64,000 nt of DNA from Pseudorhodoplanes sp. (GTDB lineage: Bacteria > Pseudomonadota > Alphaproteobacteria > Rhizobiales > Xanthobacteraceae). Numbering within the stretch: the stretch's first letter is position 1; each line of letters begins with the position of its first letter. The notes under the pieces were generated by a model, which was given only the letters and a program-made list of their open reading frames with translations, made no database searches and had not been told where the DNA came from. The stretch spans positions 3,121,126 to 3,185,125 of the forward strand of contig JAVSMS010000001.1 of assembly GCA_032027085.1 (NCBI GenBank), in the 5' to 3' direction. This document shows, in pieces, positions 1 through 64,000 of the stretch. The position numbers and the translations under genes were made by a program.

Positions 1-7
1 GCTCACC

Positions 8-1051
8 TCACTTGCGCATCATGGCGGACTGTGCCGGAGACTGCTTCTGCGCCGGCGAGAAGTTGAGTACGACCCAGAAGTTCCAGCCTTCCGGCCGGTT
101 CTCGGCCTCGAATTCCCAGTAGCTTTTCACGTTCAGCAGACCCTGAATGTCAGTGCCGACCGGAAAGATATATCCGATCTGCGGTCCGATGCCGCCTACG
201 CGCGACTTGAACGGGCCGAGCGTCGCGCCGGCGCCGCTGTCGCCGGTGATCTGTTGGTACCAGTAACCGACCGCGCCGACGAAGAACTGCTTGTTGAGGA
301 ATTGCGAAATGCCCCAGTCGGTATGCCAGTCGATGCCGTTCTTGTAGTCGATATGCGTGTTTTCGAAATTGTAGGTGAAGCCGGTGACGACGGAGAATTC
401 ATGTCCCTTCGTTGGATCGAAATAGGTGTAGCCGGCGCCACCATCCAGCGCCCAATGCCCAAACCCGAGATTGACCAGCCGATGGGCTTCGTAGGAACCA
501 ACCGGCAAATTTGTCATGCCGTAAACCATGTAATTGTGAACGCCATGATTCCACCGGAGCGACGGCCACAGCAGAACATCGCCGAAGGCGTCCAGCGACT
601 GGCTGACGCTGCGCGACGTGGCAAAGCCGATCGGGCCCAGCGCGCCGGTGATGTTCGCGTTGACCTCCGCCTGTTGCCGGCCATAGGCGGCGATCAGGGC
701 GATCGAGAACTGGCCGCCCAGGATCGGCTCCGCCGCCGTGTAGCTCGGGCCGCTGAGCACAAGATCGGCCTTCGCATCCATGGTGGCGTTCAGGCTGACG
801 TTCAGATTTGCCGTCTGGTTGCCGAAGCGGATCGACCGTGAGGCTGCGACATTGCCGCCGGCCGACACGTCCGTGTGATAGTAAATCGTCGCCCAGCTCC
901 AGCCCGCCGTCAGCGGCGCCGCGGCCAGACTTCCATACGCTCCGGGCAGCCAGAAACTGACGCCGCCCTGGTCGGCGGACGCGGGCGCACCGCTTGCTAC
1001 CAGCATCATGAGTCCGAGAACACGTCCCAGCGTCCTGCTCTTGCGTCTCAT
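8..1051 (-). CDS. SphA-like exported outer-membrane protein
   Basis: Predicted outer-membrane beta-barrel of the SphA / 'meta-pathway' transporter-like family. The start is ATG at 1051: it has a purine-rich AGGGGGGC ribosome site just upstream and begins a textbook signal peptide (basic MRRKSR, a hydrophobic run, then cleavage near PASAD). An in-frame start 21 codons upstream would put an unlikely extension before the signal peptide. The mature protein is rich in aromatic, alternating strands and ends in short strands such as WNFWVVLNF, as expected of a barrel. It lies 1 bp after the stop of the small membrane gene, so it is the last gene of a three-gene unit. Family members are linked to uptake of hydrophobic or aromatic compounds; the substrate here is unknown. 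Confidence 0.7.
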   Translation of the reverse strand: MRRKSRTLGRVLGLMMLVASGAPASADQGGVSFWLPGAYGSLAAAPLTAGWSWATIYYHTDVSAGGNVAASRSIRFGNQTANLNVSLNATMDAKADLVLSGPSYTAAEPILGGQFSIALIAAYGRQQAEVNANITGALGPIGFATSRSVSQSLDAFGDVLLWPSLRWNHGVHNYMVYGMTNLPVGSYEAHRLVNLGFGHWALDGGAGYTYFDPTKGHEFSVVTGFTYNFENTHIDYKNGIDWHTDWGISQFLNKQFFVGAVGYWYQQITGDSGAGATLGPFKSRVGGIGPQIGYIFPVGTDIQGLLNVKSYWEFEAENRPEGWNFWVVLNFSPAQKQSPAQSAMMRK

Positions 1052-1052
1052 A

Positions 1053-1283
1053 CTATGCCCCCCTGTTGTTCGAATCGACTTCCTGGAAGTTTCCCTCAGA
1101 ACGGATTGAGACAAAGCCGAAGAAGAATGTCACCCAGCCCGCTACGTTGACTCTCTGCGCGAAAGGATGATTGCGGCGCCTGACGATGATACCCGGCAGC
1201 ATCGCCATGAAGACGATGACGAAGATCGTGCTCGCCGCCAGCACGATCAGGACGATCCCGGCGACGATGTCGAGGCCGGTCAT
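1053..1283 (-). CDS. Small inner-membrane protein, DUF3302-like (76 aa)
   Basis: Short gene lying within a longer open frame. The real start is the ATG at 1283, which overlaps the stop of the DUF1622 gene in an ATGA arrangement typical of translational coupling. The product has a hydrophobic helix (about residues 5-30), a basic RRRNHPFAQ segment and a second helix starting AGWVTFFF. The RNHP...AGW pattern matches what I recall of the DUF3302 (YiaW-like) inner-membrane family. It ends 1 bp before the SphA-like start. Function unknown; probably works with the flanking membrane proteins. Confidence 0.65.
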   Translation of the reverse strand: MTGLDIVAGIVLIVLAASTIFVIVFMAMLPGIIVRRRNHPFAQRVNVAGWVTFFFGFVSIRSEGNFQEVDSNNRGA

Positions 1284-1678
1284 GATGCCGTTCCCACGCT
1301 GCCGGATTTCGCGGGCTCGCGTTCGCGCTCCCGTTCGCGCATCTCGCCGATATCCTTTTCCAGGAAATAGTTGAGCAGCGTGCGGATGATCGCGATCACC
1401 GCGAGGCGCCCGACATCGTCCCACGTCGGCGCGATCGAGGTCTCGATGATGTCGGCACCGAGCTGAAAGGTGAGGGCGGCGACCAGCCAGCGTCCGAAGC
1501 GCAGCCAGACCGCGCGCTTTTCGTGGCCGTCCGGCTCGCCGAATATCAGCCTGAGGCCGCCGATGGCCGCCTCGATCGTGCCGATGATGACAATCAGCAG
1601 CGCGATCGCGTCGATGATCGTTGCCGCAAACTCGGTCGCGAGCGCCAGCCACCCCTTCATGAGTTCAAGCGTGGTCAA
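1280..1678 (-). CDS. DUF1622 family membrane protein
   Basis: 132-residue integral membrane protein of the DUF1622 type, with three hydrophobic helices. The middle part reads EAAIGGLRLIFGE, then LGADIIETSIAPTW and AVIAIIRTLLNYFLEKDI, which are the family landmarks. The C-terminus is charged (EREREREP). TTG at 1678 is chosen as start because a clear GGAGG lies seven bases upstream; the next ATG (1660) has no ribosome site. First gene of the unit with the DUF3302-like and SphA-like genes. The biochemical role of DUF1622 proteins is not known. Confidence 0.8.
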   Translation of the reverse strand: MTTLELMKGWLALATEFAATIIDAIALLIVIIGTIEAAIGGLRLIFGEPDGHEKRAVWLRFGRWLVAALTFQLGADIIETSIAPTWDDVGRLAVIAIIRTLLNYFLEKDIGEMREREREREPAKSGSVGTAS

Positions 1679-1877
1679 AGACTTTCCTCCGGTCGTTCAC
1701 CGCGAGTTCCGATGGAACTTGCGAGCGTCGGGAGTTCCCGCGTGTCCCAAAAGACACGTCACCTCGAGATGAGAGGCATTTTCTCCTGCTGGTTGAGGCG
1801 TGCGGCGAAAAGTGTATTGGCCCGGCCGCGCCGAGGTGACAGCGTGATGACAGGGCGATTCTTATCTGGGGGAAGAC

Positions 1878-2099
1878 TTGGCTTTCGATCCGATGCCGGC
1901 GGGCGGCAGTGGCCCGCATGGACCATTCTGCACGAGTTGCCGTGAGCCCATCGCCGAAGGGCAGCGCAGCATCCGCATCGACTTCGGCCACGATCCGCAG
2001 GGCCATCGCGGGCTGAGCGGGCTCTACCACGAGCGGTGCGGCCGGCCGTTTCAGTCGCTGGCGCACGCGCTGCACGTGCTGTCGTTCAGGCCGTTCTAG
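1878..2099 (+). CDS. Small Cys/His protein, possible zinc-binding (73 aa)
   Basis: Small plus-strand gene between two minus-strand operons. It starts with TTG, preceded five bases away by a GGGGGA ribosome site. The product contains a CTSC pair near residue 19 and a YHERC group near residue 52, spaced like a four-ligand zinc site (C-x2-C ... H-x2-C). The rest is polar, with no signal peptide or membrane helix, so it is probably cytoplasmic. I do not recognise a named family. The longer opposing frame covering 1665-2123 is arginine-rich and taken as a shadow. Confidence 0.5.
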   Translation: MAFDPMPAGGSGPHGPFCTSCREPIAEGQRSIRIDFGHDPQGHRGLSGLYHERCGRPFQSLAHALHVLSFRPF

Positions 2100-2166
2100 A
2101 CGAAGCATTGTCTTGCGCCTCATGCAGTCGCGGGCGGCGAGGGCAATCCCGCCGCCCGAAGCAGCA

Positions 2167-3708
2167 TCAGCCTCCGCCGGCCGTCTCTCTCATTTTCTCG
2201 ATCGCCTCGTCAATCGTGAAGCTGTTCGGCTTCTGTATTGGCGGGAAGTCCTTGAAGGTTTCCGCGAATTTTGCCGCGATCATGTTGATCGTGAAGACGA
2301 TGTAGTCGCGGCGGAGGAACCACTCCCAGTAGGTGTTCGACGTGATTTCGGCGAACTCATACGGATCGGTCCGCAGGTTGTAGAGCTTGGGAAGCCGCAG
2401 CCGCGTGAACGGCTCCGCCCACACCTGGAGCGTGCCCTTGCATCGCTGCTCCATGAACACAACCTTCCAGTTGTCGTAACGCAGCGCGATGATGTCGCCG
2501 TCGTCGCTGATATAGACGAACAGCTTGCGTGGACTCTCCTTCTCCTGTCCGGTGAGGTAGGGAAGCAGATTGTAGCCGTCGATGTGGTTCTTGTAGGTGC
2601 GGCCGCAGGCCTGATAGCCCTTCTTCGCCTTCTCCACGATGTCCGGCTCGCCGGCGGCTGCAAGGAAAGTCGGGAACCAGTCATGGTGCTGAACGATCTC
2701 CGTCGAGGTCTGCCCCGGCCTGATCTTGCCCGGCCAGCGCACGATCATCGGTATGCGGAACGCGCCTTCCCAGTTGGTATTCTTCTCCGAACGGAACGGC
2801 GTCATGCCGCCGTCCGGCCAGGTGTTGCGGTGGGGCCCGTTGTCCGTTGAATACTGCACGAATGTATTTTCGCTTATGCCGAGCTCGTCGAGCAGATCGA
2901 GCATCTGCCCCACATTCTTGTCGTGATCGACCATCGTGTCATGATAGGGCGACTGCCAGCGGCCGGCCTGGCCGAGGCTTTCCTTCTTGGTGTGCGTGTA
3001 AAGGTGCATGTGGGTGGTGTTGAGCCACACGAACCACGGCTTGCCGTCGGCCTCGGCGCGCTTGATGAAATCCTTGGCCGCCGCAACGAACTCGTCGTCG
3101 CAGGTTTCCATGCGCTTGCGCGTCAACGGGCCGGTATCCTCGATCTTCTGCCTGCCGACCTTGCCCCAGCGGGGCTCGACCGTTGCGTCGTCCTTGTCGG
3201 TCGCCCAGGAATGAATGACGCCGCGCGGTCCATAATTCTTGCGATAGTTTGGATAGTCCTTTTCCGGCGGGTAGTCGTACATCTCCGGCTCTTCCTCGGC
3301 GTTCAGGTGATAGAGATTGCCGAAGAACTCGTCGAAGCCGTGATTGGTCGGCAGCATGTGGTTGAGATCGCCGAGATGGTTCTTGCCGAACTGCCCGGTG
3401 GCATAGCCCTGGTTTTTCAGGGCGCCGGCAATTGTGAGAGCCTTCTCGGTCATCCCGATCGGGGCGCCGGGGAAGCCCACTTTTGAGAGGCCGGTCCGCA
3501 GGACGCTCTGCCCCGTGATGAAGGACGAACGGCCGGCGGTGCAGGATTGCTCACCGTAACTGTCGATAAACATCATGCCTTCCCTGGCGAGACGGTCGAT
3601 GTTCGGCGTCCGGTAGCCCATGAGTCCGTGCGAGTAGCAGCTCAAGTTCGAGATACCGATATCGTCGCCCCAGATGACGAGGATGTTGGGCTTTCCGCTT
3701 TTGGCCAT
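2167..3708 (-). CDS. Type I sulfatase (arylsulfatase family), copy 1
   Basis: Sulfate-ester hydrolase of the alkaline phosphatase superfamily, 513 residues. The N-terminus carries the metal-binding WGDDIG segment. At about residue 56 lies CTAGR, the C-x-(P/A)-x-R signature whose cysteine is converted to formylglycine. A DNGPH metal/active-site segment follows in the middle. ATG 3708 is chosen (GGGAGA seven bases upstream) over a TTG two codons earlier. No signal peptide is visible, so the enzyme looks cytoplasmic. It is the last gene of the sulfatase operon, a paralogue of its upstream neighbour, and in the same operon as its presumed activating enzyme. The natural substrate cannot be read from sequence. 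Confidence 0.92.
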   Translation of the reverse strand: MAKSGKPNILVIWGDDIGISNLSCYSHGLMGYRTPNIDRLAREGMMFIDSYGEQSCTAGRSSFITGQSVLRTGLSKVGFPGAPIGMTEKALTIAGALKNQGYATGQFGKNHLGDLNHMLPTNHGFDEFFGNLYHLNAEEEPEMYDYPPEKDYPNYRKNYGPRGVIHSWATDKDDATVEPRWGKVGRQKIEDTGPLTRKRMETCDDEFVAAAKDFIKRAEADGKPWFVWLNTTHMHLYTHTKKESLGQAGRWQSPYHDTMVDHDKNVGQMLDLLDELGISENTFVQYSTDNGPHRNTWPDGGMTPFRSEKNTNWEGAFRIPMIVRWPGKIRPGQTSTEIVQHHDWFPTFLAAAGEPDIVEKAKKGYQACGRTYKNHIDGYNLLPYLTGQEKESPRKLFVYISDDGDIIALRYDNWKVVFMEQRCKGTLQVWAEPFTRLRLPKLYNLRTDPYEFAEITSNTYWEWFLRRDYIVFTINMIAAKFAETFKDFPPIQKPNSFTIDEAIEKMRETAGGG

Positions 3709-3823
3709 TGTCAATTCTCCCTACTGCTTCCGGGACTATGGTTGCTTGGGTTCACATATTTGCCTCTGCGATGATCGTTGGAGAGCGGACGGCGGGATCG
3801 CTCCCGCCGCCCGAAACGACGCA

Positions 3824-5365
3824 TTACCTGCTGCCGCCCGTCGCACCCTCACGCAGCTTTTCCAGCACCTGGTCCACGCCGAAGGAACCAGCGGCTTGGC
3901 TCGGCGGGAACTCCTTGAACGTCGCCAGGAACTCGCCGACGATGTGCTGCGCGGGTACGCAGATAAAGGCATGGTCGAACCACCAGTCGTAGTATGTGTT
4001 CGATGTTATATCCGCGCGCTCATACGGATCGGTCCGCAGATTGAAGAGCTTGGGAAACCGTAGCGTCGTGAACGGCTCACCCCAGATCTTCAACGTCCCC
4101 GTAGCGCGCTGCTCCGAGAAGACGAACTTCCAGTTGTCATAGCGCAAGCCGACCAGATCGGAGTCGTCATTGAAGTAGAAGAACTCCTTGCGCGGACTCT
4201 CCTTCGTCTGGCCGGTCAGCAGCGGCAGCAGGTTGTAGCCGTCGAGATGCACCTTGAAGGTCGCATCGCCGACCTTCATGCCCTTGAGCAGCTTCTCCTT
4301 CACGTCGGGAATTCCGGCCGCGGCCAGCAGCGTCGGCGCCCAGTCGAGGTGCGCCACGATCTCGTTGCAGATGGTTCCGGCCTTGATGTGGCCAGGCCAC
4401 CTGACCATGCAGGGGACGCGGAAGGCGCCTTCCCAGTTCGAATTCTTCTCGTTGCGGAAGGGCGTCATCGCGCCGTCCGGCCAGGTGTTCATATGCGGAC
4501 CGTTGTCGGTGGAATACATGACGATCGTGTCGTCCGTCATGCCCAGGTCGTCCAGCGCCTTGAGCACCGTGCCGACGTTCTTGTCGTGGTCGATCATGGT
4601 GTCGTGGTAGGGGCTCTGCCAGCGGCCGGCCTGCCCGATGCTCTCGGGTTTGGTGTGCGTGCGCAGGTGCATGTGGGTGAAGTTCACCCAGAGGAAGACG
4701 GGCTTGTCGGCGGCCTTCTGCCGCTTCAGAAAGTCCACCGCTCGCTCGGCGAAGTCGTCGTCGCAGGTTTCCATCCGCTTCTTGGTCAGCGGGCCGGTGT
4801 CCTTGATTGTCTGCTTGCCGATCTTGCCGAAGCGCGGATCCACCGTCGGGTCATCTACGTCAGTCGCTTTGCAATCCAGGACACCGCGTGGTCCGTAGTT
4901 CGCAAAGAAGTTCGGGAAGTCCTTCGATTTCGGGTAGTCCGGCAGTTCGGGTTCCTCGGAGGCGTTCAGGTGGTAGAGGGCGCCATAGAACTCGTCGAAG
5001 CCGTGGACGGTCGGAAGGTGCTCGTTTCGGTCGCCGAGGTGGTTCTTGCCGAACTGGGCCGTGGCGTAGCCCTGTGCCTTGAGCAACTGGGCGATGGTCA
5101 CATCGCGGGCCTGCAGGCCCTGCGCGGCGCCTGGCATGCCTACCTTGGTGTTGCCCGTGCGGAATCCGCACTGTCCGGTAATGAACGAAGAGCGACCGGC
5201 TGTGCAGCTCTGCTCCGCGTATGAGTCGGTGAATCGTATTCCTTCGCTGGCGATGCGGTCGATGTTTGGGGTTCGGTAGCCCATCAGCCCGTCCGAATAG
5301 GCACTGATGTTGCTCTGGCCGATGTCGTCGCCCCAGATGATCACGATGTTTGGCTTCTTGCTCAT
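3824..5365 (-). CDS. Type I sulfatase (arylsulfatase family), copy 2
   Basis: Second sulfatase of 513 residues, collinear with its downstream paralogue from the WGDDIG metal site through SCTAGRSSFITGQ (formylglycine cysteine at about residue 54) to the DNGPH segment. The frame stays open far upstream, but the real start is the ATG at 5365, which has a GGAGGA ribosome site and begins MSKKPNIVIIWGDD, matching the paralogue. No signal peptide. The divergence between copies suggests an old duplication, perhaps with different substrate preference. Lies between the DUF202 gene and sulfatase copy 1. Confidence 0.92.
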   Translation of the reverse strand: MSKKPNIVIIWGDDIGQSNISAYSDGLMGYRTPNIDRIASEGIRFTDSYAEQSCTAGRSSFITGQCGFRTGNTKVGMPGAAQGLQARDVTIAQLLKAQGYATAQFGKNHLGDRNEHLPTVHGFDEFYGALYHLNASEEPELPDYPKSKDFPNFFANYGPRGVLDCKATDVDDPTVDPRFGKIGKQTIKDTGPLTKKRMETCDDDFAERAVDFLKRQKAADKPVFLWVNFTHMHLRTHTKPESIGQAGRWQSPYHDTMIDHDKNVGTVLKALDDLGMTDDTIVMYSTDNGPHMNTWPDGAMTPFRNEKNSNWEGAFRVPCMVRWPGHIKAGTICNEIVAHLDWAPTLLAAAGIPDVKEKLLKGMKVGDATFKVHLDGYNLLPLLTGQTKESPRKEFFYFNDDSDLVGLRYDNWKFVFSEQRATGTLKIWGEPFTTLRFPKLFNLRTDPYERADITSNTYYDWWFDHAFICVPAQHIVGEFLATFKEFPPSQAAGSFGVDQVLEKLREGATGGSR

Positions 5366-5502
5366 TTTAGTCCTCCGGTTGGCATCAAGTCGTTTCGTGC
5401 GAGTCGTGCGGGTCTCTGCGCGAGTTGGTCGCAACGCGTTTCTTCTTTTGCGGAACTTCCCTTGTTGACATCGGCCGCCTCCTGGATCTGCCGTCCGTGG
5501 GT

Positions 5503-5961
5503 TCACCCGAACGGGCCGACCTCGAACAGCATGCTGACGATGGCGAAGATGCCGATCGCCAGCAGAATGATCGCCGTCAGCAACGTGAGTGAAACCGGGA
5601 ATTTGCTTTCGCCATGCACCAGCCCCCCGGTGATCATGGTTTTTCTCTGCTCGCGCAGGTGCAGCATGAACTGAAGATGATAGGCGATGCCGCCGATCAG
5701 CATCACGATGCCGAGCGCAACCAGCGCCACGCCGAAGTTTCGTGGCGCCGCCGCGTGAGCCAGCGTCCCGGCATCCTTCAGCTTCTCGAAGAACTGGAAG
5801 ATTGTGAAGCCGAAACCGATCAGCGACAGCGAGGTACGGATCACCGACATCAGCGTGCGGTCCGCGCTCATGCGCGTGCGCTGGAATGACATGCCGGTGC
5901 GGCGGGATGACAGCTCGACCGACACGTCGTCTGGTGGTGATTTTGCGGCGACAGTGTTCAT
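5503..5961 (-). CDS. DUF202 (YidH-like) membrane protein
   Basis: Small inner-membrane protein of the DUF202/YidH type, 152 residues from ATG 5961. It has the family's polar start RTLMSVIRTSLSLIGFGFTIFQF followed by three hydrophobic helices. Most DUF202 proteins are about 110-120 residues; here the C-terminal part is longer, with a third helix ending FEVGPFG. An earlier in-frame start at 5997 would add twelve residues without a better ribosome site. It sits between the amber-interrupted membrane gene and sulfatase copy 2 in the same orientation. Function unknown. Confidence 0.8.
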   Translation of the reverse strand: MNTVAAKSPPDDVSVELSSRRTGMSFQRTRMSADRTLMSVIRTSLSLIGFGFTIFQFFEKLKDAGTLAHAAAPRNFGVALVALGIVMLIGGIAYHLQFMLHLREQRKTMITGGLVHGESKFPVSLTLLTAIILLAIGIFAIVSMLFEVGPFG

Positions 5962-6040
5962 CCTTCCGGCCCTTTTGAGACAGTGCGCTGACTGCACAGT
6001 GCATCGATTGCGATTCTCTGATCAGTAATGCAACGCAGGA

Positions 6041-7258
6041 TCAGAGCAGAAGACTCGCGACAGATTTCCAGATTTCATCGAGGGGGAATGCCAGCAGAAC
6101 CACCGGCACAAATGGCAGCAGGATTGCCGCCGCAAGCATGATCAGGTCCTTGATGCCCACCGGCACGAAGCGGATGGCGTGAACGTTCGCCACAACCGCA
6201 TAGAGATCGTTGACGGCGGAGAAATCCGGATTCTCCAGCAGGCTGCCGCGATCGGCTTGCGGCGCCCCGAGCCATTTGTGCTCGAAGGCATGCCCGGCTT
6301 CGTCGGCAAGGGCGCCATAGGCGAGCGCACCCCGCCGCCATACGCGCGTCAGCGTCGGCGTAAATACCAGGAGCGGGGCGAGGAACAGCGCCATGAGGCT
6401 CAACATCAGGCCAAAGTTGAAGGCGAGTTGCGGCGTTGGCAGTCCGCTGCCGGACAACACCATGTAAGCGGAGCGGCCGGCGGCGACGGCCGCGAGGGCC
6501 ATCGCAACAGGAGCGAAGGCGCGCAGGGACTGTCCAAGGAAGCCGAGCCCTGCGCAGTGGTCAGGGTGTGACGCCACCAGCCGCAGGTCGAACGTTGAGA
6601 TCAGCCAGAGCAGCCGCGTCCACACGGCCAGTCGCCACAGCCAGCCGAAGATGAGAACCAGCAGCAACGGCAGGCTGACCAGCATGTGCCACCAGCCGGC
6701 GGGAGACAGAAACGGCGTGATGCCGGCCGATACGGCCTAGGCCGGCAAGTCTTCACGCTGATACGAGAGGATCGTCGCCAGCACGATCAGGTAGGCACAC
6801 ACGAATGTGGCGACTTCCGTGCTTCGCGATTGCAGAAGAATGCGCGTGGACGACAGCGCATCCGTGAACCGGCTCTGGTCGTTCGGGCGCACCATGCCGC
6901 TTTCGGCGAAGTGCCGCGTTATTGTGTTGATCTGCGGGACACACCACGCTTCCGCCAGCACCAGCAATGGCACGGCGGCGAGATAGCGCGCGTGCACGCC
7001 GACCTGGACGAGAAGGGGCGTAACGTGGTCCGCATGCAGCCACAGGCTTTGCGCGATCGCGAACAGGAAAAGCGGCAACCATGCGACCAGGGCGAGCAGC
7101 AGGGCGCGCCGTCCGATGTTGAGCGCGTGCGGCTTGGCCAGGCCGAGCCATTGCTGCACCGCCAGCGGCGGCGCCTGTTCGAACAGGGCGGCGTTGTCGC
7201 TGCCGCTCATCGGCTGGCTTCTGCCGTCGGTCGTGGAATATGCGAGGGTGGCTGACAT
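6041..7258 (-). pseudogene. Conserved multi-helix membrane protein, interrupted by an in-frame amber codon
   Basis: Two open frames, 7258-6737 and 6736-6041, lie in the same frame, separated only by a TAG at 6739-6737. Read through, they give one membrane protein of about 404 residues. The first part has MSAT..., helices and an ITRHFAESG region; the second resumes AVSAGITPFLSPAGWWH and continues with helices and an FEHKWLG...YAVVANVHA region. I recall a conserved hypothetical family with both halves in one chain and a tryptophan after 'LPA', so TGG to TAG is the simplest explanation. Start ATG 7258 has GAGGG upstream. A downstream ATG at 6685 could allow reinitiation of the second half. It may be a pseudogene, a readthrough gene or a sequencing error. 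Confidence 0.75.
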
Positions 7259-7268
7259 CTTTCGACCC

Positions 7269-7769
7269 TCAGCCCGTTGCCCTGCGCGCGAGCCACCAGC
7301 GCGCGAGCATTTCGACGATCCATCGGAAGATGAAATAGGGGATGACTGCGAGCAGGATCGCGATCACCGCCGCCTCCGCCGGATAGAACGCGTCGAGCTC
7401 CTTGAATTGGTAGATGACATCCATGCAGATGCCGAGCAGCAGCACGCGTGCAACCGACGTCAGCCCTTCACGCAGGCGGCCGGTTGGTTGTGTGTGATCG
7501 AACCACGCCGTCCAGAAGAAGGATTTGTGCCCTTGACGTGCGTCCCTGAGGCCATCGTGGACGGCGGCAAGCGCGGCCATGGTCGGCTGCAGGAAAAAGC
7601 GAAAGGTCATCGGCCCACCGAAGCGGGCGAAGATGTCGCCCCAGAAGCGCTGGTGCACATCGAGCGAGAAGCCGTGCATGGCGATGCCAGCGATGAGCAG
7701 AGCCGCCGTGAGGCCGACCACTCCCCATGTGAAATAGGAGGCTCTGGGAGAGGGAGTATCGGTGGTCAT
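7269..7769 (-). CDS. Conserved integral membrane protein in sulfatase operon
   Basis: 166-residue membrane protein from ATG 7769 (GGAGG upstream). It has an N-terminal helix (WGVVGLTAALLIAGIAMHG), a soluble stretch FGGPMTFRFFLQPTMAA with HDGLRDARQG, and two further helices after REGLTSVARVLLL. It lies 26 bp downstream of the formylglycine-generating enzyme and 10 bp upstream of the amber-interrupted gene, so co-transcription is very likely. I recall it as a conserved hypothetical family without assigned function. The context suggests a membrane partner for the sulfatases, but that is inference. Confidence 0.75.
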   Translation of the reverse strand: MTTDTPSPRASYFTWGVVGLTAALLIAGIAMHGFSLDVHQRFWGDIFARFGGPMTFRFFLQPTMAALAAVHDGLRDARQGHKSFFWTAWFDHTQPTGRLREGLTSVARVLLLGICMDVIYQFKELDAFYPAEAAVIAILLAVIPYFIFRWIVEMLARWWLARRATG

Positions 7770-7795
7770 GCGGCCCGGCCTCCCTTTGCCTACGT

Positions 7796-8788
7796 CTATC
7801 CGCCGTTCCGCTGCCTGAGCACGCAACGGAAGCCGACATGGCTTGTGGATGTGTCCACCGGCTCCGCATGACGCGCGGCCGGTCGATAGCGGCGGCAGTA
7901 ATTCGGCGCGCACAGGTGCGAGCCGCCTTTCAAAACCTTTCGTGGAATCCTGATCTGCGGCTGACAGGGGTCGTAGCTGTCTTCTTCACGTCCGCCGCGC
8001 GGGTTTTCCGGAATGCAGCAGGCCTTCTGCGCGTCGCCTTCATGCTTTGGCGTGTACCAGTCGCTCGTCCACTCCCAGACATTGCCGATCATGTCGTGGA
8101 TCCCGTAGCCATTCGGCGGGAAGGCGGTGACGGGGGAAGTGCGCGCAAAGCCGTCGCTGCACAGATTCTCCTGCGGGAAGTTGCCCTGCCAGGTGTTGGC
8201 CATCTGCTGGCCGTCCGGCGTGAGTTCATCGCCCCAGGCGAACTCCGCCTCTTCCAGTCCGCCGCGTGCCGCGAATTCCCACTCGGCTTCCGTTGGCAGA
8301 TCCTTGCCAGCCCAGCACGCATAGGCGAGGGCGTCGGAATAGGCGACATGCACGACGGGGTGATTGTCGAGGCCGTTGATGTTGCTCTTGGGTCCGTAGG
8401 GATGGCGCCAGTCGGCGCCCTTCAGGAAGGTCCACCACTGCGACCAGTCGCGCAGATCGACAGGATGCTTCGGCGGCGAGAATACCAGCGATCCTGCATA
8501 CAGCATGTGCGGTAACGCCCCGGGATAGTCCTTCGCGTCCGGCACGATCTCGGCGACCGCGACGTGTCCCGTTGCGCGCACAAAATCTCTGAATTGCCGA
8601 TTGGTGACAGGCGTGCGGTCGATGAAGAAAGGGTCAACACTGACATGATGAACCGGCGCCTCTTCTGGGTAATGCCGGTCCGAACCCATGCGAAACGTGC
8701 CGCCGGGCACAAGGATCATGTTGGAGCGAATGCCGCTCTCACCGTCCGCTCGTTCAACGTTACTGGACTCTGTATTCAGCAGGGTCAT
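7796..8788 (-). CDS. Formylglycine-generating enzyme (sulfatase-modifying factor)
   Basis: Oxidises the cysteine of the sulfatase C-x-(P/A)-x-R motif to formylglycine, the catalytic residue of type I sulfatases. The FGE-sulfatase fold is visible from VPGGTFRMGSD through DLPTEAEWEFAARGG and IGNVWEWTSDWY to the C-terminal GGSHLCAPNYCRRYR. The two cysteines there (about residues 293 and 298) correspond to the copper-binding catalytic pair of aerobic FGE, so this is a true FGE rather than a family member lacking them. ATG 8788 is taken as start; a TTG seven codons upstream is possible and neither has a strong ribosome site. First gene of the sulfatase operon; its substrates are probably the two downstream sulfatases. 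Confidence 0.92.
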   Translation of the reverse strand: MTLLNTESSNVERADGESGIRSNMILVPGGTFRMGSDRHYPEEAPVHHVSVDPFFIDRTPVTNRQFRDFVRATGHVAVAEIVPDAKDYPGALPHMLYAGSLVFSPPKHPVDLRDWSQWWTFLKGADWRHPYGPKSNINGLDNHPVVHVAYSDALAYACWAGKDLPTEAEWEFAARGGLEEAEFAWGDELTPDGQQMANTWQGNFPQENLCSDGFARTSPVTAFPPNGYGIHDMIGNVWEWTSDWYTPKHEGDAQKACCIPENPRGGREEDSYDPCQPQIRIPRKVLKGGSHLCAPNYCRRYRPAARHAEPVDTSTSHVGFRCVLRQRNGG

Positions 8789-8966
8789 TGCAATTGACTT
8801 CGCACGCAACAGGACTTCGGCAGCAATAATAAGAATCGAGATGACAACAGGAAACGTCAGAGAAGGGTCGAATGGGTCAGTGTTCCTGACACAGATTTAA
8901 ATCAAGTGCGGAATACTCACGCATCCGATTGAAGTGCCCACACAAAAAGCTATCATAATTTTTTCT

Positions 8967-8980
8967 GAACGCTAGCGTTC
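8967..8980. repeat. 14-bp perfect palindrome, possible operator
   Basis: GAACGCTAGCGTTC is a perfect inverted repeat in the divergent intergenic region. It has two half-sites with no spacer, as expected for a dimeric regulator, and lies just downstream of an AT-rich stretch. Confidence 0.45.
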
Positions 8981-8982
8981 GC

Positions 8983-9050
8983 GTGCGATCATGACATCGC
9001 TTCCCTTTGTGTCGCGCGTTCACATTTGCGTGTGCGATCAAGTCATCCGC
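8983..9050. repeat. Imperfect direct repeat pair, 49-bp period
   Basis: GTGCGATCATGACATCGC at 8983-9000 recurs as GTGCGATCAAGTCATCCGC at 9032-9050. The first nine bases are identical and the second halves are related. With the adjacent palindrome this looks like a repeated regulator-binding site upstream of the DUF3300 gene. Confidence 0.4.
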
Positions 9051-9158
9051 ACGCGTAGTGCGTCCCGTATTGACTCGCTGCGGGTACTGACCACCAATTG
9101 CGCAACATGATCTGAAACGTCATCGATCACGCCAGCGTGCGCGTCCGGGGAGGGTGAG

Positions 9159-10502
9159 ATGAAATCCATCGCCTCGTTTCTTGCCTCGTTTCTTGCCGCC
9201 GCAGTCATTTCAGCAATTTCCAGTTTTCCGGTCCTCGCCCAGAATACCTCCCAGAGCGGAAAGCCGCCGCTGAAGGCCGAGGAGCTTGACCAGTTGGTCT
9301 CGCCGATCGCGCTCTATCCGGACAATCTGCTGTCGCAGGTGCTGATCGCGTCGACCTATCCGCTGGAAGTCGTGCAGGCGGATCGCTGGGTGAAGGACAA
9401 CAAGTCGCTCAAGGGCAGCGCACTGAAGGCGGCCGCCGACAAGCAGGGCTGGGACGACAGCATCAAGTCGCTCACCGCGGTGCCCGATGTGCTGACCATG
9501 ATGTCCTCGCAGCTCGACTGGACGCAGAAGCTGGGCGATGCCGTTCTCGCACAGCAGCCGGACGTGATGGATGCGGTCCAGCGACTGCGGGCAAAGGCGG
9601 ATGCGAACGACAAGCTCAAGACCACGCAGCAGCAGAAGGTTTCGAAGAGTTCTCAGGGCGGGAAACAGACGATCGTGATCGAGCCGACGGTGCCGGAGAC
9701 GCTCTACGTTCCCTATTACGATCCCGGCGTCGTTTATGGGGCGTGGCCCTACGCCGAGTATCCGCCGTACTACTTCCCGGCGCCAGGCTATATCGCCAGC
9801 GGGGTGATCGCGACCGGCATTGCCTTCGCAACCGGCGTTGCGGTTGGCGCGTGGGCCGGGCGCGGAAACTGGTGGGGCGGCAGCTTCAACTGGGGCAACA
9901 ACAACATCAACATCAACAACGATATCGACATCAACAAGCGCAACAACTGGGTTCACAATCCGGATCACCGTCACGGCGTGCGCTACAACAACGATGCGGT
10001 GCGCAACAAATTCGCCAAGGGCGATGGCGGCAACCGCGAGAACCGCATGGACTTCCGCGGCCGCGACGGCCAGCAGGTGCTGAAGCCGGACAGCCGCGAT
10101 CTGAAGCCCGGAGATGCCAAGCCGGGCGCGCGCGATCGGCCGGACACGGGCAAGCGCCCCGGCGGCGGAGATCGGCCGGATGCCGGCAAGCGTCCCGGCG
10201 GTGGCCACAAGCAGGCCTCACGCCCCGGCGGAGACAAGGCCGGGCAGCACCGGCCGGATCGTGACCGGCCATCGTCACGCCCGAGCGGAAGTCGCGATGG
10301 GGCCATGTCGCATATCGATCGCGGCGCGCATGAGCGCGCCAGCGGCAATCGCGGTCGCGCCAGCGCAGGACACATGGCCGGCGGACCGCGCCCGGGCGGC
10401 GGCATTCAACGCGGCGGCGGCCCGCGTCCGGGCGGAGGCATTCACGCTGGCGGACGCCCCGGCGGCGGTGCCGCGCGCGGCGGCGGCGGACGCCGCCGGT
10501 GA
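9159..10502 (+). CDS. Exported DUF3300 domain protein
   Basis: 447-residue exported protein. The signal peptide ends about residue 28 (FPVLAQ). A DUF3300 domain follows (about 35-230), marked by LVSPIALYPDNLLSQVLIA, YPLEVVQADRW and VPYYDPGVVYGAWPYAEYPPYYF. The C-terminal third is low complexity: an asparagine-rich NNININN run near residues 247-265, then glycine/arginine/proline repeats of the RPGGG type to the end. ATG 9159 follows GGGAGGGTGAG. The DUF2950 gene starts 20 bp after its stop, a pairing seen in other proteobacteria. Function unknown; envelope location is expected. Confidence 0.88.
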   Translation: MKSIASFLASFLAAAVISAISSFPVLAQNTSQSGKPPLKAEELDQLVSPIALYPDNLLSQVLIASTYPLEVVQADRWVKDNKSLKGSALKAAADKQGWDDSIKSLTAVPDVLTMMSSQLDWTQKLGDAVLAQQPDVMDAVQRLRAKADANDKLKTTQQQKVSKSSQGGKQTIVIEPTVPETLYVPYYDPGVVYGAWPYAEYPPYYFPAPGYIASGVIATGIAFATGVAVGAWAGRGNWWGGSFNWGNNNININNDIDINKRNNWVHNPDHRHGVRYNNDAVRNKFAKGDGGNRENRMDFRGRDGQQVLKPDSRDLKPGDAKPGARDRPDTGKRPGGGDRPDAGKRPGGGHKQASRPGGDKAGQHRPDRDRPSSRPSGSRDGAMSHIDRGAHERASGNRGRASAGHMAGGPRPGGGIQRGGGPRPGGGIHAGGRPGGGAARGGGGRRR

Positions 10503-10522
10503 CACAGGACGCGGAGAGCGAG

Positions 10523-11464
10523 ATGCAGACCTTCATCAAGAGTCACATGAGGCCGCTCGCCCTGTGCGCGATCATCGTGCTCACGCTTGTGGGCGGAATG
10601 GATATCGCCCAGGCCCAGCAGAAATTCGCATCGCCGGACGAGGCGGTGACCGCGCTGGTCGCGGCCGCGCGCGCCAACAATGACCGCGACGTGGTGCGCA
10701 TTCTCGGAGACCGCGAGCTCGTTTTTTCCGGCGATCCGGTGGCGGATGGCCAGCGGCGGCAGGCGTTTCTGCTGGCCTATGACGCACGCCATCAGCTCAA
10801 CAAGCAGGGGGACAGCAAGGCCGAACTCGTCATCGGGCCGAACGACTGGCCGTTCCCGATCCCTCTGGTGGAGAAGAACGGCTCATGGTGGTTCGATACG
10901 GCAAGCGGACGTGAGGAGGTTCTCTATCGCCGCATCGGACGCAACGAACTCGCCGCGATCCAGGTCGCGCTCGCCTATGTCGATGCGCAGAACGACTACG
11001 CATCCATGAATCCGACCGGCGGGAAAGTCGACAGTTACGCGCAGCGCTTCTTCAGCACGCCGGGAAAGAAAGATGGCCTGTACTGGCCGTCCGCCGCGAA
11101 TGAACCGCGCAGCCCCCTCGGCGAGACCGTCGTGCTCGCCACCGCCGAAGGCTATCGTTTCGGCGAGGGGCAGATCCCGTATCACGGCTACTACTACAGG
11201 ATATTGAAGTCACAGGGGCCGAACGCGCCGGGCGGCGCCGTGAACTATGTCGTCAACGGCAACATGATCGGCGGCTTCGCGCTCGTCGCCTATCCGGCCG
11301 AATACGGCAATTCCGGCGTGATGACGTTTCTCGTGAACAATGCCGGCGTCGTCTTCCAGAAGGATCTCGGGCCGAAAACGTCGCGGATTGCCTCGCGCAT
11401 GACCGCCTTCAATCCTGATCACACTTGGCGGAAGGTCTCTGCCGAAGATCTGGCGGTGAGATGA
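10523..11464 (+). CDS. Exported DUF2950 domain protein
   Basis: 313-residue exported protein of the DUF2950 family. The signal peptide ends near DIAQAQ. The domain shows SPDEAVTALVAAARANN, WWFDTASGREEVLYRRIG, PYHGYYYRILKSQGPNAPGG and GFALVAYPAEYGNSGVMTF, which are typical of the family. ATG 10523 is chosen because GGAG lies six bases upstream; an alternative GTG overlapping the previous stop lacks one. It is the second gene of the operon with DUF3300. No enzymatic activity is established for DUF2950. Confidence 0.88.
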   Translation: MQTFIKSHMRPLALCAIIVLTLVGGMDIAQAQQKFASPDEAVTALVAAARANNDRDVVRILGDRELVFSGDPVADGQRRQAFLLAYDARHQLNKQGDSKAELVIGPNDWPFPIPLVEKNGSWWFDTASGREEVLYRRIGRNELAAIQVALAYVDAQNDYASMNPTGGKVDSYAQRFFSTPGKKDGLYWPSAANEPRSPLGETVVLATAEGYRFGEGQIPYHGYYYRILKSQGPNAPGGAVNYVVNGNMIGGFALVAYPAEYGNSGVMTFLVNNAGVVFQKDLGPKTSRIASRMTAFNPDHTWRKVSAEDLAVR

Positions 11465-11697
11465 AAGGCGCCGGCGGCTCTCAACGCTTGTTTGGTTCAC
11501 GCCGCTACGTCAGATCTGTTGCTGGCAGACACCCCAGCATCCGTTGCAAGCTGGAGGGCGGAACGTACCGCGATTGCCCTACCGTCGGTTGCCCGTCTCC
11601 GTTCCGCCACACCTCTCCGGAAACACCTGCGGCCCAGTAAGTTCCTGTTAACCACCCCCCGGCCTAATAGAGTAATTGTAGAGTGGGAGGGCGACTC

Positions 11698-12948
11698 GTG
11701 GCCGGCCGCTGGGCTTGCTCCACTCTTTCCATTGCCGCTCTGGTTGCCGGTCTTGCCGGACCGGGGATGCTTGCCCGTGCCCAGGTTTTCGATTCCCTGC
11801 CGATCGCGACCGACGCCCGCCTGGCCGGCGACGACAAGGAAACGCGGCTCATCGTCGATCTGACCCGCAAGATGGATGTGCGGGCCTTCACGCTCTCCAA
11901 TCCCTACCGCGTGGTCGTGGACCTGCCGCAGACCGTCTTCCAGTTGCCTTCGAAAGCCGGTGAGACCGGGCGGGGCCTGATCAAGGCCTTTCGCTACGGC
12001 CTGGTGATGGCCGGCGGCTCGCGCATCGTGGTCGATGTCACGAAGCCCGTGCGGTTGGACCGCCTCCATGTGCTGGAGGCGCGGGAAGGGCAGCCCGCCC
12101 GTCTGGTCCTCGACCTCGCTGCCACCGACCGCGAAAGCTTCATGCGCAACATGGTCCAGCAGGCCAGGGCCTTGCCGCTGAGCGATCCGCGCAAGACAGA
12201 CGCGGCGATGCCCAGGCCGGCCGGCGATCCGCGCCCGCTTATCGTCATCGATCCCGGCCATGGCGGCCCCGACACCGGCGCCAAGGTCGCCGACGGCGAG
12301 ATCATGGAAAAGCACATGGTGCTGGATTTCAGCATCACGCTGCGCGACCAGCTCGAGAAGAGCGGCAAATACCGGGTGGTGATGACCCGCACCGATGACA
12401 CCTTCATTCCGCTGGCCGAGCGCGTGAAGATCGCGCGCCAGCGGCAGGCCTCACTCTTTATTTCCATCCATGCCGACTCGCTGCCGAAGGCCGAGGGCGA
12501 CGCACAGGGGGCCACCATCTACACGCTATCCGACAAGCCGTCCGACAGCGACGCCGCCAAGCTCGCCGAAGAGGAAAACCGCTCGGACGTGGTGGCAGGC
12601 ATCGACCTCTCGCGCGAGCCGGGTGACGTCGCCGATATCCTGATCGATCTCGCCCAGCGCGAGACCAAGGGCTATTCCCATCACTTTGCCCGCACCCTGG
12701 TGGGCGAGATGAAAACCGCCATGCGACTCCACAAGAAACCGCTGAAATCGGCGAGTTTTGTGGTGCTCAAGGCGCCGGACGTGCCGTCCGTGCTGGTGGA
12801 ACTCGGCTATATGACCAACAAGCAGGACCTGAAACTGCTGGTGTCGGAGAACTGGCGCACCAAGGCGGCCGATAGCATGGTACAGGCCGTCGACGCTTTC
12901 TTCCGGACCCGGATCGCGGGGGCGGATGCAAGCGCAGCGCGGCGATGA
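11698..12948 (+). CDS. amiC: N-acetylmuramoyl-L-alanine amidase (AmiC type)
   Basis: Periplasmic zinc amidase that cleaves the bond between N-acetylmuramic acid and the stem peptide during cell separation. The layout is a signal peptide, an AMIN domain (about residues 25-135; LSNPYRVVVDLPQTVF) and an Amidase_3 domain. In that domain IDPGHGGPDTG supplies the first zinc ligand, then come FISIHADS and PSVLVELGYMTN. GTG 11698 is chosen because GGGAGG lies seven bases upstream; a GTG five codons earlier has no such site. PBP1A and prfB follow in the same direction, an order I recall as conserved in this group. Confidence 0.9.
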   Translation: MAGRWACSTLSIAALVAGLAGPGMLARAQVFDSLPIATDARLAGDDKETRLIVDLTRKMDVRAFTLSNPYRVVVDLPQTVFQLPSKAGETGRGLIKAFRYGLVMAGGSRIVVDVTKPVRLDRLHVLEAREGQPARLVLDLAATDRESFMRNMVQQARALPLSDPRKTDAAMPRPAGDPRPLIVIDPGHGGPDTGAKVADGEIMEKHMVLDFSITLRDQLEKSGKYRVVMTRTDDTFIPLAERVKIARQRQASLFISIHADSLPKAEGDAQGATIYTLSDKPSDSDAAKLAEEENRSDVVAGIDLSREPGDVADILIDLAQRETKGYSHHFARTLVGEMKTAMRLHKKPLKSASFVVLKAPDVPSVLVELGYMTNKQDLKLLVSENWRTKAADSMVQAVDAFFRTRIAGADASAARR

Positions 12949-13108
12949 TGGGCGGTAAGGGGAGGCGGAAAAGCCTCAGTTTGACCATAAAATCACGCGA
13001 CGAGGGAGGCTCCGGCGCGTGCGAGCGGCGAGTGGGCTTTTGCCGATAGAGACGATTCACAACGGGGTGCGGCGGGACTTTCAGCGTCCGCCGAAGCGGT
13101 CTTAACGT

Positions 13109-15595
13109 ATGAAATTGATGCTCCGCTTTTTCGGGTTTCTGTTCGCCGCCGGAACCATTCTGTTCCTGGTCGGCATTGCCGGCGTCGCCGGCCTGATGTG
13201 GCATTTCTCCAAGGACCTGCCGGATTATTCCCAGTTGCAGGATTACGAGCCGCCGGTGATGACCCGGGTGCATGCGGGCGACGGGTCGCTGGTTGCCGAA
13301 TATGCGCGCGAGCGGCGTCTGTATCTGCCGATCCAGGCGGTGCCGAAACTCGTGATCAATGCCTTCCTCTCGGCCGAGGACAAGAATTTCTACGAGCATG
13401 GCGGCCTCGATTTCAACGGCATTGCGCGGGCCGGTATCCTCTATCTGCAGAACCTCGGAAGCAGCCGCCGCCCGCAAGGCGCCTCCACGATCACCCAGCA
13501 GGTCGCAAAAAACTTCCTGCTGACGAACGAGTTGTCCTTCACGCGCAAGATCAAGGAAGCGCTGCTCGCGATGAAGATCGAGCGCACCTATACAAAGGAC
13601 AAGATTCTCGAACTCTATCTGAACGAAATTTATCTGGGTTTTTCCGCCTACGGCGTCGCCGCCGCATCGCTTCTTTATTTCGACAAGTCGGTGCACGAAC
13701 TGACAGTGCCGGAAGCGGCCTATCTCGCCGCGCTTCCGAAGGCTCCGACCTATCTGCATCCCTTCCGTCAGCGCGAGCGCGCGATCGAGCGGCGCAATTA
13801 CGTGATCGACCGCATGATCGAGAACGGCTTGGTCAAGCCGGCCGACGGCGAAAAATTCAAGAAAGAGCCGCTCAACGTGACCGCGCGCCCGACCGGTGCG
13901 CATATCTTCGCCGCGGAATATTTCGCGGAGGAAGTGCGACGCGAAATCTACGAGCGTTATGGCGAGAAGAAACTTTATGAGGGCGGGCTCTCGGTACGCA
14001 CCACGCTCGATCCGAAGATGCAGATCCTGGCGCGCCAGGTGCTGGTCGACGGGTTGCTCAAGTACGACGAGAAGCACGGCTATCGCGGGCCGGTGCAGAA
14101 GCTCGACATTTCCGGCGACTGGGGCGTCAAGCTCGCCGACGTGAAGGCGCTGAACGATATCGGCTGGAAACTCGCCGTCGTCCTGGAAACGTCCGACCAA
14201 TCGGCGCGTATCGGTCTGCAGCCCGGGCGCGAGCCGGGCGGGGCGGTGGTGAAGGCGCGCCAGGTCGGATTGATCGGCATCGACGGTGTGAAATGGGCGA
14301 AAGCCGCGAGCGGTCCGACCCGCGGCAAGACGCCGACCAAGGTCAGCCAGGTGCTGGAGCCGGGCGATGTCATTTACGTCGATCCGCTCGTCGGGAAGGA
14401 CGGCAAGGAAGTCGGCGAGAACCAATATCGCCTGCGGCAAGTCCCTGAAATATCCGGTGCCATCACCGTCATGGACCCGTATACCGGCCGCGTTCTGGCG
14501 ATGGTCGGCGGCTTCTCGTTCGATCAGAGCCAATTCAACCGCGCGACGCAGGCGCTGCGGCAGCCGGGCTCCTCATTCAAGCCGTTTGTCTACGCCGCCG
14601 CTCTCGACAACGGTTATACGCCGTCAACGGTTGTCATGGATTCGCCGATCGAAATCGATCAGGGCCCCGGCCTTGGCGTGTGGCGGCCGGAAAACTATTC
14701 CGCCGGAAAATATTACGGGCCGCAAACCCTGCGCTTTGGCATCGAGCATTCGCGCAACGTGATGACGGTGCGGTTGGCGCAGGATGTCGGCATGCCGCTG
14801 ATTGCGGAATATGCCAAGCGCTTCGGCGTCTATGACGATCTGCCGCCGTATCTCTCCTTCGCGCTCGGTGCCGGTGAAACGACGGTGCTGCGCATGACCG
14901 CGGCGTATTCAATGTTCGCCAATGGCGGTCGCCGCATCAAGCCGACGTTGATCGACCGCATCCAGGACCGTTACGGCCACACTATCTACAAGCACGACCA
15001 GCGCGAATGCCGCGGCTGCAATGCCGATCGCTGGGCAGACCAGCCGGAGCCGACCTTGGTCGACCGGCGCGAGCAGGTCATCGATCCGATGACCGCGTAT
15101 CAGATCACGTCGATGATGGAAGGCGTGGTTCAGCGCGGCACCGCAACGGTGGTGCGTGAGGTGGGCAAGCCGGTGGCCGGCAAGACCGGCACCACCAACG
15201 ACGAGAAGGACGTGTGGTTCATCGGCTTCTCGCCCGATCTCGCCGTTGGCGTCTATCTCGGCTACGACAAGCCCAAGCCGCTTGGACGCGGCTCCACGGG
15301 CGGCCATATGGCGGCGCCGATCGTGAAGGATTTTCTCAAAGTGGCGCTTGCCGACAAAGCCGCGGTGCCGTTCCGTGTGCCGGCCGGCATCAAGCTGATC
15401 CGCATCGATGCCAAGAGCGGCCTGCGTGCCGGTCCGGGATCCGAGCGGGTCATTCTCGAAGCCTTCAAGCCAGGTACCGCGCCGCCCGATTCGTCCTCCG
15501 TCATCGGCTACAGCGACGCCGATGGACGTTTCTTCGGTCCTGTCCCGGAAGAATCCGGCCGCGCCGTGCGCTCAGGGACCGGCGGGCTTTACTGA
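13109..15595 (+). CDS. mrcA: Penicillin-binding protein 1A (class A)
   Basis: Bifunctional peptidoglycan synthase, 828 residues, anchored by an N-terminal helix (residues 5-30). The glycosyltransferase GT51 domain has EDKNFYEHGGLDF and GASTITQQVAKNF; an OB-like insert follows. The transpeptidase domain carries the catalytic serine in GSSFKPF, the SRN triad in HSRNVMTV and the KTG box in GKTGTTNDEKD. A short proline-rich tail with an SH3-like stretch ends the protein. It lies 160 bp downstream of the amidase gene and fits the class A family length. Acts at the inner membrane. Confidence 0.95.
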   Translation: MKLMLRFFGFLFAAGTILFLVGIAGVAGLMWHFSKDLPDYSQLQDYEPPVMTRVHAGDGSLVAEYARERRLYLPIQAVPKLVINAFLSAEDKNFYEHGGLDFNGIARAGILYLQNLGSSRRPQGASTITQQVAKNFLLTNELSFTRKIKEALLAMKIERTYTKDKILELYLNEIYLGFSAYGVAAASLLYFDKSVHELTVPEAAYLAALPKAPTYLHPFRQRERAIERRNYVIDRMIENGLVKPADGEKFKKEPLNVTARPTGAHIFAAEYFAEEVRREIYERYGEKKLYEGGLSVRTTLDPKMQILARQVLVDGLLKYDEKHGYRGPVQKLDISGDWGVKLADVKALNDIGWKLAVVLETSDQSARIGLQPGREPGGAVVKARQVGLIGIDGVKWAKAASGPTRGKTPTKVSQVLEPGDVIYVDPLVGKDGKEVGENQYRLRQVPEISGAITVMDPYTGRVLAMVGGFSFDQSQFNRATQALRQPGSSFKPFVYAAALDNGYTPSTVVMDSPIEIDQGPGLGVWRPENYSAGKYYGPQTLRFGIEHSRNVMTVRLAQDVGMPLIAEYAKRFGVYDDLPPYLSFALGAGETTVLRMTAAYSMFANGGRRIKPTLIDRIQDRYGHTIYKHDQRECRGCNADRWADQPEPTLVDRREQVIDPMTAYQITSMMEGVVQRGTATVVREVGKPVAGKTGTTNDEKDVWFIGFSPDLAVGVYLGYDKPKPLGRGSTGGHMAAPIVKDFLKVALADKAAVPFRVPAGIKLIRIDAKSGLRAGPGSERVILEAFKPGTAPPDSSSVIGYSDADGRFFGPVPEESGRAVRSGTGGLY

Positions 15596-15696
15596 CATAG
15601 CCGTTGCCATCGCAGGGGCGGCCCGCTACATCCGGGCGGCCTCGTTCCGTGGCTGCAGCGGTTGTCGCTGCACGCATCCTCAAGAATTCCGGTGTC

Positions 15697-16810
<1,114 letters not shown>

Positions 16811-16828
<18 letters not shown>

Positions 16829-16851
16829 TACGTCGAAGACGTCGACTGATA
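16811..16851 (+). repeat. 21-bp tandem duplication across the prfB stop codon
   Basis: GTCGAAGACGTGGACTGATA at 16811-16830 is repeated at 16832-16851 with one change (G to C). The first copy holds the last codons and the stop; the second copy lies just past it and carries another TGA plus TAG. Confidence 0.85.
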
Positions 16852-17295
16852 GATCCCCGTCACCGCGCTTATTCTCTGACGACGATAGACATGCCGGGAG
16901 GGTCGAAGCGGGGCCTCGCCTCACTGATGCGGCCCCAGGCGACCGCTCCCGGAATGCCGTCCGCGGGTGTAGCCGCTACGTTGAGGCCCGAACGATTGCC
17001 GCAACGATTGTCGCGGCATCCTGCATCGGTGGTTCCATTCCAACCTCCGATTTTTCAAGCTACGCCGGTTTGCCGGCAACGCCGCTCCTTGGCAGGATCA
17101 GCACAAGAATCGTGTTGCCAGGGACCGGCAGTGTCAAGAGAGGACGTATTCACATCTGATGAATCTGTGGATCAAAGTGCTTATGAATCTGTGGATCAAT
17201 GTGCGGGGGTATCGGACGCATCGGTTCCAAGGCGCAAAAATTGTTGCTGACGCTGTTGGAATGACGCCGCTATACTTTTTTCAGCGGGTTCCTTT
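16829..17295. other. Gap between prfB and the copper-related genes
   Basis: 467 bases without a convincing gene. It begins with the second copy of the prfB tail and ends with a pair of 22-bp repeats at 17159-17204. An open frame at 16891-17250 has proline/arginine-rich content with no domain and is not called. The last 90 bases probably hold the promoter of the His-rich protein gene. Confidence 0.5.
17159..17204. repeat. Two 22-bp direct repeats, 24-bp period, upstream of the His-rich gene
   Basis: ATGAATCTGTGGATCAAAGTGC at 17159-17180 recurs at 17183-17204 with one mismatch. Two helical turns separate the copies, suiting a tandem protein-binding site. Each copy includes TGTGGATCA, one base off the DnaA box TGTGGATAA. 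Confidence 0.6.
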
Positions 17296-17694
17296 ATGCG
17301 AATTCTCACCCGGAAGATCGTAGTTTTTGCTGTTGCTGCGATGCTCGCTGTTGCGGGTGGTTTCACGCCGCGACATGCGCAAGCAGGACTGCATGCGCAT
17401 GCAGCGCCGGTGATGACGGGCAAGACATACCATCATCAGGATGGGCAGACGGCGCATCATCATGGAGAGAAGGTGGAGCACGCGGCAGCTCAGGCGCCTT
17501 GCCACAATGACAATCAGGGCACCCAGCCGAATTCACCGCTCCACAATTGCTGCGTGACGTCCTGTTCAGTCGCGGCCTTTATTTTTGCCAGTGTCAGCTT
17601 CAATAAGCCGCTTCCGAACGCCGATTACGTTGCCTTTCCTCCAACCCAGCCGACGCGGGCACCGTTGACGTCTGCCGACCCACCGCCTCGCTAA
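17296..17694 (+). CDS. Exported His/Cys-rich small protein, probable metal (copper) link
   Basis: 132 residues. A signal peptide ends near HAQA (about residue 30). The mature part is rich in histidine (LHAHAAPV, HHQDGQTAHHHGEK) and has a cysteine cluster (PCHNDN, LHNCCVTSCS). A hydrophobic stretch VAAFIFASVSF follows, then a proline-rich tail. The composition resembles small periplasmic proteins found near copper-resistance genes, and a cupredoxin gene lies 184 bp downstream. ATG 17296 begins the signal peptide. No named family is recognised; the metal-binding role is inferred from residues and context. Confidence 0.6.
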   Translation: MRILTRKIVVFAVAAMLAVAGGFTPRHAQAGLHAHAAPVMTGKTYHHQDGQTAHHHGEKVEHAAAQAPCHNDNQGTQPNSPLHNCCVTSCSVAAFIFASVSFNKPLPNADYVAFPPTQPTRAPLTSADPPPR

Positions 17695-17878
17695 GACGTC
17701 GCAGGGGAGGACTCTGTCCGCAGCAGCGCGCTGGCGGCATGCGGCGGCCTCTCCGGCCGTGCAACGTCGCGGGAGCGTATTCTCCGCGGCAAACACGCAA
17801 GTGGAACTCAACGTGGTCAAGCCTGGCGCCGGTAACGGCATGGGCGATCGCAAGACATTTTTGATAGGAGAGACATCG

Positions 17879-18352
17879 ATGCGTTCAAACCTTGCAACGG
17901 GATTTGTTGTCATGGCGGCAGCTCTTTCTGCCGCGCCAGCCATTGCGGATTCAGGCCACAGCCATGCGGCCTTTTCAGCCGGCGAACCGGGAAATCCGAA
18001 GCGGCCCGCCCGTGTTGTGCAGGTCGCCATGGAAGAGGGCGACGGCAAAATGCTTTTCGTTCCCGACCGCGTCGAGGTGAAGCGTGGCGAACAGGTCAGG
18101 TTCGTTCTGCGCAACGACGGCGAGCTGGACCATGAATTCGTTCTGGCGACGGCGGAGGAAAATATCAAACATGCAGATCAGATGATGGAGAATCACGAAA
18201 TGGCGCACACCGATCCGAATGCGCGAAGGCTGGCGCCGAAAAAATCCGACGAAATGGTGTGGCGTTTCACCAAAGCCGGCACATTTGAATTTGGCTGCCT
18301 GATTCCCGGCCACCGGGAGGCTGGCATGATCGGCACCATTGTCGTCAAGTAA
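17879..18352 (+). CDS. Exported cupredoxin-domain protein
   Basis: 157-residue periplasmic copper protein of the plastocyanin/azurin fold. The signal peptide ends near PAIADS. The type 1 copper ligands are visible: histidine in ELDHEFVL, then cysteine, histidine and methionine in FGCLIPGHREAGM near the C-terminus. Methionines and histidines also cluster in the middle (ADQMMENHEMAH), typical of the family associated with copper handling. ATG 17879 has AGGAGA upstream; an earlier in-frame start 40 codons up lacks a signal peptide. Likely works in copper tolerance or electron transfer with the upstream His-rich protein. Confidence 0.85.
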   Translation: MRSNLATGFVVMAAALSAAPAIADSGHSHAAFSAGEPGNPKRPARVVQVAMEEGDGKMLFVPDRVEVKRGEQVRFVLRNDGELDHEFVLATAEENIKHADQMMENHEMAHTDPNARRLAPKKSDEMVWRFTKAGTFEFGCLIPGHREAGMIGTIVVK

Positions 18353-18390
18353 GCAGATGCCAACCACAACTCGATGAAATGGCGGGGAAT

Positions 18391-19782
18391 TCAGTACGCA
18401 CCCAGCCTGATGCCTGCGCGCAGATATTTCTGCGGGTCGACCGGATCGCCATCCACGCGCGTCTCATAATGGAGATGCGGGCCGGTGGAGCGGCCGGTCG
18501 AACCGATGCGTCCGACGATCTGGCCGATGCGAACGGATTGGCCGGCCTTCACATCGATTGCTGACAGATGGGCGTATCGCGTGGTCAGGCCGTTGCCGTG
18601 ATCGATCTCCACCATCTTGCCGTAACCACCGTTCGGACCGGCATGCGACACGGTGCCGGTCGCAGTCGCACGCACGGGGTCGCCGGTGTCGCCGCGCATG
18701 TCGAGACCGGTATGCATGGCGGGGCTTTTCAGAAACGGATCGGCGCGCATGCCGAATCCGGATGAGAAATCGATCTCGCCATCCACCGGCTTGCGCACCG
18801 GTACGGCCGTCAGAGTGCGATTGAGCCGGTCGACATGCCCGCGCGCGATGTTGATCCGGTAAAGCTGTCGCTCGAAGGCCTCCTTGGGCGCATTGGCCGG
18901 TACGAACGGCCCGCCTGTTCCCGACGCGGCGGCGGGCATCTTGCCGAGATTGATGCCGAGATCGGCGAGCACGCCGCGGATGCGGCGGGTGCGCGAGTCA
19001 TAGGAGTCTTCGAGCGCGTTGAGGGCGGCCACCTGTTTCTGCTCGACACGGTCGAGCGCCTCCTGCATCCGCGCCAGCATGCCGTCCATGCCGCCGCGAG
19101 TCTTTGCCGCGGTGCGTGCATTCATCACCGGCGTCTGCCGCGATTCCAGGCGCGCTTCCCGGTCGGGCGGTGCGCGGAAGATCACGGTGTCATTGATCGG
19201 AGACGGCTTGAGCGGCGCCGCGCGGGTCGGGTCGGCGGTGCCGCGCGCGGGGTGCCGGATCGAGCCGGTCGGCGTCATATCGGGCAGGTTCGACAGCGCG
19301 GAGGCGCGTGATTCGAGCGTGGCCTGTTTGCGGGCGATTTGTTCGAGTTTCTGCTCGAATTGTTCCTGATCGAGCAATTGGCGGCTGGTGACTCGGTCAA
19401 GCTGGGCGCGCAATTCGGCGATGCGGTCCTCGTAGCCGTATTGCATCTCGGCCTGACGGGCGATCAGCCGTTTGAGGACGTCGTCGTGGAACGCGAAATA
19501 GGTGCCGGTCAGCAGGGTCCAGCCGGCCATGATGACCAGCGCACCGACGGCGATCCAGAAAGCGACTGGGCCGAGCCGCACCTGCCGGCCGGCATGCAGG
19601 AGGGTATAGTCGGCCGGATTGCGGCCGCGGCGAGGTGTTTGCGCGGTGGCCGGAGCGCGGTGCTGGGCATGTTTGGCAGGCGCGGCGGCATGGGCATGGT
19701 GGGCGGGGTATTCATAAGCCCACCCCTCGGGGTAATGGGACGCGTCACGGCGCGGGGGATGGGAACTGGACCGGTAGGACAT
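18391..19782 (-). CDS. M23 family metallopeptidase (LytM-type, membrane-anchored)
   Basis: 463-residue murein endopeptidase-like protein. A proline/histidine-rich cytoplasmic N-terminus precedes one membrane helix (about residues 75-97; VAFWIAVGALVIMAG). A coiled coil follows, then the M23 domain at the C-terminus with zinc-site residues in HTGLDMRG and the catalytic GPHLHYETR. The zinc ligands and HxH pair are present, so it should be active rather than a degenerate regulator. ATG 19782 has AAGG upstream. It converges on the cupredoxin gene and lies downstream of bcp on the same strand. Confidence 0.9.
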   Translation of the reverse strand: MSYRSSSHPPRRDASHYPEGWAYEYPAHHAHAAAPAKHAQHRAPATAQTPRRGRNPADYTLLHAGRQVRLGPVAFWIAVGALVIMAGWTLLTGTYFAFHDDVLKRLIARQAEMQYGYEDRIAELRAQLDRVTSRQLLDQEQFEQKLEQIARKQATLESRASALSNLPDMTPTGSIRHPARGTADPTRAAPLKPSPINDTVIFRAPPDREARLESRQTPVMNARTAAKTRGGMDGMLARMQEALDRVEQKQVAALNALEDSYDSRTRRIRGVLADLGINLGKMPAAASGTGGPFVPANAPKEAFERQLYRINIARGHVDRLNRTLTAVPVRKPVDGEIDFSSGFGMRADPFLKSPAMHTGLDMRGDTGDPVRATATGTVSHAGPNGGYGKMVEIDHGNGLTTRYAHLSAIDVKAGQSVRIGQIVGRIGSTGRSTGPHLHYETRVDGDPVDPQKYLRAGIRLGAY

Positions 19783-19874
19783 CGACGCCTTCCTGCCGGA
19801 CCAGGCGGGCCGGACTGACCCGCCGATTTCAGCCGTCCATGGTTAATTTTCCGCAAATAGTTGCATGTTAAGCG

Positions 19875-20372
19875 TTATTTCAGCGCCTTCGCAGCTTCGA
19901 GAACCTCATCGGCATGCCCCGCGACCCTCACCTTGGACCAGATCCGCTCGATCTTCCTGTCGCGGCCGATCAGCAGGGTGGTGCGCTCGATCCCCATGAA
20001 TTTCCGCCCGTACATCGACTTCTCGACCCAGACCCCGTAGGCCTTGAGCGTCGTGAGGGCCTCATCCGAGGCGAGGGAAATGCCCAGGCCGTGCTTGTTG
20101 CGGAAACTGTCCAGCTTTTTGACCGGGTCGGCCGATATGCCGAGGATATCGGTTCCGGCTTTCCGGAAAGCCTTGGCGAGGTCCGTAAAATCCAGTGCCT
20201 CCCGGGTGCAGCCTTCGGTGTCGGCCTTGGGGTAGAAATAGACGATCAGCTTGCGGCCCTTGAAGTCCGACAGCGAAACCTCGCCGCCGCCGGCTTCGGG
20301 CAGCGTGAATGCGGGGGCAAGCATGCCGATCTTCACGCCGGCCTTGGTGCCTTGCCTGGGAGGTGCCGGCAT
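19875..20372 (-). CDS. bcp: Peroxiredoxin, Bcp/PrxQ type
   Basis: Thiol peroxidase of the AhpC/TSA family, 165 residues, reducing hydroperoxides. The fold shows LAPAFTLPEAGG, then VYFYPKADTEGCTREALDF with the peroxidatic cysteine, and ISADPVKKLDSF. The resolving cysteine found five residues later in many PrxQ proteins is absent, so it is a 1-Cys version. ATG 20372 follows GGAAGG; the frame continues upstream but without a better start. Divergent from the large AsmA/YhdP-like gene. Confidence 0.9.
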   Translation of the reverse strand: MPAPPRQGTKAGVKIGMLAPAFTLPEAGGGEVSLSDFKGRKLIVYFYPKADTEGCTREALDFTDLAKAFRKAGTDILGISADPVKKLDSFRNKHGLGISLASDEALTTLKAYGVWVEKSMYGRKFMGIERTTLLIGRDRKIERIWSKVRVAGHADEVLEAAKALK

Positions 20373-20539
20373 ATGCCTTCCTTTCGTCGCTTTCAGAGGG
20401 TCAACGTAAAAATTCCATACCGCGTGGGGGCACCGGCGGGAGGGCGTCCGCGGGCGCCCATGAGATACTTTAGCCGCGCCGATTGCACCGACGAAATCGT
20501 TACGTCGAGGGTCACGGCCCAGGGGACGCCCGCACTGGC

Positions 20540-23500
20540 ATGACCGAACTGAAGCACGGTCCACGATCTGAAGCCCTCCGCGCGCTGGAAGACACTTTCC
20601 TCCAGCATTGTTCTGCGCGAGCGAAAACGTCGGAATCGCAGGAGCAAATCCGGCAGCGCCGCGCCGCCTGGTGGCGCATCCGTGGCGGTCTGCATCGTCC
20701 GCTGGTCCGCCGCCTGCTGATTGTTGGGAGCGTGTCCATAGCGGTCGCCGGCCTTGCGGTCGGCGGGCTTTGGCTGCGTCTGATGGCAGGCCCGATCGAG
20801 ATCAATCTCGCGTCTCCCTTCCTCGCCGCTGCGATCGAGGAAAATATCGGGCGCCATCACAACGTTGAGATTGGCGGCACGCAGATCGAGCGCGACGAGA
20901 ACGGGCGGACGTCGTTGCGCATTCGCGACATCCTGATCCGCGACGCGGACAAGAATATCGTCGCCAGCGCACCGAAAGCCGAGGTGTCGATTTCGGGATC
21001 GGCCTTGCTGACCGGACGTGTGCGCGCCAAACGCGTCAGTCTGGTTGGCGCGGAATTGTCCGTCCGCATCGAACAGGATGGTCAGGTCACCATTTCGACG
21101 GGCGCGGAGCGGCGCCCGCTTGCCGTCACACCCGCCATCGTGAAACCGGGAACGGCCCTCGCGCCGGAATCGTCCGAGCAGCAGGCCGGGGGCACCGCTG
21201 TTCCCAACGGTGCGGAACGCTTTGTCGCTTTTGTCGGATGGGTGGACAGGCTGTCGGCGCTTGGCCTTGACGGCGACGGGCTCGGCGAGATCGGTCTCAA
21301 GGACGGCACGCTCAAGGTCGACGATCTGCGTACCGACAAGCACTGGACCTTCGACAAGATCAATTTCAGCGTGAACCGTTTTGGCGGTGGCGCGATCGCG
21401 GTTACGCTTGGGTCCGATAACGAGGAACGTCCGTGGCTGCTGACGGCTTCGGTGCGGCCGAGCGGCTTTCAGCGCCGCAACATTCAGATCGAGGCGCGCA
21501 AGGTCTCGACCAAGGATTTGTTCTTGGCGACGAGGCTCGATGAAGGCCAGTTCCAGTCCGACATTCCCCTGTCGGGCATTATCCGCGCTGAGATCGGCCC
21601 GGATTCCCTGCCGACGATTGTTGAGGGCCGTCTTGTCGCCGAGGCCGGATTGATCGGAGACCCCGCGGATGTCGACGGTTCGTTCCAGATCGACAAGGCT
21701 GAGGTTACGCTCGACTGGGACGCCAATCGCAAATCGCTGCTTGCGCCGCTGCAAATCCAGTCCGGCGCCAACCGCATTACGCTGCTGAGCCGCTTTGATG
21801 CGCCGGGACAGCCGAATGCGCCCTGGCGCATGACACTGACCGGCGGCTCTGTGGTGCTTGCGGCGAGCCACACCGATCCGCAGCCGCTCGTGCTCAACCG
21901 GATTCTGATCCGCGCCAATTGCGATTTTACGCGGCGACGTCTCGAAGTGGTGCAGGGAGACATCGGCGGTTCCGGCGTGCGGGGCGCGCTGAACGGAAGC
22001 GTCGACTTTTCCGAAGGCGAGCCGCGGCTTGCCGTCGGACTCGCTCTTACGCCGATGTCCAGCGCGGCTGCGAAAAAAGTCTGGCCGGTCTTCATCGCAT
22101 CGAAAGTCCGCACCTGGGTGCTGGAAAATCTGCAAAGCGGCGAGATCGAGCGTGTGGATATCGCGACCAATGCGCCGATCGACACGTTGAAGGAGGGCGG
22201 TCCGCCCATTCCTGCCGACGGTCTTTCGGTTGAGGTGACCGTGCGCAATGCCGTGATCGCGCCGGTCGACGGATTGCCGGCGATCAGCGAGGCTGATCTG
22301 AAGACGCAGATCAAGGGCCGCAATGTGGTCGTCACGGTCAATCGCGGCGTCGTCGAAATGTCGAGCGGCCGCAAGCTCGTTCTCAGCAACGGCGTCTTCG
22401 AAATTCCCGATACCCATCCGAAATCGCCGCCGGCGCGGGTGCGGTTTCGGATAGACGGTCCGGTGCAGGCCGCGGCCGAACTGTTGTCGCTTGAGCGGTT
22501 GCGCGACCACGCCGGATTGCCGATCGATCCGGCGACCAGCAAGGGCAATGTCAGCGGTCAGGTGACGCTCGGTCTGCCGATCATGAAGGATCCGCCGAAG
22601 GGCGCGACCAGCTATGCCATGGCCTTCGACATTGCCGGCTTTGGCGCCGACAAGATGATGATGGGCCAGAAGGTCGAGGCGCAGGCGCTGAAGGTGGCCG
22701 CCACCAATCAGGGTTATCAGATCCGCGGCGACGTGCGGATCAACGGAACGCCCGCGGCGCTCGATTTTCGCAAGAATGCCGATTCTTCCGACGCCGAAAT
22801 CCGCATTCAGGCCATTCTGGACGAGGCCGCGCGTGCACGTCTCGGCTTTGAAAAGGCAGTTGAGTTGAGCGGTCCGGTGCCGGTGAAGATTGCCGGCAAG
22901 TATTCCGGCGACAAGGAGATGCGCCTGTCGGTGGAGGCGGACCTCACTCAGGCGAAGATCGACAATTTGCTGCCGGGTTGGGTCAAACCTGCAGGCAAGG
23001 CCAATCGTGCGACTTTCACGCTGGTCAGCAAGGAGAAGGCTTTACGATTCGAGGATCTGGTCATCGACGGATCCGGTGCCAATGTGCGCGGCAGCATCGA
23101 GCAGGATGCATCGGGCGATCTGGTGAACGCGAATTTTCCGGTCTTTGCGTTGTCGGAGGGCGACAAGACCACAATGCGCTTAGAGCGAACATCTGAGGGG
23201 ACGCTGCGGGTCGTCATGCGCGGCGAAGTTTATGACGGCCGAAACTTGGTGAAATCGGCCATGGGCAGCAGCGATGCCGAGCGGAAGCCGAAGCGCTCCG
23301 GTGACTTCGACCTCGATCTGAAGCTCGGTACTGTTATCGGATTTAACGGCGAAACCTTGCGCGGCGTCGATCTCAAGGTAACGCGCCGGGCCGGACATAT
23401 TCGCAGCTTCTCGCTGAATTCCAAGATCGGTCGCGATACGCCCTTCACCGGCGATCTGCGTGGTGCGGCGGGGCGCGGCCGCAATGTCCTCTATTTCGAG

Positions 23501-24115
23501 ACGCTGGATGCCGGCGCGCTATTCCGCTTCACCGATACCTATCCGCGCATGTTTGGAGGTCAGATGTGGGTCGCCATGGACCCGCCGACGCCTGATCATG
23601 CACCGACCGAAGGCATTCTCAATATTCGCGATTTCAAGATTCGCGGCGAGGCGGCGCTGAGCCGTGTTGTCGGGCAGGCGCAGAATACGTCCGCCGGAGT
23701 CGATTTCACGCGCATGCGCGTGGATTTTACCCGCGCGTCAGGCAAGTTGACGGTGAAAGAGGGCGTGGTGCGCGGTCCGACGGTCGGGGCGACCGTCGAC
23801 GGCCATATTGACTATGCCAACAACGAAGTGCGCATGCGCGGCACCTTCGTTCCGCTCTATGGTCTCAACAACGCCTTCGGCCAATTGCCGATCGTCGGGC
23901 TGTTCCTGGGCGGCAGCAACGAAGGCCTGGTCGGCATCACCTATGAGGTGGTTGGCTCGCCCGGCACGCCGGTCTTGCGGGTCAATCCGATTTCGGCTGT
24001 CGCACCGGGGCTGTTGCGCAAATTCTTCGAATTTCCGGGCGTCAACACTCCAGCGACGACCAGCACCACCGGTTTCCGCGAGGACATGCCAGCGTCGACA
24101 AGTTCGACGCGCTGA
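20540..24115 (+). CDS. Very large AsmA/YhdP-like envelope protein (DUF3971)
   Basis: About 1,191 residues with one N-terminal membrane helix (near residues 58-80; LLIVGSVSIAVAGLAVGG), the rest predicted periplasmic. It is rich in beta strands, consistent with the AsmA/TamB/YhdP group of proteins that form long grooves for phospholipid transport to the outer membrane. Landmarks are LEVVQGDIGGSGVRGALNGSVDF, the MQAAAELL-like RIDGPVQAAAELLSL segment and the C-terminal FGQLPIVGLFLGGSNEGLVGI. The start is uncertain: ATG 20540 has only a distant AGGGGA, and an in-frame codon at 20483 is possible. Confidence 0.82.
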   Translation: MTELKHGPRSEALRALEDTFLQHCSARAKTSESQEQIRQRRAAWWRIRGGLHRPLVRRLLIVGSVSIAVAGLAVGGLWLRLMAGPIEINLASPFLAAAIEENIGRHHNVEIGGTQIERDENGRTSLRIRDILIRDADKNIVASAPKAEVSISGSALLTGRVRAKRVSLVGAELSVRIEQDGQVTISTGAERRPLAVTPAIVKPGTALAPESSEQQAGGTAVPNGAERFVAFVGWVDRLSALGLDGDGLGEIGLKDGTLKVDDLRTDKHWTFDKINFSVNRFGGGAIAVTLGSDNEERPWLLTASVRPSGFQRRNIQIEARKVSTKDLFLATRLDEGQFQSDIPLSGIIRAEIGPDSLPTIVEGRLVAEAGLIGDPADVDGSFQIDKAEVTLDWDANRKSLLAPLQIQSGANRITLLSRFDAPGQPNAPWRMTLTGGSVVLAASHTDPQPLVLNRILIRANCDFTRRRLEVVQGDIGGSGVRGALNGSVDFSEGEPRLAVGLALTPMSSAAAKKVWPVFIASKVRTWVLENLQSGEIERVDIATNAPIDTLKEGGPPIPADGLSVEVTVRNAVIAPVDGLPAISEADLKTQIKGRNVVVTVNRGVVEMSSGRKLVLSNGVFEIPDTHPKSPPARVRFRIDGPVQAAAELLSLERLRDHAGLPIDPATSKGNVSGQVTLGLPIMKDPPKGATSYAMAFDIAGFGADKMMMGQKVEAQALKVAATNQGYQIRGDVRINGTPAALDFRKNADSSDAEIRIQAILDEAARARLGFEKAVELSGPVPVKIAGKYSGDKEMRLSVEADLTQAKIDNLLPGWVKPAGKANRATFTLVSKEKALRFEDLVIDGSGANVRGSIEQDASGDLVNANFPVFALSEGDKTTMRLERTSEGTLRVVMRGEVYDGRNLVKSAMGSSDAERKPKRSGDFDLDLKLGTVIGFNGETLRGVDLKVTRRAGHIRSFSLNSKIGRDTPFTGDLRGAAGRGRNVLYFETLDAGALFRFTDTYPRMFGGQMWVAMDPPTPDHAPTEGILNIRDFKIRGEAALSRVVGQAQNTSAGVDFTRMRVDFTRASGKLTVKEGVVRGPTVGATVDGHIDYANNEVRMRGTFVPLYGLNNAFGQLPIVGLFLGGSNEGLVGITYEVVGSPGTPVLRVNPISAVAPGLLRKFFEFPGVNTPATTSTTGFREDMPASTSSTR

Positions 24116-24209
24116 GGCTTTAAAGTTGACGCGCGAGCACAGATAATTTTGCGCAATCTGCGCAAGCTTGATTGCTCCGCAAACCCGGTTCCGACTTTTG
24201 CTGGTCACG

Positions 24210-25463
24210 TTATACGGGCTTCAGCAAGGCGTGCCGCTTCTTGCCCAGCGAGAGCTTGATCACGCCCGCGGGTGTCAGATCTTTTCCCGACAGCGCCATC
24301 TTCTCGTCGACGACCGTTGCGTCGTTGACCTTCAACCCGCCGCTCTTGATCTGACGCCGCGCTTCGCTCGTGGAGGTGACGAAGCCCGCTTGTACGAAGG
24401 CCGTGAGCACGCCGATGCCGTTGTCGAGTTCGGCTTTTCCGATCGCGATGGTCGGCAGCGTTTCGGCGAGTGCGCCTTCCTCGAAGGTGCGGCGCGCCGT
24501 TTCCGCCGCCTGTTCGGCAAGCTCGCGCCCGTGCATCAAGGCCGTGGCTTCGGTCGCGAGAATTTTCTTTGCCTCGTTCAACTCCTGTCCCTTCAGCGCG
24601 CCGAGGCGGGCAATCTCGTCCAGCGGCAGCAAGGTGAACAGCTTGAGGAAGCGTTCGACGTCGCCGTCCTCGGTGTTGCGCCAGAATTGCCAGTAATCGT
24701 AAACCGGCAGCATGTCGGCGTTCAGCCACACCGCGCCGGCCGCGGTCTTGCCCATCTTGGCGCCGGAGGACGTCGTCAGCAGCGGGCAGGTCAGCGCATA
24801 GAGCTGATGCGTGCCCATGCGGCGGCCAAGATCGATGCCGTTGACGATATTGCCCCACTGATCCGAACCGCCCATCTGCAGATTGCAGCTATAGCGCCTG
24901 GCCAGTTCGACGAAGTCGTAGGACTGGAGGATCATGTAGTTGAATTCGATGAACGACAATTCCTGCTCGCGCTCGAGGCGCAGCTTCACCGAATCCATCG
25001 TCAGCATGCGGTTGATCGAAAAGTGACGGCCGACCTCGCGCAGCATCTCGATATAGTTGAGCGTCGTCAGCCATTCGGCATTGTCGGCCATCACCGCGTC
25101 ACGTTTGCCGGAACCGAATTTCAGGAACTTCGAAAAAGTCGCCTTGATCGATTCCTTGTTGGCGTCGATCTGCTCATAGGTGAGGAGCTTGCGCGTCTCG
25201 TCACGGCCGGAAGGATCGCCGACCCGCGTCGTGCCGCCGCCCATGAGTGCGATCGGCTTGTTCCCGGTCTGCTGCAGCCAGTGCAGCATCATGATGGAAA
25301 GAAGGTGCCCGATATGCAGCGAAGGCGCCGTGCAGTCATACCCGACATAGGCCACGACCTCCGACCGTACCGCGAGCGCATCAAGCCCCTCGGCGTCGGA
25401 AATCTGATGGATGAAGCCGCGGCGCGACAGGATATTGAGGAAATCGGATTTGAAGGCAGTCAT
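24210..25463 (-). CDS. tyrS: Tyrosyl-tRNA synthetase
   Basis: Class I aminoacyl-tRNA synthetase charging tRNA-Tyr, 417 residues. The HIGH motif appears as [10 protein letters not shown], the KMSKS loop as [10 protein letters not shown] and the tyrosine pocket near [11 protein letters not shown]-terminal S4 RNA-binding domain (about residues 350-417; [19 protein letters not shown]) is complete. ATG 25463 begins [12 protein letters not shown] as in the family; the frame upstream is not conserved. It is divergent from anmK, an arrangement I recall as common in Alphaproteobacteria. Confidence 0.95.
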
Positions 25464-25555
25464 CGGCGTACAGGAAAAGTGTAGGGGGCCGGGCTCGCTC
25501 GCCCGGGCCTGGTGGTGTAACAGGTCCGGCGAGGGATTCAAACTGCGGGGGCAGA

Positions 25556-26677
25556 GTGGCACTTTTCCGGGCGATCGGGCTGATGAGCGGGACGTCGATG
25601 GACGGAATCGACGTGGCGGTGCTGGAAACGGACGGTGAGAGCCATCTGCGCTTCGGCCCCTCGGCGCTGCATTTTTACCGCGACGAAGACGAGGTGTTGC
25701 TGCGCAAGGCCATGGAGGCCGCGCGCACGCAGACCGACCGCAATGCGCGCCCCGGCATCATCGCCGACGCGGAACAGAGACTGACCTCATTGCATGCCGA
25801 GGCGGTGCGGGCATTTCTTGACACCAATGCCATTGATCCGGGAACGATCGACGTTGTCGGCTTTCACGGACAGACCGTCCTGCACAAGCCCGAGCGCAAG
25901 CTGACCATCCAGATCGGCGACGGACCGGCGCTGGCGAAACAGCTTGGGCGTCCTGTGGTGTATGATTTTCGCGCCGCCGATGTCGCCGCCGGCGGGCAGG
26001 GTGCGCCGCTGGTCCCGGTCTATCACCGCGCGCTGACCGAGGGGCTCGACCGGCCACGTCCGGTGGCGGTGCTCAATGTCGGCGGCGTCGCCAATATCAC
26101 TTATATCGACGACATTCCCGATCCCTTCGCCTGCGACACCGGTCCGGGCAACGCGCTGATCAATGATTTCATGCGCGCGCGTGCCGGACATGCTTTCGAT
26201 GCAGCGGGTGTGAATGCGGCCCAGGGACGCGTCGATGACGACGCCGTCGCGCGCGTTCTGGCGCATCCGTTCTTTACGCAAAAGCCGCCGAAATCGCTGG
26301 ATCGCAATGAGTTCCGGAGCTTTGTCGCCAAGGAGGCCGCGCTTGCCGACAAAAGCCTTGAAGACGGCGCGGCGACCCTGACGGCGATCACAGCGGGGTC
26401 GGTTGCGGCGATCGTCGGATTGCTGCCCGAGCCGCCGAGGACCTGGATCGTGGCCGGCGGTGGCGTGCACAACATCACGCTGATCCGCATGCTGGCGGAA
26501 AGACTCGCGCCTGCAAAGGTGGAAACTGCCGACACGGTCGGGTGGAACGCCGACGCCATTGAAGCGCAGGCATTTGCCTATATGGCGGTGCGCAGATTGC
26601 GCGGTTTGCCGATTACCTTTCCGACGACGACGGGCGTTGCGAAGCCGATCTGCGGTGGCGTGCTGGTGAAGCCGTAG
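25556..26677 (+). CDS. anmK: Anhydro-N-acetylmuramic acid kinase
   Basis: Cytoplasmic kinase that phosphorylates and opens 1,6-anhydro-MurNAc in cell-wall recycling, 373 residues. The family start [20 protein letters not shown] is intact, as are [20 protein letters not shown] and the C-terminal [13 protein letters not shown]. The start is GTG 25556 with GGGGGCAGA immediately before it. It shares a 92-bp divergent region with tyrS. Confidence 0.94.
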
Positions 26678-26695
26678 CGTGCGCGGGATCTGCAT

Positions 26696-26734
26696 TCTGT
26701 CATGCCCGCGCAAGCGGGGCATCCGGTGATTGTT
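26696..26734. repeat. REP-like intergenic hairpin
   Basis: Between the converging anmK and M28 genes lies a small hairpin (ATGCCCGC, loop GCAA, GCGGGGCAT). It resembles the dispersed 'gtcatgcccgcg' elements I recall from Bradyrhizobium-like genomes. It may also act as a terminator for the two convergent genes. Confidence 0.5.
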
Positions 26735-26781
26735 GACAGCCAAAAGGTGCTGGGTCGTCCGCTTCGCGACGATGACATCGT

Positions 26782-27783
26782 CTATTGTTGCACCAAATCC
26801 CGGATCACCCGCTCCATGCCTTTGACGACGCGCGCGAGCTTCTCGTAGTCGATCTTGTCCGGTGTGTCGGTCGGCCGGTGGTAATGCGGATAGCGGAACG
26901 GCGCGGTGTCGGTGACCATCACCGCCTGGAATCCGTATTGCGCAAAGGACCAGTGATCCGACCATGCAATGCCTGGAATAAAGCCGGGCGACACGCCGCC
27001 AATAGTCGGAAACGAGGTGTGCGAGCGGAAGGAGCGCATGGTGTCCTGCACCAGCGGGCGCGAATTCAGCATGCCGACGAAGCAGATGAAATCGCCCTTG
27101 TCGGCGAAGAATGTCCCAAAAGGTTTTGGATATTTCTGGCTGCCGGGCTGGTCGGAATAATAACCGATTGTTTCCAGCGAATACATTGCGACCACACCTT
27201 CGCCGCGCTCATGCAGCAGGCGGGCGAAATTCAGACTGCCCATCTCCGGCGTGCCGTAATACGGGCGCTCTTCGTTGACGAAGAGGACAAGGCGGATGCG
27301 CTTCGCAGCGCTGTCCTTCAGGTCATGCAGCAGGCGGGCGAGTTCCAGCACCGCGGCTGTGCCGGTCGCATTGTCATTGGCGCCCGGTGTTCCCTGCACG
27401 CTGTCGTAGTGTGCACCGATAACAATGACATCGATATCCTTCTTCGGCGCTTCCAGCACAACGTCGATATTGCGCACGTCCTTGCCGCGCGAACGAAAGA
27501 CCTGACGGGTGACAGGATAGCCATAGGATTCGAGTACGCCTTCGATGTAACGCGCGGCTTTTTCGAGCTCGTCATAATGCTCGACATTGTGTTCGGCGGC
27601 CGCAACCACCTCGACATGCCGTCGCAAGCGTGCCGCAAGGTCGCGTTCCTCAGGCGTGAGCGGCGGCAGCGCGCCCTGATGCGGCGTGCCCGGAACACTC
27701 AGCATGTAGTGATAGGCGCCGTAAACGACGGCCAGGAGCAGGACAAGGGTGAGGGCGATCGTCAGCACAGATCGCCTCACCAT
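26782..27783 (-). CDS. M28 family metallopeptidase, membrane-anchored or exported
   Basis: 333-residue zinc aminopeptidase-like enzyme with an N-terminal hydrophobic helix (residues 5-27), either a signal anchor or signal peptide. The metal-site pattern is present: GAHYDSVQGTPGANDNATG (histidine and aspartate), NEERPYYGT and the late PHYHRPTDTPDKIDYEKL. The length suits a single M28 domain. It starts 6 bp after the stop of the upstream alpha/beta hydrolase gene, so the two form an operon. Specificity is unknown. Confidence 0.88.
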   Translation of the reverse strand: MVRRSVLTIALTLVLLLAVVYGAYHYMLSVPGTPHQGALPPLTPEERDLAARLRRHVEVVAAAEHNVEHYDELEKAARYIEGVLESYGYPVTRQVFRSRGKDVRNIDVVLEAPKKDIDVIVIGAHYDSVQGTPGANDNATGTAAVLELARLLHDLKDSAAKRIRLVLFVNEERPYYGTPEMGSLNFARLLHERGEGVVAMYSLETIGYYSDQPGSQKYPKPFGTFFADKGDFICFVGMLNSRPLVQDTMRSFRSHTSFPTIGGVSPGFIPGIAWSDHWSFAQYGFQAVMVTDTAPFRYPHYHRPTDTPDKIDYEKLARVVKGMERVIRDLVQQ

Positions 27784-27789
27784 CGCGGG

Positions 27790-28446
27790 TTACGCCGCCG
27801 TGGTCTTGATCTTCAGGCGCTTGTCGAGATAGCCGTTGACCGACTGCATCAGCGTTTCGATCTTGCCGTCGAAGAAGTGGTTGGCACCCGGCACGACTTT
27901 TTGCTCGATCACGATGCCTTTCTGTGTCTTCAGCTTGTCGACGAGGCCGGTGACGTCCTTGTAGGGAACCACCGCGTCCTTGTCGCCGTGGATGATCAGA
28001 CCCGACGATGGACACGGCGCGAGGAACGAGAAGTCATACAGGTTCGCGGGCGGCGCGACCGAAATGAAGCCTTCGACTTCCGGACGCCGCATCAGCAATT
28101 GCATGCCGATCCAGGCGCCGAACGAGAAACCGGCAATCCAGCAGGAACGCGCTTCCGGATTGATGGTCTGGGCCCAGTCGAGCGCGGCAGCGGCGTCCGA
28201 CAATTCTCCGACGCCGTGATCAAAGGTGCCCTGGCTGCGGCCGACGCCGCGGAAATTGAACCGCAGCACCGAAAAATTCCGATGCACGAAGGAGTAGTAC
28301 ATCTGGTAGGTGATCTGGTGATTCATCGTCCCGCCGAATTGGGGATGCGGATGCAGGATCAGCGCCAGAGGCGCGTTTTTCTGGGACGCGGGATGGTAGC
28401 GGCCTTCGATCCGTCCGGCGGGGCCTGCGAAGATAACCTCGGGCAT
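27790..28446 (-). CDS. Alpha/beta hydrolase, small 'DLH-like' type
   Basis: 218-residue cytoplasmic hydrolase. The HPHPQFGGTMNH oxyanion region, FNFRGVGRSQG, the nucleophile elbow GFSFGAWIG (serine), IHGDKDAVV (aspartate) and GANHFFDGK (histidine) make a full catalytic triad in a compact fold. The lid domain is missing, as in this subfamily of conserved alpha/beta hydrolases. First gene of a two-gene unit with the M28 peptidase. Substrate unknown. Confidence 0.88.
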   Translation of the reverse strand: MPEVIFAGPAGRIEGRYHPASQKNAPLALILHPHPQFGGTMNHQITYQMYYSFVHRNFSVLRFNFRGVGRSQGTFDHGVGELSDAAAALDWAQTINPEARSCWIAGFSFGAWIGMQLLMRRPEVEGFISVAPPANLYDFSFLAPCPSSGLIIHGDKDAVVPYKDVTGLVDKLKTQKGIVIEQKVVPGANHFFDGKIETLMQSVNGYLDKRLKIKTTAA

Positions 28447-28711
28447 GTCGGCTTAGTGTCCTCGACTGGCGCTGCGCGCGATGGGACGCGTGGCAGCCTC
28501 AGAGTGCGCTTGACGGCAGCGGCGAGCGCGCGTAACTATTTGGAACCATTCTAAATTATGGGAGCGGCTTCCGGCACCGGCCGCCGCAAAGGGCCGAAAG
28601 GACGCGACGAAAGGCTTTCTACCACAATTGCCGGGGCGAATTGCAAGCTTGCCGTGATTGTGTTGGTGGTAGGATCATTCTGCCGTCAGGGGAGACGGTA
28701 TCGAGGTATTG

Positions 28712-29875
28712 ATGCCTGAGCGGGCCTATCTGGACTGGAATGCCACAGCGCCCCTGCGCCCCGAGGCGCGGGTGGCCTGTATCGAGGCATTGGGTCTGAT
28801 CGGAAACCCGTCGTCCGTTCATGGTGAGGGCCGTGCGGTCCGTCGGGTGATAGAGGCGGCACGCGCCAAAGTCGCGGTACTTGTCGGCACAGACCCTGCC
28901 CAGGTGATTTTCACCTCAGGCGGGACCGAAGCGAACATGCTGGCGCTGACCCCGATGATTGAGGACGGAACCAGCAAGCAGCATCGCGATCTGCTTCTGG
29001 TGTCTGCCATCGAGCATCCCTCGGTCAGCCATGGCGGCCGGTTTCCACGCCATCAGGTGGGCGAGGTACCGGTGACGGCAGCCGGCGTGATTGATCTCGA
29101 CATGTTGCGGCGAATGCTGAAGCCGGGCGCATCCGCGCTGGTGTCGGTCATGCTGGCCAATAACGAGACCGGGGTTATTCAACCGATCCGTGAAGCCGCT
29201 GACATTGTGCATGAAGCCGGCGGGCTGCTGCATGTCGACGCCGTTCAGGGACCCGGTCGGATCGCTTTCGACATCAAGGCACTGGGCGCAGACCTTCTGA
29301 CCCTGTCGGCCCACAAGCTGGGCGGACCCAAGGGGGCCGGGGCGCTGGTCCTGCGCGAGGGCCTGCATATCGCTGATCCGCTGATCCGGGGTGGTGGGCA
29401 GGAACGCGGCGCGCGGGCCGGAACCGAAAATGTCGCCGCCCTTGCCGGGTTCGGCGCCGCGGCCGAGGCGGCCGCGGGCTCGCTGGAGGCCGACGCCGTT
29501 CGTATGGCGGGATTGCGCGACCAGCTTGAAGCGGGGGTCAGGGCCCGGACGCCCGATGCGGTCATTTTCGGTGCCGACGCTCCAAGGCTGCCGAATACAA
29601 CCCTGTTTGCCGTTGCCGGCATGAAGGCCGAGACGGCGGTCATCGCCTTTGATTTGGAAGGGGTTGCGGTGTCGTCGGGCGCCGCGTGTTCCTCGGGCAA
29701 GGTGCAGCCGTCGCATGTCCTGGCCGCCATGGGGGTCGATAAGACCCTGGCGCGCGGGGCCGTAAGGGTGAGTTTGGGGGCTTTGACCACTGAATCCCAG
29801 GTCGGGGCCTTCCTCAAAGCTTGGAATAAGTTATCGGAATCATTAGGTAAGGAGCGACGTGGAATAGCCGCTTGA
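28712..29875 (+). CDS. Class I cysteine desulfurase (IscS/NifS-like)
   Basis: PLP enzyme that removes sulfur from cysteine to give a persulfide for Fe-S cluster building. The pyridoxal lysine lies in LSAHKLGGPKGAG and the catalytic cysteine in SSGAACSSGKVQPSHVL, whose long loop marks it as class I, unlike the class II SufS further down. ATG 28712 follows GAGG by five bases; a TTG directly before it is less likely. It heads the SUF gene cluster, 90 bp before sufB. About 387 residues, normal for the family. Confidence 0.9.
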   Translation: MPERAYLDWNATAPLRPEARVACIEALGLIGNPSSVHGEGRAVRRVIEAARAKVAVLVGTDPAQVIFTSGGTEANMLALTPMIEDGTSKQHRDLLLVSAIEHPSVSHGGRFPRHQVGEVPVTAAGVIDLDMLRRMLKPGASALVSVMLANNETGVIQPIREAADIVHEAGGLLHVDAVQGPGRIAFDIKALGADLLTLSAHKLGGPKGAGALVLREGLHIADPLIRGGGQERGARAGTENVAALAGFGAAAEAAAGSLEADAVRMAGLRDQLEAGVRARTPDAVIFGADAPRLPNTTLFAVAGMKAETAVIAFDLEGVAVSSGAACSSGKVQPSHVLAAMGVDKTLARGAVRVSLGALTTESQVGAFLKAWNKLSESLGKERRGIAA

Positions 29876-29965
29876 ACAGCCTCAAGGAGGTTCGAGAGGG
29901 AACACGACGACACACCATACCGACAGATCCAACCCGCGGTCCTTGAAACCGCGACGGAGGAGAGA

Positions 29966-31453
<1,488 letters not shown>

Positions 31454-31463
31454 GACGATTATT

Positions 31464-31829
31464 ATGTCGTTCAAGAAAGATCTGGAAAAGCGACAGAAGG
31501 CCGCCGAGGACGCGCTGTCCGAAGACGCGGCGGCGCAGGAGCGTCGCCTGGCCCGTATGGAGGGGCGCGCCATCGATCTGGAAAAGCATCTGAACGGCAA
31601 GCGGATCAGGTCGGTGGGCCTCGACATGACGCGGGAAGGGCCCCGCATCGTGCTCAAGCATGATCGTTATCAGATCAATATCGACACTGACGTCGAACAC
31701 TATGACGTGGCGAAACTGGTGCTCCGGCAGCAGGGCGCCTTCAACCTCATGACCGCGGTGGAGAAGAAGCGGGTGGCGAGCCTGGATGAAGTCGATCAGG
31801 CGATCCTCGCAATTCTCGAATCGCAGTGA
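31464..31829 (+). CDS. Uncharacterised small protein within the SUF operon
   Basis: 121-residue soluble protein 10 bp after sufB and 12 bp before sufC. Residues 1-45 are charged and helical (MSFKKDLEKRQKAAEDALSE), likely a coiled coil. The rest looks alpha/beta with GLDMTREGPRIVLKHDRYQI. It has no cysteine, so it cannot be a cluster scaffold or carrier by itself. No signal peptide or membrane helix. I cannot name a family; the tight packing implies co-expression with SufBCD and a possible structural or regulatory role. Confidence 0.8.
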   Translation: MSFKKDLEKRQKAAEDALSEDAAAQERRLARMEGRAIDLEKHLNGKRIRSVGLDMTREGPRIVLKHDRYQINIDTDVEHYDVAKLVLRQQGAFNLMTAVEKKRVASLDEVDQAILAILESQ

Positions 31830-31841
31830 CCAGGAGTGGCT

Positions 31842-32600
31842 ATGTCTTTGCTTGAAGTGAAAAATCTGCATGTCGAAATCGACGGCAAGAAGATCCTCAA
31901 CGGCCTCGATCTGACGATCGAGAAGGGCAAGGTGCATGCGATCATGGGCCCGAACGGGTCCGGCAAGTCGACGCTCGCCTATGTGCTCGCCGGCAAGGAA
32001 GACTATGATGTCACCGAGGGTGACATTCTCTACAACGGCGAGAGCGTCCTTGCGATGGAGCCGGACGAGCGCGCGGCGAAGGGCATTTTCCTCGCCTTCC
32101 AATATCCCATCGAGATCCCTGGCGTCGCCACCATGACCTTTCTGCGTACCGCGCTGAACGCGCAGCGCAAGGCGCGCGGCGAGGACGAATTGTCGACGCC
32201 GGAATTCCTCAAGCTGGTGCGCGAGAAATCGGGTGAACTTGGCATCAGCCAGGAGATGCTCAAGCGCGCAGTCAATGTCGGATTTTCCGGCGGCGAGAAG
32301 AAGCGCAACGAGGTCCTGCAGATGGCGATGCTGCAGCCGAAGCTCGCCGTGCTGGACGAGACCGATTCCGGCCTCGACATCGACGCGCTCAAGATCGTGG
32401 CCGATGGCGTCAACCGCCTGCGTTCGCCCGATCGCGGCTTCGTCGTGATCACGCACTATCAACGTCTGCTCGATTACATCGTGCCGGACGTTGTGCACGT
32501 CTTGTCGAAGGGCCGGATCGTGAAGACGGGCGGCAAGGACCTGGCGCTTGAGCTCGAAGCCTCCGGCTACTCGCAGTTTCAGCAGGAAGAGGCGGCCTGA
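31842..32600 (+). CDS. sufC: Fe-S assembly ATPase SufC
   Basis: ABC-type ATPase that drives conformational change of the SufBD scaffold. Walker A is GPNGSGKST, the signature FSGGEKKRNE, Walker B LAVLDETDSGLDID and the H-loop VITHYQRLL. The ATG at 31842 has AGGAG five bases upstream; a GTG two codons earlier is less likely. 252 residues, the normal length. Its TGA overlaps the sufD ATG by one base. Confidence 0.96.
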   Translation: MSLLEVKNLHVEIDGKKILNGLDLTIEKGKVHAIMGPNGSGKSTLAYVLAGKEDYDVTEGDILYNGESVLAMEPDERAAKGIFLAFQYPIEIPGVATMTFLRTALNAQRKARGEDELSTPEFLKLVREKSGELGISQEMLKRAVNVGFSGGEKKRNEVLQMAMLQPKLAVLDETDSGLDIDALKIVADGVNRLRSPDRGFVVITHYQRLLDYIVPDVVHVLSKGRIVKTGGKDLALELEASGYSQFQQEEAA

Positions 32601-33931
32601 TGAACGCCGAGATCCGCCAGATCAAGACCGCGGCCGAGCAGGGGCTTGCCGACGCGTTCTCCCGCGTCAGGGCCTCGCTGCCCGGCGCCGGCGCTGTTGC
32701 CGCCCTGCGTGAGAAGGCGTTTTCGGACTTCGAGGCGCGCGGCCTGCCTCACCGGCGCGTGGAGGAGTGGAAATATACCGACCTGCGCGCGCTGATGCGC
32801 GACGCCAAGCCCTTGGCCGCACCGCCTGACGCGCAGGCCAAAGAGCGCGCAAAACAGGTCGATACTTTGGTTGGCGATATCGATCGCCGCCGCATCGTCT
32901 TCGTTGACGGCGTTTTTGCGCCGGACCTGTCCGATTTCTCCGATCTCGAAAGCGGCCTCAGCATCCGTCCGATGGCGGAAGCGCTGGCGCAGGGCGATCC
33001 GCTAGTGACGGCTCATCTCGGCAAGGTCGCTGCCAATAACGACGTGGCCGTGGCGCTCAACACCGCCTTCATGGGCGACGGCGCGGTGATCCGCATCGCC
33101 GAAGGGATCGTGGTCGAACATCCAATCCATCTTGTGTTCATCACTGCGGGCGAAAAGCCTGCGGCCGCATTCATGCGTTCCCTGGTCGTGGTGGAGCGCG
33201 GCGCGCGCGCCATGCTGATGGAAAGCTATGTCGGACCGGCCGCTCCGGACTATCAGATCAATTCCGCGCTGGAACTTGTCATCGCCGACAACGCCCATGT
33301 CGATCTCATCAAGCTGATCGGCGAGGGCGCAAATGCCCTGCATATTTCCAGTCTGATGGCCTCGGTCGGTGCGCACGCCCGTTTCAACGATTTCACCTTC
33401 ACGACGGGCGGCCTGACGGTCCGCAATCAGCTCTTCGTGCAGTTCAACGGCGAGGAGGCCATTGCGCGCGTTCACGGCGCCAATCTGCTCAAGGGCCGTC
33501 AGCACGCCGATACGACGCTGGTGGCGACGCACGCCGTCGGCCATTGCCAGAGCCGCGAAATATTCAAGTCCGTGCTGGATGACGAAAGCCGCGGCGTCTT
33601 CCAGGGCAAGATCATCGTGCAGCCGCACGCGCAGAAGACCGACGCCAAGATGCTGGCCAATGCGCTGCTCCTGTCGGAGGCCGCCGAGGCGGATGCCAAG
33701 CCGGAGTTGGAAATCTTTGCCGACGATGTGGTCTGCGGCCATGGTGCGACCGCCGGTGCACTGGATGAGGACCTGCTGTTCTATCTTCGCGCCCGCGGCA
33801 TCCCGCCCAAGGAAGCGGAAGCGCTGTTGATCCAGGCCTTTATCGGCGATGCCGTCGAAGGAATCGAGCATGCCGGTCTGCGCGAAGTGCTGATGGAGAG
33901 TGTCGTCGCGTGGCTGGCCGCGCGCGGCTAG
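32600..33931 (+). CDS. sufD: Fe-S cluster assembly scaffold subunit SufD
   Basis: Partner of SufB in the SufBCD complex, 443 residues. The family pattern is clear: RRVEEWKYTDLRALM near the N-terminus, FQGKIIVQPHAQKTDAKM, and DVVCGHGATAGALDEDLLFYLRARG near the C-terminus. Start and stop overlap sufC by one base, indicating coupled translation. The extended N-terminal helical part is as expected for SufD compared with SufB. Confidence 0.95.
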   Translation: MNAEIRQIKTAAEQGLADAFSRVRASLPGAGAVAALREKAFSDFEARGLPHRRVEEWKYTDLRALMRDAKPLAAPPDAQAKERAKQVDTLVGDIDRRRIVFVDGVFAPDLSDFSDLESGLSIRPMAEALAQGDPLVTAHLGKVAANNDVAVALNTAFMGDGAVIRIAEGIVVEHPIHLVFITAGEKPAAAFMRSLVVVERGARAMLMESYVGPAAPDYQINSALELVIADNAHVDLIKLIGEGANALHISSLMASVGAHARFNDFTFTTGGLTVRNQLFVQFNGEEAIARVHGANLLKGRQHADTTLVATHAVGHCQSREIFKSVLDDESRGVFQGKIIVQPHAQKTDAKMLANALLLSEAAEADAKPELEIFADDVVCGHGATAGALDEDLLFYLRARGIPPKEAEALLIQAFIGDAVEGIEHAGLREVLMESVVAWLAARG

Positions 33932-33939
33932 CGGAACAG

Positions 33940-35181
33940 ATGAACAGGCCCGTGACCATAGACGCCTATGATGTTGCCCGCATCCGGGAGGATTTCCCGG
34001 CGCTGGCGCTGCAGGTTTATGGCAAGAAGCTGGTCTATCTCGACAACGCGGCCTCTGCGCAAAAGCCGAAAGCGGTGCTCGACCGCATCCAGCATGCCTA
34101 TACGCATGAATACGCCAACGTGCATCGCGGCCTGCACTATCTCGCCAATGCCGCGACCGAGGCCTATGAGGGCGCGCGCGGCAAGGTAGCCAAATTCATC
34201 AACGCGCCGCGCAAGGAAGATGTGATCTTCACGCGCAATGCGACGGAAGCAATCAATCTGGTTGCCTATACATTTGGGCGCGAGCGCCTGAAGGACGGCG
34301 ACGAGATCGTGCTCTCGATCATGGAGCACCATTCCAACATCGTGCCCTGGCATTTCCTGCGCGAGCGGCAGGGCGCGGTCATCAAATGGGCGCCGGTCGA
34401 TGACGATGGCAATTTCCTGATCGACGAGTTCAAAAAACTGCTGACGCCGCGCACGAAGATGGTCGCGATCACGCAAATGTCGAATGCACTTGGCACCATC
34501 GTGCCGGTGAAAGAGGTGGTCAAGATCGCCAAGGCGCACGGCATTCCGGTGCTGGTCGATGGCAGCCAGGCGGCGGTGCATCTCGACGTGGACGTGCAGG
34601 ACATCGGCTGCGATTTCTACGTCTTAACCGGCCACAAGATCTATGGCCCGTCCGGCATTGGTGTGCTCTGGGGGAAGGAAGAGCATCTGCGCACGATGCC
34701 GCCATTCAACGGCGGCGGCGAGATGATTCGCGAGGTGTTCGAGGATCGGGTCACCTATGGCGATCCTCCCCACAAATTCGAGGCCGGAACGCCTCCGATC
34801 GTACAGGCGATCGGTCTCGGCGCCGCGATCGACTATGTGAACAACATCGGCAAGAGCCGCATCCGGGCACACGAAGACGCTCTGGTGCGCTACGCGCATG
34901 AGCGGCTGCGCGAGATCAATTCGATCAAGATCATCGGCACCGCAAAAGAGAAGGGCGCCATCGTGTCCTTTGAGCTGAAGGGTGCGCACCCACACGATGT
35001 CGCAACCATCATCGATCGGTCCGGTGTCGCCGTGCGCGCCGGCACCCACTGCGTGATGCCGCTGCTCGCGCGGTTTGGCGTCACTGCCACTTGCCGCGCG
35101 TCCTTCGCGCTCTACAACACCAAGGATGAGGTCGATGCGCTGGCGCAGGCTCTCATCAAGGCACAGGATATTTTTGCATGA
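33940..35181 (+). CDS. sufS: Class II cysteine desulfurase SufS
   Basis: PLP enzyme giving sulfur to the SUF scaffold, 413 residues. The cofactor lysine is in TGHKIYGPSGIG and the catalytic cysteine in RAGTHCVMPLL, with the short loop of class II enzymes. ATG 33940 lies 8 bp after the sufD stop. The frame extends 10 codons further up inside sufD, but that start has no ribosome site. Its stop overlaps sufT (ATGA). It coexists with a class I desulfurase at the head of the cluster. Confidence 0.95.
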   Translation: MNRPVTIDAYDVARIREDFPALALQVYGKKLVYLDNAASAQKPKAVLDRIQHAYTHEYANVHRGLHYLANAATEAYEGARGKVAKFINAPRKEDVIFTRNATEAINLVAYTFGRERLKDGDEIVLSIMEHHSNIVPWHFLRERQGAVIKWAPVDDDGNFLIDEFKKLLTPRTKMVAITQMSNALGTIVPVKEVVKIAKAHGIPVLVDGSQAAVHLDVDVQDIGCDFYVLTGHKIYGPSGIGVLWGKEEHLRTMPPFNGGGEMIREVFEDRVTYGDPPHKFEAGTPPIVQAIGLGAAIDYVNNIGKSRIRAHEDALVRYAHERLREINSIKIIGTAKEKGAIVSFELKGAHPHDVATIIDRSGVAVRAGTHCVMPLLARFGVTATCRASFALYNTKDEVDALAQALIKAQDIFA

Positions 35182-35528
35182 CCGAGAATCCCGCGGCCGA
35201 AGCGGCCCTTTCGGAAGAAGAACTGTCACGCCTGACCGACGGCATCGTCTCGGCGCTGAAGACCGTCTACGATCCGGAAATCCCGGCCGACATTTATGAG
35301 CTTGGACTCATCTATAAGGTCGACATCAAGAACGACCGCTCGGTCAATGTCGACATGACGCTGACCACGCCGAATTGCCCCTCGGCGGCGGAGCTGCCGC
35401 TGATGGTCGAGAACGCGGTGGCAAGCGTCCCCGGCGTCGGCCCGGTGAAGGTTGAGGTGGTGTGGGACCCGCCGTGGGATCCGAGCCGCATGTCGGACGA
35501 GGCGAGGGTTGTTCTGAACATGTGGTGA
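35178..35528 (+). CDS. sufT: SUF-associated MIP18/DUF59 protein SufT
   Basis: 116-residue Fe-S maturation helper of the MIP18 (DUF59) family. It shows YDPEIPADIYELGLIYKVD, MTLTTPNCPSAAELP with the conserved cysteine, and VWDPPWDPSRMSDEAR. An acidic N-terminal extension precedes the domain. Its start overlaps the sufS stop by four bases. The family is needed for Fe-S maturation under high demand in some bacteria. Confidence 0.94.
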   Translation: MTENPAAEAALSEEELSRLTDGIVSALKTVYDPEIPADIYELGLIYKVDIKNDRSVNVDMTLTTPNCPSAAELPLMVENAVASVPGVGPVKVEVVWDPPWDPSRMSDEARVVLNMW

Positions 35529-35539
35529 GAAGGCCGGCG

Positions 35540-35953
35540 ATGCCGAAGCTTGATCGCGTGCTTGAGACCGCCCTTTATGTCGATGACCTTGAGCGGGCGG
35601 CGAATTTCTACGAACAGGTTTTGGATCTGCCGCTTCTGACCTCGGACGCGCGTTTTCGCGCTTATGACGTGGGCGGCAACAACGTGCTGCTGTTGTTCGC
35701 GCGCGGCGCCACCCTCGAAACGGTGCATCTGCCGGGCGGCACGATCCCGCCGCATGATGGTCACGGACCGTTGCACGTGGCTTTTGCGATAGCGGCTGAG
35801 GTGCTTCCGAGGTGGGAAGAGCGGCTCGAATCGCAGAATATCGAGATCGAGGGCCGGACCGAATGGCCGCGCGGCGGGCGCAGCATCTATTTTCGCGATC
35901 CGGATGGGCATTTGCTGGAACTGGCGACGCCCGGCCTCTGGACGACGTACTGA
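35540..35953 (+). CDS. Glyoxalase/bleomycin-resistance (VOC) fold protein
   Basis: 137-residue protein of the vicinal oxygen chelate superfamily, with LETALYVDDLERAANFYEQV at the N-terminus and IYFRDPDGHLLELATPG at the C-terminus, the latter holding a likely glutamate metal ligand. ATG 35540 has AAGG upstream and lies 11 bp after sufT. Its position between sufT and the A-type carrier suggests co-transcription; the substrate is unknown, and it may be a passenger rather than an Fe-S factor. Confidence 0.85.
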   Translation: MPKLDRVLETALYVDDLERAANFYEQVLDLPLLTSDARFRAYDVGGNNVLLLFARGATLETVHLPGGTIPPHDGHGPLHVAFAIAAEVLPRWEERLESQNIEIEGRTEWPRGGRSIYFRDPDGHLLELATPGLWTTY

Positions 35954-36065
35954 AAAGCGCATGGCTGGAGTGAATCGTTGGGCTTCACAGCAGGAAATTC
36001 GTTGTTATTTTAATGCTATAAAATCTGTTGCCGGACCTTGAATCCGGCGAGAGGAGAATACGGGA

Positions 36066-36449
36066 ATGGCAACTGGGCGGCCAAGACCTCAGGCGATGCG
36101 GCTGACTGATGCCGCGGCCGAGCGGATCAAGGATATCATGGCCAAGGCTGACAAGCCTTTCGTGGGCGTGCGGGTCGGTGTGAAGAATGGCGGCTGCGCC
36201 GGCATGGCCTACACCCTGGAATATGCCGAGACCGCCAATCCCACCGACGAGGTGGTCGAGGACAAGGGCGTCCGCATTCTGATCGATCCCAAGGCGGTGC
36301 TGTTCCTGCTCGGCACCGAGATGGACTACAAGATCGACAAGATGTCCGCGCAGTTCGTGTTCAACAATCCGAATCAGACCTCGGCCTGCGGCTGCGGTGA
36401 GTCCGTGCAGCTGACACCGGTTGAGGAGGATCGCGCTGGCGTATATTAG
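36066..36449 (+). CDS. sufA: A-type Fe-S carrier (SufA/IscA family)
   Basis: 127-residue carrier that accepts clusters from SufBCD and delivers them to apoproteins. The three ligand cysteines are visible in VKNGGCAGMAYTL and the C-terminal TSACGCGESV. ATG 36066 follows GAGAGGAGAATACGGGA. A 112-bp gap before it contains an AT-rich stretch with TATAAA at 36017-36022, so it may have its own promoter in addition to operon readthrough. Confidence 0.92.
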   Translation: MATGRPRPQAMRLTDAAAERIKDIMAKADKPFVGVRVGVKNGGCAGMAYTLEYAETANPTDEVVEDKGVRILIDPKAVLFLLGTEMDYKIDKMSAQFVFNNPNQTSACGCGESVQLTPVEEDRAGVY

Positions 36450-36467
36450 GCCGGCGCTGGCCCAACC

Positions 36468-36836
36468 GTGGACGGCGAGTTCATCCGCGACATCTTCTCC
36501 GCCTTTGGGCCGGTTTCCGTGCGCCGCATGTTTGGCGGCGCGGGCATTTTTGTCGACGATCTCATGTTCGCGCTGATCGCGGACGAGATGATCTATCTGA
36601 AGGTTGACGCGGAGAATGCCCGCGACTTCGAGCGGGAAGACCTGCCCCCCTTCACCTATGCCGCGAGGAACAGACGCGTGGAGCTGTCCTATCGCCGCAT
36701 GCCGGACCGCTTGTATGACGATCGGGAGGAATTGAGGCGTTGGGCGCAGGCATCCCTTGCGGCGGCGCGCCGCGCTCAGGCGACGTCGTCAGGCCGTCGA
36801 GCGCGTGCAAAAGCGCGCACCAGAACGCGCCGCTGA
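36468..36836 (+). CDS. TfoX N-terminal domain protein
   Basis: 122-residue protein with the TfoX/Sxy N-terminal domain: VSVRRMFGGAGIFVDDLMFALI, IYLKVD, then FTYAARNRRVELSYRRMP. A basic C-terminal tail rich in arginine and alanine follows. The C-terminal TfoX domain is absent, as in many alphaproteobacterial members. The start GTG 36468 is inferred. It lies 18 bp after the A-type carrier and probably ends the SUF transcription unit. In gammaproteobacteria TfoX regulates competence; no such role is shown for stand-alone domains. Confidence 0.82.
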   Translation: MDGEFIRDIFSAFGPVSVRRMFGGAGIFVDDLMFALIADEMIYLKVDAENARDFEREDLPPFTYAARNRRVELSYRRMPDRLYDDREELRRWAQASLAAARRAQATSSGRRARAKARTRTRR

Positions 36837-36900
36837 ATGTGATGGCGAGCCATCTCGCGCTCGAAATCGAATTGCCGCGCCTCGCGCCCACCGCCGAATC

Positions 36901-37053
36901 GACCGCTATGCGGCCAATCTGATCTGGAAGCCGGTCGAGAATTTGCAGACCGGCGGCGAACTGGGATGGGTGGATTTCGCGCTGCGGACGAACGGCGCCG
37001 CAGGCTTCGGATCCGCCCTGGTTAGCTATCTGTTTGCGACCTGGACCTTCTGA
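36901..37053 (+). pseudogene. Possible porin C-terminal remnant
   Basis: The frame ending at TGA 37051 reads RYAANLIWKPVENLQTGGE and finishes with alternating strands ending in an aromatic residue (FATWTF). This is the form of the last strands of an alphaproteobacterial porin. The frame upstream loses all resemblance and overlaps the basic tail of the TfoX gene. No start or signal peptide exists, so it is read as a relic about 50 residues long. Identification is by pattern only. Confidence 0.4.
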
Positions 37054-37066
37054 TCCGGGCTTTGAA

Positions 37067-38131
37067 CTAAGCCACCTGCATGGCGACCGGGGCGAGGAGT
37101 TCCGGATCGGTTTCGCAGATCACCCGGTTGCGGCCGTTGCGCTTGGCGGCATAGAGACAGGCATCGGCGCGACTGAGCAAGGACTGCGCCGTGTCACCAG
37201 GTCGCGAGACCGCAACTCCGATGGAGATGGTCACGCGGCCAAGGTGCTCGCCGGTCGAGCGTTTCATCAGTTCCTTGCTCATGACCGCGCGGCGGATATG
37301 GTCCGCCACCGTCACGCCGGCGCGCAGGGTGGTGTTCGGCAGGATCACTGCAAATTCCTCGCCGCCGTAGCGCGCAGCGATATCCTGGCCCTGCACATTC
37401 TGCTTCACCGACAAGGCGACAAGGCGCAGCACCTGGTCGCCGGTCAGATGGCCGAAGGTGTCGTTGAAGGTCTTGAAATGGTCGATGTCGGTCATCAGCA
37501 GCGACAGCGTCTCGTTCTGCGCGTTCGCTTCCGCGATGGCATTCGCCAAGGCCTGATCGAAGAATTTTCGGTTCGACAGCGATGTCAGCGGGTCGGTCAG
37601 GCTCTCGGTGCGAACGACTTCGAGATTTTCCTGAAGCTGGTTGATCTGCTGCTTCGAGGCGGTCAGCCGCGCTTCCAGCTTGCTGTTGGCAAGCTCCATG
37701 TCCTTGGCCGTCTGCACCAGTCCCTCGACGATCGCGCGCAATCCGTCGCGATCGGCCGATCCCAGTTGCTGGCTGACGCCGGCGAGGTTTGCGGAATACG
37801 TCGTCGCGTTGCCGACGGCGCTGTCCACCATCGACATGACCTGTTCGATCTCGTCCATGACGCGCGAACTGACCTTGTCGATGCGCTCGGTAAGACGGGT
37901 GGGCGAGAGGTAGGTGTTGTAGACCTCCTCGATGTCGCGCTCCGAGAGCGTGCCGTTGCGCGCCAATGTCTCGTTGATCAGTTCGTTCAGCGAGGGATTG
38001 TAGCCGGTCGCGTAATTGTACCAGACTTCGTAATTGCGAGGCGTGGCCGGCTGGCGCAAGGCTTTGATCTGACCCAAAGCGATTTCGGCAAACGCCATTG
38101 TGCGTTCGTGATCGTCGCCTTGTGTGGTCAT
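37067..38131 (-). CDS. Diguanylate cyclase (GGDEF domain)
   Basis: 354-residue cytoplasmic enzyme making cyclic di-GMP. The N-terminal half is helical without a known sensor domain (NYEVWYNYATGYNPSLNE, then a coiled-coil region). The GGDEF domain begins at about residue 185 (SLTDPLTSLSNRKFF) and carries RYGGEEFAVILP, an active-site form. The product-inhibition site five residues before GGEEF would be RxxD, but here it is QGQD, so the arginine is missing. Lies 204 bp downstream of the helicase on the same strand. Confidence 0.92.
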   Translation of the reverse strand: MTTQGDDHERTMAFAEIALGQIKALRQPATPRNYEVWYNYATGYNPSLNELINETLARNGTLSERDIEEVYNTYLSPTRLTERIDKVSSRVMDEIEQVMSMVDSAVGNATTYSANLAGVSQQLGSADRDGLRAIVEGLVQTAKDMELANSKLEARLTASKQQINQLQENLEVVRTESLTDPLTSLSNRKFFDQALANAIAEANAQNETLSLLMTDIDHFKTFNDTFGHLTGDQVLRLVALSVKQNVQGQDIAARYGGEEFAVILPNTTLRAGVTVADHIRRAVMSKELMKRSTGEHLGRVTISIGVAVSRPGDTAQSLLSRADACLYAAKRNGRNRVICETDPELLAPVAMQVA

Positions 38132-38335
38132 TCAGCGCCCCCCCGAATGCTCTACCAAAATCAAAGCGCCGCCCCGGGTGGCTCCGCGTGGCAGCCCTCA
38201 TTTTGCATGGCGCGGACGGTATTTTGCAGGGATGAAGGCGGAGTAAACGCGGTCGCAGAGTGAGGTGTTAAGATCTGGAAAATATTGGGCAACCAAATGT
38301 CCGGTTCATTGCGCAATATCAAAATTCGCCGCCTG

Positions 38336-39709
38336 TCAGGCTTTCAAACGCACCACCGGACGCAGCAGAAACGCCGGCAAATGCGACATATCGGCCTCTG
38401 CGCTGTCATTCGCAGCCGGCTTGTTGCGGCGTGCATCGCTGATCTGCGCGACCGGTGCCTGCTTTTGCGATCTGCCTTTGCGTGTTTCCTGGCGCGTCTC
38501 GTCTTGGTTTTCCTGTCGCGATCCGTTGCGGTGACGCGCACGAGACTTGCGCGGGCGGCTGTCGCCCTCTGCTTCGCTCGGCGAGGGCATGTCGCCGGTC
38601 CAGGCGATGCTCTGGCCAATCAGCTTCTCAATCGCCGCCAGCGACTTCGTGTCGGCCGGGGCGACGATGGTGATTGCGACGCCGCTCTTGCCGGCGCGAC
38701 CAGTGCGGCCGATGCGGTGGACATAATCGTCGGCGTGGTGAGGCACGTCGAAATTGAAGACGTGGCTCACATCCGGAATATCGAGGCCGCGCGCGGCAAC
38801 GTCGGAGGCGACCAGCAGCTTCGCTTCGCCCTGGCGGAATTTGTCGAGCGCCGCCATGCGTGCGGACTGCTCCATGTCGCCGTGCAGACAGACGGCGTTG
38901 AAGCCGTGCTTGACTAGCGAACGGTGCAACTGCGCGACCTCGCGCTTGCGGTTGCAGAAGATGATGGCGTTCTTGAAGGGATCTTGCGCGCGGATCAGGC
39001 GGCGCAGGGTCTCACGCTTCTCGTGCGGTTCGCGCCCGGTCTTCACCAGCTGCTGGGTGATGGTGGTGGCTGCCGTCGCCGGACGCGACACCTCGACCTT
39101 CACCGGCGTGTGCAGGAATTGCTCGGTGATGCGCTGGATTTCCGGCGGCATCGTCGCAGTGAAGAACAGCGTCTGGCGGGTGAACGGCACCAATTTGCAG
39201 ATGCGTTCGATATCGGGAATGAAGCCCATGTCGAGCATGCGGTCGGCTTCATCGATGACCAGCAATTCAACGCCGGTGAGCAACAGACGTCCGCGTTCGA
39301 AGTGATCGAGCAGGCGGCCCGGCGTGGCGATCAGCACATCAACGCCGCGCGTCAGCTTGGAATCCTGATCGTCGAAGGATACGCCGCCGATCAGCAAGGC
39401 GACGTTCAGCTTCTGGCCGGCGCCGTATTTCTCGAAATTTTCCTGCACCTGCGCGGCGAGTTCGCGCGTTGGCTCAAGAATCAGCGTGCGCGGCATGCGC
39501 GCCCGCGCGCGGCCGCTCTCCAGCATGGTGATCATCGGCAGCGTGAACGCCGCGGTCTTGCCGGTGCCGGTCTGGGCGATGCCGAGTACATCACGCCGCG
39601 CCAGAACGTGCGGAATGGCCTGGCTCTGAATGGGTGTGGGTGTCGTATAACCGGCCGCTTGGACAGCGGATAAAACCTTGTCGGACAAGCCGAGTTGAGA
39701 GAAGGACAT
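38336..39709 (-). CDS. DEAD-box RNA helicase, RhlE type
   Basis: 457-residue ATP-dependent RNA helicase. The Q motif is in YTTPTPIQSQAIP, motif I AQTGTGKTAAF, motif II VIDEADRMLD, motif III FFTATMP and motif VI HRIGRTGRAGK. A basic C-terminal tail (residues about 375-457, rich in arginine and lysine) probably binds RNA. ATG 39709 begins MSFSQLGLSDKVL as in RhlE proteins. Roles in ribosome assembly and mRNA decay are typical. Confidence 0.93.
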   Translation of the reverse strand: MSFSQLGLSDKVLSAVQAAGYTTPTPIQSQAIPHVLARRDVLGIAQTGTGKTAAFTLPMITMLESGRARARMPRTLILEPTRELAAQVQENFEKYGAGQKLNVALLIGGVSFDDQDSKLTRGVDVLIATPGRLLDHFERGRLLLTGVELLVIDEADRMLDMGFIPDIERICKLVPFTRQTLFFTATMPPEIQRITEQFLHTPVKVEVSRPATAATTITQQLVKTGREPHEKRETLRRLIRAQDPFKNAIIFCNRKREVAQLHRSLVKHGFNAVCLHGDMEQSARMAALDKFRQGEAKLLVASDVAARGLDIPDVSHVFNFDVPHHADDYVHRIGRTGRAGKSGVAITIVAPADTKSLAAIEKLIGQSIAWTGDMPSPSEAEGDSRPRKSRARHRNGSRQENQDETRQETRKGRSQKQAPVAQISDARRNKPAANDSAEADMSHLPAFLLRPVVRLKA

Positions 39710-39947
39710 AAAACCTCTAAGCGGTGCCGCCCGGTCTATAGCCGCGCCGGATGAAGGAACGACGACGTTGTCATGCGCGAGGAGGCGGCGACCGAATCCT
39801 GTCTGTCGGTCCGTGCCGGGAAGATAGGGCCGGGCGGCCGAAAGTCAATCCTTTCGCAGTGCAGCAAGTTAATAAATAGCTTAACTTTTTCGCGGCCGAC
39901 GCGGCTTTTCACGAGCTGTGACGCCGGTTGGGGTAGCGGAGGACATG

Positions 39948-40649
39948 ATGCCTGAAGCCTTGCCGATTCTGCTGGTGCCCGGCCTGAATTGCTCGCCACG
40001 GCTTTACGCCGCGCAGATGCCGGCCCTTTGGGCCTTCGGGCCGGTCACGGTCGCCGACCACCGCCGCGATGAGACGATGGAGGCCATTGCCGGCCGCATC
40101 CTCCGCGACGCGCCGCCGCGTTTCGCCTTGGCCGGGCTGTCCATGGGCGGCTATGTCGCCATGGCGATCCAGCGGACGGCGCCGGAGCGGGTGGCGAAGC
40201 TGGCTTTGCTCGATACCGGACCGCGCGCCGACACGCCCCAGCAGACCGAGAACCGCAAGCGTCAGATCGATATCGCCGCGCACGACCGGTTCGCTGAAAT
40301 TCCCGGCCTGCAATGGCCGATGCTGGTGCACAAGAACCGCCAGCATGACGAGGCGCTGAAGGGGGTCGTGGTTCAGATGGCGGAGGAGACCGGCGCCGAT
40401 GCCTTCGTGCGCCAGCAGCGCGCCATTATGGCGCGCCCAGATTCGCGTCCGGGCCTGTCGAAGATCGCGTGCCCGACGCTCATTCTCGTGGGCGACGGAG
40501 ATCAATTAACTCCGCCGGAGCTGTCCGAGGAAATGAACGCACTTATTCCAGGCAGCCGCCTTGTGAAGGTGCCTGATTGCGGGCATCTGTCGACGCTGGA
40601 GCGGCCGGACGTCGTGACGCGCGCCCTGGTCAATTGGATGCAGAGCTAG
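39948..40649 (+). CDS. Alpha/beta hydrolase
   Basis: 233-residue alpha/beta-fold hydrolase. The nucleophile elbow is AGLSMGGYVA (serine), with LILVGDGDQLTPP holding the acid and VPDCGHLSTLE the histidine. ATG 39948 has GGAGG five bases upstream; another ATG lies directly before it. No signal peptide. It precedes the CBS gene by 27 bp, so the two may be co-transcribed. Substrate unknown. Confidence 0.87.
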   Translation: MPEALPILLVPGLNCSPRLYAAQMPALWAFGPVTVADHRRDETMEAIAGRILRDAPPRFALAGLSMGGYVAMAIQRTAPERVAKLALLDTGPRADTPQQTENRKRQIDIAAHDRFAEIPGLQWPMLVHKNRQHDEALKGVVVQMAEETGADAFVRQQRAIMARPDSRPGLSKIACPTLILVGDGDQLTPPELSEEMNALIPGSRLVKVPDCGHLSTLERPDVVTRALVNWMQS

Positions 40650-40676
40650 ACCGAGAGTTGCAAGTTAGCCAACAGA

Positions 40677-42041
40677 ATGACCTCCATTCTCGATCTCATC
40701 GGCGCCACGCCGCTTGTCGAAGTTACTCGCCTCGACACCGGTCCATGCCGCCTGTTTCTCAAGCTCGAAAGCCAGAATCCGTCCGGCTCGATCAAGGACC
40801 GGCCGGCGCGCGCCATGATCGAGGCAGCGGAAGCTGACGGGCGTCTGCGGCCAGGCGGCATGATCGTTGAAGCGACCGCCGGCAATACCGGACTTGGTCT
40901 CGCCTTCGTCGGTGCGCAGAAGGGCTATCGCACGGTTCTTGTCGTGCCCGACAAGATGTCGCGCGAAAAGATTTTGCACGCGCGCGCGATGGGTGCCGAG
41001 GTCATTCTCACCCGCTCTGATGTCGGCAAGGGTCACCCGGATTATTATCAGGATCTCGCCGCCGACATCACGCAGCGCACGAAAGGCGCGATCTACATCA
41101 ACCAGTTCGCAAATGCAGCCAATCCGCGGGCGCATGAAACAACGACGGCGCCTGAACTGCTGAAGCAGATGGACAACGACATCGACGCGATTGTCGTTGG
41201 TGTCGGTTCCGGTGGCACGCTGACGGGCCTCGGTCGCTTCATGAAGCAGCATTCGCCAAAAACCAAAATGATCCTGGCCGATCCGGTCGGCTCGGTGCTG
41301 GCGCCACTCGTCAAGACAGGACAGATGACCGAGGCCGGAAGCTGGGCGGTGGAGGGGATCGGCGAGGATTTCGTGCCGCCGAACTGCGATCTGTCGCTGG
41401 TCAAAGACGCCCATTCAATTCCCGACCCGGAGAGCTTCGCCGCTGCGCGCGAGCTCTTGCGCATGGAAGGGGTTTTCGGCGGCTCCTCGTCGGGCACGTT
41501 GCTGGCCGCGGCGTTGCGCTATTGCCGGGCCCAGACCACGCCAAAACGCGTTGTCACTTTCGTCTGCGATTCCGGCGCCAAATATCTCTCAAAAGTATTC
41601 AATGAGACCTATCTGGCGCAGGAAGGCTTTATCGGTGCCGAGCGCACCGGCAAGGTGCGCGATCTTGTCGTTGCCCCGCGAAGCCGCGGCGGGGCTGTGG
41701 AAGTGCGGCCGCAGGACAATTTGCGCACGGTGTTTGCGCGCATGCGCGCAGCCGACGTGTCGCAGATGCCGGTCATGGACGGCGACAGTATTGTCGGCCT
41801 GGTCGATGAAAGCGATCTTCTGGGGGCATTGCTGACCTTGGGCGAGAGCCAGGCGTTCGACCGCCCGGTCAGCGAGGTGATGGTGACGCGGCTGGAAACA
41901 ATCGCCGCCGATGCGGCGATCCGCGATCTCGTGCCTTTGTTCAAGAAGGATTTCGTCGCCATCGTGATGGATGACGGCCGCTTTCTCGGTCTCGTCACCC
42001 GCATCGATCTCATCAATCATTTCCGGATAGCGATGCAATGA
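40677..42041 (+). CDS. cbs: Cystathionine beta-synthase with C-terminal CBS pair
   Basis: PLP enzyme condensing homocysteine and serine to cystathionine, 454 residues. The cofactor lysine lies in NPSGSIKDRPA (about residue 40), the phosphate loop in VGVGSGGTLTG, and the catalytic domain ends near residue 320. Two CBS modules follow (ADVSQMPVMDGDSIVGLV and FVAIVMDDGRFLGLVTRID). Bacterial CBS can also use O-acetylserine and sulfide. The next gene, a cystathionine gamma-lyase/synthase, completes the reverse transsulfuration route to cysteine. Confidence 0.92.
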   Translation: MTSILDLIGATPLVEVTRLDTGPCRLFLKLESQNPSGSIKDRPARAMIEAAEADGRLRPGGMIVEATAGNTGLGLAFVGAQKGYRTVLVVPDKMSREKILHARAMGAEVILTRSDVGKGHPDYYQDLAADITQRTKGAIYINQFANAANPRAHETTTAPELLKQMDNDIDAIVVGVGSGGTLTGLGRFMKQHSPKTKMILADPVGSVLAPLVKTGQMTEAGSWAVEGIGEDFVPPNCDLSLVKDAHSIPDPESFAAARELLRMEGVFGGSSSGTLLAAALRYCRAQTTPKRVVTFVCDSGAKYLSKVFNETYLAQEGFIGAERTGKVRDLVVAPRSRGGAVEVRPQDNLRTVFARMRAADVSQMPVMDGDSIVGLVDESDLLGALLTLGESQAFDRPVSEVMVTRLETIAADAAIRDLVPLFKKDFVAIVMDDGRFLGLVTRIDLINHFRIAMQ

Positions 42042-42061
42042 GTTCGAAGACATTTCATTTT

Positions 42062-42094
42062 CGTCATGGCTGGACCCGGGTGCGGGGCATGACG
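42062..42094. repeat. REP-like hairpin between cbs and the gamma-lyase gene
   Basis: CGTCATG at 42062-42068 pairs with CATGACG at 42088-42094 around a GC-rich interior. It resembles the dispersed 'gtcatggc(c/t)gg' intergenic elements of Bradyrhizobium-like genomes. Its place inside a likely operon may adjust message stability. Confidence 0.55.
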
Positions 42095-42108
42095 CAGAGG
42101 GAGCATCC

Positions 42109-43278
42109 ATGACCAAACCCAATCGTCCCGGGTTTTCCACGCGCTGCATTCATGCGGGACAGGAACCCGATCCGACCACCGGCGCGGTGATGATGCCGAT
42201 CTATGCGACCTCCACCTTTGTGCAACAGAGCCCGGGCGTGCACAAAGGGTACGAATATGCGCGCTCTCAAAATCCGACGCGCATGGCCTTCGAGCGTTGC
42301 GTGGCTGATCTTGAAAGCGGCAGCAAGGGGTTTGCCTTCGCGTCGGGCCTCGCGGCGATCTCGACGATTTTGGAATGTCTCGATCAGGGCACGCATGTCG
42401 TCGCGACCGACGATATCTATGGCGGCACGCGCCGTCTGTTCACGCGCGTACGAAACCGTTCGGCGGGCCTGCAGGTCAGCTACACCGACCTCAGCGATCT
42501 TTCGGCGATCGAAAAGGCGATCCGCCCCGACACCAGGATGATCTGGGTGGAGACGCCGACCAATCCGCTGCTCAAGCTCGCGGACCTTCGTGCCATTGCC
42601 GAGCTGGCCCGCAAGCGCAACATCATCACCGTCGCCGACAACACCTTTGCGAGTCCTTATCTGCAGCGGCCGCTGGAATTCGGCTTCGACATCGTGGTGC
42701 ATTCCACGACCAAATATCTCAATGGCCATTCCGACATGGTCGGCGGCATCGCGGTGGCGGGCGAGAATGCCGAACTGCGCGAACGTCTTGGCTTCTTGCA
42801 GAATGCGGTCGGCGCGATTCAGGGGCCGTTCGATTCCTTCCTGGCCTTGCGCGGCGTCAAGACACTGGCGCTGCGCATGGAGCGGCAATCTGCGTCGGCG
42901 CTGAAGATCGCCGAGTGGCTCGAAAAGCACCCCAAGGTCGGCAAGGTTATCTATCCCGGCCTGCCGAGCCATCCCCAGCACACACTGGCCAAATCGCAGA
43001 TGCGCGCCTTCGGCGGAATGATCACGGCGGAATTGAAGACGGACCTTCCCGGCGCGCGCGCCTTTCTGGAGCGCTGCGAAGTGTTCGCTTTGGCCGAAAG
43101 TCTGGGCGCGGTCGAAAGCCTGATCGAGCATCCCGGCATCATGACGCATGGCTCGGTGCCGCCTGACGTGCGGGCGGAACTGGGCATCACCGACGGCCTG
43201 ATCCGCCTCTCGGTCGGGATCGAGGATGTTGAGGACCTGATCATCGACCTCCAGAATGCCTTCGCAGCCCTGAAATAG
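42109..43278 (+). CDS. Cystathionine gamma-lyase / gamma-synthase family enzyme
   Basis: PLP enzyme of the Cys/Met metabolism family, 389 residues. It has the family pattern YARSQNPTRMAFE, ASGLAAISTIL, WVETPTNPLLKLADL, VADNTFASPYLQRPLEFG and the cofactor lysine in VVHSTTKYLNGHSD. Sequence alone does not separate the lyase (reverse transsulfuration) from the synthase (MetB); the adjacent cystathionine beta-synthase favours the lyase. ATG 42109 follows GAGGGAG. Confidence 0.9.
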   Translation: MTKPNRPGFSTRCIHAGQEPDPTTGAVMMPIYATSTFVQQSPGVHKGYEYARSQNPTRMAFERCVADLESGSKGFAFASGLAAISTILECLDQGTHVVATDDIYGGTRRLFTRVRNRSAGLQVSYTDLSDLSAIEKAIRPDTRMIWVETPTNPLLKLADLRAIAELARKRNIITVADNTFASPYLQRPLEFGFDIVVHSTTKYLNGHSDMVGGIAVAGENAELRERLGFLQNAVGAIQGPFDSFLALRGVKTLALRMERQSASALKIAEWLEKHPKVGKVIYPGLPSHPQHTLAKSQMRAFGGMITAELKTDLPGARAFLERCEVFALAESLGAVESLIEHPGIMTHGSVPPDVRAELGITDGLIRLSVGIEDVEDLIIDLQNAFAALK

Positions 43279-43345
43279 TCGGCATTCTCCGGTGTTTATG
43301 ACAATCCGGGTGCCATCCGCGTCAGATCCTTTTGGGAGAAAAAGT

Positions 43346-44182
43346 ATGCAGTCGTCTCTTCCCCGCGCGCTCGCCATTTCCTCTCTTGCGCTTGTATTCT
43401 CTGTGCAAGTCACGCTGTCCGGTGCGCTGGCGCAATCGGCGTCCAAGGAGTTCAAGCCAGAAGTCGGCCAGGCCGGCAAGGATGTGATCTGGGTGCCGAC
43501 CGCCCAGGCTTTGGTCGACAAGATGCTGGACATGGCCAAGGTGACCCCGGCCGATTCCGTGATCGATCTTGGCTCCGGCGACGGCCGCACCGTCATCACG
43601 GCGGCGAAGCGCGGCGCCACCGCCATGGGCATTGAATACAATCCCGACATGGTCGCGCTGTCGAAGGCCAACGCCGAAAAAGAGGGTGTCGGCGGCAAGG
43701 CGACGTTCGTCCAGGGCGATATTTTCCAGACCGATTTTTCCAAGGCGACGGTCCTCACCATGTTTCTGTTGTCAACGCTCAATCTCAAGCTGCGTCCGAC
43801 CATCCTCAACATGAAGCCCGGCACCCGCGTTGTTTCGAATACCTTCGACATGGGCGACTGGACGCCGGACGAGACGGTGACGATCACTGAGAATTGCACT
43901 TCGCATTGCCGTGCGCATTTCTGGCTGGTGCCGGCGAAAGTGGAGGGCACCTGGAAAGTGGGCGAGGGCGAACTAGTTCTGAAACAGGAATTTCAGATGC
44001 TCTCGGGCACGCTGAAGAACGGCAATGTCTCGGCGATCGTGATCAACGGCAAGATGGCAGGCGACCAGATCACCTTCACGGCCGGCAACACGCAATATAC
44101 CGGCAAGGTGAGCGGCAATATGATCGAAGGGACCGCGAAGACCGGCGACAAGGAAACGAAATGGCAGGCGACGCGCTCCTGA
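43346..44182 (+). CDS. Predicted exported SAM-dependent methyltransferase, copy 1
   Basis: 278 residues: a signal peptide ending near GALAQS, then a class I methyltransferase domain with motif I VIDLGSGDGRTVIT and the acidic loop GIEYNPDMVAL. A C-terminal beta-rich part (GELVLKQEFQMLSGTLKNG) follows. Between them is ENCTSHCRAHFW, whose CxxxC is kept in the second copy. ATG 43346 has GGGAGA upstream. A methyltransferase outside the cytoplasm is unusual because S-adenosylmethionine is not known to be supplied there. The tandem copy lies 46 bp downstream. Confidence 0.82.
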   Translation: MQSSLPRALAISSLALVFSVQVTLSGALAQSASKEFKPEVGQAGKDVIWVPTAQALVDKMLDMAKVTPADSVIDLGSGDGRTVITAAKRGATAMGIEYNPDMVALSKANAEKEGVGGKATFVQGDIFQTDFSKATVLTMFLLSTLNLKLRPTILNMKPGTRVVSNTFDMGDWTPDETVTITENCTSHCRAHFWLVPAKVEGTWKVGEGELVLKQEFQMLSGTLKNGNVSAIVINGKMAGDQITFTAGNTQYTGKVSGNMIEGTAKTGDKETKWQATRS

Positions 44183-44228
44183 CGCAGCGCCTGCGTAAAA
44201 TACCATAGTCAGTTGATTGGAGAAATGC

Positions 44229-45119
44229 ATGAAGGCGTTGAAGTTGCTAGCAGGTGCTGCGGTTATTCCCGCTGTGGCCGCGGCATTGGTTCTGAATCCG
44301 TTCAGCCCGTCGCCGGGTTTGGCCAATGGCGCAGCAGCGACCGCTGCCCAGCCTGACAAGCCCAGGACCGCCCAACTCTCCGAGTATGAGCCGACCGTCG
44401 GCCAGGAAGGCAAGGATGTGGTCTGGGTGCCGACCGCGCAGTCGCTGGTCAACAAGATGCTCGACATGGCCAAGCTCACGCCGTCCGATTATCTGGTCGA
44501 TCTCGGCTCCGGCGATGGCCGCACCGTCATCACCGCAGCGAAGCGCGGCGCCACCGCGCACGGCATCGAATACAATCCGAAGATGGTGGAGTTGTCGAAG
44601 CGCAATGCCGAGAAGGAAGGCGTGAGCGCGAAAGCGACATTTGCGCAGGCCGACATTTTCGAAAGCGATTTCTCCAAGGCGGATGTCGTCACCATGTTCC
44701 TGTTGCCGGAACTGAATTTGCGACTGCGTCCGAACATCCTGAAGATGAAGCCGGGCACGCGCATTGTCACCAATTCGTTCAGCATGGGCGACTGGACCGC
44801 CGACCAGACTGAAAGCGTGAACGAGGATTGCCGCTCCTATTGCACCGCATTTCTCTGGATCGTGCCGGCCAATGCTGCGGGCAGCTGGAAACTGCCGCAG
44901 GGCGAGGTGACGCTGGAGCAGAAATTCCAGGTGGTGTCGGGCAATCTGAAGAGCGGCAGCAATTCCACCGCCGTGACCGAGGGCAGGCTCAACGGCGAGC
45001 AGATTGTGTTCAAGGCCGGCGGCACCGAATATTCCGGCAGGGTTGCTGGCGACACCATGGAGGGCGTTGCCAAGACCGGCGGCAAGGAAGAGAAATTCCA
45101 GGCGACGCGGGTGAAGTAG
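44229..45119 (+). CDS. Predicted exported SAM-dependent methyltransferase, copy 2
   Basis: 296 residues, paralogous to the preceding gene along its length. A signal sequence or anchor (KLLAGAAVIPAVAAALVL) is followed by a proline/alanine spacer. The methyltransferase domain has LVDLGSGDGRTVIT and GIEYNPKMVEL, the cysteine pair is in NEDCRSYCTAFLW, and the C-terminal beta part is GEVTLEQKFQVVSGNLKSG. ATG 44229 is chosen (GGAG nearby); a TTG four codons earlier is possible. Target and cellular location need proof. Confidence 0.82.
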   Translation: MKALKLLAGAAVIPAVAAALVLNPFSPSPGLANGAAATAAQPDKPRTAQLSEYEPTVGQEGKDVVWVPTAQSLVNKMLDMAKLTPSDYLVDLGSGDGRTVITAAKRGATAHGIEYNPKMVELSKRNAEKEGVSAKATFAQADIFESDFSKADVVTMFLLPELNLRLRPNILKMKPGTRIVTNSFSMGDWTADQTESVNEDCRSYCTAFLWIVPANAAGSWKLPQGEVTLEQKFQVVSGNLKSGSNSTAVTEGRLNGEQIVFKAGGTEYSGRVAGDTMEGVAKTGGKEEKFQATRVK

Positions 45120-45168
45120 GTCTGCCTCCTCCTCAGGCCTTCTCCAACTGCTTGAAATGCGATTCTTT

Positions 45169-45194
45169 CGTCATGGCCGGGCATAGCCCGTCAC
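45169..45194. repeat. REP-like degenerate intergenic element
   Basis: CGTCATGGCCGGGCATAGCC followed by CGTCAC matches the dispersed elements seen at 26.7 and 42.06 kb in its first bases, but its inverted repeat is degraded. It lies in the gap between the second methyltransferase and a small membrane gene. Confidence 0.45.
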
Positions 45195-45317
45195 TGCAAA
45201 AGCCTGATTCATTGGCCGCATTTTGGGTCAGACTCTCGGCATGAGGCCGATCAGGGCTGGAAAACGGTTCGAGCCGGCGTTAATCCCACTCTAACGCTCC
45301 CGCCGTAAAACCGCGGC

Positions 45318-45587
45318 ATGTCGTTTGTTGAGTATATTCGCGTACCCGATCCGACGACCGTCGAACTGCTGACCATTCCGGTCCTGTTTCTGGTCGTGCT
45401 GTTTCTGACGACGCTGGCGGGCTTCCGCGGGCGCGCCGCCTTGGTCGTGACCGCCTGCGTTCTGGCGATCTGCGTCATGGCCCTCGCAACGCGCCAGGAC
45501 ATCTACACCCACGAAACCAAGATCGGCATGGCCGTCGCCACCATGCTGCTGGTGATTTTCTGGAAGTTGCGGGCGCGCAAGGCGTAG
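45318..45587 (+). CDS. Small membrane protein (89 aa), unknown
   Basis: 89 residues with three hydrophobic segments: LLTIPVLFLVVLFLTTLAGF, ALVVTACVLAICVMALA and IGMAVATMLLVIFWKL, ending in basic RARKA. No family recognised. The ATG lacks a strong ribosome site but the hydrophobic pattern is coherent and the opposing strand gives no better gene. It lies between the methyltransferase pair and the caspase-like gene. Confidence 0.6.
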   Translation: MSFVEYIRVPDPTTVELLTIPVLFLVVLFLTTLAGFRGRAALVVTACVLAICVMALATRQDIYTHETKIGMAVATMLLVIFWKLRARKA

Positions 45588-45709
45588 CGGGCCTTATCAC
45601 CACGGCTCTTTGAACTCATCCCCAGGCCCGTGCGACTATCGTCTGGGGCGGATCTGCAACGGGCCCGGCAGGGATCGCGGATTCAGCGGGTTTTTCAGGG
45701 GGATTTCCG

Positions 45710-47230
45710 ATGCGACAGTTTGCGCAACGCCTGGCCCTGGTGCTGGCCGCCCTGATTCCGGGCGCGCTCATGGTTTTTGCCCCGGCGCCCGCTCATGCGC
45801 AGAAGAAGGTGGCGCTGGTCATCGGCAACGATGATTACAAGAACATTCCCGCGCTGAAGAAAGCCGGCAACGATGCCCGCAGGATGGGCGAGACTCTCAA
45901 GGCCCTCGGCTTTCAGGTGATCGAGGCGCACAATCAGACCCGCCGACAGATGAGCGAAACCTTGCTCTCCTTCGACCGCGCGCTGGCGCAGGGCGACACC
46001 GCGTTCTTCTTTTTTGCCGGCCACGGCTTTGAAATCCAGGGCGACAATTATCTGTTGCCGGTCGACGTGCCGGAGGCAACGGAAGGGCAGGAGGAGCTTG
46101 TCCGCGATGCGTCTTTCGCAGCTCAGCGCGTGATCGAACGTTTGCAGGCGCGCGGCGTGCGCACCTCGATCATCGTGCTCGATGCCTGCCGCAATAATCC
46201 GTTCGAGCGGCCGGGCAAGCGTTCGGTGCGCGGTTCGGCCGGTCTCGCGCCGATGACACCGAACGAGGGCGTGTTCGTGGTCTTCTCCGCCGGCGCGAAA
46301 CAGGCCGCGCTCGACCGTTATTCGGAAGACGACAAGGACCCGAATTCGGTCTTCACCCGCTATTTTGTGAAGGAGCTCAGCACGCCCGGCCTGACCTTGG
46401 TTCAGGTCGCCAAGCGCACGCAGTCGGAAGTAAAATTGCTCGCAGCGAAGTGGCGACACGATCAGACTCCCGCCTATTACGACCAGATCGTCGGCGACGT
46501 GGTGCTGAACGGGACACTCGATCCCAAGCGCCAGATCGAGGTGCTGCCGCAGATCGCTTCTTTGCCGGCGCAGCCCCTCGGTCCGCGCGAGCGCATCACC
46601 ACGCATCCCGATGATCTCAATGCGCCGATCGCGAATTTCATGCGCCACAATGGCGGCTGGTCGGTGACGCTGTCCTTCGCCGATCCGGTCACCGCGATTT
46701 CCTGGCGCATGGGCGAGAGCGGCAATTTCAAGGAAACCGGCTTCCTCGACACGCTCGACCCGCGCACCCGCAAGCGCATGCCCAATCCGTCGATCCAGCT
46801 CGATGCCGACACGCCGGAGGGCACCATTTACGTCCGATCGGCCGATCTGCGCGGCAACTGGAGCGAGCCGCTGCCTGTGAAGTTCAATCCGGTGGAGGCG
46901 CTGGAAAGGAGCCAGCGGCAGATCCTGGAAATGACCAGCGGTTCCTGGCTGTCGTTCCGCGAATACAATGGCCTGCTGGTCTATTGGACGCATCTTGCGT
47001 CTTACCGCTGCGCCATCCGCGAGGTGAAGGTCGGTATCGATTCCACCGTGCCCGACCGCAAGATCGCACTGCCGCCCTGCGACATGCGCGATCCGGTGGC
47101 GATTCCGCACAATGCGCAGACCTATCTGAAGCTGCCGGCGGCGACCAAATTCATGTCGGTCGAGCTGACCTATAGGGACGGCTCGGTGTCGGAAACAAAG
47201 ACATTTCGTGCGGATACCCGCAGGAACTGA
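45710..47230 (+). CDS. Exported caspase-like (peptidase C14) protein
   Basis: 506 residues with a signal peptide ending near PAHAQK. A caspase p20-type domain follows (about residues 31-260): VALVIGNDDYKNIPALKKAGNDAR, the catalytic histidine in FFFFAGHGFEIQGDN and the catalytic cysteine in IVLDACRNNPF. Both catalytic residues are present. The C-terminal 250 residues form a separate region without a recognised repeat. Bacterial metacaspase-like proteins with signal peptides occur widely in Alphaproteobacteria; their substrates are mostly unknown. ATG 45710 begins the signal peptide. Confidence 0.88.
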   Translation: MRQFAQRLALVLAALIPGALMVFAPAPAHAQKKVALVIGNDDYKNIPALKKAGNDARRMGETLKALGFQVIEAHNQTRRQMSETLLSFDRALAQGDTAFFFFAGHGFEIQGDNYLLPVDVPEATEGQEELVRDASFAAQRVIERLQARGVRTSIIVLDACRNNPFERPGKRSVRGSAGLAPMTPNEGVFVVFSAGAKQAALDRYSEDDKDPNSVFTRYFVKELSTPGLTLVQVAKRTQSEVKLLAAKWRHDQTPAYYDQIVGDVVLNGTLDPKRQIEVLPQIASLPAQPLGPRERITTHPDDLNAPIANFMRHNGGWSVTLSFADPVTAISWRMGESGNFKETGFLDTLDPRTRKRMPNPSIQLDADTPEGTIYVRSADLRGNWSEPLPVKFNPVEALERSQRQILEMTSGSWLSFREYNGLLVYWTHLASYRCAIREVKVGIDSTVPDRKIALPPCDMRDPVAIPHNAQTYLKLPAATKFMSVELTYRDGSVSETKTFRADTRRN

Positions 47231-47371
47231 GGGGCGCGATCTCGCAGGGCGAGACGGCACGCCACTCCGATACCGCTGCCGGGATTGATAGGGCTTGCGC
47301 GAAGCAGCGAAACAATATGACATGCCTTCATGGCGGAGATCGCACGCTTGCGTCCTGGGGGCCAAGGCGAG

Positions 47372-49135
47372 ATGACCAAGCAGGCCCAACCCGCCATTCG
47401 CAGGTTCCCGATCATTTTGATCAAGCCGTCGCATTACGATGCTGACGGCTATGTCATCCAATGGTGGCGTTCGACGATTCCGTCGAACAGCCTTGCCAGC
47501 GTCTACGGGTTGCTTGACGAATGCGCGCAGGCGAAGGTGCTCGGCCCCGATGTCGACATCGAGATCGAGGCCTATGACGAATGCAACACCGTCATCGACG
47601 TTAAGCGCACAATCCGCGCGATCAGCACCGCCGGTGCCGGTTTCGTCGGGCTCGTCGGCGTGCAGTCCAATCAGTTTCCGCGTGCGCTCGATCTCGCGCG
47701 GCAGTTCCGCGCCGCCGATATTCCGGTTGTGATCGGCGGCTTCCATGTCAGCGGCTGTATCTCGATGCTTCCGGAATTGCCGCCTGATCTGAAGGAGGCG
47801 CGGGATCTCGGTGTCATCCTCTATGCAGGCGAGAGCGAGGGCCGTATGGAGGGCCTGCTGCGGGAAATGGCTGCAGGCACTGCAAAGCCGGTCTACAATT
47901 ACCTGAAAGACATGCCAGACATGACCGCGGCGACATTTCCGATGTTGCCACGCAAGGTGGTGACGCGTGTCGCCGGTCACTATGCGAGCTTCGATGCCGG
48001 GCGCGGCTGCCCGTTCCAGTGCAGCTTCTGCACCATCATCAATGTGCAGGGGCGCAAGTCGCGCTACCGTACGGCCGATGATGTGGAAGGCATTGTCCGC
48101 GCCAATGCGAAGCAGAACATCACGCGCTTCTTCATCACCGACGACAATTATGCCCGCAACAAGAACTGGGAAGCGATACTCGATCGCCTGATCGAGTTGC
48201 GTGAAAAGGAAAACTTCAAGATCAGGCTGCTGCTGCAGGTTGATACGCTTTGCCACCGTATTCCGGGATTCATTGAAAAGGCGGCGCGCGCGGGCTGCAC
48301 CGCGGTCTTTGTTGGACTTGAAAATATCAACCCTGAATCCCTGATGGGCGCGAAGAAACGCCAGAACAAGATCTGGGAATATCAGGAGATGTTTCACGCC
48401 TGGCGCAAGGCCAAGGTGATGACCTTTGCCGGCTATATTCTCGGCTTTCCGACCGACACGCCCGAGTCGATCGCGCGCGATATTGAGATCATCAAGAAGG
48501 AATTGCCGGTCGATATCCTGGAATTCTTTTATCTCACCCCGCTGCCGGGTTCGGAAGACCATAAGACCCTGCTCATGAACGGCATTCCGATGGATCCGGA
48601 CATGAACAAGTATGATCTTGAACATGCTTGCACGGCGCATGCCACCATGTCGAAAGAGACTTGGGAGAATGTCTATCGCAGCGCCTGGACGCGCTATTAC
48701 AGCGACGATCATGTCGAGACGATCATGAAGCGCGCCGCTGTTACCGGTTTGAACAAGACCAAGGTGCTGGACGCGATCACGCTGTTTTCGGGCGCGTCGC
48801 GTATCGAAGGCGTGCACCCGCTGCAATTCGGGTTTGTCCGCCGAAAAATCCGCACCCAGCGACGCTACGGGATGCCAGTGGTCAATCCGCTGATCTTCTA
48901 TCCCTGGCGCGTCTATGATTTTGGCAAGGTCGCGTTCCGCTGGATCAAGCTGGTGCGGCGCTATCGCACAATGATGAAGCAGGTCCTTTCCGATCCTGCG
49001 ATCAAGTCCTACTCCGATCACGCGCTTGATCCGCCGGCAGGTCACAATGCGCCGATGTCGGATTTCGTGAAAGCATATGCCGACAAGATACCGCACACCC
49101 ACGGCGCGCCGGTGCAGGAAGCTGTGCTGAACTGA
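47372..49135 (+). CDS. Radical SAM protein with N-terminal Rossmann-like (B12-binding type) domain
   Basis: 587 residues. The N-terminal 200 residues resemble the cobalamin-binding domain of B12 radical SAM enzymes (FVGLVGVQSNQFPRALDLA, IPVVIGGFHVSG), but the DxHxxG cobalamin ligand motif is not seen. The radical SAM core holds the cluster motif CPFQCSFC (C-x3-C-x2-C), then GLENINPESLMGA and AGYILGFPTDTPESI. The C-terminal 150 residues are helical and basic. ATG 47372 follows AAGGCGAG. The substrate cannot be predicted; lipid or hopanoid modification and rearrangements are known for relatives. Confidence 0.88.
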   Translation: MTKQAQPAIRRFPIILIKPSHYDADGYVIQWWRSTIPSNSLASVYGLLDECAQAKVLGPDVDIEIEAYDECNTVIDVKRTIRAISTAGAGFVGLVGVQSNQFPRALDLARQFRAADIPVVIGGFHVSGCISMLPELPPDLKEARDLGVILYAGESEGRMEGLLREMAAGTAKPVYNYLKDMPDMTAATFPMLPRKVVTRVAGHYASFDAGRGCPFQCSFCTIINVQGRKSRYRTADDVEGIVRANAKQNITRFFITDDNYARNKNWEAILDRLIELREKENFKIRLLLQVDTLCHRIPGFIEKAARAGCTAVFVGLENINPESLMGAKKRQNKIWEYQEMFHAWRKAKVMTFAGYILGFPTDTPESIARDIEIIKKELPVDILEFFYLTPLPGSEDHKTLLMNGIPMDPDMNKYDLEHACTAHATMSKETWENVYRSAWTRYYSDDHVETIMKRAAVTGLNKTKVLDAITLFSGASRIEGVHPLQFGFVRRKIRTQRRYGMPVVNPLIFYPWRVYDFGKVAFRWIKLVRRYRTMMKQVLSDPAIKSYSDHALDPPAGHNAPMSDFVKAYADKIPHTHGAPVQEAVLN

Positions 49136-50791
<1,656 letters not shown>

Positions 50792-50796
50792 GGCGG

Positions 50797-51156
50797 CTAT
50801 CCCGGACGCACGTCGTCTAGGGATCCGTAATGGATCAACCAGAGTTCAAGCAGGGCAAGATAGGCAACGACGATGCCGACGCCGATACTGATCTTCATCG
50901 ACGCCGCCTGCGGAAAGCCGAGCAGCCAAGGCGCCGCGATCAGCCACAGCCCGAGGAACAGGGTGATCCATTCCTCCCACTCGGAAAAGACCATGATCGC
51001 GGCAATGGCCACGGCCACCAGAAGAAATCCGCTTGCCCAGCTCTCCAGGCGGGCAGGCTCGTAGCTGAAGGCGAACAGCCACGGCGACAGGAACAGGAAC
51101 AGGCCAAGTGCCAAATTGTAGGTGTCAAAAATCGCCTCTCTGCGCCATTTGAGCAT
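50797..51156 (-). CDS. SPW-repeat membrane protein
   Basis: 119-residue membrane protein with two SPW-type repeats: LSPWLFAFS and IAAPWLLGF, each in a helical hairpin. The start is ATG 51156 with GGGAGG five bases upstream. A frame extension further up is not supported. It converges on pobA with 5 bp between stops. The family's function is not known. Confidence 0.85.
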   Translation of the reverse strand: MLKWRREAIFDTYNLALGLFLFLSPWLFAFSYEPARLESWASGFLLVAVAIAAIMVFSEWEEWITLFLGLWLIAAPWLLGFPQAASMKISIGVGIVVAYLALLELWLIHYGSLDDVRPG

Positions 51157-51626
51157 GACAGCCTCCCTATATCTGGTTTTGGCCTTGGCACTCTCCGGGC
51201 TGGTATGGTCGCTCATCATCGCCGTCGCAACGATGCTCAAGAACGTGCAGGCCGCGATTTACAGCGCGATTGCCGTTGATATTGCCCGGACGGCCAAGGC
51301 CGCCGACGATGAATCACTGGCCATGGGTGTTTCTCCTGACGGTCGCTGTCAAACAGCGCGACATTATCGTGTTGGTTCTCATAAACGCGTGCGGCGAGGC
51401 AGCGGTTCGCCCCGCACGTCGCCAATACCGCACGGATCGACATTAAATTTTGGACATCGACGGCGGCGACCGCGCTGGCGGAAAATTACACGGGCCTTCC
51501 CAGCGATTGACCAGTCCGGCCGGATAATTTTGCTTCCGTCTTCTTCCGCTGACCCCTTATTCTCCTGGGCTAAGGGCGCCGGCGGCGACTCCAGGCCGCA
51601 TGCAATGCGCCCGCTTGGAGGAAACG
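51157..51626. other. Gap with a pobA relic, between the SPW gene and a solute-binding gene
   Basis: 470 bases, with no complete gene. A short tract at 51454-51510 repeats the pobA 3' end. The first 100 bases may hold the SPW gene promoter and the last 100 the promoter of the TctC-type gene. Confidence 0.55.
51454..51510 (+). pseudogene. Relic of a pobA-like 3' end
   Basis: These 57 bases read [18 protein letters not shown] then stop, matching the last 19 residues of pobA ([19 protein letters not shown], stop) with one alanine missing and a few changes. Nothing upstream resembles the rest of pobA. It marks either a tail duplication or the last trace of a second copy. Confidence 0.75.
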
Positions 51627-52616
51627 ATGGGTGGAATCGGGCTTGCCCGCCTTGTGCGGGGCGTAACGCTATTTGTGTTGATGTCCACAGGCTTGGGTCT
51701 GCAATCCGCTCAGGCGCAGAGCGACTATCCAACCAAGCCGATCCGTCTGGTTGTCGGCTTCGCTGCCGGCGGCGGCAACGACATTTTTGCCCGTCTGATT
51801 GGTAACAAGCTACAGGAAAAGCTGGGCTGGACCGTCGTCATCGAGAATCGGCCGGGGGCGGGCGGACGGACTGCGGCGGAATTCGTCGCGCGCGAGCCGG
51901 CGGACGGCTACACGGTCCTGATCGGCGCCAGCGGGGCCATGGCCATCGGGCCGGTGATCTACAAGACCGGCTACGACACCCTGAAAAGCTTCATCCCGGT
52001 GACCATGATCGGCGACTATGCGCTATTCCTCGTCGTTAAGGCCGATCATCCTGCCAAGACCGTCGCCGAACTCGTCGCCTGGACCAAGGCGAATCCGGAC
52101 AAGTCAAATTACGCAAGCTCCTCGCCCGCCTTCACGCTGCCGATCGAGTTGTTCAAGCTGCGCACCGGCGCGCAGGGGACCGCTATTCCCTTCAAGAGCA
52201 GTGGCGAATCGATCCTCAACATCATCTCCGGCAACGCCATGATGACGATCGTCGATCCGCCGCCGGCGGTGCCGCAAGTGCAGGGGGGCAAGCTGCGCGC
52301 GCTGGCGGTGACGGGGTCGTCGCGGTCGCCAGCCCTGCCGAACGTGCCGACCATGACGGAGGCCGGCGTGAAGGGCATGGATGTCGCACTCTGGAGCGGC
52401 CTCTTCGTCCCGGCCGGCACGCCGAAGCCGATTGTCGACAAGCTTGCAAGAGAAGTGCGCGAGGTATTGCTCAACACCGACGTGAAGGAAAAACTCGCGG
52501 CCCTCGCCACCGCCGCATCGGGCATGCCGCCGGAGGCTTTCGCGCGTCACATCGATGCGGAGATCAGGATGTGGAGGTCGGTGGTGAAGGAGGGGAATTT
52601 GAAATTCGGGCAATAG
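51627..52616 (+). CDS. Tripartite tricarboxylate transporter substrate-binding protein (TctC/Bug)
   Basis: 329-residue periplasmic binding protein of the Bug family. The signal peptide ends near SAQAQS, then the family pattern YPTKPIRLVVGFAAGGGNDIFARL, NRPGAGGRTAAEFVA, GANLTL-like FKSSGESILNIISG and a late VPAGTPKPIVDKL. ATG 51627 has GGAGG five bases upstream. No TctA or TctB membrane subunits lie nearby, as is common for orphan Bug proteins. The ligand may be an aromatic or carboxylic acid in view of pobA nearby, which is a guess. Confidence 0.9.
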   Translation: MGGIGLARLVRGVTLFVLMSTGLGLQSAQAQSDYPTKPIRLVVGFAAGGGNDIFARLIGNKLQEKLGWTVVIENRPGAGGRTAAEFVAREPADGYTVLIGASGAMAIGPVIYKTGYDTLKSFIPVTMIGDYALFLVVKADHPAKTVAELVAWTKANPDKSNYASSSPAFTLPIELFKLRTGAQGTAIPFKSSGESILNIISGNAMMTIVDPPPAVPQVQGGKLRALAVTGSSRSPALPNVPTMTEAGVKGMDVALWSGLFVPAGTPKPIVDKLAREVREVLLNTDVKEKLAALATAASGMPPEAFARHIDAEIRMWRSVVKEGNLKFGQ

Positions 52617-52724
52617 AGGGAGGCTTGCCCCGATTTGTCTCCGTCACCCCGAGGTGCTCACGCGCCGATCTCGTGTTTGCTCGAGATCGGTATTCTTGAA
52701 CTTCGCAAGTCGGCTGCGCAGGCC

Positions 52725-54836
52725 TCACACATCCAGCATTTCATCCGACGCGAATTCTGCGCGTTCCTGGATGAAGGCGAAGCGCGCCTCGGGCTTCGTA
52801 CCCATGAGGTGATCCACCGATTTCGATGTTTTCGCGCGCTCGGTGTCGACCAGGACGACCCGCAGCAATGTGCGTTTCGCCGGATCCATGGTCGTTTCCT
52901 TCAGCTGGCTGGGCAGCATTTCGCCGAGGCCCTTGAAGCGTCCGACCTCGACCTTGGCGTTGGCGTGAAATTCCTTCTTCAGCAGAATCTCTTTGTGCTT
53001 GTCGTCGCGCGCATAGAACGTCTTGCCGCCATGGCTGAGACGATAGAGCGGGGGCACGGCGAGATAGAGATGCCCGTTCTCGATCAGCCGCGGCATCTGC
53101 CGGTAGAAGAAGGTGATGAGCAGTGAGGCGATATGGGCGCCGTCGACATCTGCGTCGGTCATGATGATGACCTTGTCGTAGCGCAGGCCGCTGTCGCTGT
53201 AATGCGTGCCGGCGCCGCAGCCCAGCGCCTGGATCAGATCGGCGAGTTGCTGGTTCTGCGCCAGCTTGTCTTTGCCGGCGGAGGCGACGTTGAGGATTTT
53301 GCCGCGCAGCGGAAGGATCGCTTGCAATTTGCGGTCGCGCGCCTGTTTCGCCGAGCCGCCGGCGCTGTCGCCCTCGACGATGAAAATTTCCGAACCCTGC
53401 GCCGCCGTGTTTGAACAATCGGCGAGCTTGCCGGGCAGGCGCAGCTTGCGCGAGGCGGTCTTGCGCGAGACTTCCTTCTCCTGCTTGCGGCGCAGCCGCT
53501 CTTCCGCGCGCTCGATCACGAAATCGAGCAGCTTGTTGGCCTGCAGCGGATTGCCGGCAAGCCAGTGATCGAAGGGGTCTTTCACTGCCTGTTCGACGAC
53601 GCGCGCGGCTTCCGGCGAGGCGAGGCGGTCCTTGGTCTGGCCCTGGAATTCCGGCTCGCGGATGAAGACCGAGATCATCGAGGCTGCGCCCGACATCACG
53701 TCGTCGCTGGTGACGATCGCGGCGCGCTTCTCCTGGCCGACACGCGCGGCGTGATCACGCAGTCCCTTGAACAGGGCCGTCCGCAGGCCGCTTTCGTGCG
53801 TGCCACCGTCATGCGTCGGGATGGTGTTGCAATAGGAGGAGGAGAACGGATCGACGTCGGCGACAAAGGCCACCGCCCATTCCGCCGAACCATGCCCGCC
53901 CTTCTTTTCCGAACGCCCGAAAAAGATATCGGGATGCACCAGGGTCGCGCCGTTGATGCTGGCGGCGAGATAATCCTTCAGCCCGCCGGGGAAATGCAGC
54001 GTCGCTTCCGCCGGCACGTCGCTGCCCGGCTTGATCAGGGAAGCATCGCAGCTCCACCGGATTTCCACGCCGCCGAAGAGGTACGCTTTCGCGCGCGTCA
54101 TGCGGAACAGGCGCGCCGGATCGAAATGCGCCTTCTCGCCGAAAATCTGCGGGTCCGGCTTGAAACGCACCTGTGTGCCGCGCCGGTTCGGAACGCGCCC
54201 GAGCTTTTCCAGCCCGCCTTTCGGTTTGCCGCGCTGGAACGTCATTTTGTAAAGCTGCTCCCCGCGCGCGACTTCGACTTCCAGCTTTTCCGACAGCGCA
54301 TTCACCACCGACACGCCGACACCGTGCAGACCGCCCGAAGTCTCGTACACCTTGGAGTCGAATTTGCCGCCCGCATGCAGCGTGCACATGATGATTTCGA
54401 GCGCGGATTTTCTCGGGAATTTGGGATGCGGATCGACCGGAATGCCGCGCCCGTTGTCGGTCACGCTCAGATATCCGTCGGTGCCGAGATGCACCTCGAT
54501 GAAGCTGGCATGGCCGGCCAGCGCCTCGTCCATCGCATTGTCGATGACTTCGGCGAACAGATGATGCAGCGCCTTCTCGTCGGTGCCGCCGATATACATG
54601 CCGGGCCGGCGGCGCACCGGCTCCAGTCCTTCCAGCACCTCGATGTCATGCGCGGTATAGCCTTCGCCGGTCGGGCGGGCCGAAGCCTTTGCGCCGCGCA
54701 CCGGTTTGCCGCGCGCCGGCATGTCAAACAGGTCGGCCGTCTTTTTCTCGGCTTTGGCGGCCGATTTGACGGTCTTGGTCGGCGCTTTGGGAGGCGTTTT
54801 CTTGGCGGGTGAGGGCTTCTTGGTCTTTTTGGCCAT
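52725..54836 (-). CDS. parE: DNA topoisomerase IV subunit B
   Basis: ATPase subunit that, with ParC, unlinks replicated chromosomes; 703 residues. A lysine/alanine-rich N-terminal extension of about 50 residues precedes the GHKL ATPase domain (EVIDNAMDEALAG, TDNGRGIPVD, TSGGLHGVGVSVVNALS). The transducer domain follows, then the Toprim domain with IVEGDSAGGSAKQARDRK and IMTDADVDGAHI. The C-terminal PRFKGLGEM-like GRFKGLGEMLPSQL is intact. ParE is preferred over GyrB because the protein lacks the GyrB insertion and is shorter. Confidence 0.92.
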   Translation of the reverse strand: MAKKTKKPSPAKKTPPKAPTKTVKSAAKAEKKTADLFDMPARGKPVRGAKASARPTGEGYTAHDIEVLEGLEPVRRRPGMYIGGTDEKALHHLFAEVIDNAMDEALAGHASFIEVHLGTDGYLSVTDNGRGIPVDPHPKFPRKSALEIIMCTLHAGGKFDSKVYETSGGLHGVGVSVVNALSEKLEVEVARGEQLYKMTFQRGKPKGGLEKLGRVPNRRGTQVRFKPDPQIFGEKAHFDPARLFRMTRAKAYLFGGVEIRWSCDASLIKPGSDVPAEATLHFPGGLKDYLAASINGATLVHPDIFFGRSEKKGGHGSAEWAVAFVADVDPFSSSYCNTIPTHDGGTHESGLRTALFKGLRDHAARVGQEKRAAIVTSDDVMSGAASMISVFIREPEFQGQTKDRLASPEAARVVEQAVKDPFDHWLAGNPLQANKLLDFVIERAEERLRRKQEKEVSRKTASRKLRLPGKLADCSNTAAQGSEIFIVEGDSAGGSAKQARDRKLQAILPLRGKILNVASAGKDKLAQNQQLADLIQALGCGAGTHYSDSGLRYDKVIIMTDADVDGAHIASLLITFFYRQMPRLIENGHLYLAVPPLYRLSHGGKTFYARDDKHKEILLKKEFHANAKVEVGRFKGLGEMLPSQLKETTMDPAKRTLLRVVLVDTERAKTSKSVDHLMGTKPEARFAFIQERAEFASDEMLDV

Positions 54837-55027
54837 GAGGATCGCAGGACAGGTGTGAAACCAGGGGCTCGAATCGGATGTGCCGAACTATGCCATGCTG
54901 GGCACAAATCAAGATGGCAAAAGCATGAATGGGCGTTCAAGGACAGGCTGATGAATCAGGCAGTTGAACACTGGCGCGGCGCGCGCCGCCGGGCTAGACC
55001 TGTGGCCCCGCCGGGCCCGCCTTTTCC

Positions 55028-55552
55028 ATGTTTCAGGACTACACCCAGATCGTCATGGACTTCGTGCGCCACAATCACATGTGGGCGCTGCCGATCGTCT
55101 TCGTTCTGGCCTTCGGCGAGTCGCTGGCCTTCATCTCGCTGTTTCTGCCGGCCTGGGCCATGCTGGTGGCGATCGGCGCGCTGATCAACGCCTCGGGCAT
55201 CCCGTTCTGGCCGATCTGGGCGGCGGCGGCGTTGGGGGCGGCCGCCGGCGACTGGCTGTCCTACTGGATCGGCTTCAAGTTCAAGGACCGGGTCGCGCAT
55301 ATGTGGCCGCTGACCAAGCATCCGGACCTGCTGCCGCGCGGCCACGCCTTCGTGGAGAAATGGGGCGTCCCCGGCATCTTCATCGGCCGCTTCTTCGGCC
55401 CGTTGCGCGCCGCCGTGCCGCTGATCGCCGGTATCCTGGAAATGGAGTATTGGCATTTCCAGATCGCCAACGTCACCTCGGCTTTTGTCTGGGCTTTCGT
55501 GCTGCTGAAATTCGGCGATTTCGGTTTCGACATCTGGAAATGGTTCACCTGA
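55028..55552 (+). CDS. DedA family membrane protein
   Basis: 174-residue membrane protein of the DedA/SNARE-associated family, related to lipid-carrier flippases. It has LAFGESLAFISLFLPAWAML, AAAGDWLSYWIGFKFKDRV, and the conserved VPGIFIGRFFGPLRAAVPLIAG with its arginines. Four to five hydrophobic helices. ATG 55028 is the family start. Its stop overlaps or abuts the following FkbM gene, so the two form an operon. Two members of the DedA family in other bacteria flip undecaprenyl phosphate. Confidence 0.88.
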   Translation: MFQDYTQIVMDFVRHNHMWALPIVFVLAFGESLAFISLFLPAWAMLVAIGALINASGIPFWPIWAAAALGAAAGDWLSYWIGFKFKDRVAHMWPLTKHPDLLPRGHAFVEKWGVPGIFIGRFFGPLRAAVPLIAGILEMEYWHFQIANVTSAFVWAFVLLKFGDFGFDIWKWFT

Positions 55553-55553
55553 C

Positions 55554-56345
55554 GTGAGCGAGCCACGCGTCCCGAATTTTCGTCAACCGGTCGGCGCGTT
55601 GGAGCAGCGTTGGCGCCGGGCCTATGTCAGCCTCATGCGCGCGCTCGGTGTCAAATCCTTCACGACGCGGGCGAAGGGCGCGCGCTTTGTTGTCAACACC
55701 ATCGATTTCATCGACCGTGAACTCGCGCTCAAGGGCGTCTGGGAAGGCGAGCAGCTCGAGGATTTCGCCGCCATCTGCCGCGCGCACCACGTCGACTATT
55801 TTCTCGACATCGGCGCCAATGCCGGCGTCTACAGCGTGCTGTTCGCGACGCATCATCTAGGCGGCGACATTATCGCCTTTGAACCCGATCCCGGCAATCA
55901 TGCGCGGCTGATCGCCAATCTGCAAGCGAACGACCTCCTCTCGACCGTGCGGGTGATGCAGGTTGCAGTCGGCAGCACGGCCGGCGAGATGACCCTGATG
56001 GAGGCAGGCGCCCACAACCGCGGCGAATCCTGGATCGTGCATCCTGATCAGCCGCCGGAAGAAGCGCCCGGCGTTGCGACCCATATCGTGAAACAGATCC
56101 GCTTCGACGATGAATTCAAGATCGCGGGCAAGACCATCCTTGTGAAGATGGATGTCGAAGGCTCGGAATTCCATGCGCTGGCCGGCATGGAGCGCACCTT
56201 GCGCGACAATCAATGCTATCTGCAGGTCGAGCTTTATTCAGACCGGTTCGAGGAATTGAAATCGCTGTTCGCGCGGCTCGGCTATCGCTATCTGAAGACC
56301 AATTACATCGATCACTATTTCACGAATATGCCGGGCGTCACCTGA
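55554..56345 (+). CDS. FkbM family methyltransferase
   Basis: 263-residue SAM-dependent methyltransferase of the FkbM type. The core has FLDIGANAGVYSVLFAT, IIAFEPDPGNHARLIANL and the catalytic-domain mark KMDVEGSEFHALAGMERTL. No signal peptide. The GTG at 55554 is taken as start, directly after the DedA stop; the next in-frame ATG is further in. Members often methylate sugars or lipids, matching a position next to a membrane-lipid transport gene only loosely. Confidence 0.85.
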   Translation: MSEPRVPNFRQPVGALEQRWRRAYVSLMRALGVKSFTTRAKGARFVVNTIDFIDRELALKGVWEGEQLEDFAAICRAHHVDYFLDIGANAGVYSVLFATHHLGGDIIAFEPDPGNHARLIANLQANDLLSTVRVMQVAVGSTAGEMTLMEAGAHNRGESWIVHPDQPPEEAPGVATHIVKQIRFDDEFKIAGKTILVKMDVEGSEFHALAGMERTLRDNQCYLQVELYSDRFEELKSLFARLGYRYLKTNYIDHYFTNMPGVT

Positions 56346-56420
56346 GTCCGGAGCGGCGGCGAGGCTCCGCCGTGGCGGGCAACGGAGCCTCGGTTCGCAA
56401 TGTCTGTTTAATCGTGACGT

Positions 56421-56930
56421 CTATTTGAGCGTATCGGCGCCGGCCTTGCAGGCGACGTTGTCCTGCGCGCCGGTGCCGCCGCTGCAGCCAATGGCGCCAA
56501 TCACCTTGCCGCCTTCGATCAGCGGAACACCGCCGGGCGAGGCAACGATGGTGGGGTCGAGGGTCGGAATATAGGCGCCGGCCGGGTTCTGCATGGCGTT
56601 GAACAAGGCCTCGGTCGGCCGGCGGAAGCGCGCCGCGGTCCGCGCCTTGCCTTGCGAGATCGCGACAGAAGCGATCTGCGTCTGCTCCATTCTGTGGAAA
56701 TAAACGAGGTCGCCGTTGGTATCGACCACGGCGATCGCCAGCTTCCAGTTGCGCGGCGATTTCTTCCCCTCGGCGACGGCAGCGGCGACAACCTGCGCCG
56801 CGCGGTCGGCGGTGATCGAGGTGCCATAGGGAACGTCAAAGGGCATCTGATCCGGCACCTGTGCAGGGGCGGCCGTCGCGGACAAGACAGCGGCCAGAAT
56901 GAAAGACGCAAATGTCGTGAATGGACGCAT
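56421..56930 (-). CDS. Exported GlcG/HbpS heme-binding-like protein
   Basis: 169-residue exported protein of the GlcG/HbpS family. The signal peptide ends near AAPAQ, then the single domain: LAIAVVDTNGDLVYFHRMEQTQIASV, ARTAARFRRPTEA, ASPGGVPLIEGGKVIGAIGCSGG. ATG 56930 follows GGAGG by five bases. Some members bind heme or cobalamin; binding here is not shown by sequence. Confidence 0.87.
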   Translation of the reverse strand: MRPFTTFASFILAAVLSATAAPAQVPDQMPFDVPYGTSITADRAAQVVAAAVAEGKKSPRNWKLAIAVVDTNGDLVYFHRMEQTQIASVAISQGKARTAARFRRPTEALFNAMQNPAGAYIPTLDPTIVASPGGVPLIEGGKVIGAIGCSGGTGAQDNVACKAGADTLK

Positions 56931-57220
56931 CAAATCCTCCCAGGTTGATTGAGTGAATGTGATGATTGTCAGCGCCGCGGCACGCATGGATCGCCGCCGG
57001 CGACCAGCAGTCTATCGGCAGCGGATATCTTGCGCCATTATGGCCCGGCCATCCGGTTCTGAATATTTCCGGCCGGCCCGCCTTTTGCTGGGGGAATAAA
57101 TCTGACCGTACGGTGTTTCGTTGAAATCGCCGTCATGATCGTACCGACTGGCGATACAGTTCTCACATGGTGGTATTGCCGGACGCCAACGTTTCGGCCG
57201 CTCTTTGAGGGAGGATTTAG

Positions 57221-58225
57221 ATGAGTGAATTGACACGCCGCACTTTGCTGACGGCGACTGCTGCAACGGCAGCCGCCGGTGCGATGGGTCCGCTGATTTC
57301 TGCGCAGCCGGCGAGGGCGCAGGGCGCCGCCGGCCAGCAGGTCGCGAGCTGGTATCGCTACAAGGTCGGCGACATCGAGGTGACGGCGGTGACCGACGGC
57401 GTCTCGCGCTTCAAATTTCCCGATGCCTTCGTGTCCAATAAGAAACGCGAGGACGTGAACAAGGCGTTGGAAGCCGCATTCATGGACAAGGATATGATGG
57501 CGATCCCTTATACGCCGATCGTCGTCAAGAACGGCGGCAAGTATACGGTCATCGACACCGGCACCGGCGAAGCGAATTTCACCAACAGCAAAGGCTCGGC
57601 CGGCCAGTTCCATCGCAATCTCGCCGCCTCCGGGATCGACGCCAAGGATGTCGCGACCGTCATCATCTCGCATTATCACGGCGACCACATCAACGGATTG
57701 CTGAAAGCCGACGGCTCGCTGGCCTTCCCGAATGCGGAAATTTTGGTGCCGGCCGCCGAGCACAAATATTTCATGGACGATGCCGAAATGAACAAGCAGA
57801 CCAACGAGCGCATGGTCGGCGTGTTCAAGAATCAGCGCCGCGTGTTCGGCAATGCCGAAGTCGCCAAGCGCGTGAAGCCCTATGAGGCCGGCAAGGAAGT
57901 GGTGCCCGGCATCAACGCGGTCGCGACGCATGGCCACACGCCCGGCCACACCTCGCATGTGATCTCGTCGGGCGGAAAGTCCGTCTTCGCGCAGGCCGAT
58001 GTCACCAATGTGCCGTTCCTGTTCGCGCGCAATCCCGGCTGGCATCTGATGTTCGATCAGATTCCCGACATGGCGGAAGGCACGCGCCGCAAAGTCTACG
58101 ACATGCTGGCGGCTGAAAGAATGATGGTGCAGGGATTCCATTATCCGTTCCCGGCCGTGGCCCATGTCGAGAAAACTGCGACCGGCTATCGCGAAGTGCC
58201 GATGCCCTGGAGCCCGACGCTCTGA
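57221..58225 (+). CDS. Tat-exported metallo-beta-lactamase-fold hydrolase
   Basis: 334 residues. The N-terminus has a twin-arginine signal (SELTRRTLLTATAATAAAG) with cleavage near ARAQG. The MBL domain holds the zinc motif SHYHGDHINGL (HxHxDH), then THGHTPGHTSH, and a late aspartate in VFAQADVTN. Metal binding before export explains Tat use. Relatives hydrolyse lactones, sulfur compounds or nucleotides; the substrate here is unknown. ATG 57221 has GGGAGGA upstream. A terminator hairpin lies 29 bp after the stop. Confidence 0.88.
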   Translation: MSELTRRTLLTATAATAAAGAMGPLISAQPARAQGAAGQQVASWYRYKVGDIEVTAVTDGVSRFKFPDAFVSNKKREDVNKALEAAFMDKDMMAIPYTPIVVKNGGKYTVIDTGTGEANFTNSKGSAGQFHRNLAASGIDAKDVATVIISHYHGDHINGLLKADGSLAFPNAEILVPAAEHKYFMDDAEMNKQTNERMVGVFKNQRRVFGNAEVAKRVKPYEAGKEVVPGINAVATHGHTPGHTSHVISSGGKSVFAQADVTNVPFLFARNPGWHLMFDQIPDMAEGTRRKVYDMLAAERMMVQGFHYPFPAVAHVEKTATGYREVPMPWSPTL

Positions 58226-58245
58226 TCTGTCGCTTGCACGGCAGT

Positions 58246-58322
58246 CTGAACAAAAAGGCCGCACCGGACCCGGTGCGGCCTTTGCGTTGTCTGGCCGCAA
58301 CGCGCGTGCCTGCAGCCTCCGG
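58246..58322 (+). repeat. Terminator-containing repeat, copy A
   Basis: CTGAAC, then a GGCCGCACCGG hairpin, GCGTTGTCT, a GC-rich spacer and CCTGCAGCCTCCGG. The same parts in the same order occur in copy B at 59630-59716, on the other side of cysK. Confidence 0.7.
58254..58283 (+). terminator. Rho-independent terminator after the MBL gene
   Basis: A 13-bp perfect stem (AAAGGCCGCACCG with CGGTGCGGCCTTT) and a four-base loop, followed by a short T tract within the stem base. It lies 29 bp after the stop of the MBL-fold gene. Confidence 0.85.
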
Positions 58323-58602
58323 CCGCTTTGGCTGGATGATGCTTGCCGCGATCGACAGGAGCGCCGACAAGCTCCTGCGTGTCATCCGCACGGGATGCGC
58401 TTGAGTTTTATGCTCACGAGAAGGCCGGTTACAAACGTAAAATTCTCCTTCGACGGGTTCAAAGAGATCTTTGTTTCAAATTTGCAAAGCGACCTCGCCG
58501 ATTGTCCGAAAGCAATCAGGTCGATGCCGAGATGTGACATTGATGCGCAACCGAAGTCGCCAATCGGAATGTTCGGCACCGTGAGACAAGGAGCAATGGC
58601 GT

Positions 58603-59580
58603 ATGGCTGGATGGTTCAAAGATAACGCGCAGTCGATCGGCCACACCCCGCTGGTTCGCCTCAACCGCGTCGCGGGCAATACCAGGGCCACGGTCTTGGC
58701 CAAGATCGAAGGGCGCAATCCCGCCTATTCGGTCAAGTGTCGCATCGGCGCGGCGATGGTTCAGGATGCGGAGAGGCGTAACCTGCTTGGTCCCGGCAAG
58801 GAGCTGATCGAGCCGACCAGTGGCAATACGGGGATCGCACTGGCTTTCGTCGCGGCGGCGCGTGGCATCCCGCTCACTTTGACCATGCCCGAGACCATGA
58901 GCATCGAACGCCGCAAACTGCTGACGGCCTTTGGGGCGAAGCTTGTCCTTACCGATGGAGCGCGCGGCATGCCGGGCGCGATCGCCAAGGCCGAGGAACT
59001 GGTAGCGTCGAATCCCGATCGCTACGTGCTGCTGCAGCAATTCAGAAATCCGGCCAATCCCTTGATTCACGAGCAGACGACGGGCCCGGAAATCTGGAAC
59101 GACACGGACGGGGCGATTGATATCTTGGTCTCCGGCGTCGGGACCGGTGGCACCATCACGGGGGTGTCGCGACACATCAAACGAACCCGCGGCAAAAACA
59201 TTCTGTCTGTCGCCGTCGAGCCGGCCGCAAGCCCGGTTCTGAGCCAGAAGCGTGCCAATCAGCCGCTGAAGCCCGGACCTCACAAGATTCAGGGGATCGG
59301 CGCAGGCTTCGTTCCCGACGTGCTCGACCTGTCGCTGGTCGATGCGATCGAGCAGGTCTCGAACGAGGAGTCTATCGAGTTTGCGCGGCGTCTTGCGCGT
59401 GAAGAGGGGCTTCTTTCGGGAATTTCGAGCGGTGCGGCAACCGCCGTCGCAGTGCGTTTAGCCCAGCAGGCCGAGAATAGCGGCAAGACGATCGTGGTGG
59501 TGCTGCCGGATTCCGGCGAACGGTATCTTTCAACGGTCCTGTTCGAAGGGATGTTCGACGCCCAGGGACTGGCAGCCTGA
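58603..59580 (+). CDS. cysK: Cysteine synthase A
   Basis: O-acetylserine sulfhydrylase forming cysteine from O-acetylserine and sulfide, 325 residues. The PLP lysine lies in [14 protein letters not shown] (about residue 45), the substrate loop in [12 protein letters not shown] and the phosphate loop in [15 protein letters not shown] late [13 protein letters not shown] is typical. ATG 58603 has AGGAG nine bases upstream. It is flanked on both sides by related repeats carrying terminators and is not in an operon. Confidence 0.94.
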
Positions 59581-59629
59581 ATAGGGGCGGCGAGGCCGCA
59601 AGTCTGGCCATTGCTCAGACGAGAGGTGA

Positions 59630-59716
59630 CTGAACGAAGGCCGCACCGGACCGGGCGGCCTTCGCGTTGTCTTTTCCGGCATACCGTGTTGCAACGGGCG
59701 AGCCTGCAGCTTCCGG
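59630..59716 (+). repeat. Terminator-containing repeat, copy B
   Basis: CTGAAC, GGCCGCACCGGACC, GGCGGCCTTCGCGTTGTC, a spacer and GCCTGCAGCTTCCGG: a diverged copy of 58246-58322 after cysK. The right end runs into the 3' end of the convergent cupin gene. Confidence 0.7.
59636..59663 (+). terminator. Rho-independent terminator after cysK
   Basis: Stem GAAGGCCGC (59636-59644) with GCGGCCTTC (59655-59663) and a short GC-rich loop, 55 bp after the cysK stop. The stem is shorter than in copy A and lacks a long T run. Confidence 0.7.
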
Positions 59717-60196
59717 TCACTTCATGCGCGGATCGTCGGCGGGCTCGACATAGGTCACATCAAACGGACCTGTGCCATTGATCTGCACGATCGTTTCCTC
59801 CTCGGCTATCGCATAGTGCGGCATGCCTGCGGGTAGGTGAAAGAAGCTCGCGGGCGGCAGCGGCTTGATCGCTGAGCGGTCCACCTTCTCGCCGGAGGTG
59901 ATCGAGAAGCGCCCCGAAATGACGGTGACGAACTCGTCCTTGGAATGCCGATGCGGCGGGACGACAAAGTTTGCGGGGAATTTGAGCCGCAAAACGAACG
60001 GGCCCTCCTTGCCGGGGTTGCCGAGCAGCACGGCGGCCTGCGCGCCGGGCGGAAGCGAGGGCGGCGCCTTGCCCCATGTGATGGCGTCGGCAGACACCAC
60101 GGTGTGATGGGAGTCACTCGCGTGCAGCATCGATGCTCCGACGAATGCGGGGCTTAATGCGAGTGCGAGAGCAATCAAGCGCGACATGGACGTCAT
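59717..60196 (-). CDS. Exported cupin domain protein
   Basis: 159-residue protein: a signal peptide (LIALALALSPAFVGASM) and one cupin barrel with metal-site residues in VVPPHRHSKDEFVTVISGRF and a late PAGMPHYAIAEEET. ATG 60196 has AAAGGA upstream; another ATG three codons in is possible. Lies 43 bp downstream of the methyltransferase gene on the same strand, hence probably co-transcribed. Ligand unknown. Confidence 0.85.
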   Translation of the reverse strand: MTSMSRLIALALALSPAFVGASMLHASDSHHTVVSADAITWGKAPPSLPPGAQAAVLLGNPGKEGPFVLRLKFPANFVVPPHRHSKDEFVTVISGRFSITSGEKVDRSAIKPLPPASFFHLPAGMPHYAIAEEETIVQINGTGPFDVTYVEPADDPRMK

Positions 60197-60239
60197 GGCA
60201 TTGTTCCTTTCGTGCGTTACGGGGGAAAATTACGCGGCG

Positions 60240-61076
60240 TCAGCGCCGCGTAACGACGATCTCGAGATACTCGCCGGGCACCACCATCGTGCCGTCGTCG
60301 GCGCGATTGAATTTCGCGATGAGGCCGTGCAGATCTGCGATCAGCGCCTTGCGCCTGGTCTCGTGCAAGGCCGCCAGCGCCTTCAGCACAGGGCCATAAT
60401 AGGTCGCGAACACATCGAGGAAATGCGTGGGGGAGCGATAGCGGAAGACAAAGTTGCGCGGCTCCGCGACGATCGATGCGGCCTCATTGCCGAACAGTTC
60501 AGTGAGCCGTTCGCGTGTACCCCAGAGGGCGGGCGACTTAACTCCTTCCGGCGGCGGCAGATGTGCGCCAAGCGTCTTGAACATCTGGCCGATGAATCCC
60601 TGCGGCGTCCAGTTGGCCATGCCGATCTTGCCGCCGCGCTTGCACACGCGGAGCATTTCGGCGGCGGCCTTGTCCTGGTCCGGCGTGAACATCACCCCGA
60701 AGGACGACACGACGGCGTCGAAGCTTCCGTCTGCAAACGGAAGCCTTTCCGCGTCCGCCTCCTTGAAGGACATGTCGAGCCGCTCGGCCTCGGCGCGCTC
60801 GCGCGCGCGTCCGAGCAGGGCGGGCACGTAATCCGTCGCAACCACGTCGCACCAGCGTCGCGCGGCGGCGAGCGAGACGTTGCCATTGCCGGCAGCGACG
60901 TCGAGCACGCGCTGTCCGGCGCGAAGATCGAGCGCCTCGCACAGCGTTTCGCCGACGATCTGCAGGGTTGTGCCGACGACCGCATAGTCGCCCGACGACC
61001 AGGCGGCCTGCTGGCGCGTTTTGACGGCGGCAAGATCGGGGGCGGGAGGGGCTACTACAGCTTGGGCCTGAGCCAT
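60240..61076 (-). CDS. Class I SAM-dependent methyltransferase (UbiE/COQ5-like)
   Basis: 278-residue cytoplasmic methyltransferase. Motif I is VLDVAAGNGNVSLAAA, followed by ATDYVPALLGRARERA, AERLPFADGSFDAVVSSFGVMF and MANWTPQGFIGQMF. The pattern is that of the UbiE/Methyltransf_11 group acting on small molecules. ATG 61076 begins MAQAQAVV. It is divergent from the AraC-TPR regulator, with 211 bp between, so it is a likely target. The cupin gene lies downstream. Confidence 0.9.
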   Translation of the reverse strand: MAQAQAVVAPPAPDLAAVKTRQQAAWSSGDYAVVGTTLQIVGETLCEALDLRAGQRVLDVAAGNGNVSLAAARRWCDVVATDYVPALLGRARERAEAERLDMSFKEADAERLPFADGSFDAVVSSFGVMFTPDQDKAAAEMLRVCKRGGKIGMANWTPQGFIGQMFKTLGAHLPPPEGVKSPALWGTRERLTELFGNEAASIVAEPRNFVFRYRSPTHFLDVFATYYGPVLKALAALHETRRKALIADLHGLIAKFNRADDGTMVVPGEYLEIVVTRR

Positions 61077-61287
61077 GATATGATCTCCAAAATGCGCCGG
61101 CGGGATCGCCGGCTTGCCGCTCTACTGGCCTTTCGACCGGAACGCTGCTATGCAGCGCCCGCAGCGACATGCAGAAACCGCAATCGGATTGAATTTTTTT
61201 GCGATTGCGCGGCGCGAACCGTTGGGCGGCGCCGGGACACGAAGACTTTAGGCAGCGTCGAAAGCTAAGGACTTTTCGGGAGGTCCG

Positions 61288-62460
61288 ATGGGCCAGCAGT
61301 GGAATGCCCTTGAGCATGACGGCCTGACGCCGCGCGAGCGCGCGGCGCTGCCGGAAAGCGTCACGCGCGCGCTGAACTGGCTCAATGCGCGGCTGGACGA
61401 GCCTGTCGCGCTCGACGATCTCGCCGCAGTCGCCGGCGTGCGGCCGCGCACGCTGGAAGCGCATTTCAAGATGCATCTCGGCACGACGCCGCTTGGCTGG
61501 GTACGCAGAACGCGGCTTGCGCGCGCGCGCCAGCAATTGCTGGCGTCGGGCGGCGAAGCGAATATCACCGACATTGCCAGCGCCAACGGTTTCAGCGAGC
61601 TTGGTCGCTTCGCCGGGCAATACCGGAAACAATTCGGCGAATTGCCGTCGCAGACCTTGAAAGCGGCGCGGGGCGACACTCCGAATGACGAGATCGACGA
61701 TGAAGCGCTGCGTCTGAGCTGGCGCGCGCTTTCGTCCGCATTCATGGTCGGGCCGGAATCGAATCGTGCGGCACTCGACGATGTCGAACGCGCGCAGGAG
61801 ATTGCCCCACATTACGCCTTGCCGAAGGCGATTGCGGCCTGGTGCTGGGCGCAGCGCGCCGCACACGGGTTCAGCGACACGCCGCAGCTCGATCGCGCGC
61901 ATGCGCTGAAGCTCGCCGACGAGACGGCGCGGCTCGCGCCGCACGATGCGCTCGCGCTCAGTCTTTGCAGCGGTGCGCTCACGCTGGCGCGCCGCTTGTC
62001 GGAGGCCGACCGCTTGATCGAGCGTTCGCTTGCGATGGAGCCGTGGTCACCCTGGGCCTGGATCAGGCGCGCCTGGCTGTCCGCCTATCAGGGCGATGAC
62101 GAAGCGGCGCTGCGCGAGATGCAGATGACGCTGCGGGTGATGCCGTTCGAGCCGATGCGGCATCTCGCTTTCATCGGCATGGGCTGCGCGCATTTCAACG
62201 CCGGTCGCTATGACCGCGCGGCGCGCTGGGTACAGAGCGGTGTGCAGGCGGTGCCGGATTCGTTCTGGGCCGAACGCGTGCTGGTCGCCTCGACCGCGCT
62301 CGCGGGTGAGAGAGCCCAATCCCGCCGGCAGGCGCGAACGCTGTTGCGCAAGGACGACAGCCTTACCGTGACCGGCGCGCGCGCTGCCTGGCCGTTTACG
62401 CCAGGCTTCATCGACCGGCTGGGAGAGGGATTGCAGATCGCGGGCGTGCCAAGGAACTAG
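61288..62460 (+). CDS. AraC-family regulator fused to a TPR-like region
   Basis: 390 residues. The N-terminal third holds the AraC DNA-binding pair of helix-turn-helix motifs (LDDLAAVAGVRPRTLEAHFK and ITDIASANGFSELGRFAGQY). Most AraC proteins have the binding domain at the C-terminus. The remaining 250 residues are helical with TPR-like spacing (ALDDVERAQEIAPHYALPKA, ADETARLAPHDALALSL, EADRLIERSLAMEPWSPWA). It probably controls the divergent methyltransferase-cupin unit in response to a protein or small ligand bound by the TPR part. ATG 61288 has GGGAGG nearby. Confidence 0.86.
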   Translation: MGQQWNALEHDGLTPRERAALPESVTRALNWLNARLDEPVALDDLAAVAGVRPRTLEAHFKMHLGTTPLGWVRRTRLARARQQLLASGGEANITDIASANGFSELGRFAGQYRKQFGELPSQTLKAARGDTPNDEIDDEALRLSWRALSSAFMVGPESNRAALDDVERAQEIAPHYALPKAIAAWCWAQRAAHGFSDTPQLDRAHALKLADETARLAPHDALALSLCSGALTLARRLSEADRLIERSLAMEPWSPWAWIRRAWLSAYQGDDEAALREMQMTLRVMPFEPMRHLAFIGMGCAHFNAGRYDRAARWVQSGVQAVPDSFWAERVLVASTALAGERAQSRRQARTLLRKDDSLTVTGARAAWPFTPGFIDRLGEGLQIAGVPRN

Positions 62461-62615
62461 CCGGGTATCCTGGCCTGCCATTTCGTCTCTACTGTGTGCC
62501 AGTTGGAGCGCGCCTGAGCTATGCGATTGCTCGCGCGAGGACACGCATGCTCGGCGCAGATCAGGCGACGCTCGGGCCATCCTCGCGCCCGAGGAAGTGC
62601 ATTTCTATGAGCATG

Positions 62616-62664
62616 ACAAACGGCAGATCTAAGAGCAGGACAAACGGCAGGATCTAAGAGCAGG
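62616..62664. repeat. 24/25-bp tandem repeat
   Basis: GACAAACGGCAG followed by ATCTAAGAGCAG at 62616-62639 is repeated at 62640-62664 with one inserted G. A degenerate third start (GCAAATGGCAGAG) follows. Confidence 0.85.
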
Positions 62665-62726
62665 CAAATGGCAGAGCCGCTGGATTCCAGGTCCGGGCGT
62701 ACAGCGGTCGCGTGCGCACTAGGAAT

Positions 62727-62742
62727 TTGTTCACGTGAAACA
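62727..62742. promoter_or_regulatory. parS-like sequence
   Basis: TTGTTCACGTGAAACA matches the ParB-binding consensus TGTTTCACGTGAAACA at 14 of 16 positions. The right half is perfect and the palindromic core CACGTG is intact. No parA or parB genes lie in the window. Confidence 0.4.
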
Positions 62743-63009
62743 ACGGACCAAATCCTTGAAACCTGGTCATTATTGACGCCGCCTCGAGGCGGTCCTATAT
62801 GGCGCGCCATGACGAAGGCGCGCCCATTCTCGTTCCGCCGCCGTGCCGGCGCGGCACGGGTGCGTGCTTGCGCGTGATCGTCTCGTGCCGCCGGACATCG
62901 GCTCCGCGGCGTTTCTTCTCCCGAAATTCGCGGTTGTCATGTCCCGGCGGCGCCGGTTGATTGAACATGGCGGCTCGCGTAAGCCGCTGGCGAAGCTTGG
63001 AGAAACGAC

Positions 63010-64000
63010 ATGGCGACGAAGGCGAAGATCGGGGTGCTCGGCGCCTCAGGCTATACCGGCTCCGAACTGGTGCGGCTGTTGCTGCGGCATCCGCGCGCCG
63101 AGATCGCGCTGCTCACCGCCGACCGCCGGGCCGGGCAGGAGATGCGCGCCGTGTTTCCGCAATTCTCGCCGTTCGATCTGCCGACGCTGGTGTCCATCGA
63201 TGACGTCGATTGGAAGACCACCGGCCTCGACCTGATCTTCTGCGCGTTGCCGCATGCGACCACGCAGAAGGTGATTTCGCAGATCTTTGCGGTGAAGCCT
63301 GACGCGAAAGTCGTTGACCTGTCTGCCGATTTCCGGCTGCGCGATGTGGCCGCCTACGCCAAATGGTACGGCCATGAGCACCACGCACCGGAGCTGCAGA
63401 AGGAGGCCGTCTACGGCCTTGTGGAAGTCCACCGGCGCGAGATCAAGAATGCGCGGCTGATCGCCAATCCCGGCTGCTACACCTCGGGCGCGCAATTGCC
63501 GCTGACTCCGCTCCTGAAGGCGAAGGCGATCGAGACCGACGAGATCGTGATCGACGCCAAGTCCGGCATGACCGGGGCGGGGCGTTCGCCCAAGGAAGCC
63601 ATGCTCTTCTCGGAGGTGTCGGAAGGCTTCCACGCCTATGGCGTCGGCCATCACCGGCATATGGCTGAACTGGATCAGGAATTCTCGCTCGCCGCCGGCA
63701 AGGAGGTGATCGTCACCTTCACCCCGCATCTGGTGCCGATGAACCGCGGCATCCTCTCGACCATCTACGTGCGCGGCCGGCGCGGCAAGACGCCGGAAGA
63801 CCTTCATGCGATACTATTGAAGTTCTACGAGAAGTCGGCGTTCGTGCACGTCCTGCCGTTCGGCGAGACCCCGCAGACGCGGCACGTTCGCGGCTCAAAC
63901 ATGACCTTCATCGGCGTGGCCAAAGACCGCATTCCCGGCCGCGCCATTGTGATCTCTGCGCTCGATAATCTGGTGAAGGGCGCCTCGGGGCAAGCGATCC
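63010..64000 (+). CDS. argC: N-acetyl-gamma-glutamyl-phosphate reductase (partial, runs off the window)
   Basis: Third enzyme of arginine synthesis, reducing N-acetylglutamyl phosphate to the semialdehyde with NADPH. It starts at ATG 63010 (GGAG seven bases upstream) with GVLGASGYTGSELVRLLL, the nucleotide-binding loop. The catalytic cysteine is in NPGCYTSGAQLPL (residue 156), and HRHMAELDQEF lies in the C-terminal domain. The frame is open for 330 codons with no stop before the window ends, a few dozen codons or fewer from the usual family length, so only the end is missing. Confidence 0.95.
   Translation, partial: MATKAKIGVLGASGYTGSELVRLLLRHPRAEIALLTADRRAGQEMRAVFPQFSPFDLPTLVSIDDVDWKTTGLDLIFCALPHATTQKVISQIFAVKPDAKVVDLSADFRLRDVAAYAKWYGHEHHAPELQKEAVYGLVEVHRREIKNARLIANPGCYTSGAQLPLTPLLKAKAIETDEIVIDAKSGMTGAGRSPKEAMLFSEVSEGFHAYGVGHHRHMAELDQEFSLAAGKEVIVTFTPHLVPMNRGILSTIYVRGRRGKTPEDLHAILLKFYEKSAFVHVLPFGETPQTRHVRGSNMTFIGVAKDRIPGRAIVISALDNLVKGASGQAI

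Follow-up and report, generated by a model that had tools for sequence, protein, structure and literature searches.

An in-frame amber codon in a conserved membrane-protein gene of a Pseudorhodoplanes sulfatase cluster, probably a recent nonsense mutation

Incipient bacterial pseudogenes that carry a single nonsense codon retain a conserved frame with no other damage, and the gene is intact in their relatives. In-frame stops that are themselves conserved have also been reported in bacteria (PMC7918605), for example in a Paenibacillus sulfotransferase family, where constrained sequence lies on both sides of the TAG; such stops are common to several species at one position. The gene described here, from a Pseudorhodoplanes sp., resembles the former in all these respects and differs from them only in being known from one assembly. 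It shares with the latter the constrained sequence on both sides, whereas its own TAG occurs in none of 22 relatives. The encoded protein aligns over its full length with an uncharacterised family of membrane proteins of about 400 residues that are encoded near sulfatases, as seen around one homologue from the same taxonomic family (L068) and on a Neorhizobium petrolearium plasmid (L012). An LSxAGWWH signature is common to this copy and the nearer members of the family. Unlike those members, it is interrupted at codon 174.

The window, the whole stretch of DNA that was analysed, comprises 64,000 nucleotides of a single-contig genome of 4,968,360 bases. On its minus strand, a frame that opens at ATG 7258 and reaches the stop ending at 6041 spans 405 codons, with the TAG at 6739-6737 as its sole lesion. 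The upstream part of the gene (6740..7258) has 173 codons, the amber codon itself (6737..6739) is codon 174, and the downstream part (6041..6736) has 231 codons and the stop. G+C at the three codon positions is 0.66/0.47/0.82 on the 5' side of the TAG and 0.69/0.47/0.79 on the 3' side, the pattern of coding DNA in both cases. A chance pair of open frames does not account for this arrangement, because homologues align across the TAG, each as one open frame (E values of 4e-110 for L003 and 6e-121 for L065). The gene is present once, with no second copy found in the same 4,968,360 bases.

Searches that covered some 1,230 genomes together with a genome collection and plasmids found relatives at identities of 25-53%. 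All 22 homologues that were read out are single unbroken chains, and 21 have tryptophan in the column of the TAG, the exception being L006 with a phenylalanine beside a gap. Neither a stop codon nor a gene boundary occurs at this position in any of the 22. Partial matches and missing annotation had pointed to split or truncated homologues in Sinorhizobium and on related plasmids, and the four that were read out proved to be full single frames. The best homologue, L065, belongs to another genus of the same family, is 51-53% identical and is encoded by an intact gene. The gene had no match in the seven other sampled genomes of the genus, some of them incomplete, and is thus patchy there. The protein has no family in Pfam or NCBIfam. 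No function was obtained from a PDB profile search, nor from a fold search with a low-confidence model (pLDDT 66), for which the best E value was 0.12. An earlier note on this DNA, made from the window alone, had described two open frames in one reading frame separated only by this TAG, and had stated that homologues have both parts in one chain and tryptophan at the stop. The frame, the coding G+C and the homologues bear out each of these points. The alignment of the joined translation that it proposed shows the relatives to be unbroken across the TAG, and homologues encoded as two genes with their boundary here, which would have spoken for a normal gene border, were looked for and are absent (0/22).

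The sequence beyond the stop has not decayed. Of the 54 positions in it that do not vary among eight close homologues, 52 have the same residue here, and the match is complete, 27 of 27, at those invariant in all thirteen compared. In a tree of the 3' part its branch length is 0.28, as against 0.43 and 0.50 for the intact L065 and L003, so that neither measure reveals relaxed constraint after the TAG. Three situations would produce this pattern, and one assembly does not tell them apart: a very recent event, continued translation of the 3' part, or an erroneous base. We consider a very recent single-base nonsense change, from the conserved tryptophan codon to an amber stop, to be the probable explanation (probability roughly 0.6), with the gene disrupted and a possible polar effect on the sulfatases. 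Most simply, the change is an ordinary kind of event and not a new mode of protein production. That the base is real, the product dead and the effect polar is what we infer. Translation would be terminated by release factor 1 after residue 173, and the truncated product, which would have about three hydrophobic segments, probably does not function. Between the TAG and the DUF202 start of the next gene, some 740-780 nt of mRNA would be left largely untranslated, and expression of the sulfatase genes may therefore be lowered by polarity. The membrane gene would then be a pseudogene at its very start.

The alternative to be weighed most carefully, although we regard it as unlikely, is a base-call or consensus error in an organism that has the tryptophan and an intact gene, a possibility that the earlier note had raised by proposing a check of read support. 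The change is isolated and its surroundings are undecayed, as an error would leave them, and its context is suggestive. The minus strand reads CCTAG at 6737..6741, which would be CCTGG, a Dcm-type CCWGG site, if the codon were the tryptophan that the homologues indicate as ancestral. This motif, when methylated, is a site of nanopore consensus errors: when default basecallers were applied to nanopore data from a genome with Dcm methylation, about 70% of the consensus errors fell there (PMC6591954). Dcm-type and other C5-methyltransferase genes are present in the genome, and each of its two Vsr genes adjoins a C5-methyltransferase gene (L057:1525-2971 and G000:C1:1427018-1428605). The methyltransferase of the first pair (L057:1525-2971) closely resembles a Dcm-type enzyme of solved structure (3lx6, E 2e-92); its gene nevertheless seems truncated, for the N-terminal motif I is missing from the enzyme, while the Vsr beside it is complete. 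A screen of 464 kb of the genome for stops that separate two coding-like stretches of one frame, which is blind to frameshifts, returned 30 boundaries. Those read out, in the window and elsewhere, from among the ones with a distant restart or otherwise questionable, proved to be shadows of genes on the opposite strand or borders between ordinary adjacent genes, so that the TAG at 6739-6737 is the only clear internal stop in the 464 kb. The assembly is thus unlikely to be rich in errors throughout, although a lone error would be compatible with this result. The CCTGG context also fits a real mutation. CCWGG is a known hotspot of C-to-T change, with Vsr as its dedicated repair enzyme (PMC3527292). 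The ancestral tryptophan codon, together with the preceding GCC, would have formed a CCTGG target for Dcm, and deamination of 5-methylcytosine on the opposite strand would convert it to exactly TAG. Such an origin of the nonsense change is possible, judging from the sequence; the loss of motif I weighs against it, as does the fact that CCWGG is depleted to the same extent in a genus relative. In this genome, from which 20 stretches were sampled, the observed/expected ratio is 0.79, and in the relative it is 0.78, an under-representation in both whose equal value rules out the depletion as a sign of Dcm activity. GGATCC is also under-represented, with observed/expected ratios of 0.58 in this genome (L070-L089 and the window, G000) and 0.54 in another of the same genus (L090-L109, G006). 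Since mutation and methylation-linked base-call error look alike at CCTGG, reads are needed before a biological meaning is assigned to the stop.

Two further readings, both raised by the earlier note, take the codon as real and the downstream part as still translated. In one, enough ribosomes pass the amber codon for full-length protein to be made in useful amounts beside the truncated form. We find this improbable, even though the 3' part is constrained like coding sequence and the TAG is followed by a G, a mildly favourable base (in E. coli reporters, readthrough was promoted by high G after the stop, PMC11126739). Mean readthrough of TAG in those reporters was below 1% (PMC11126739), release factor 1 is encoded here by an open gene, and no CUA tRNA is among the 44 tRNAs found, a list that is incomplete in that Ile-GAU and Ala-UGC are missing. 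A selenocysteine tRNA gene lies at L056:52-150; it is a tRNA-Sec (UGA) and has no bearing on the TAG. An RNA hairpin at the TAG was rejected, as the surrounding sequence folds no better than its shuffles (z -1.05). With these observations and no stop at this column in 22 homologues, the suggestion of programmed readthrough has gained no positive evidence. That the codon is put to use in any way, either as leaky termination that would set the ratio of truncated to full-length protein or as the border of two assembling fragments, with selection keeping the 3' half, is likewise improbable. In the other reading, which we hold to be the least probable, translation reinitiates at ATG 6685 and the membrane protein is assembled from the two resulting pieces. 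This ATG (6683..6685, minus strand) is codon 192, the first standard start after the TAG and 51 nt past it, and a low-confidence model places the TAG in the loop that joins two predicted helices, 145-164 and 186-221. A split thus appears geometrically possible from the model but is otherwise unsupported. None of the 22 homologues is split, and the ATG has only a weak GGTGG before it, at a distance of three bases. Nor is Met192 a conserved residue: several relatives have Ala, Thr or Gly in its place. A restart there would also omit residues 175-191, which include the conserved LSxAGWWH, and a working split protein through ATG 6685 accordingly finds no backing. Overall, the interpretation given in the earlier note stands as regards the single chains, the tryptophan and the recent nonsense mutation, the last of these favoured by the undecayed 3' part, and lacks support as regards the split protein and the programmed readthrough.

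The interrupted gene lies in a cluster on the minus strand whose remaining genes are all open, as the note had also stated. Upstream of it are a formylglycine-generating (sulfatase-modifying) enzyme (7796..8809; PF03781, E 6e-85) and a small membrane protein (7269..7913), which also adjoins the membrane gene in L068. The next gene downstream encodes a DUF202 membrane protein (5503..5997; PF02656, E 1e-13), with a candidate start at 5961 preceded by GGAAGG. It is followed by sulfatase 1 (3824..5404; PF00884 and tblastn extent), whose true start lies near 5400, the mechanical ORF extending to 6004, and by sulfatase 2 (2167..3714; PF00884). A gene (1280..1678) homologous to one that carries the annotation DUF1622 in the N. 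petrolearium cluster, and an outer-membrane transporter-like protein (8..1114) complete the cluster. Gene order in L068, the surroundings of L065, is that of the window: formylglycine-generating enzyme, small membrane protein, membrane gene, DUF202, sulfatase and DUF1622. L068 has an extra sulfatase-like gene after the membrane gene, and a transporter nearby on the other strand. The two ORFs are a single gene, which belongs to an unnamed membrane family and lies within a conserved sulfatase cluster; in annotation they should be entered as a disrupted gene or else compared with the reads.

The related cluster on the N. petrolearium plasmid (L012) makes the arrangement recurrent: in the window (8-8809, minus strand), L068 and L012, a formylglycine-generating enzyme, small and ~400-residue membrane proteins, DUF202, one or two sulfatases, DUF1622 and a transporter occur together. 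Beside the cluster in the window, genes homologous to ones with the annotations DUF3300 and DUF2950 are oriented divergently (9159-11464, plus strand), and on the N. petrolearium plasmid the DUF3300/DUF2950 genes directly precede the membrane gene.
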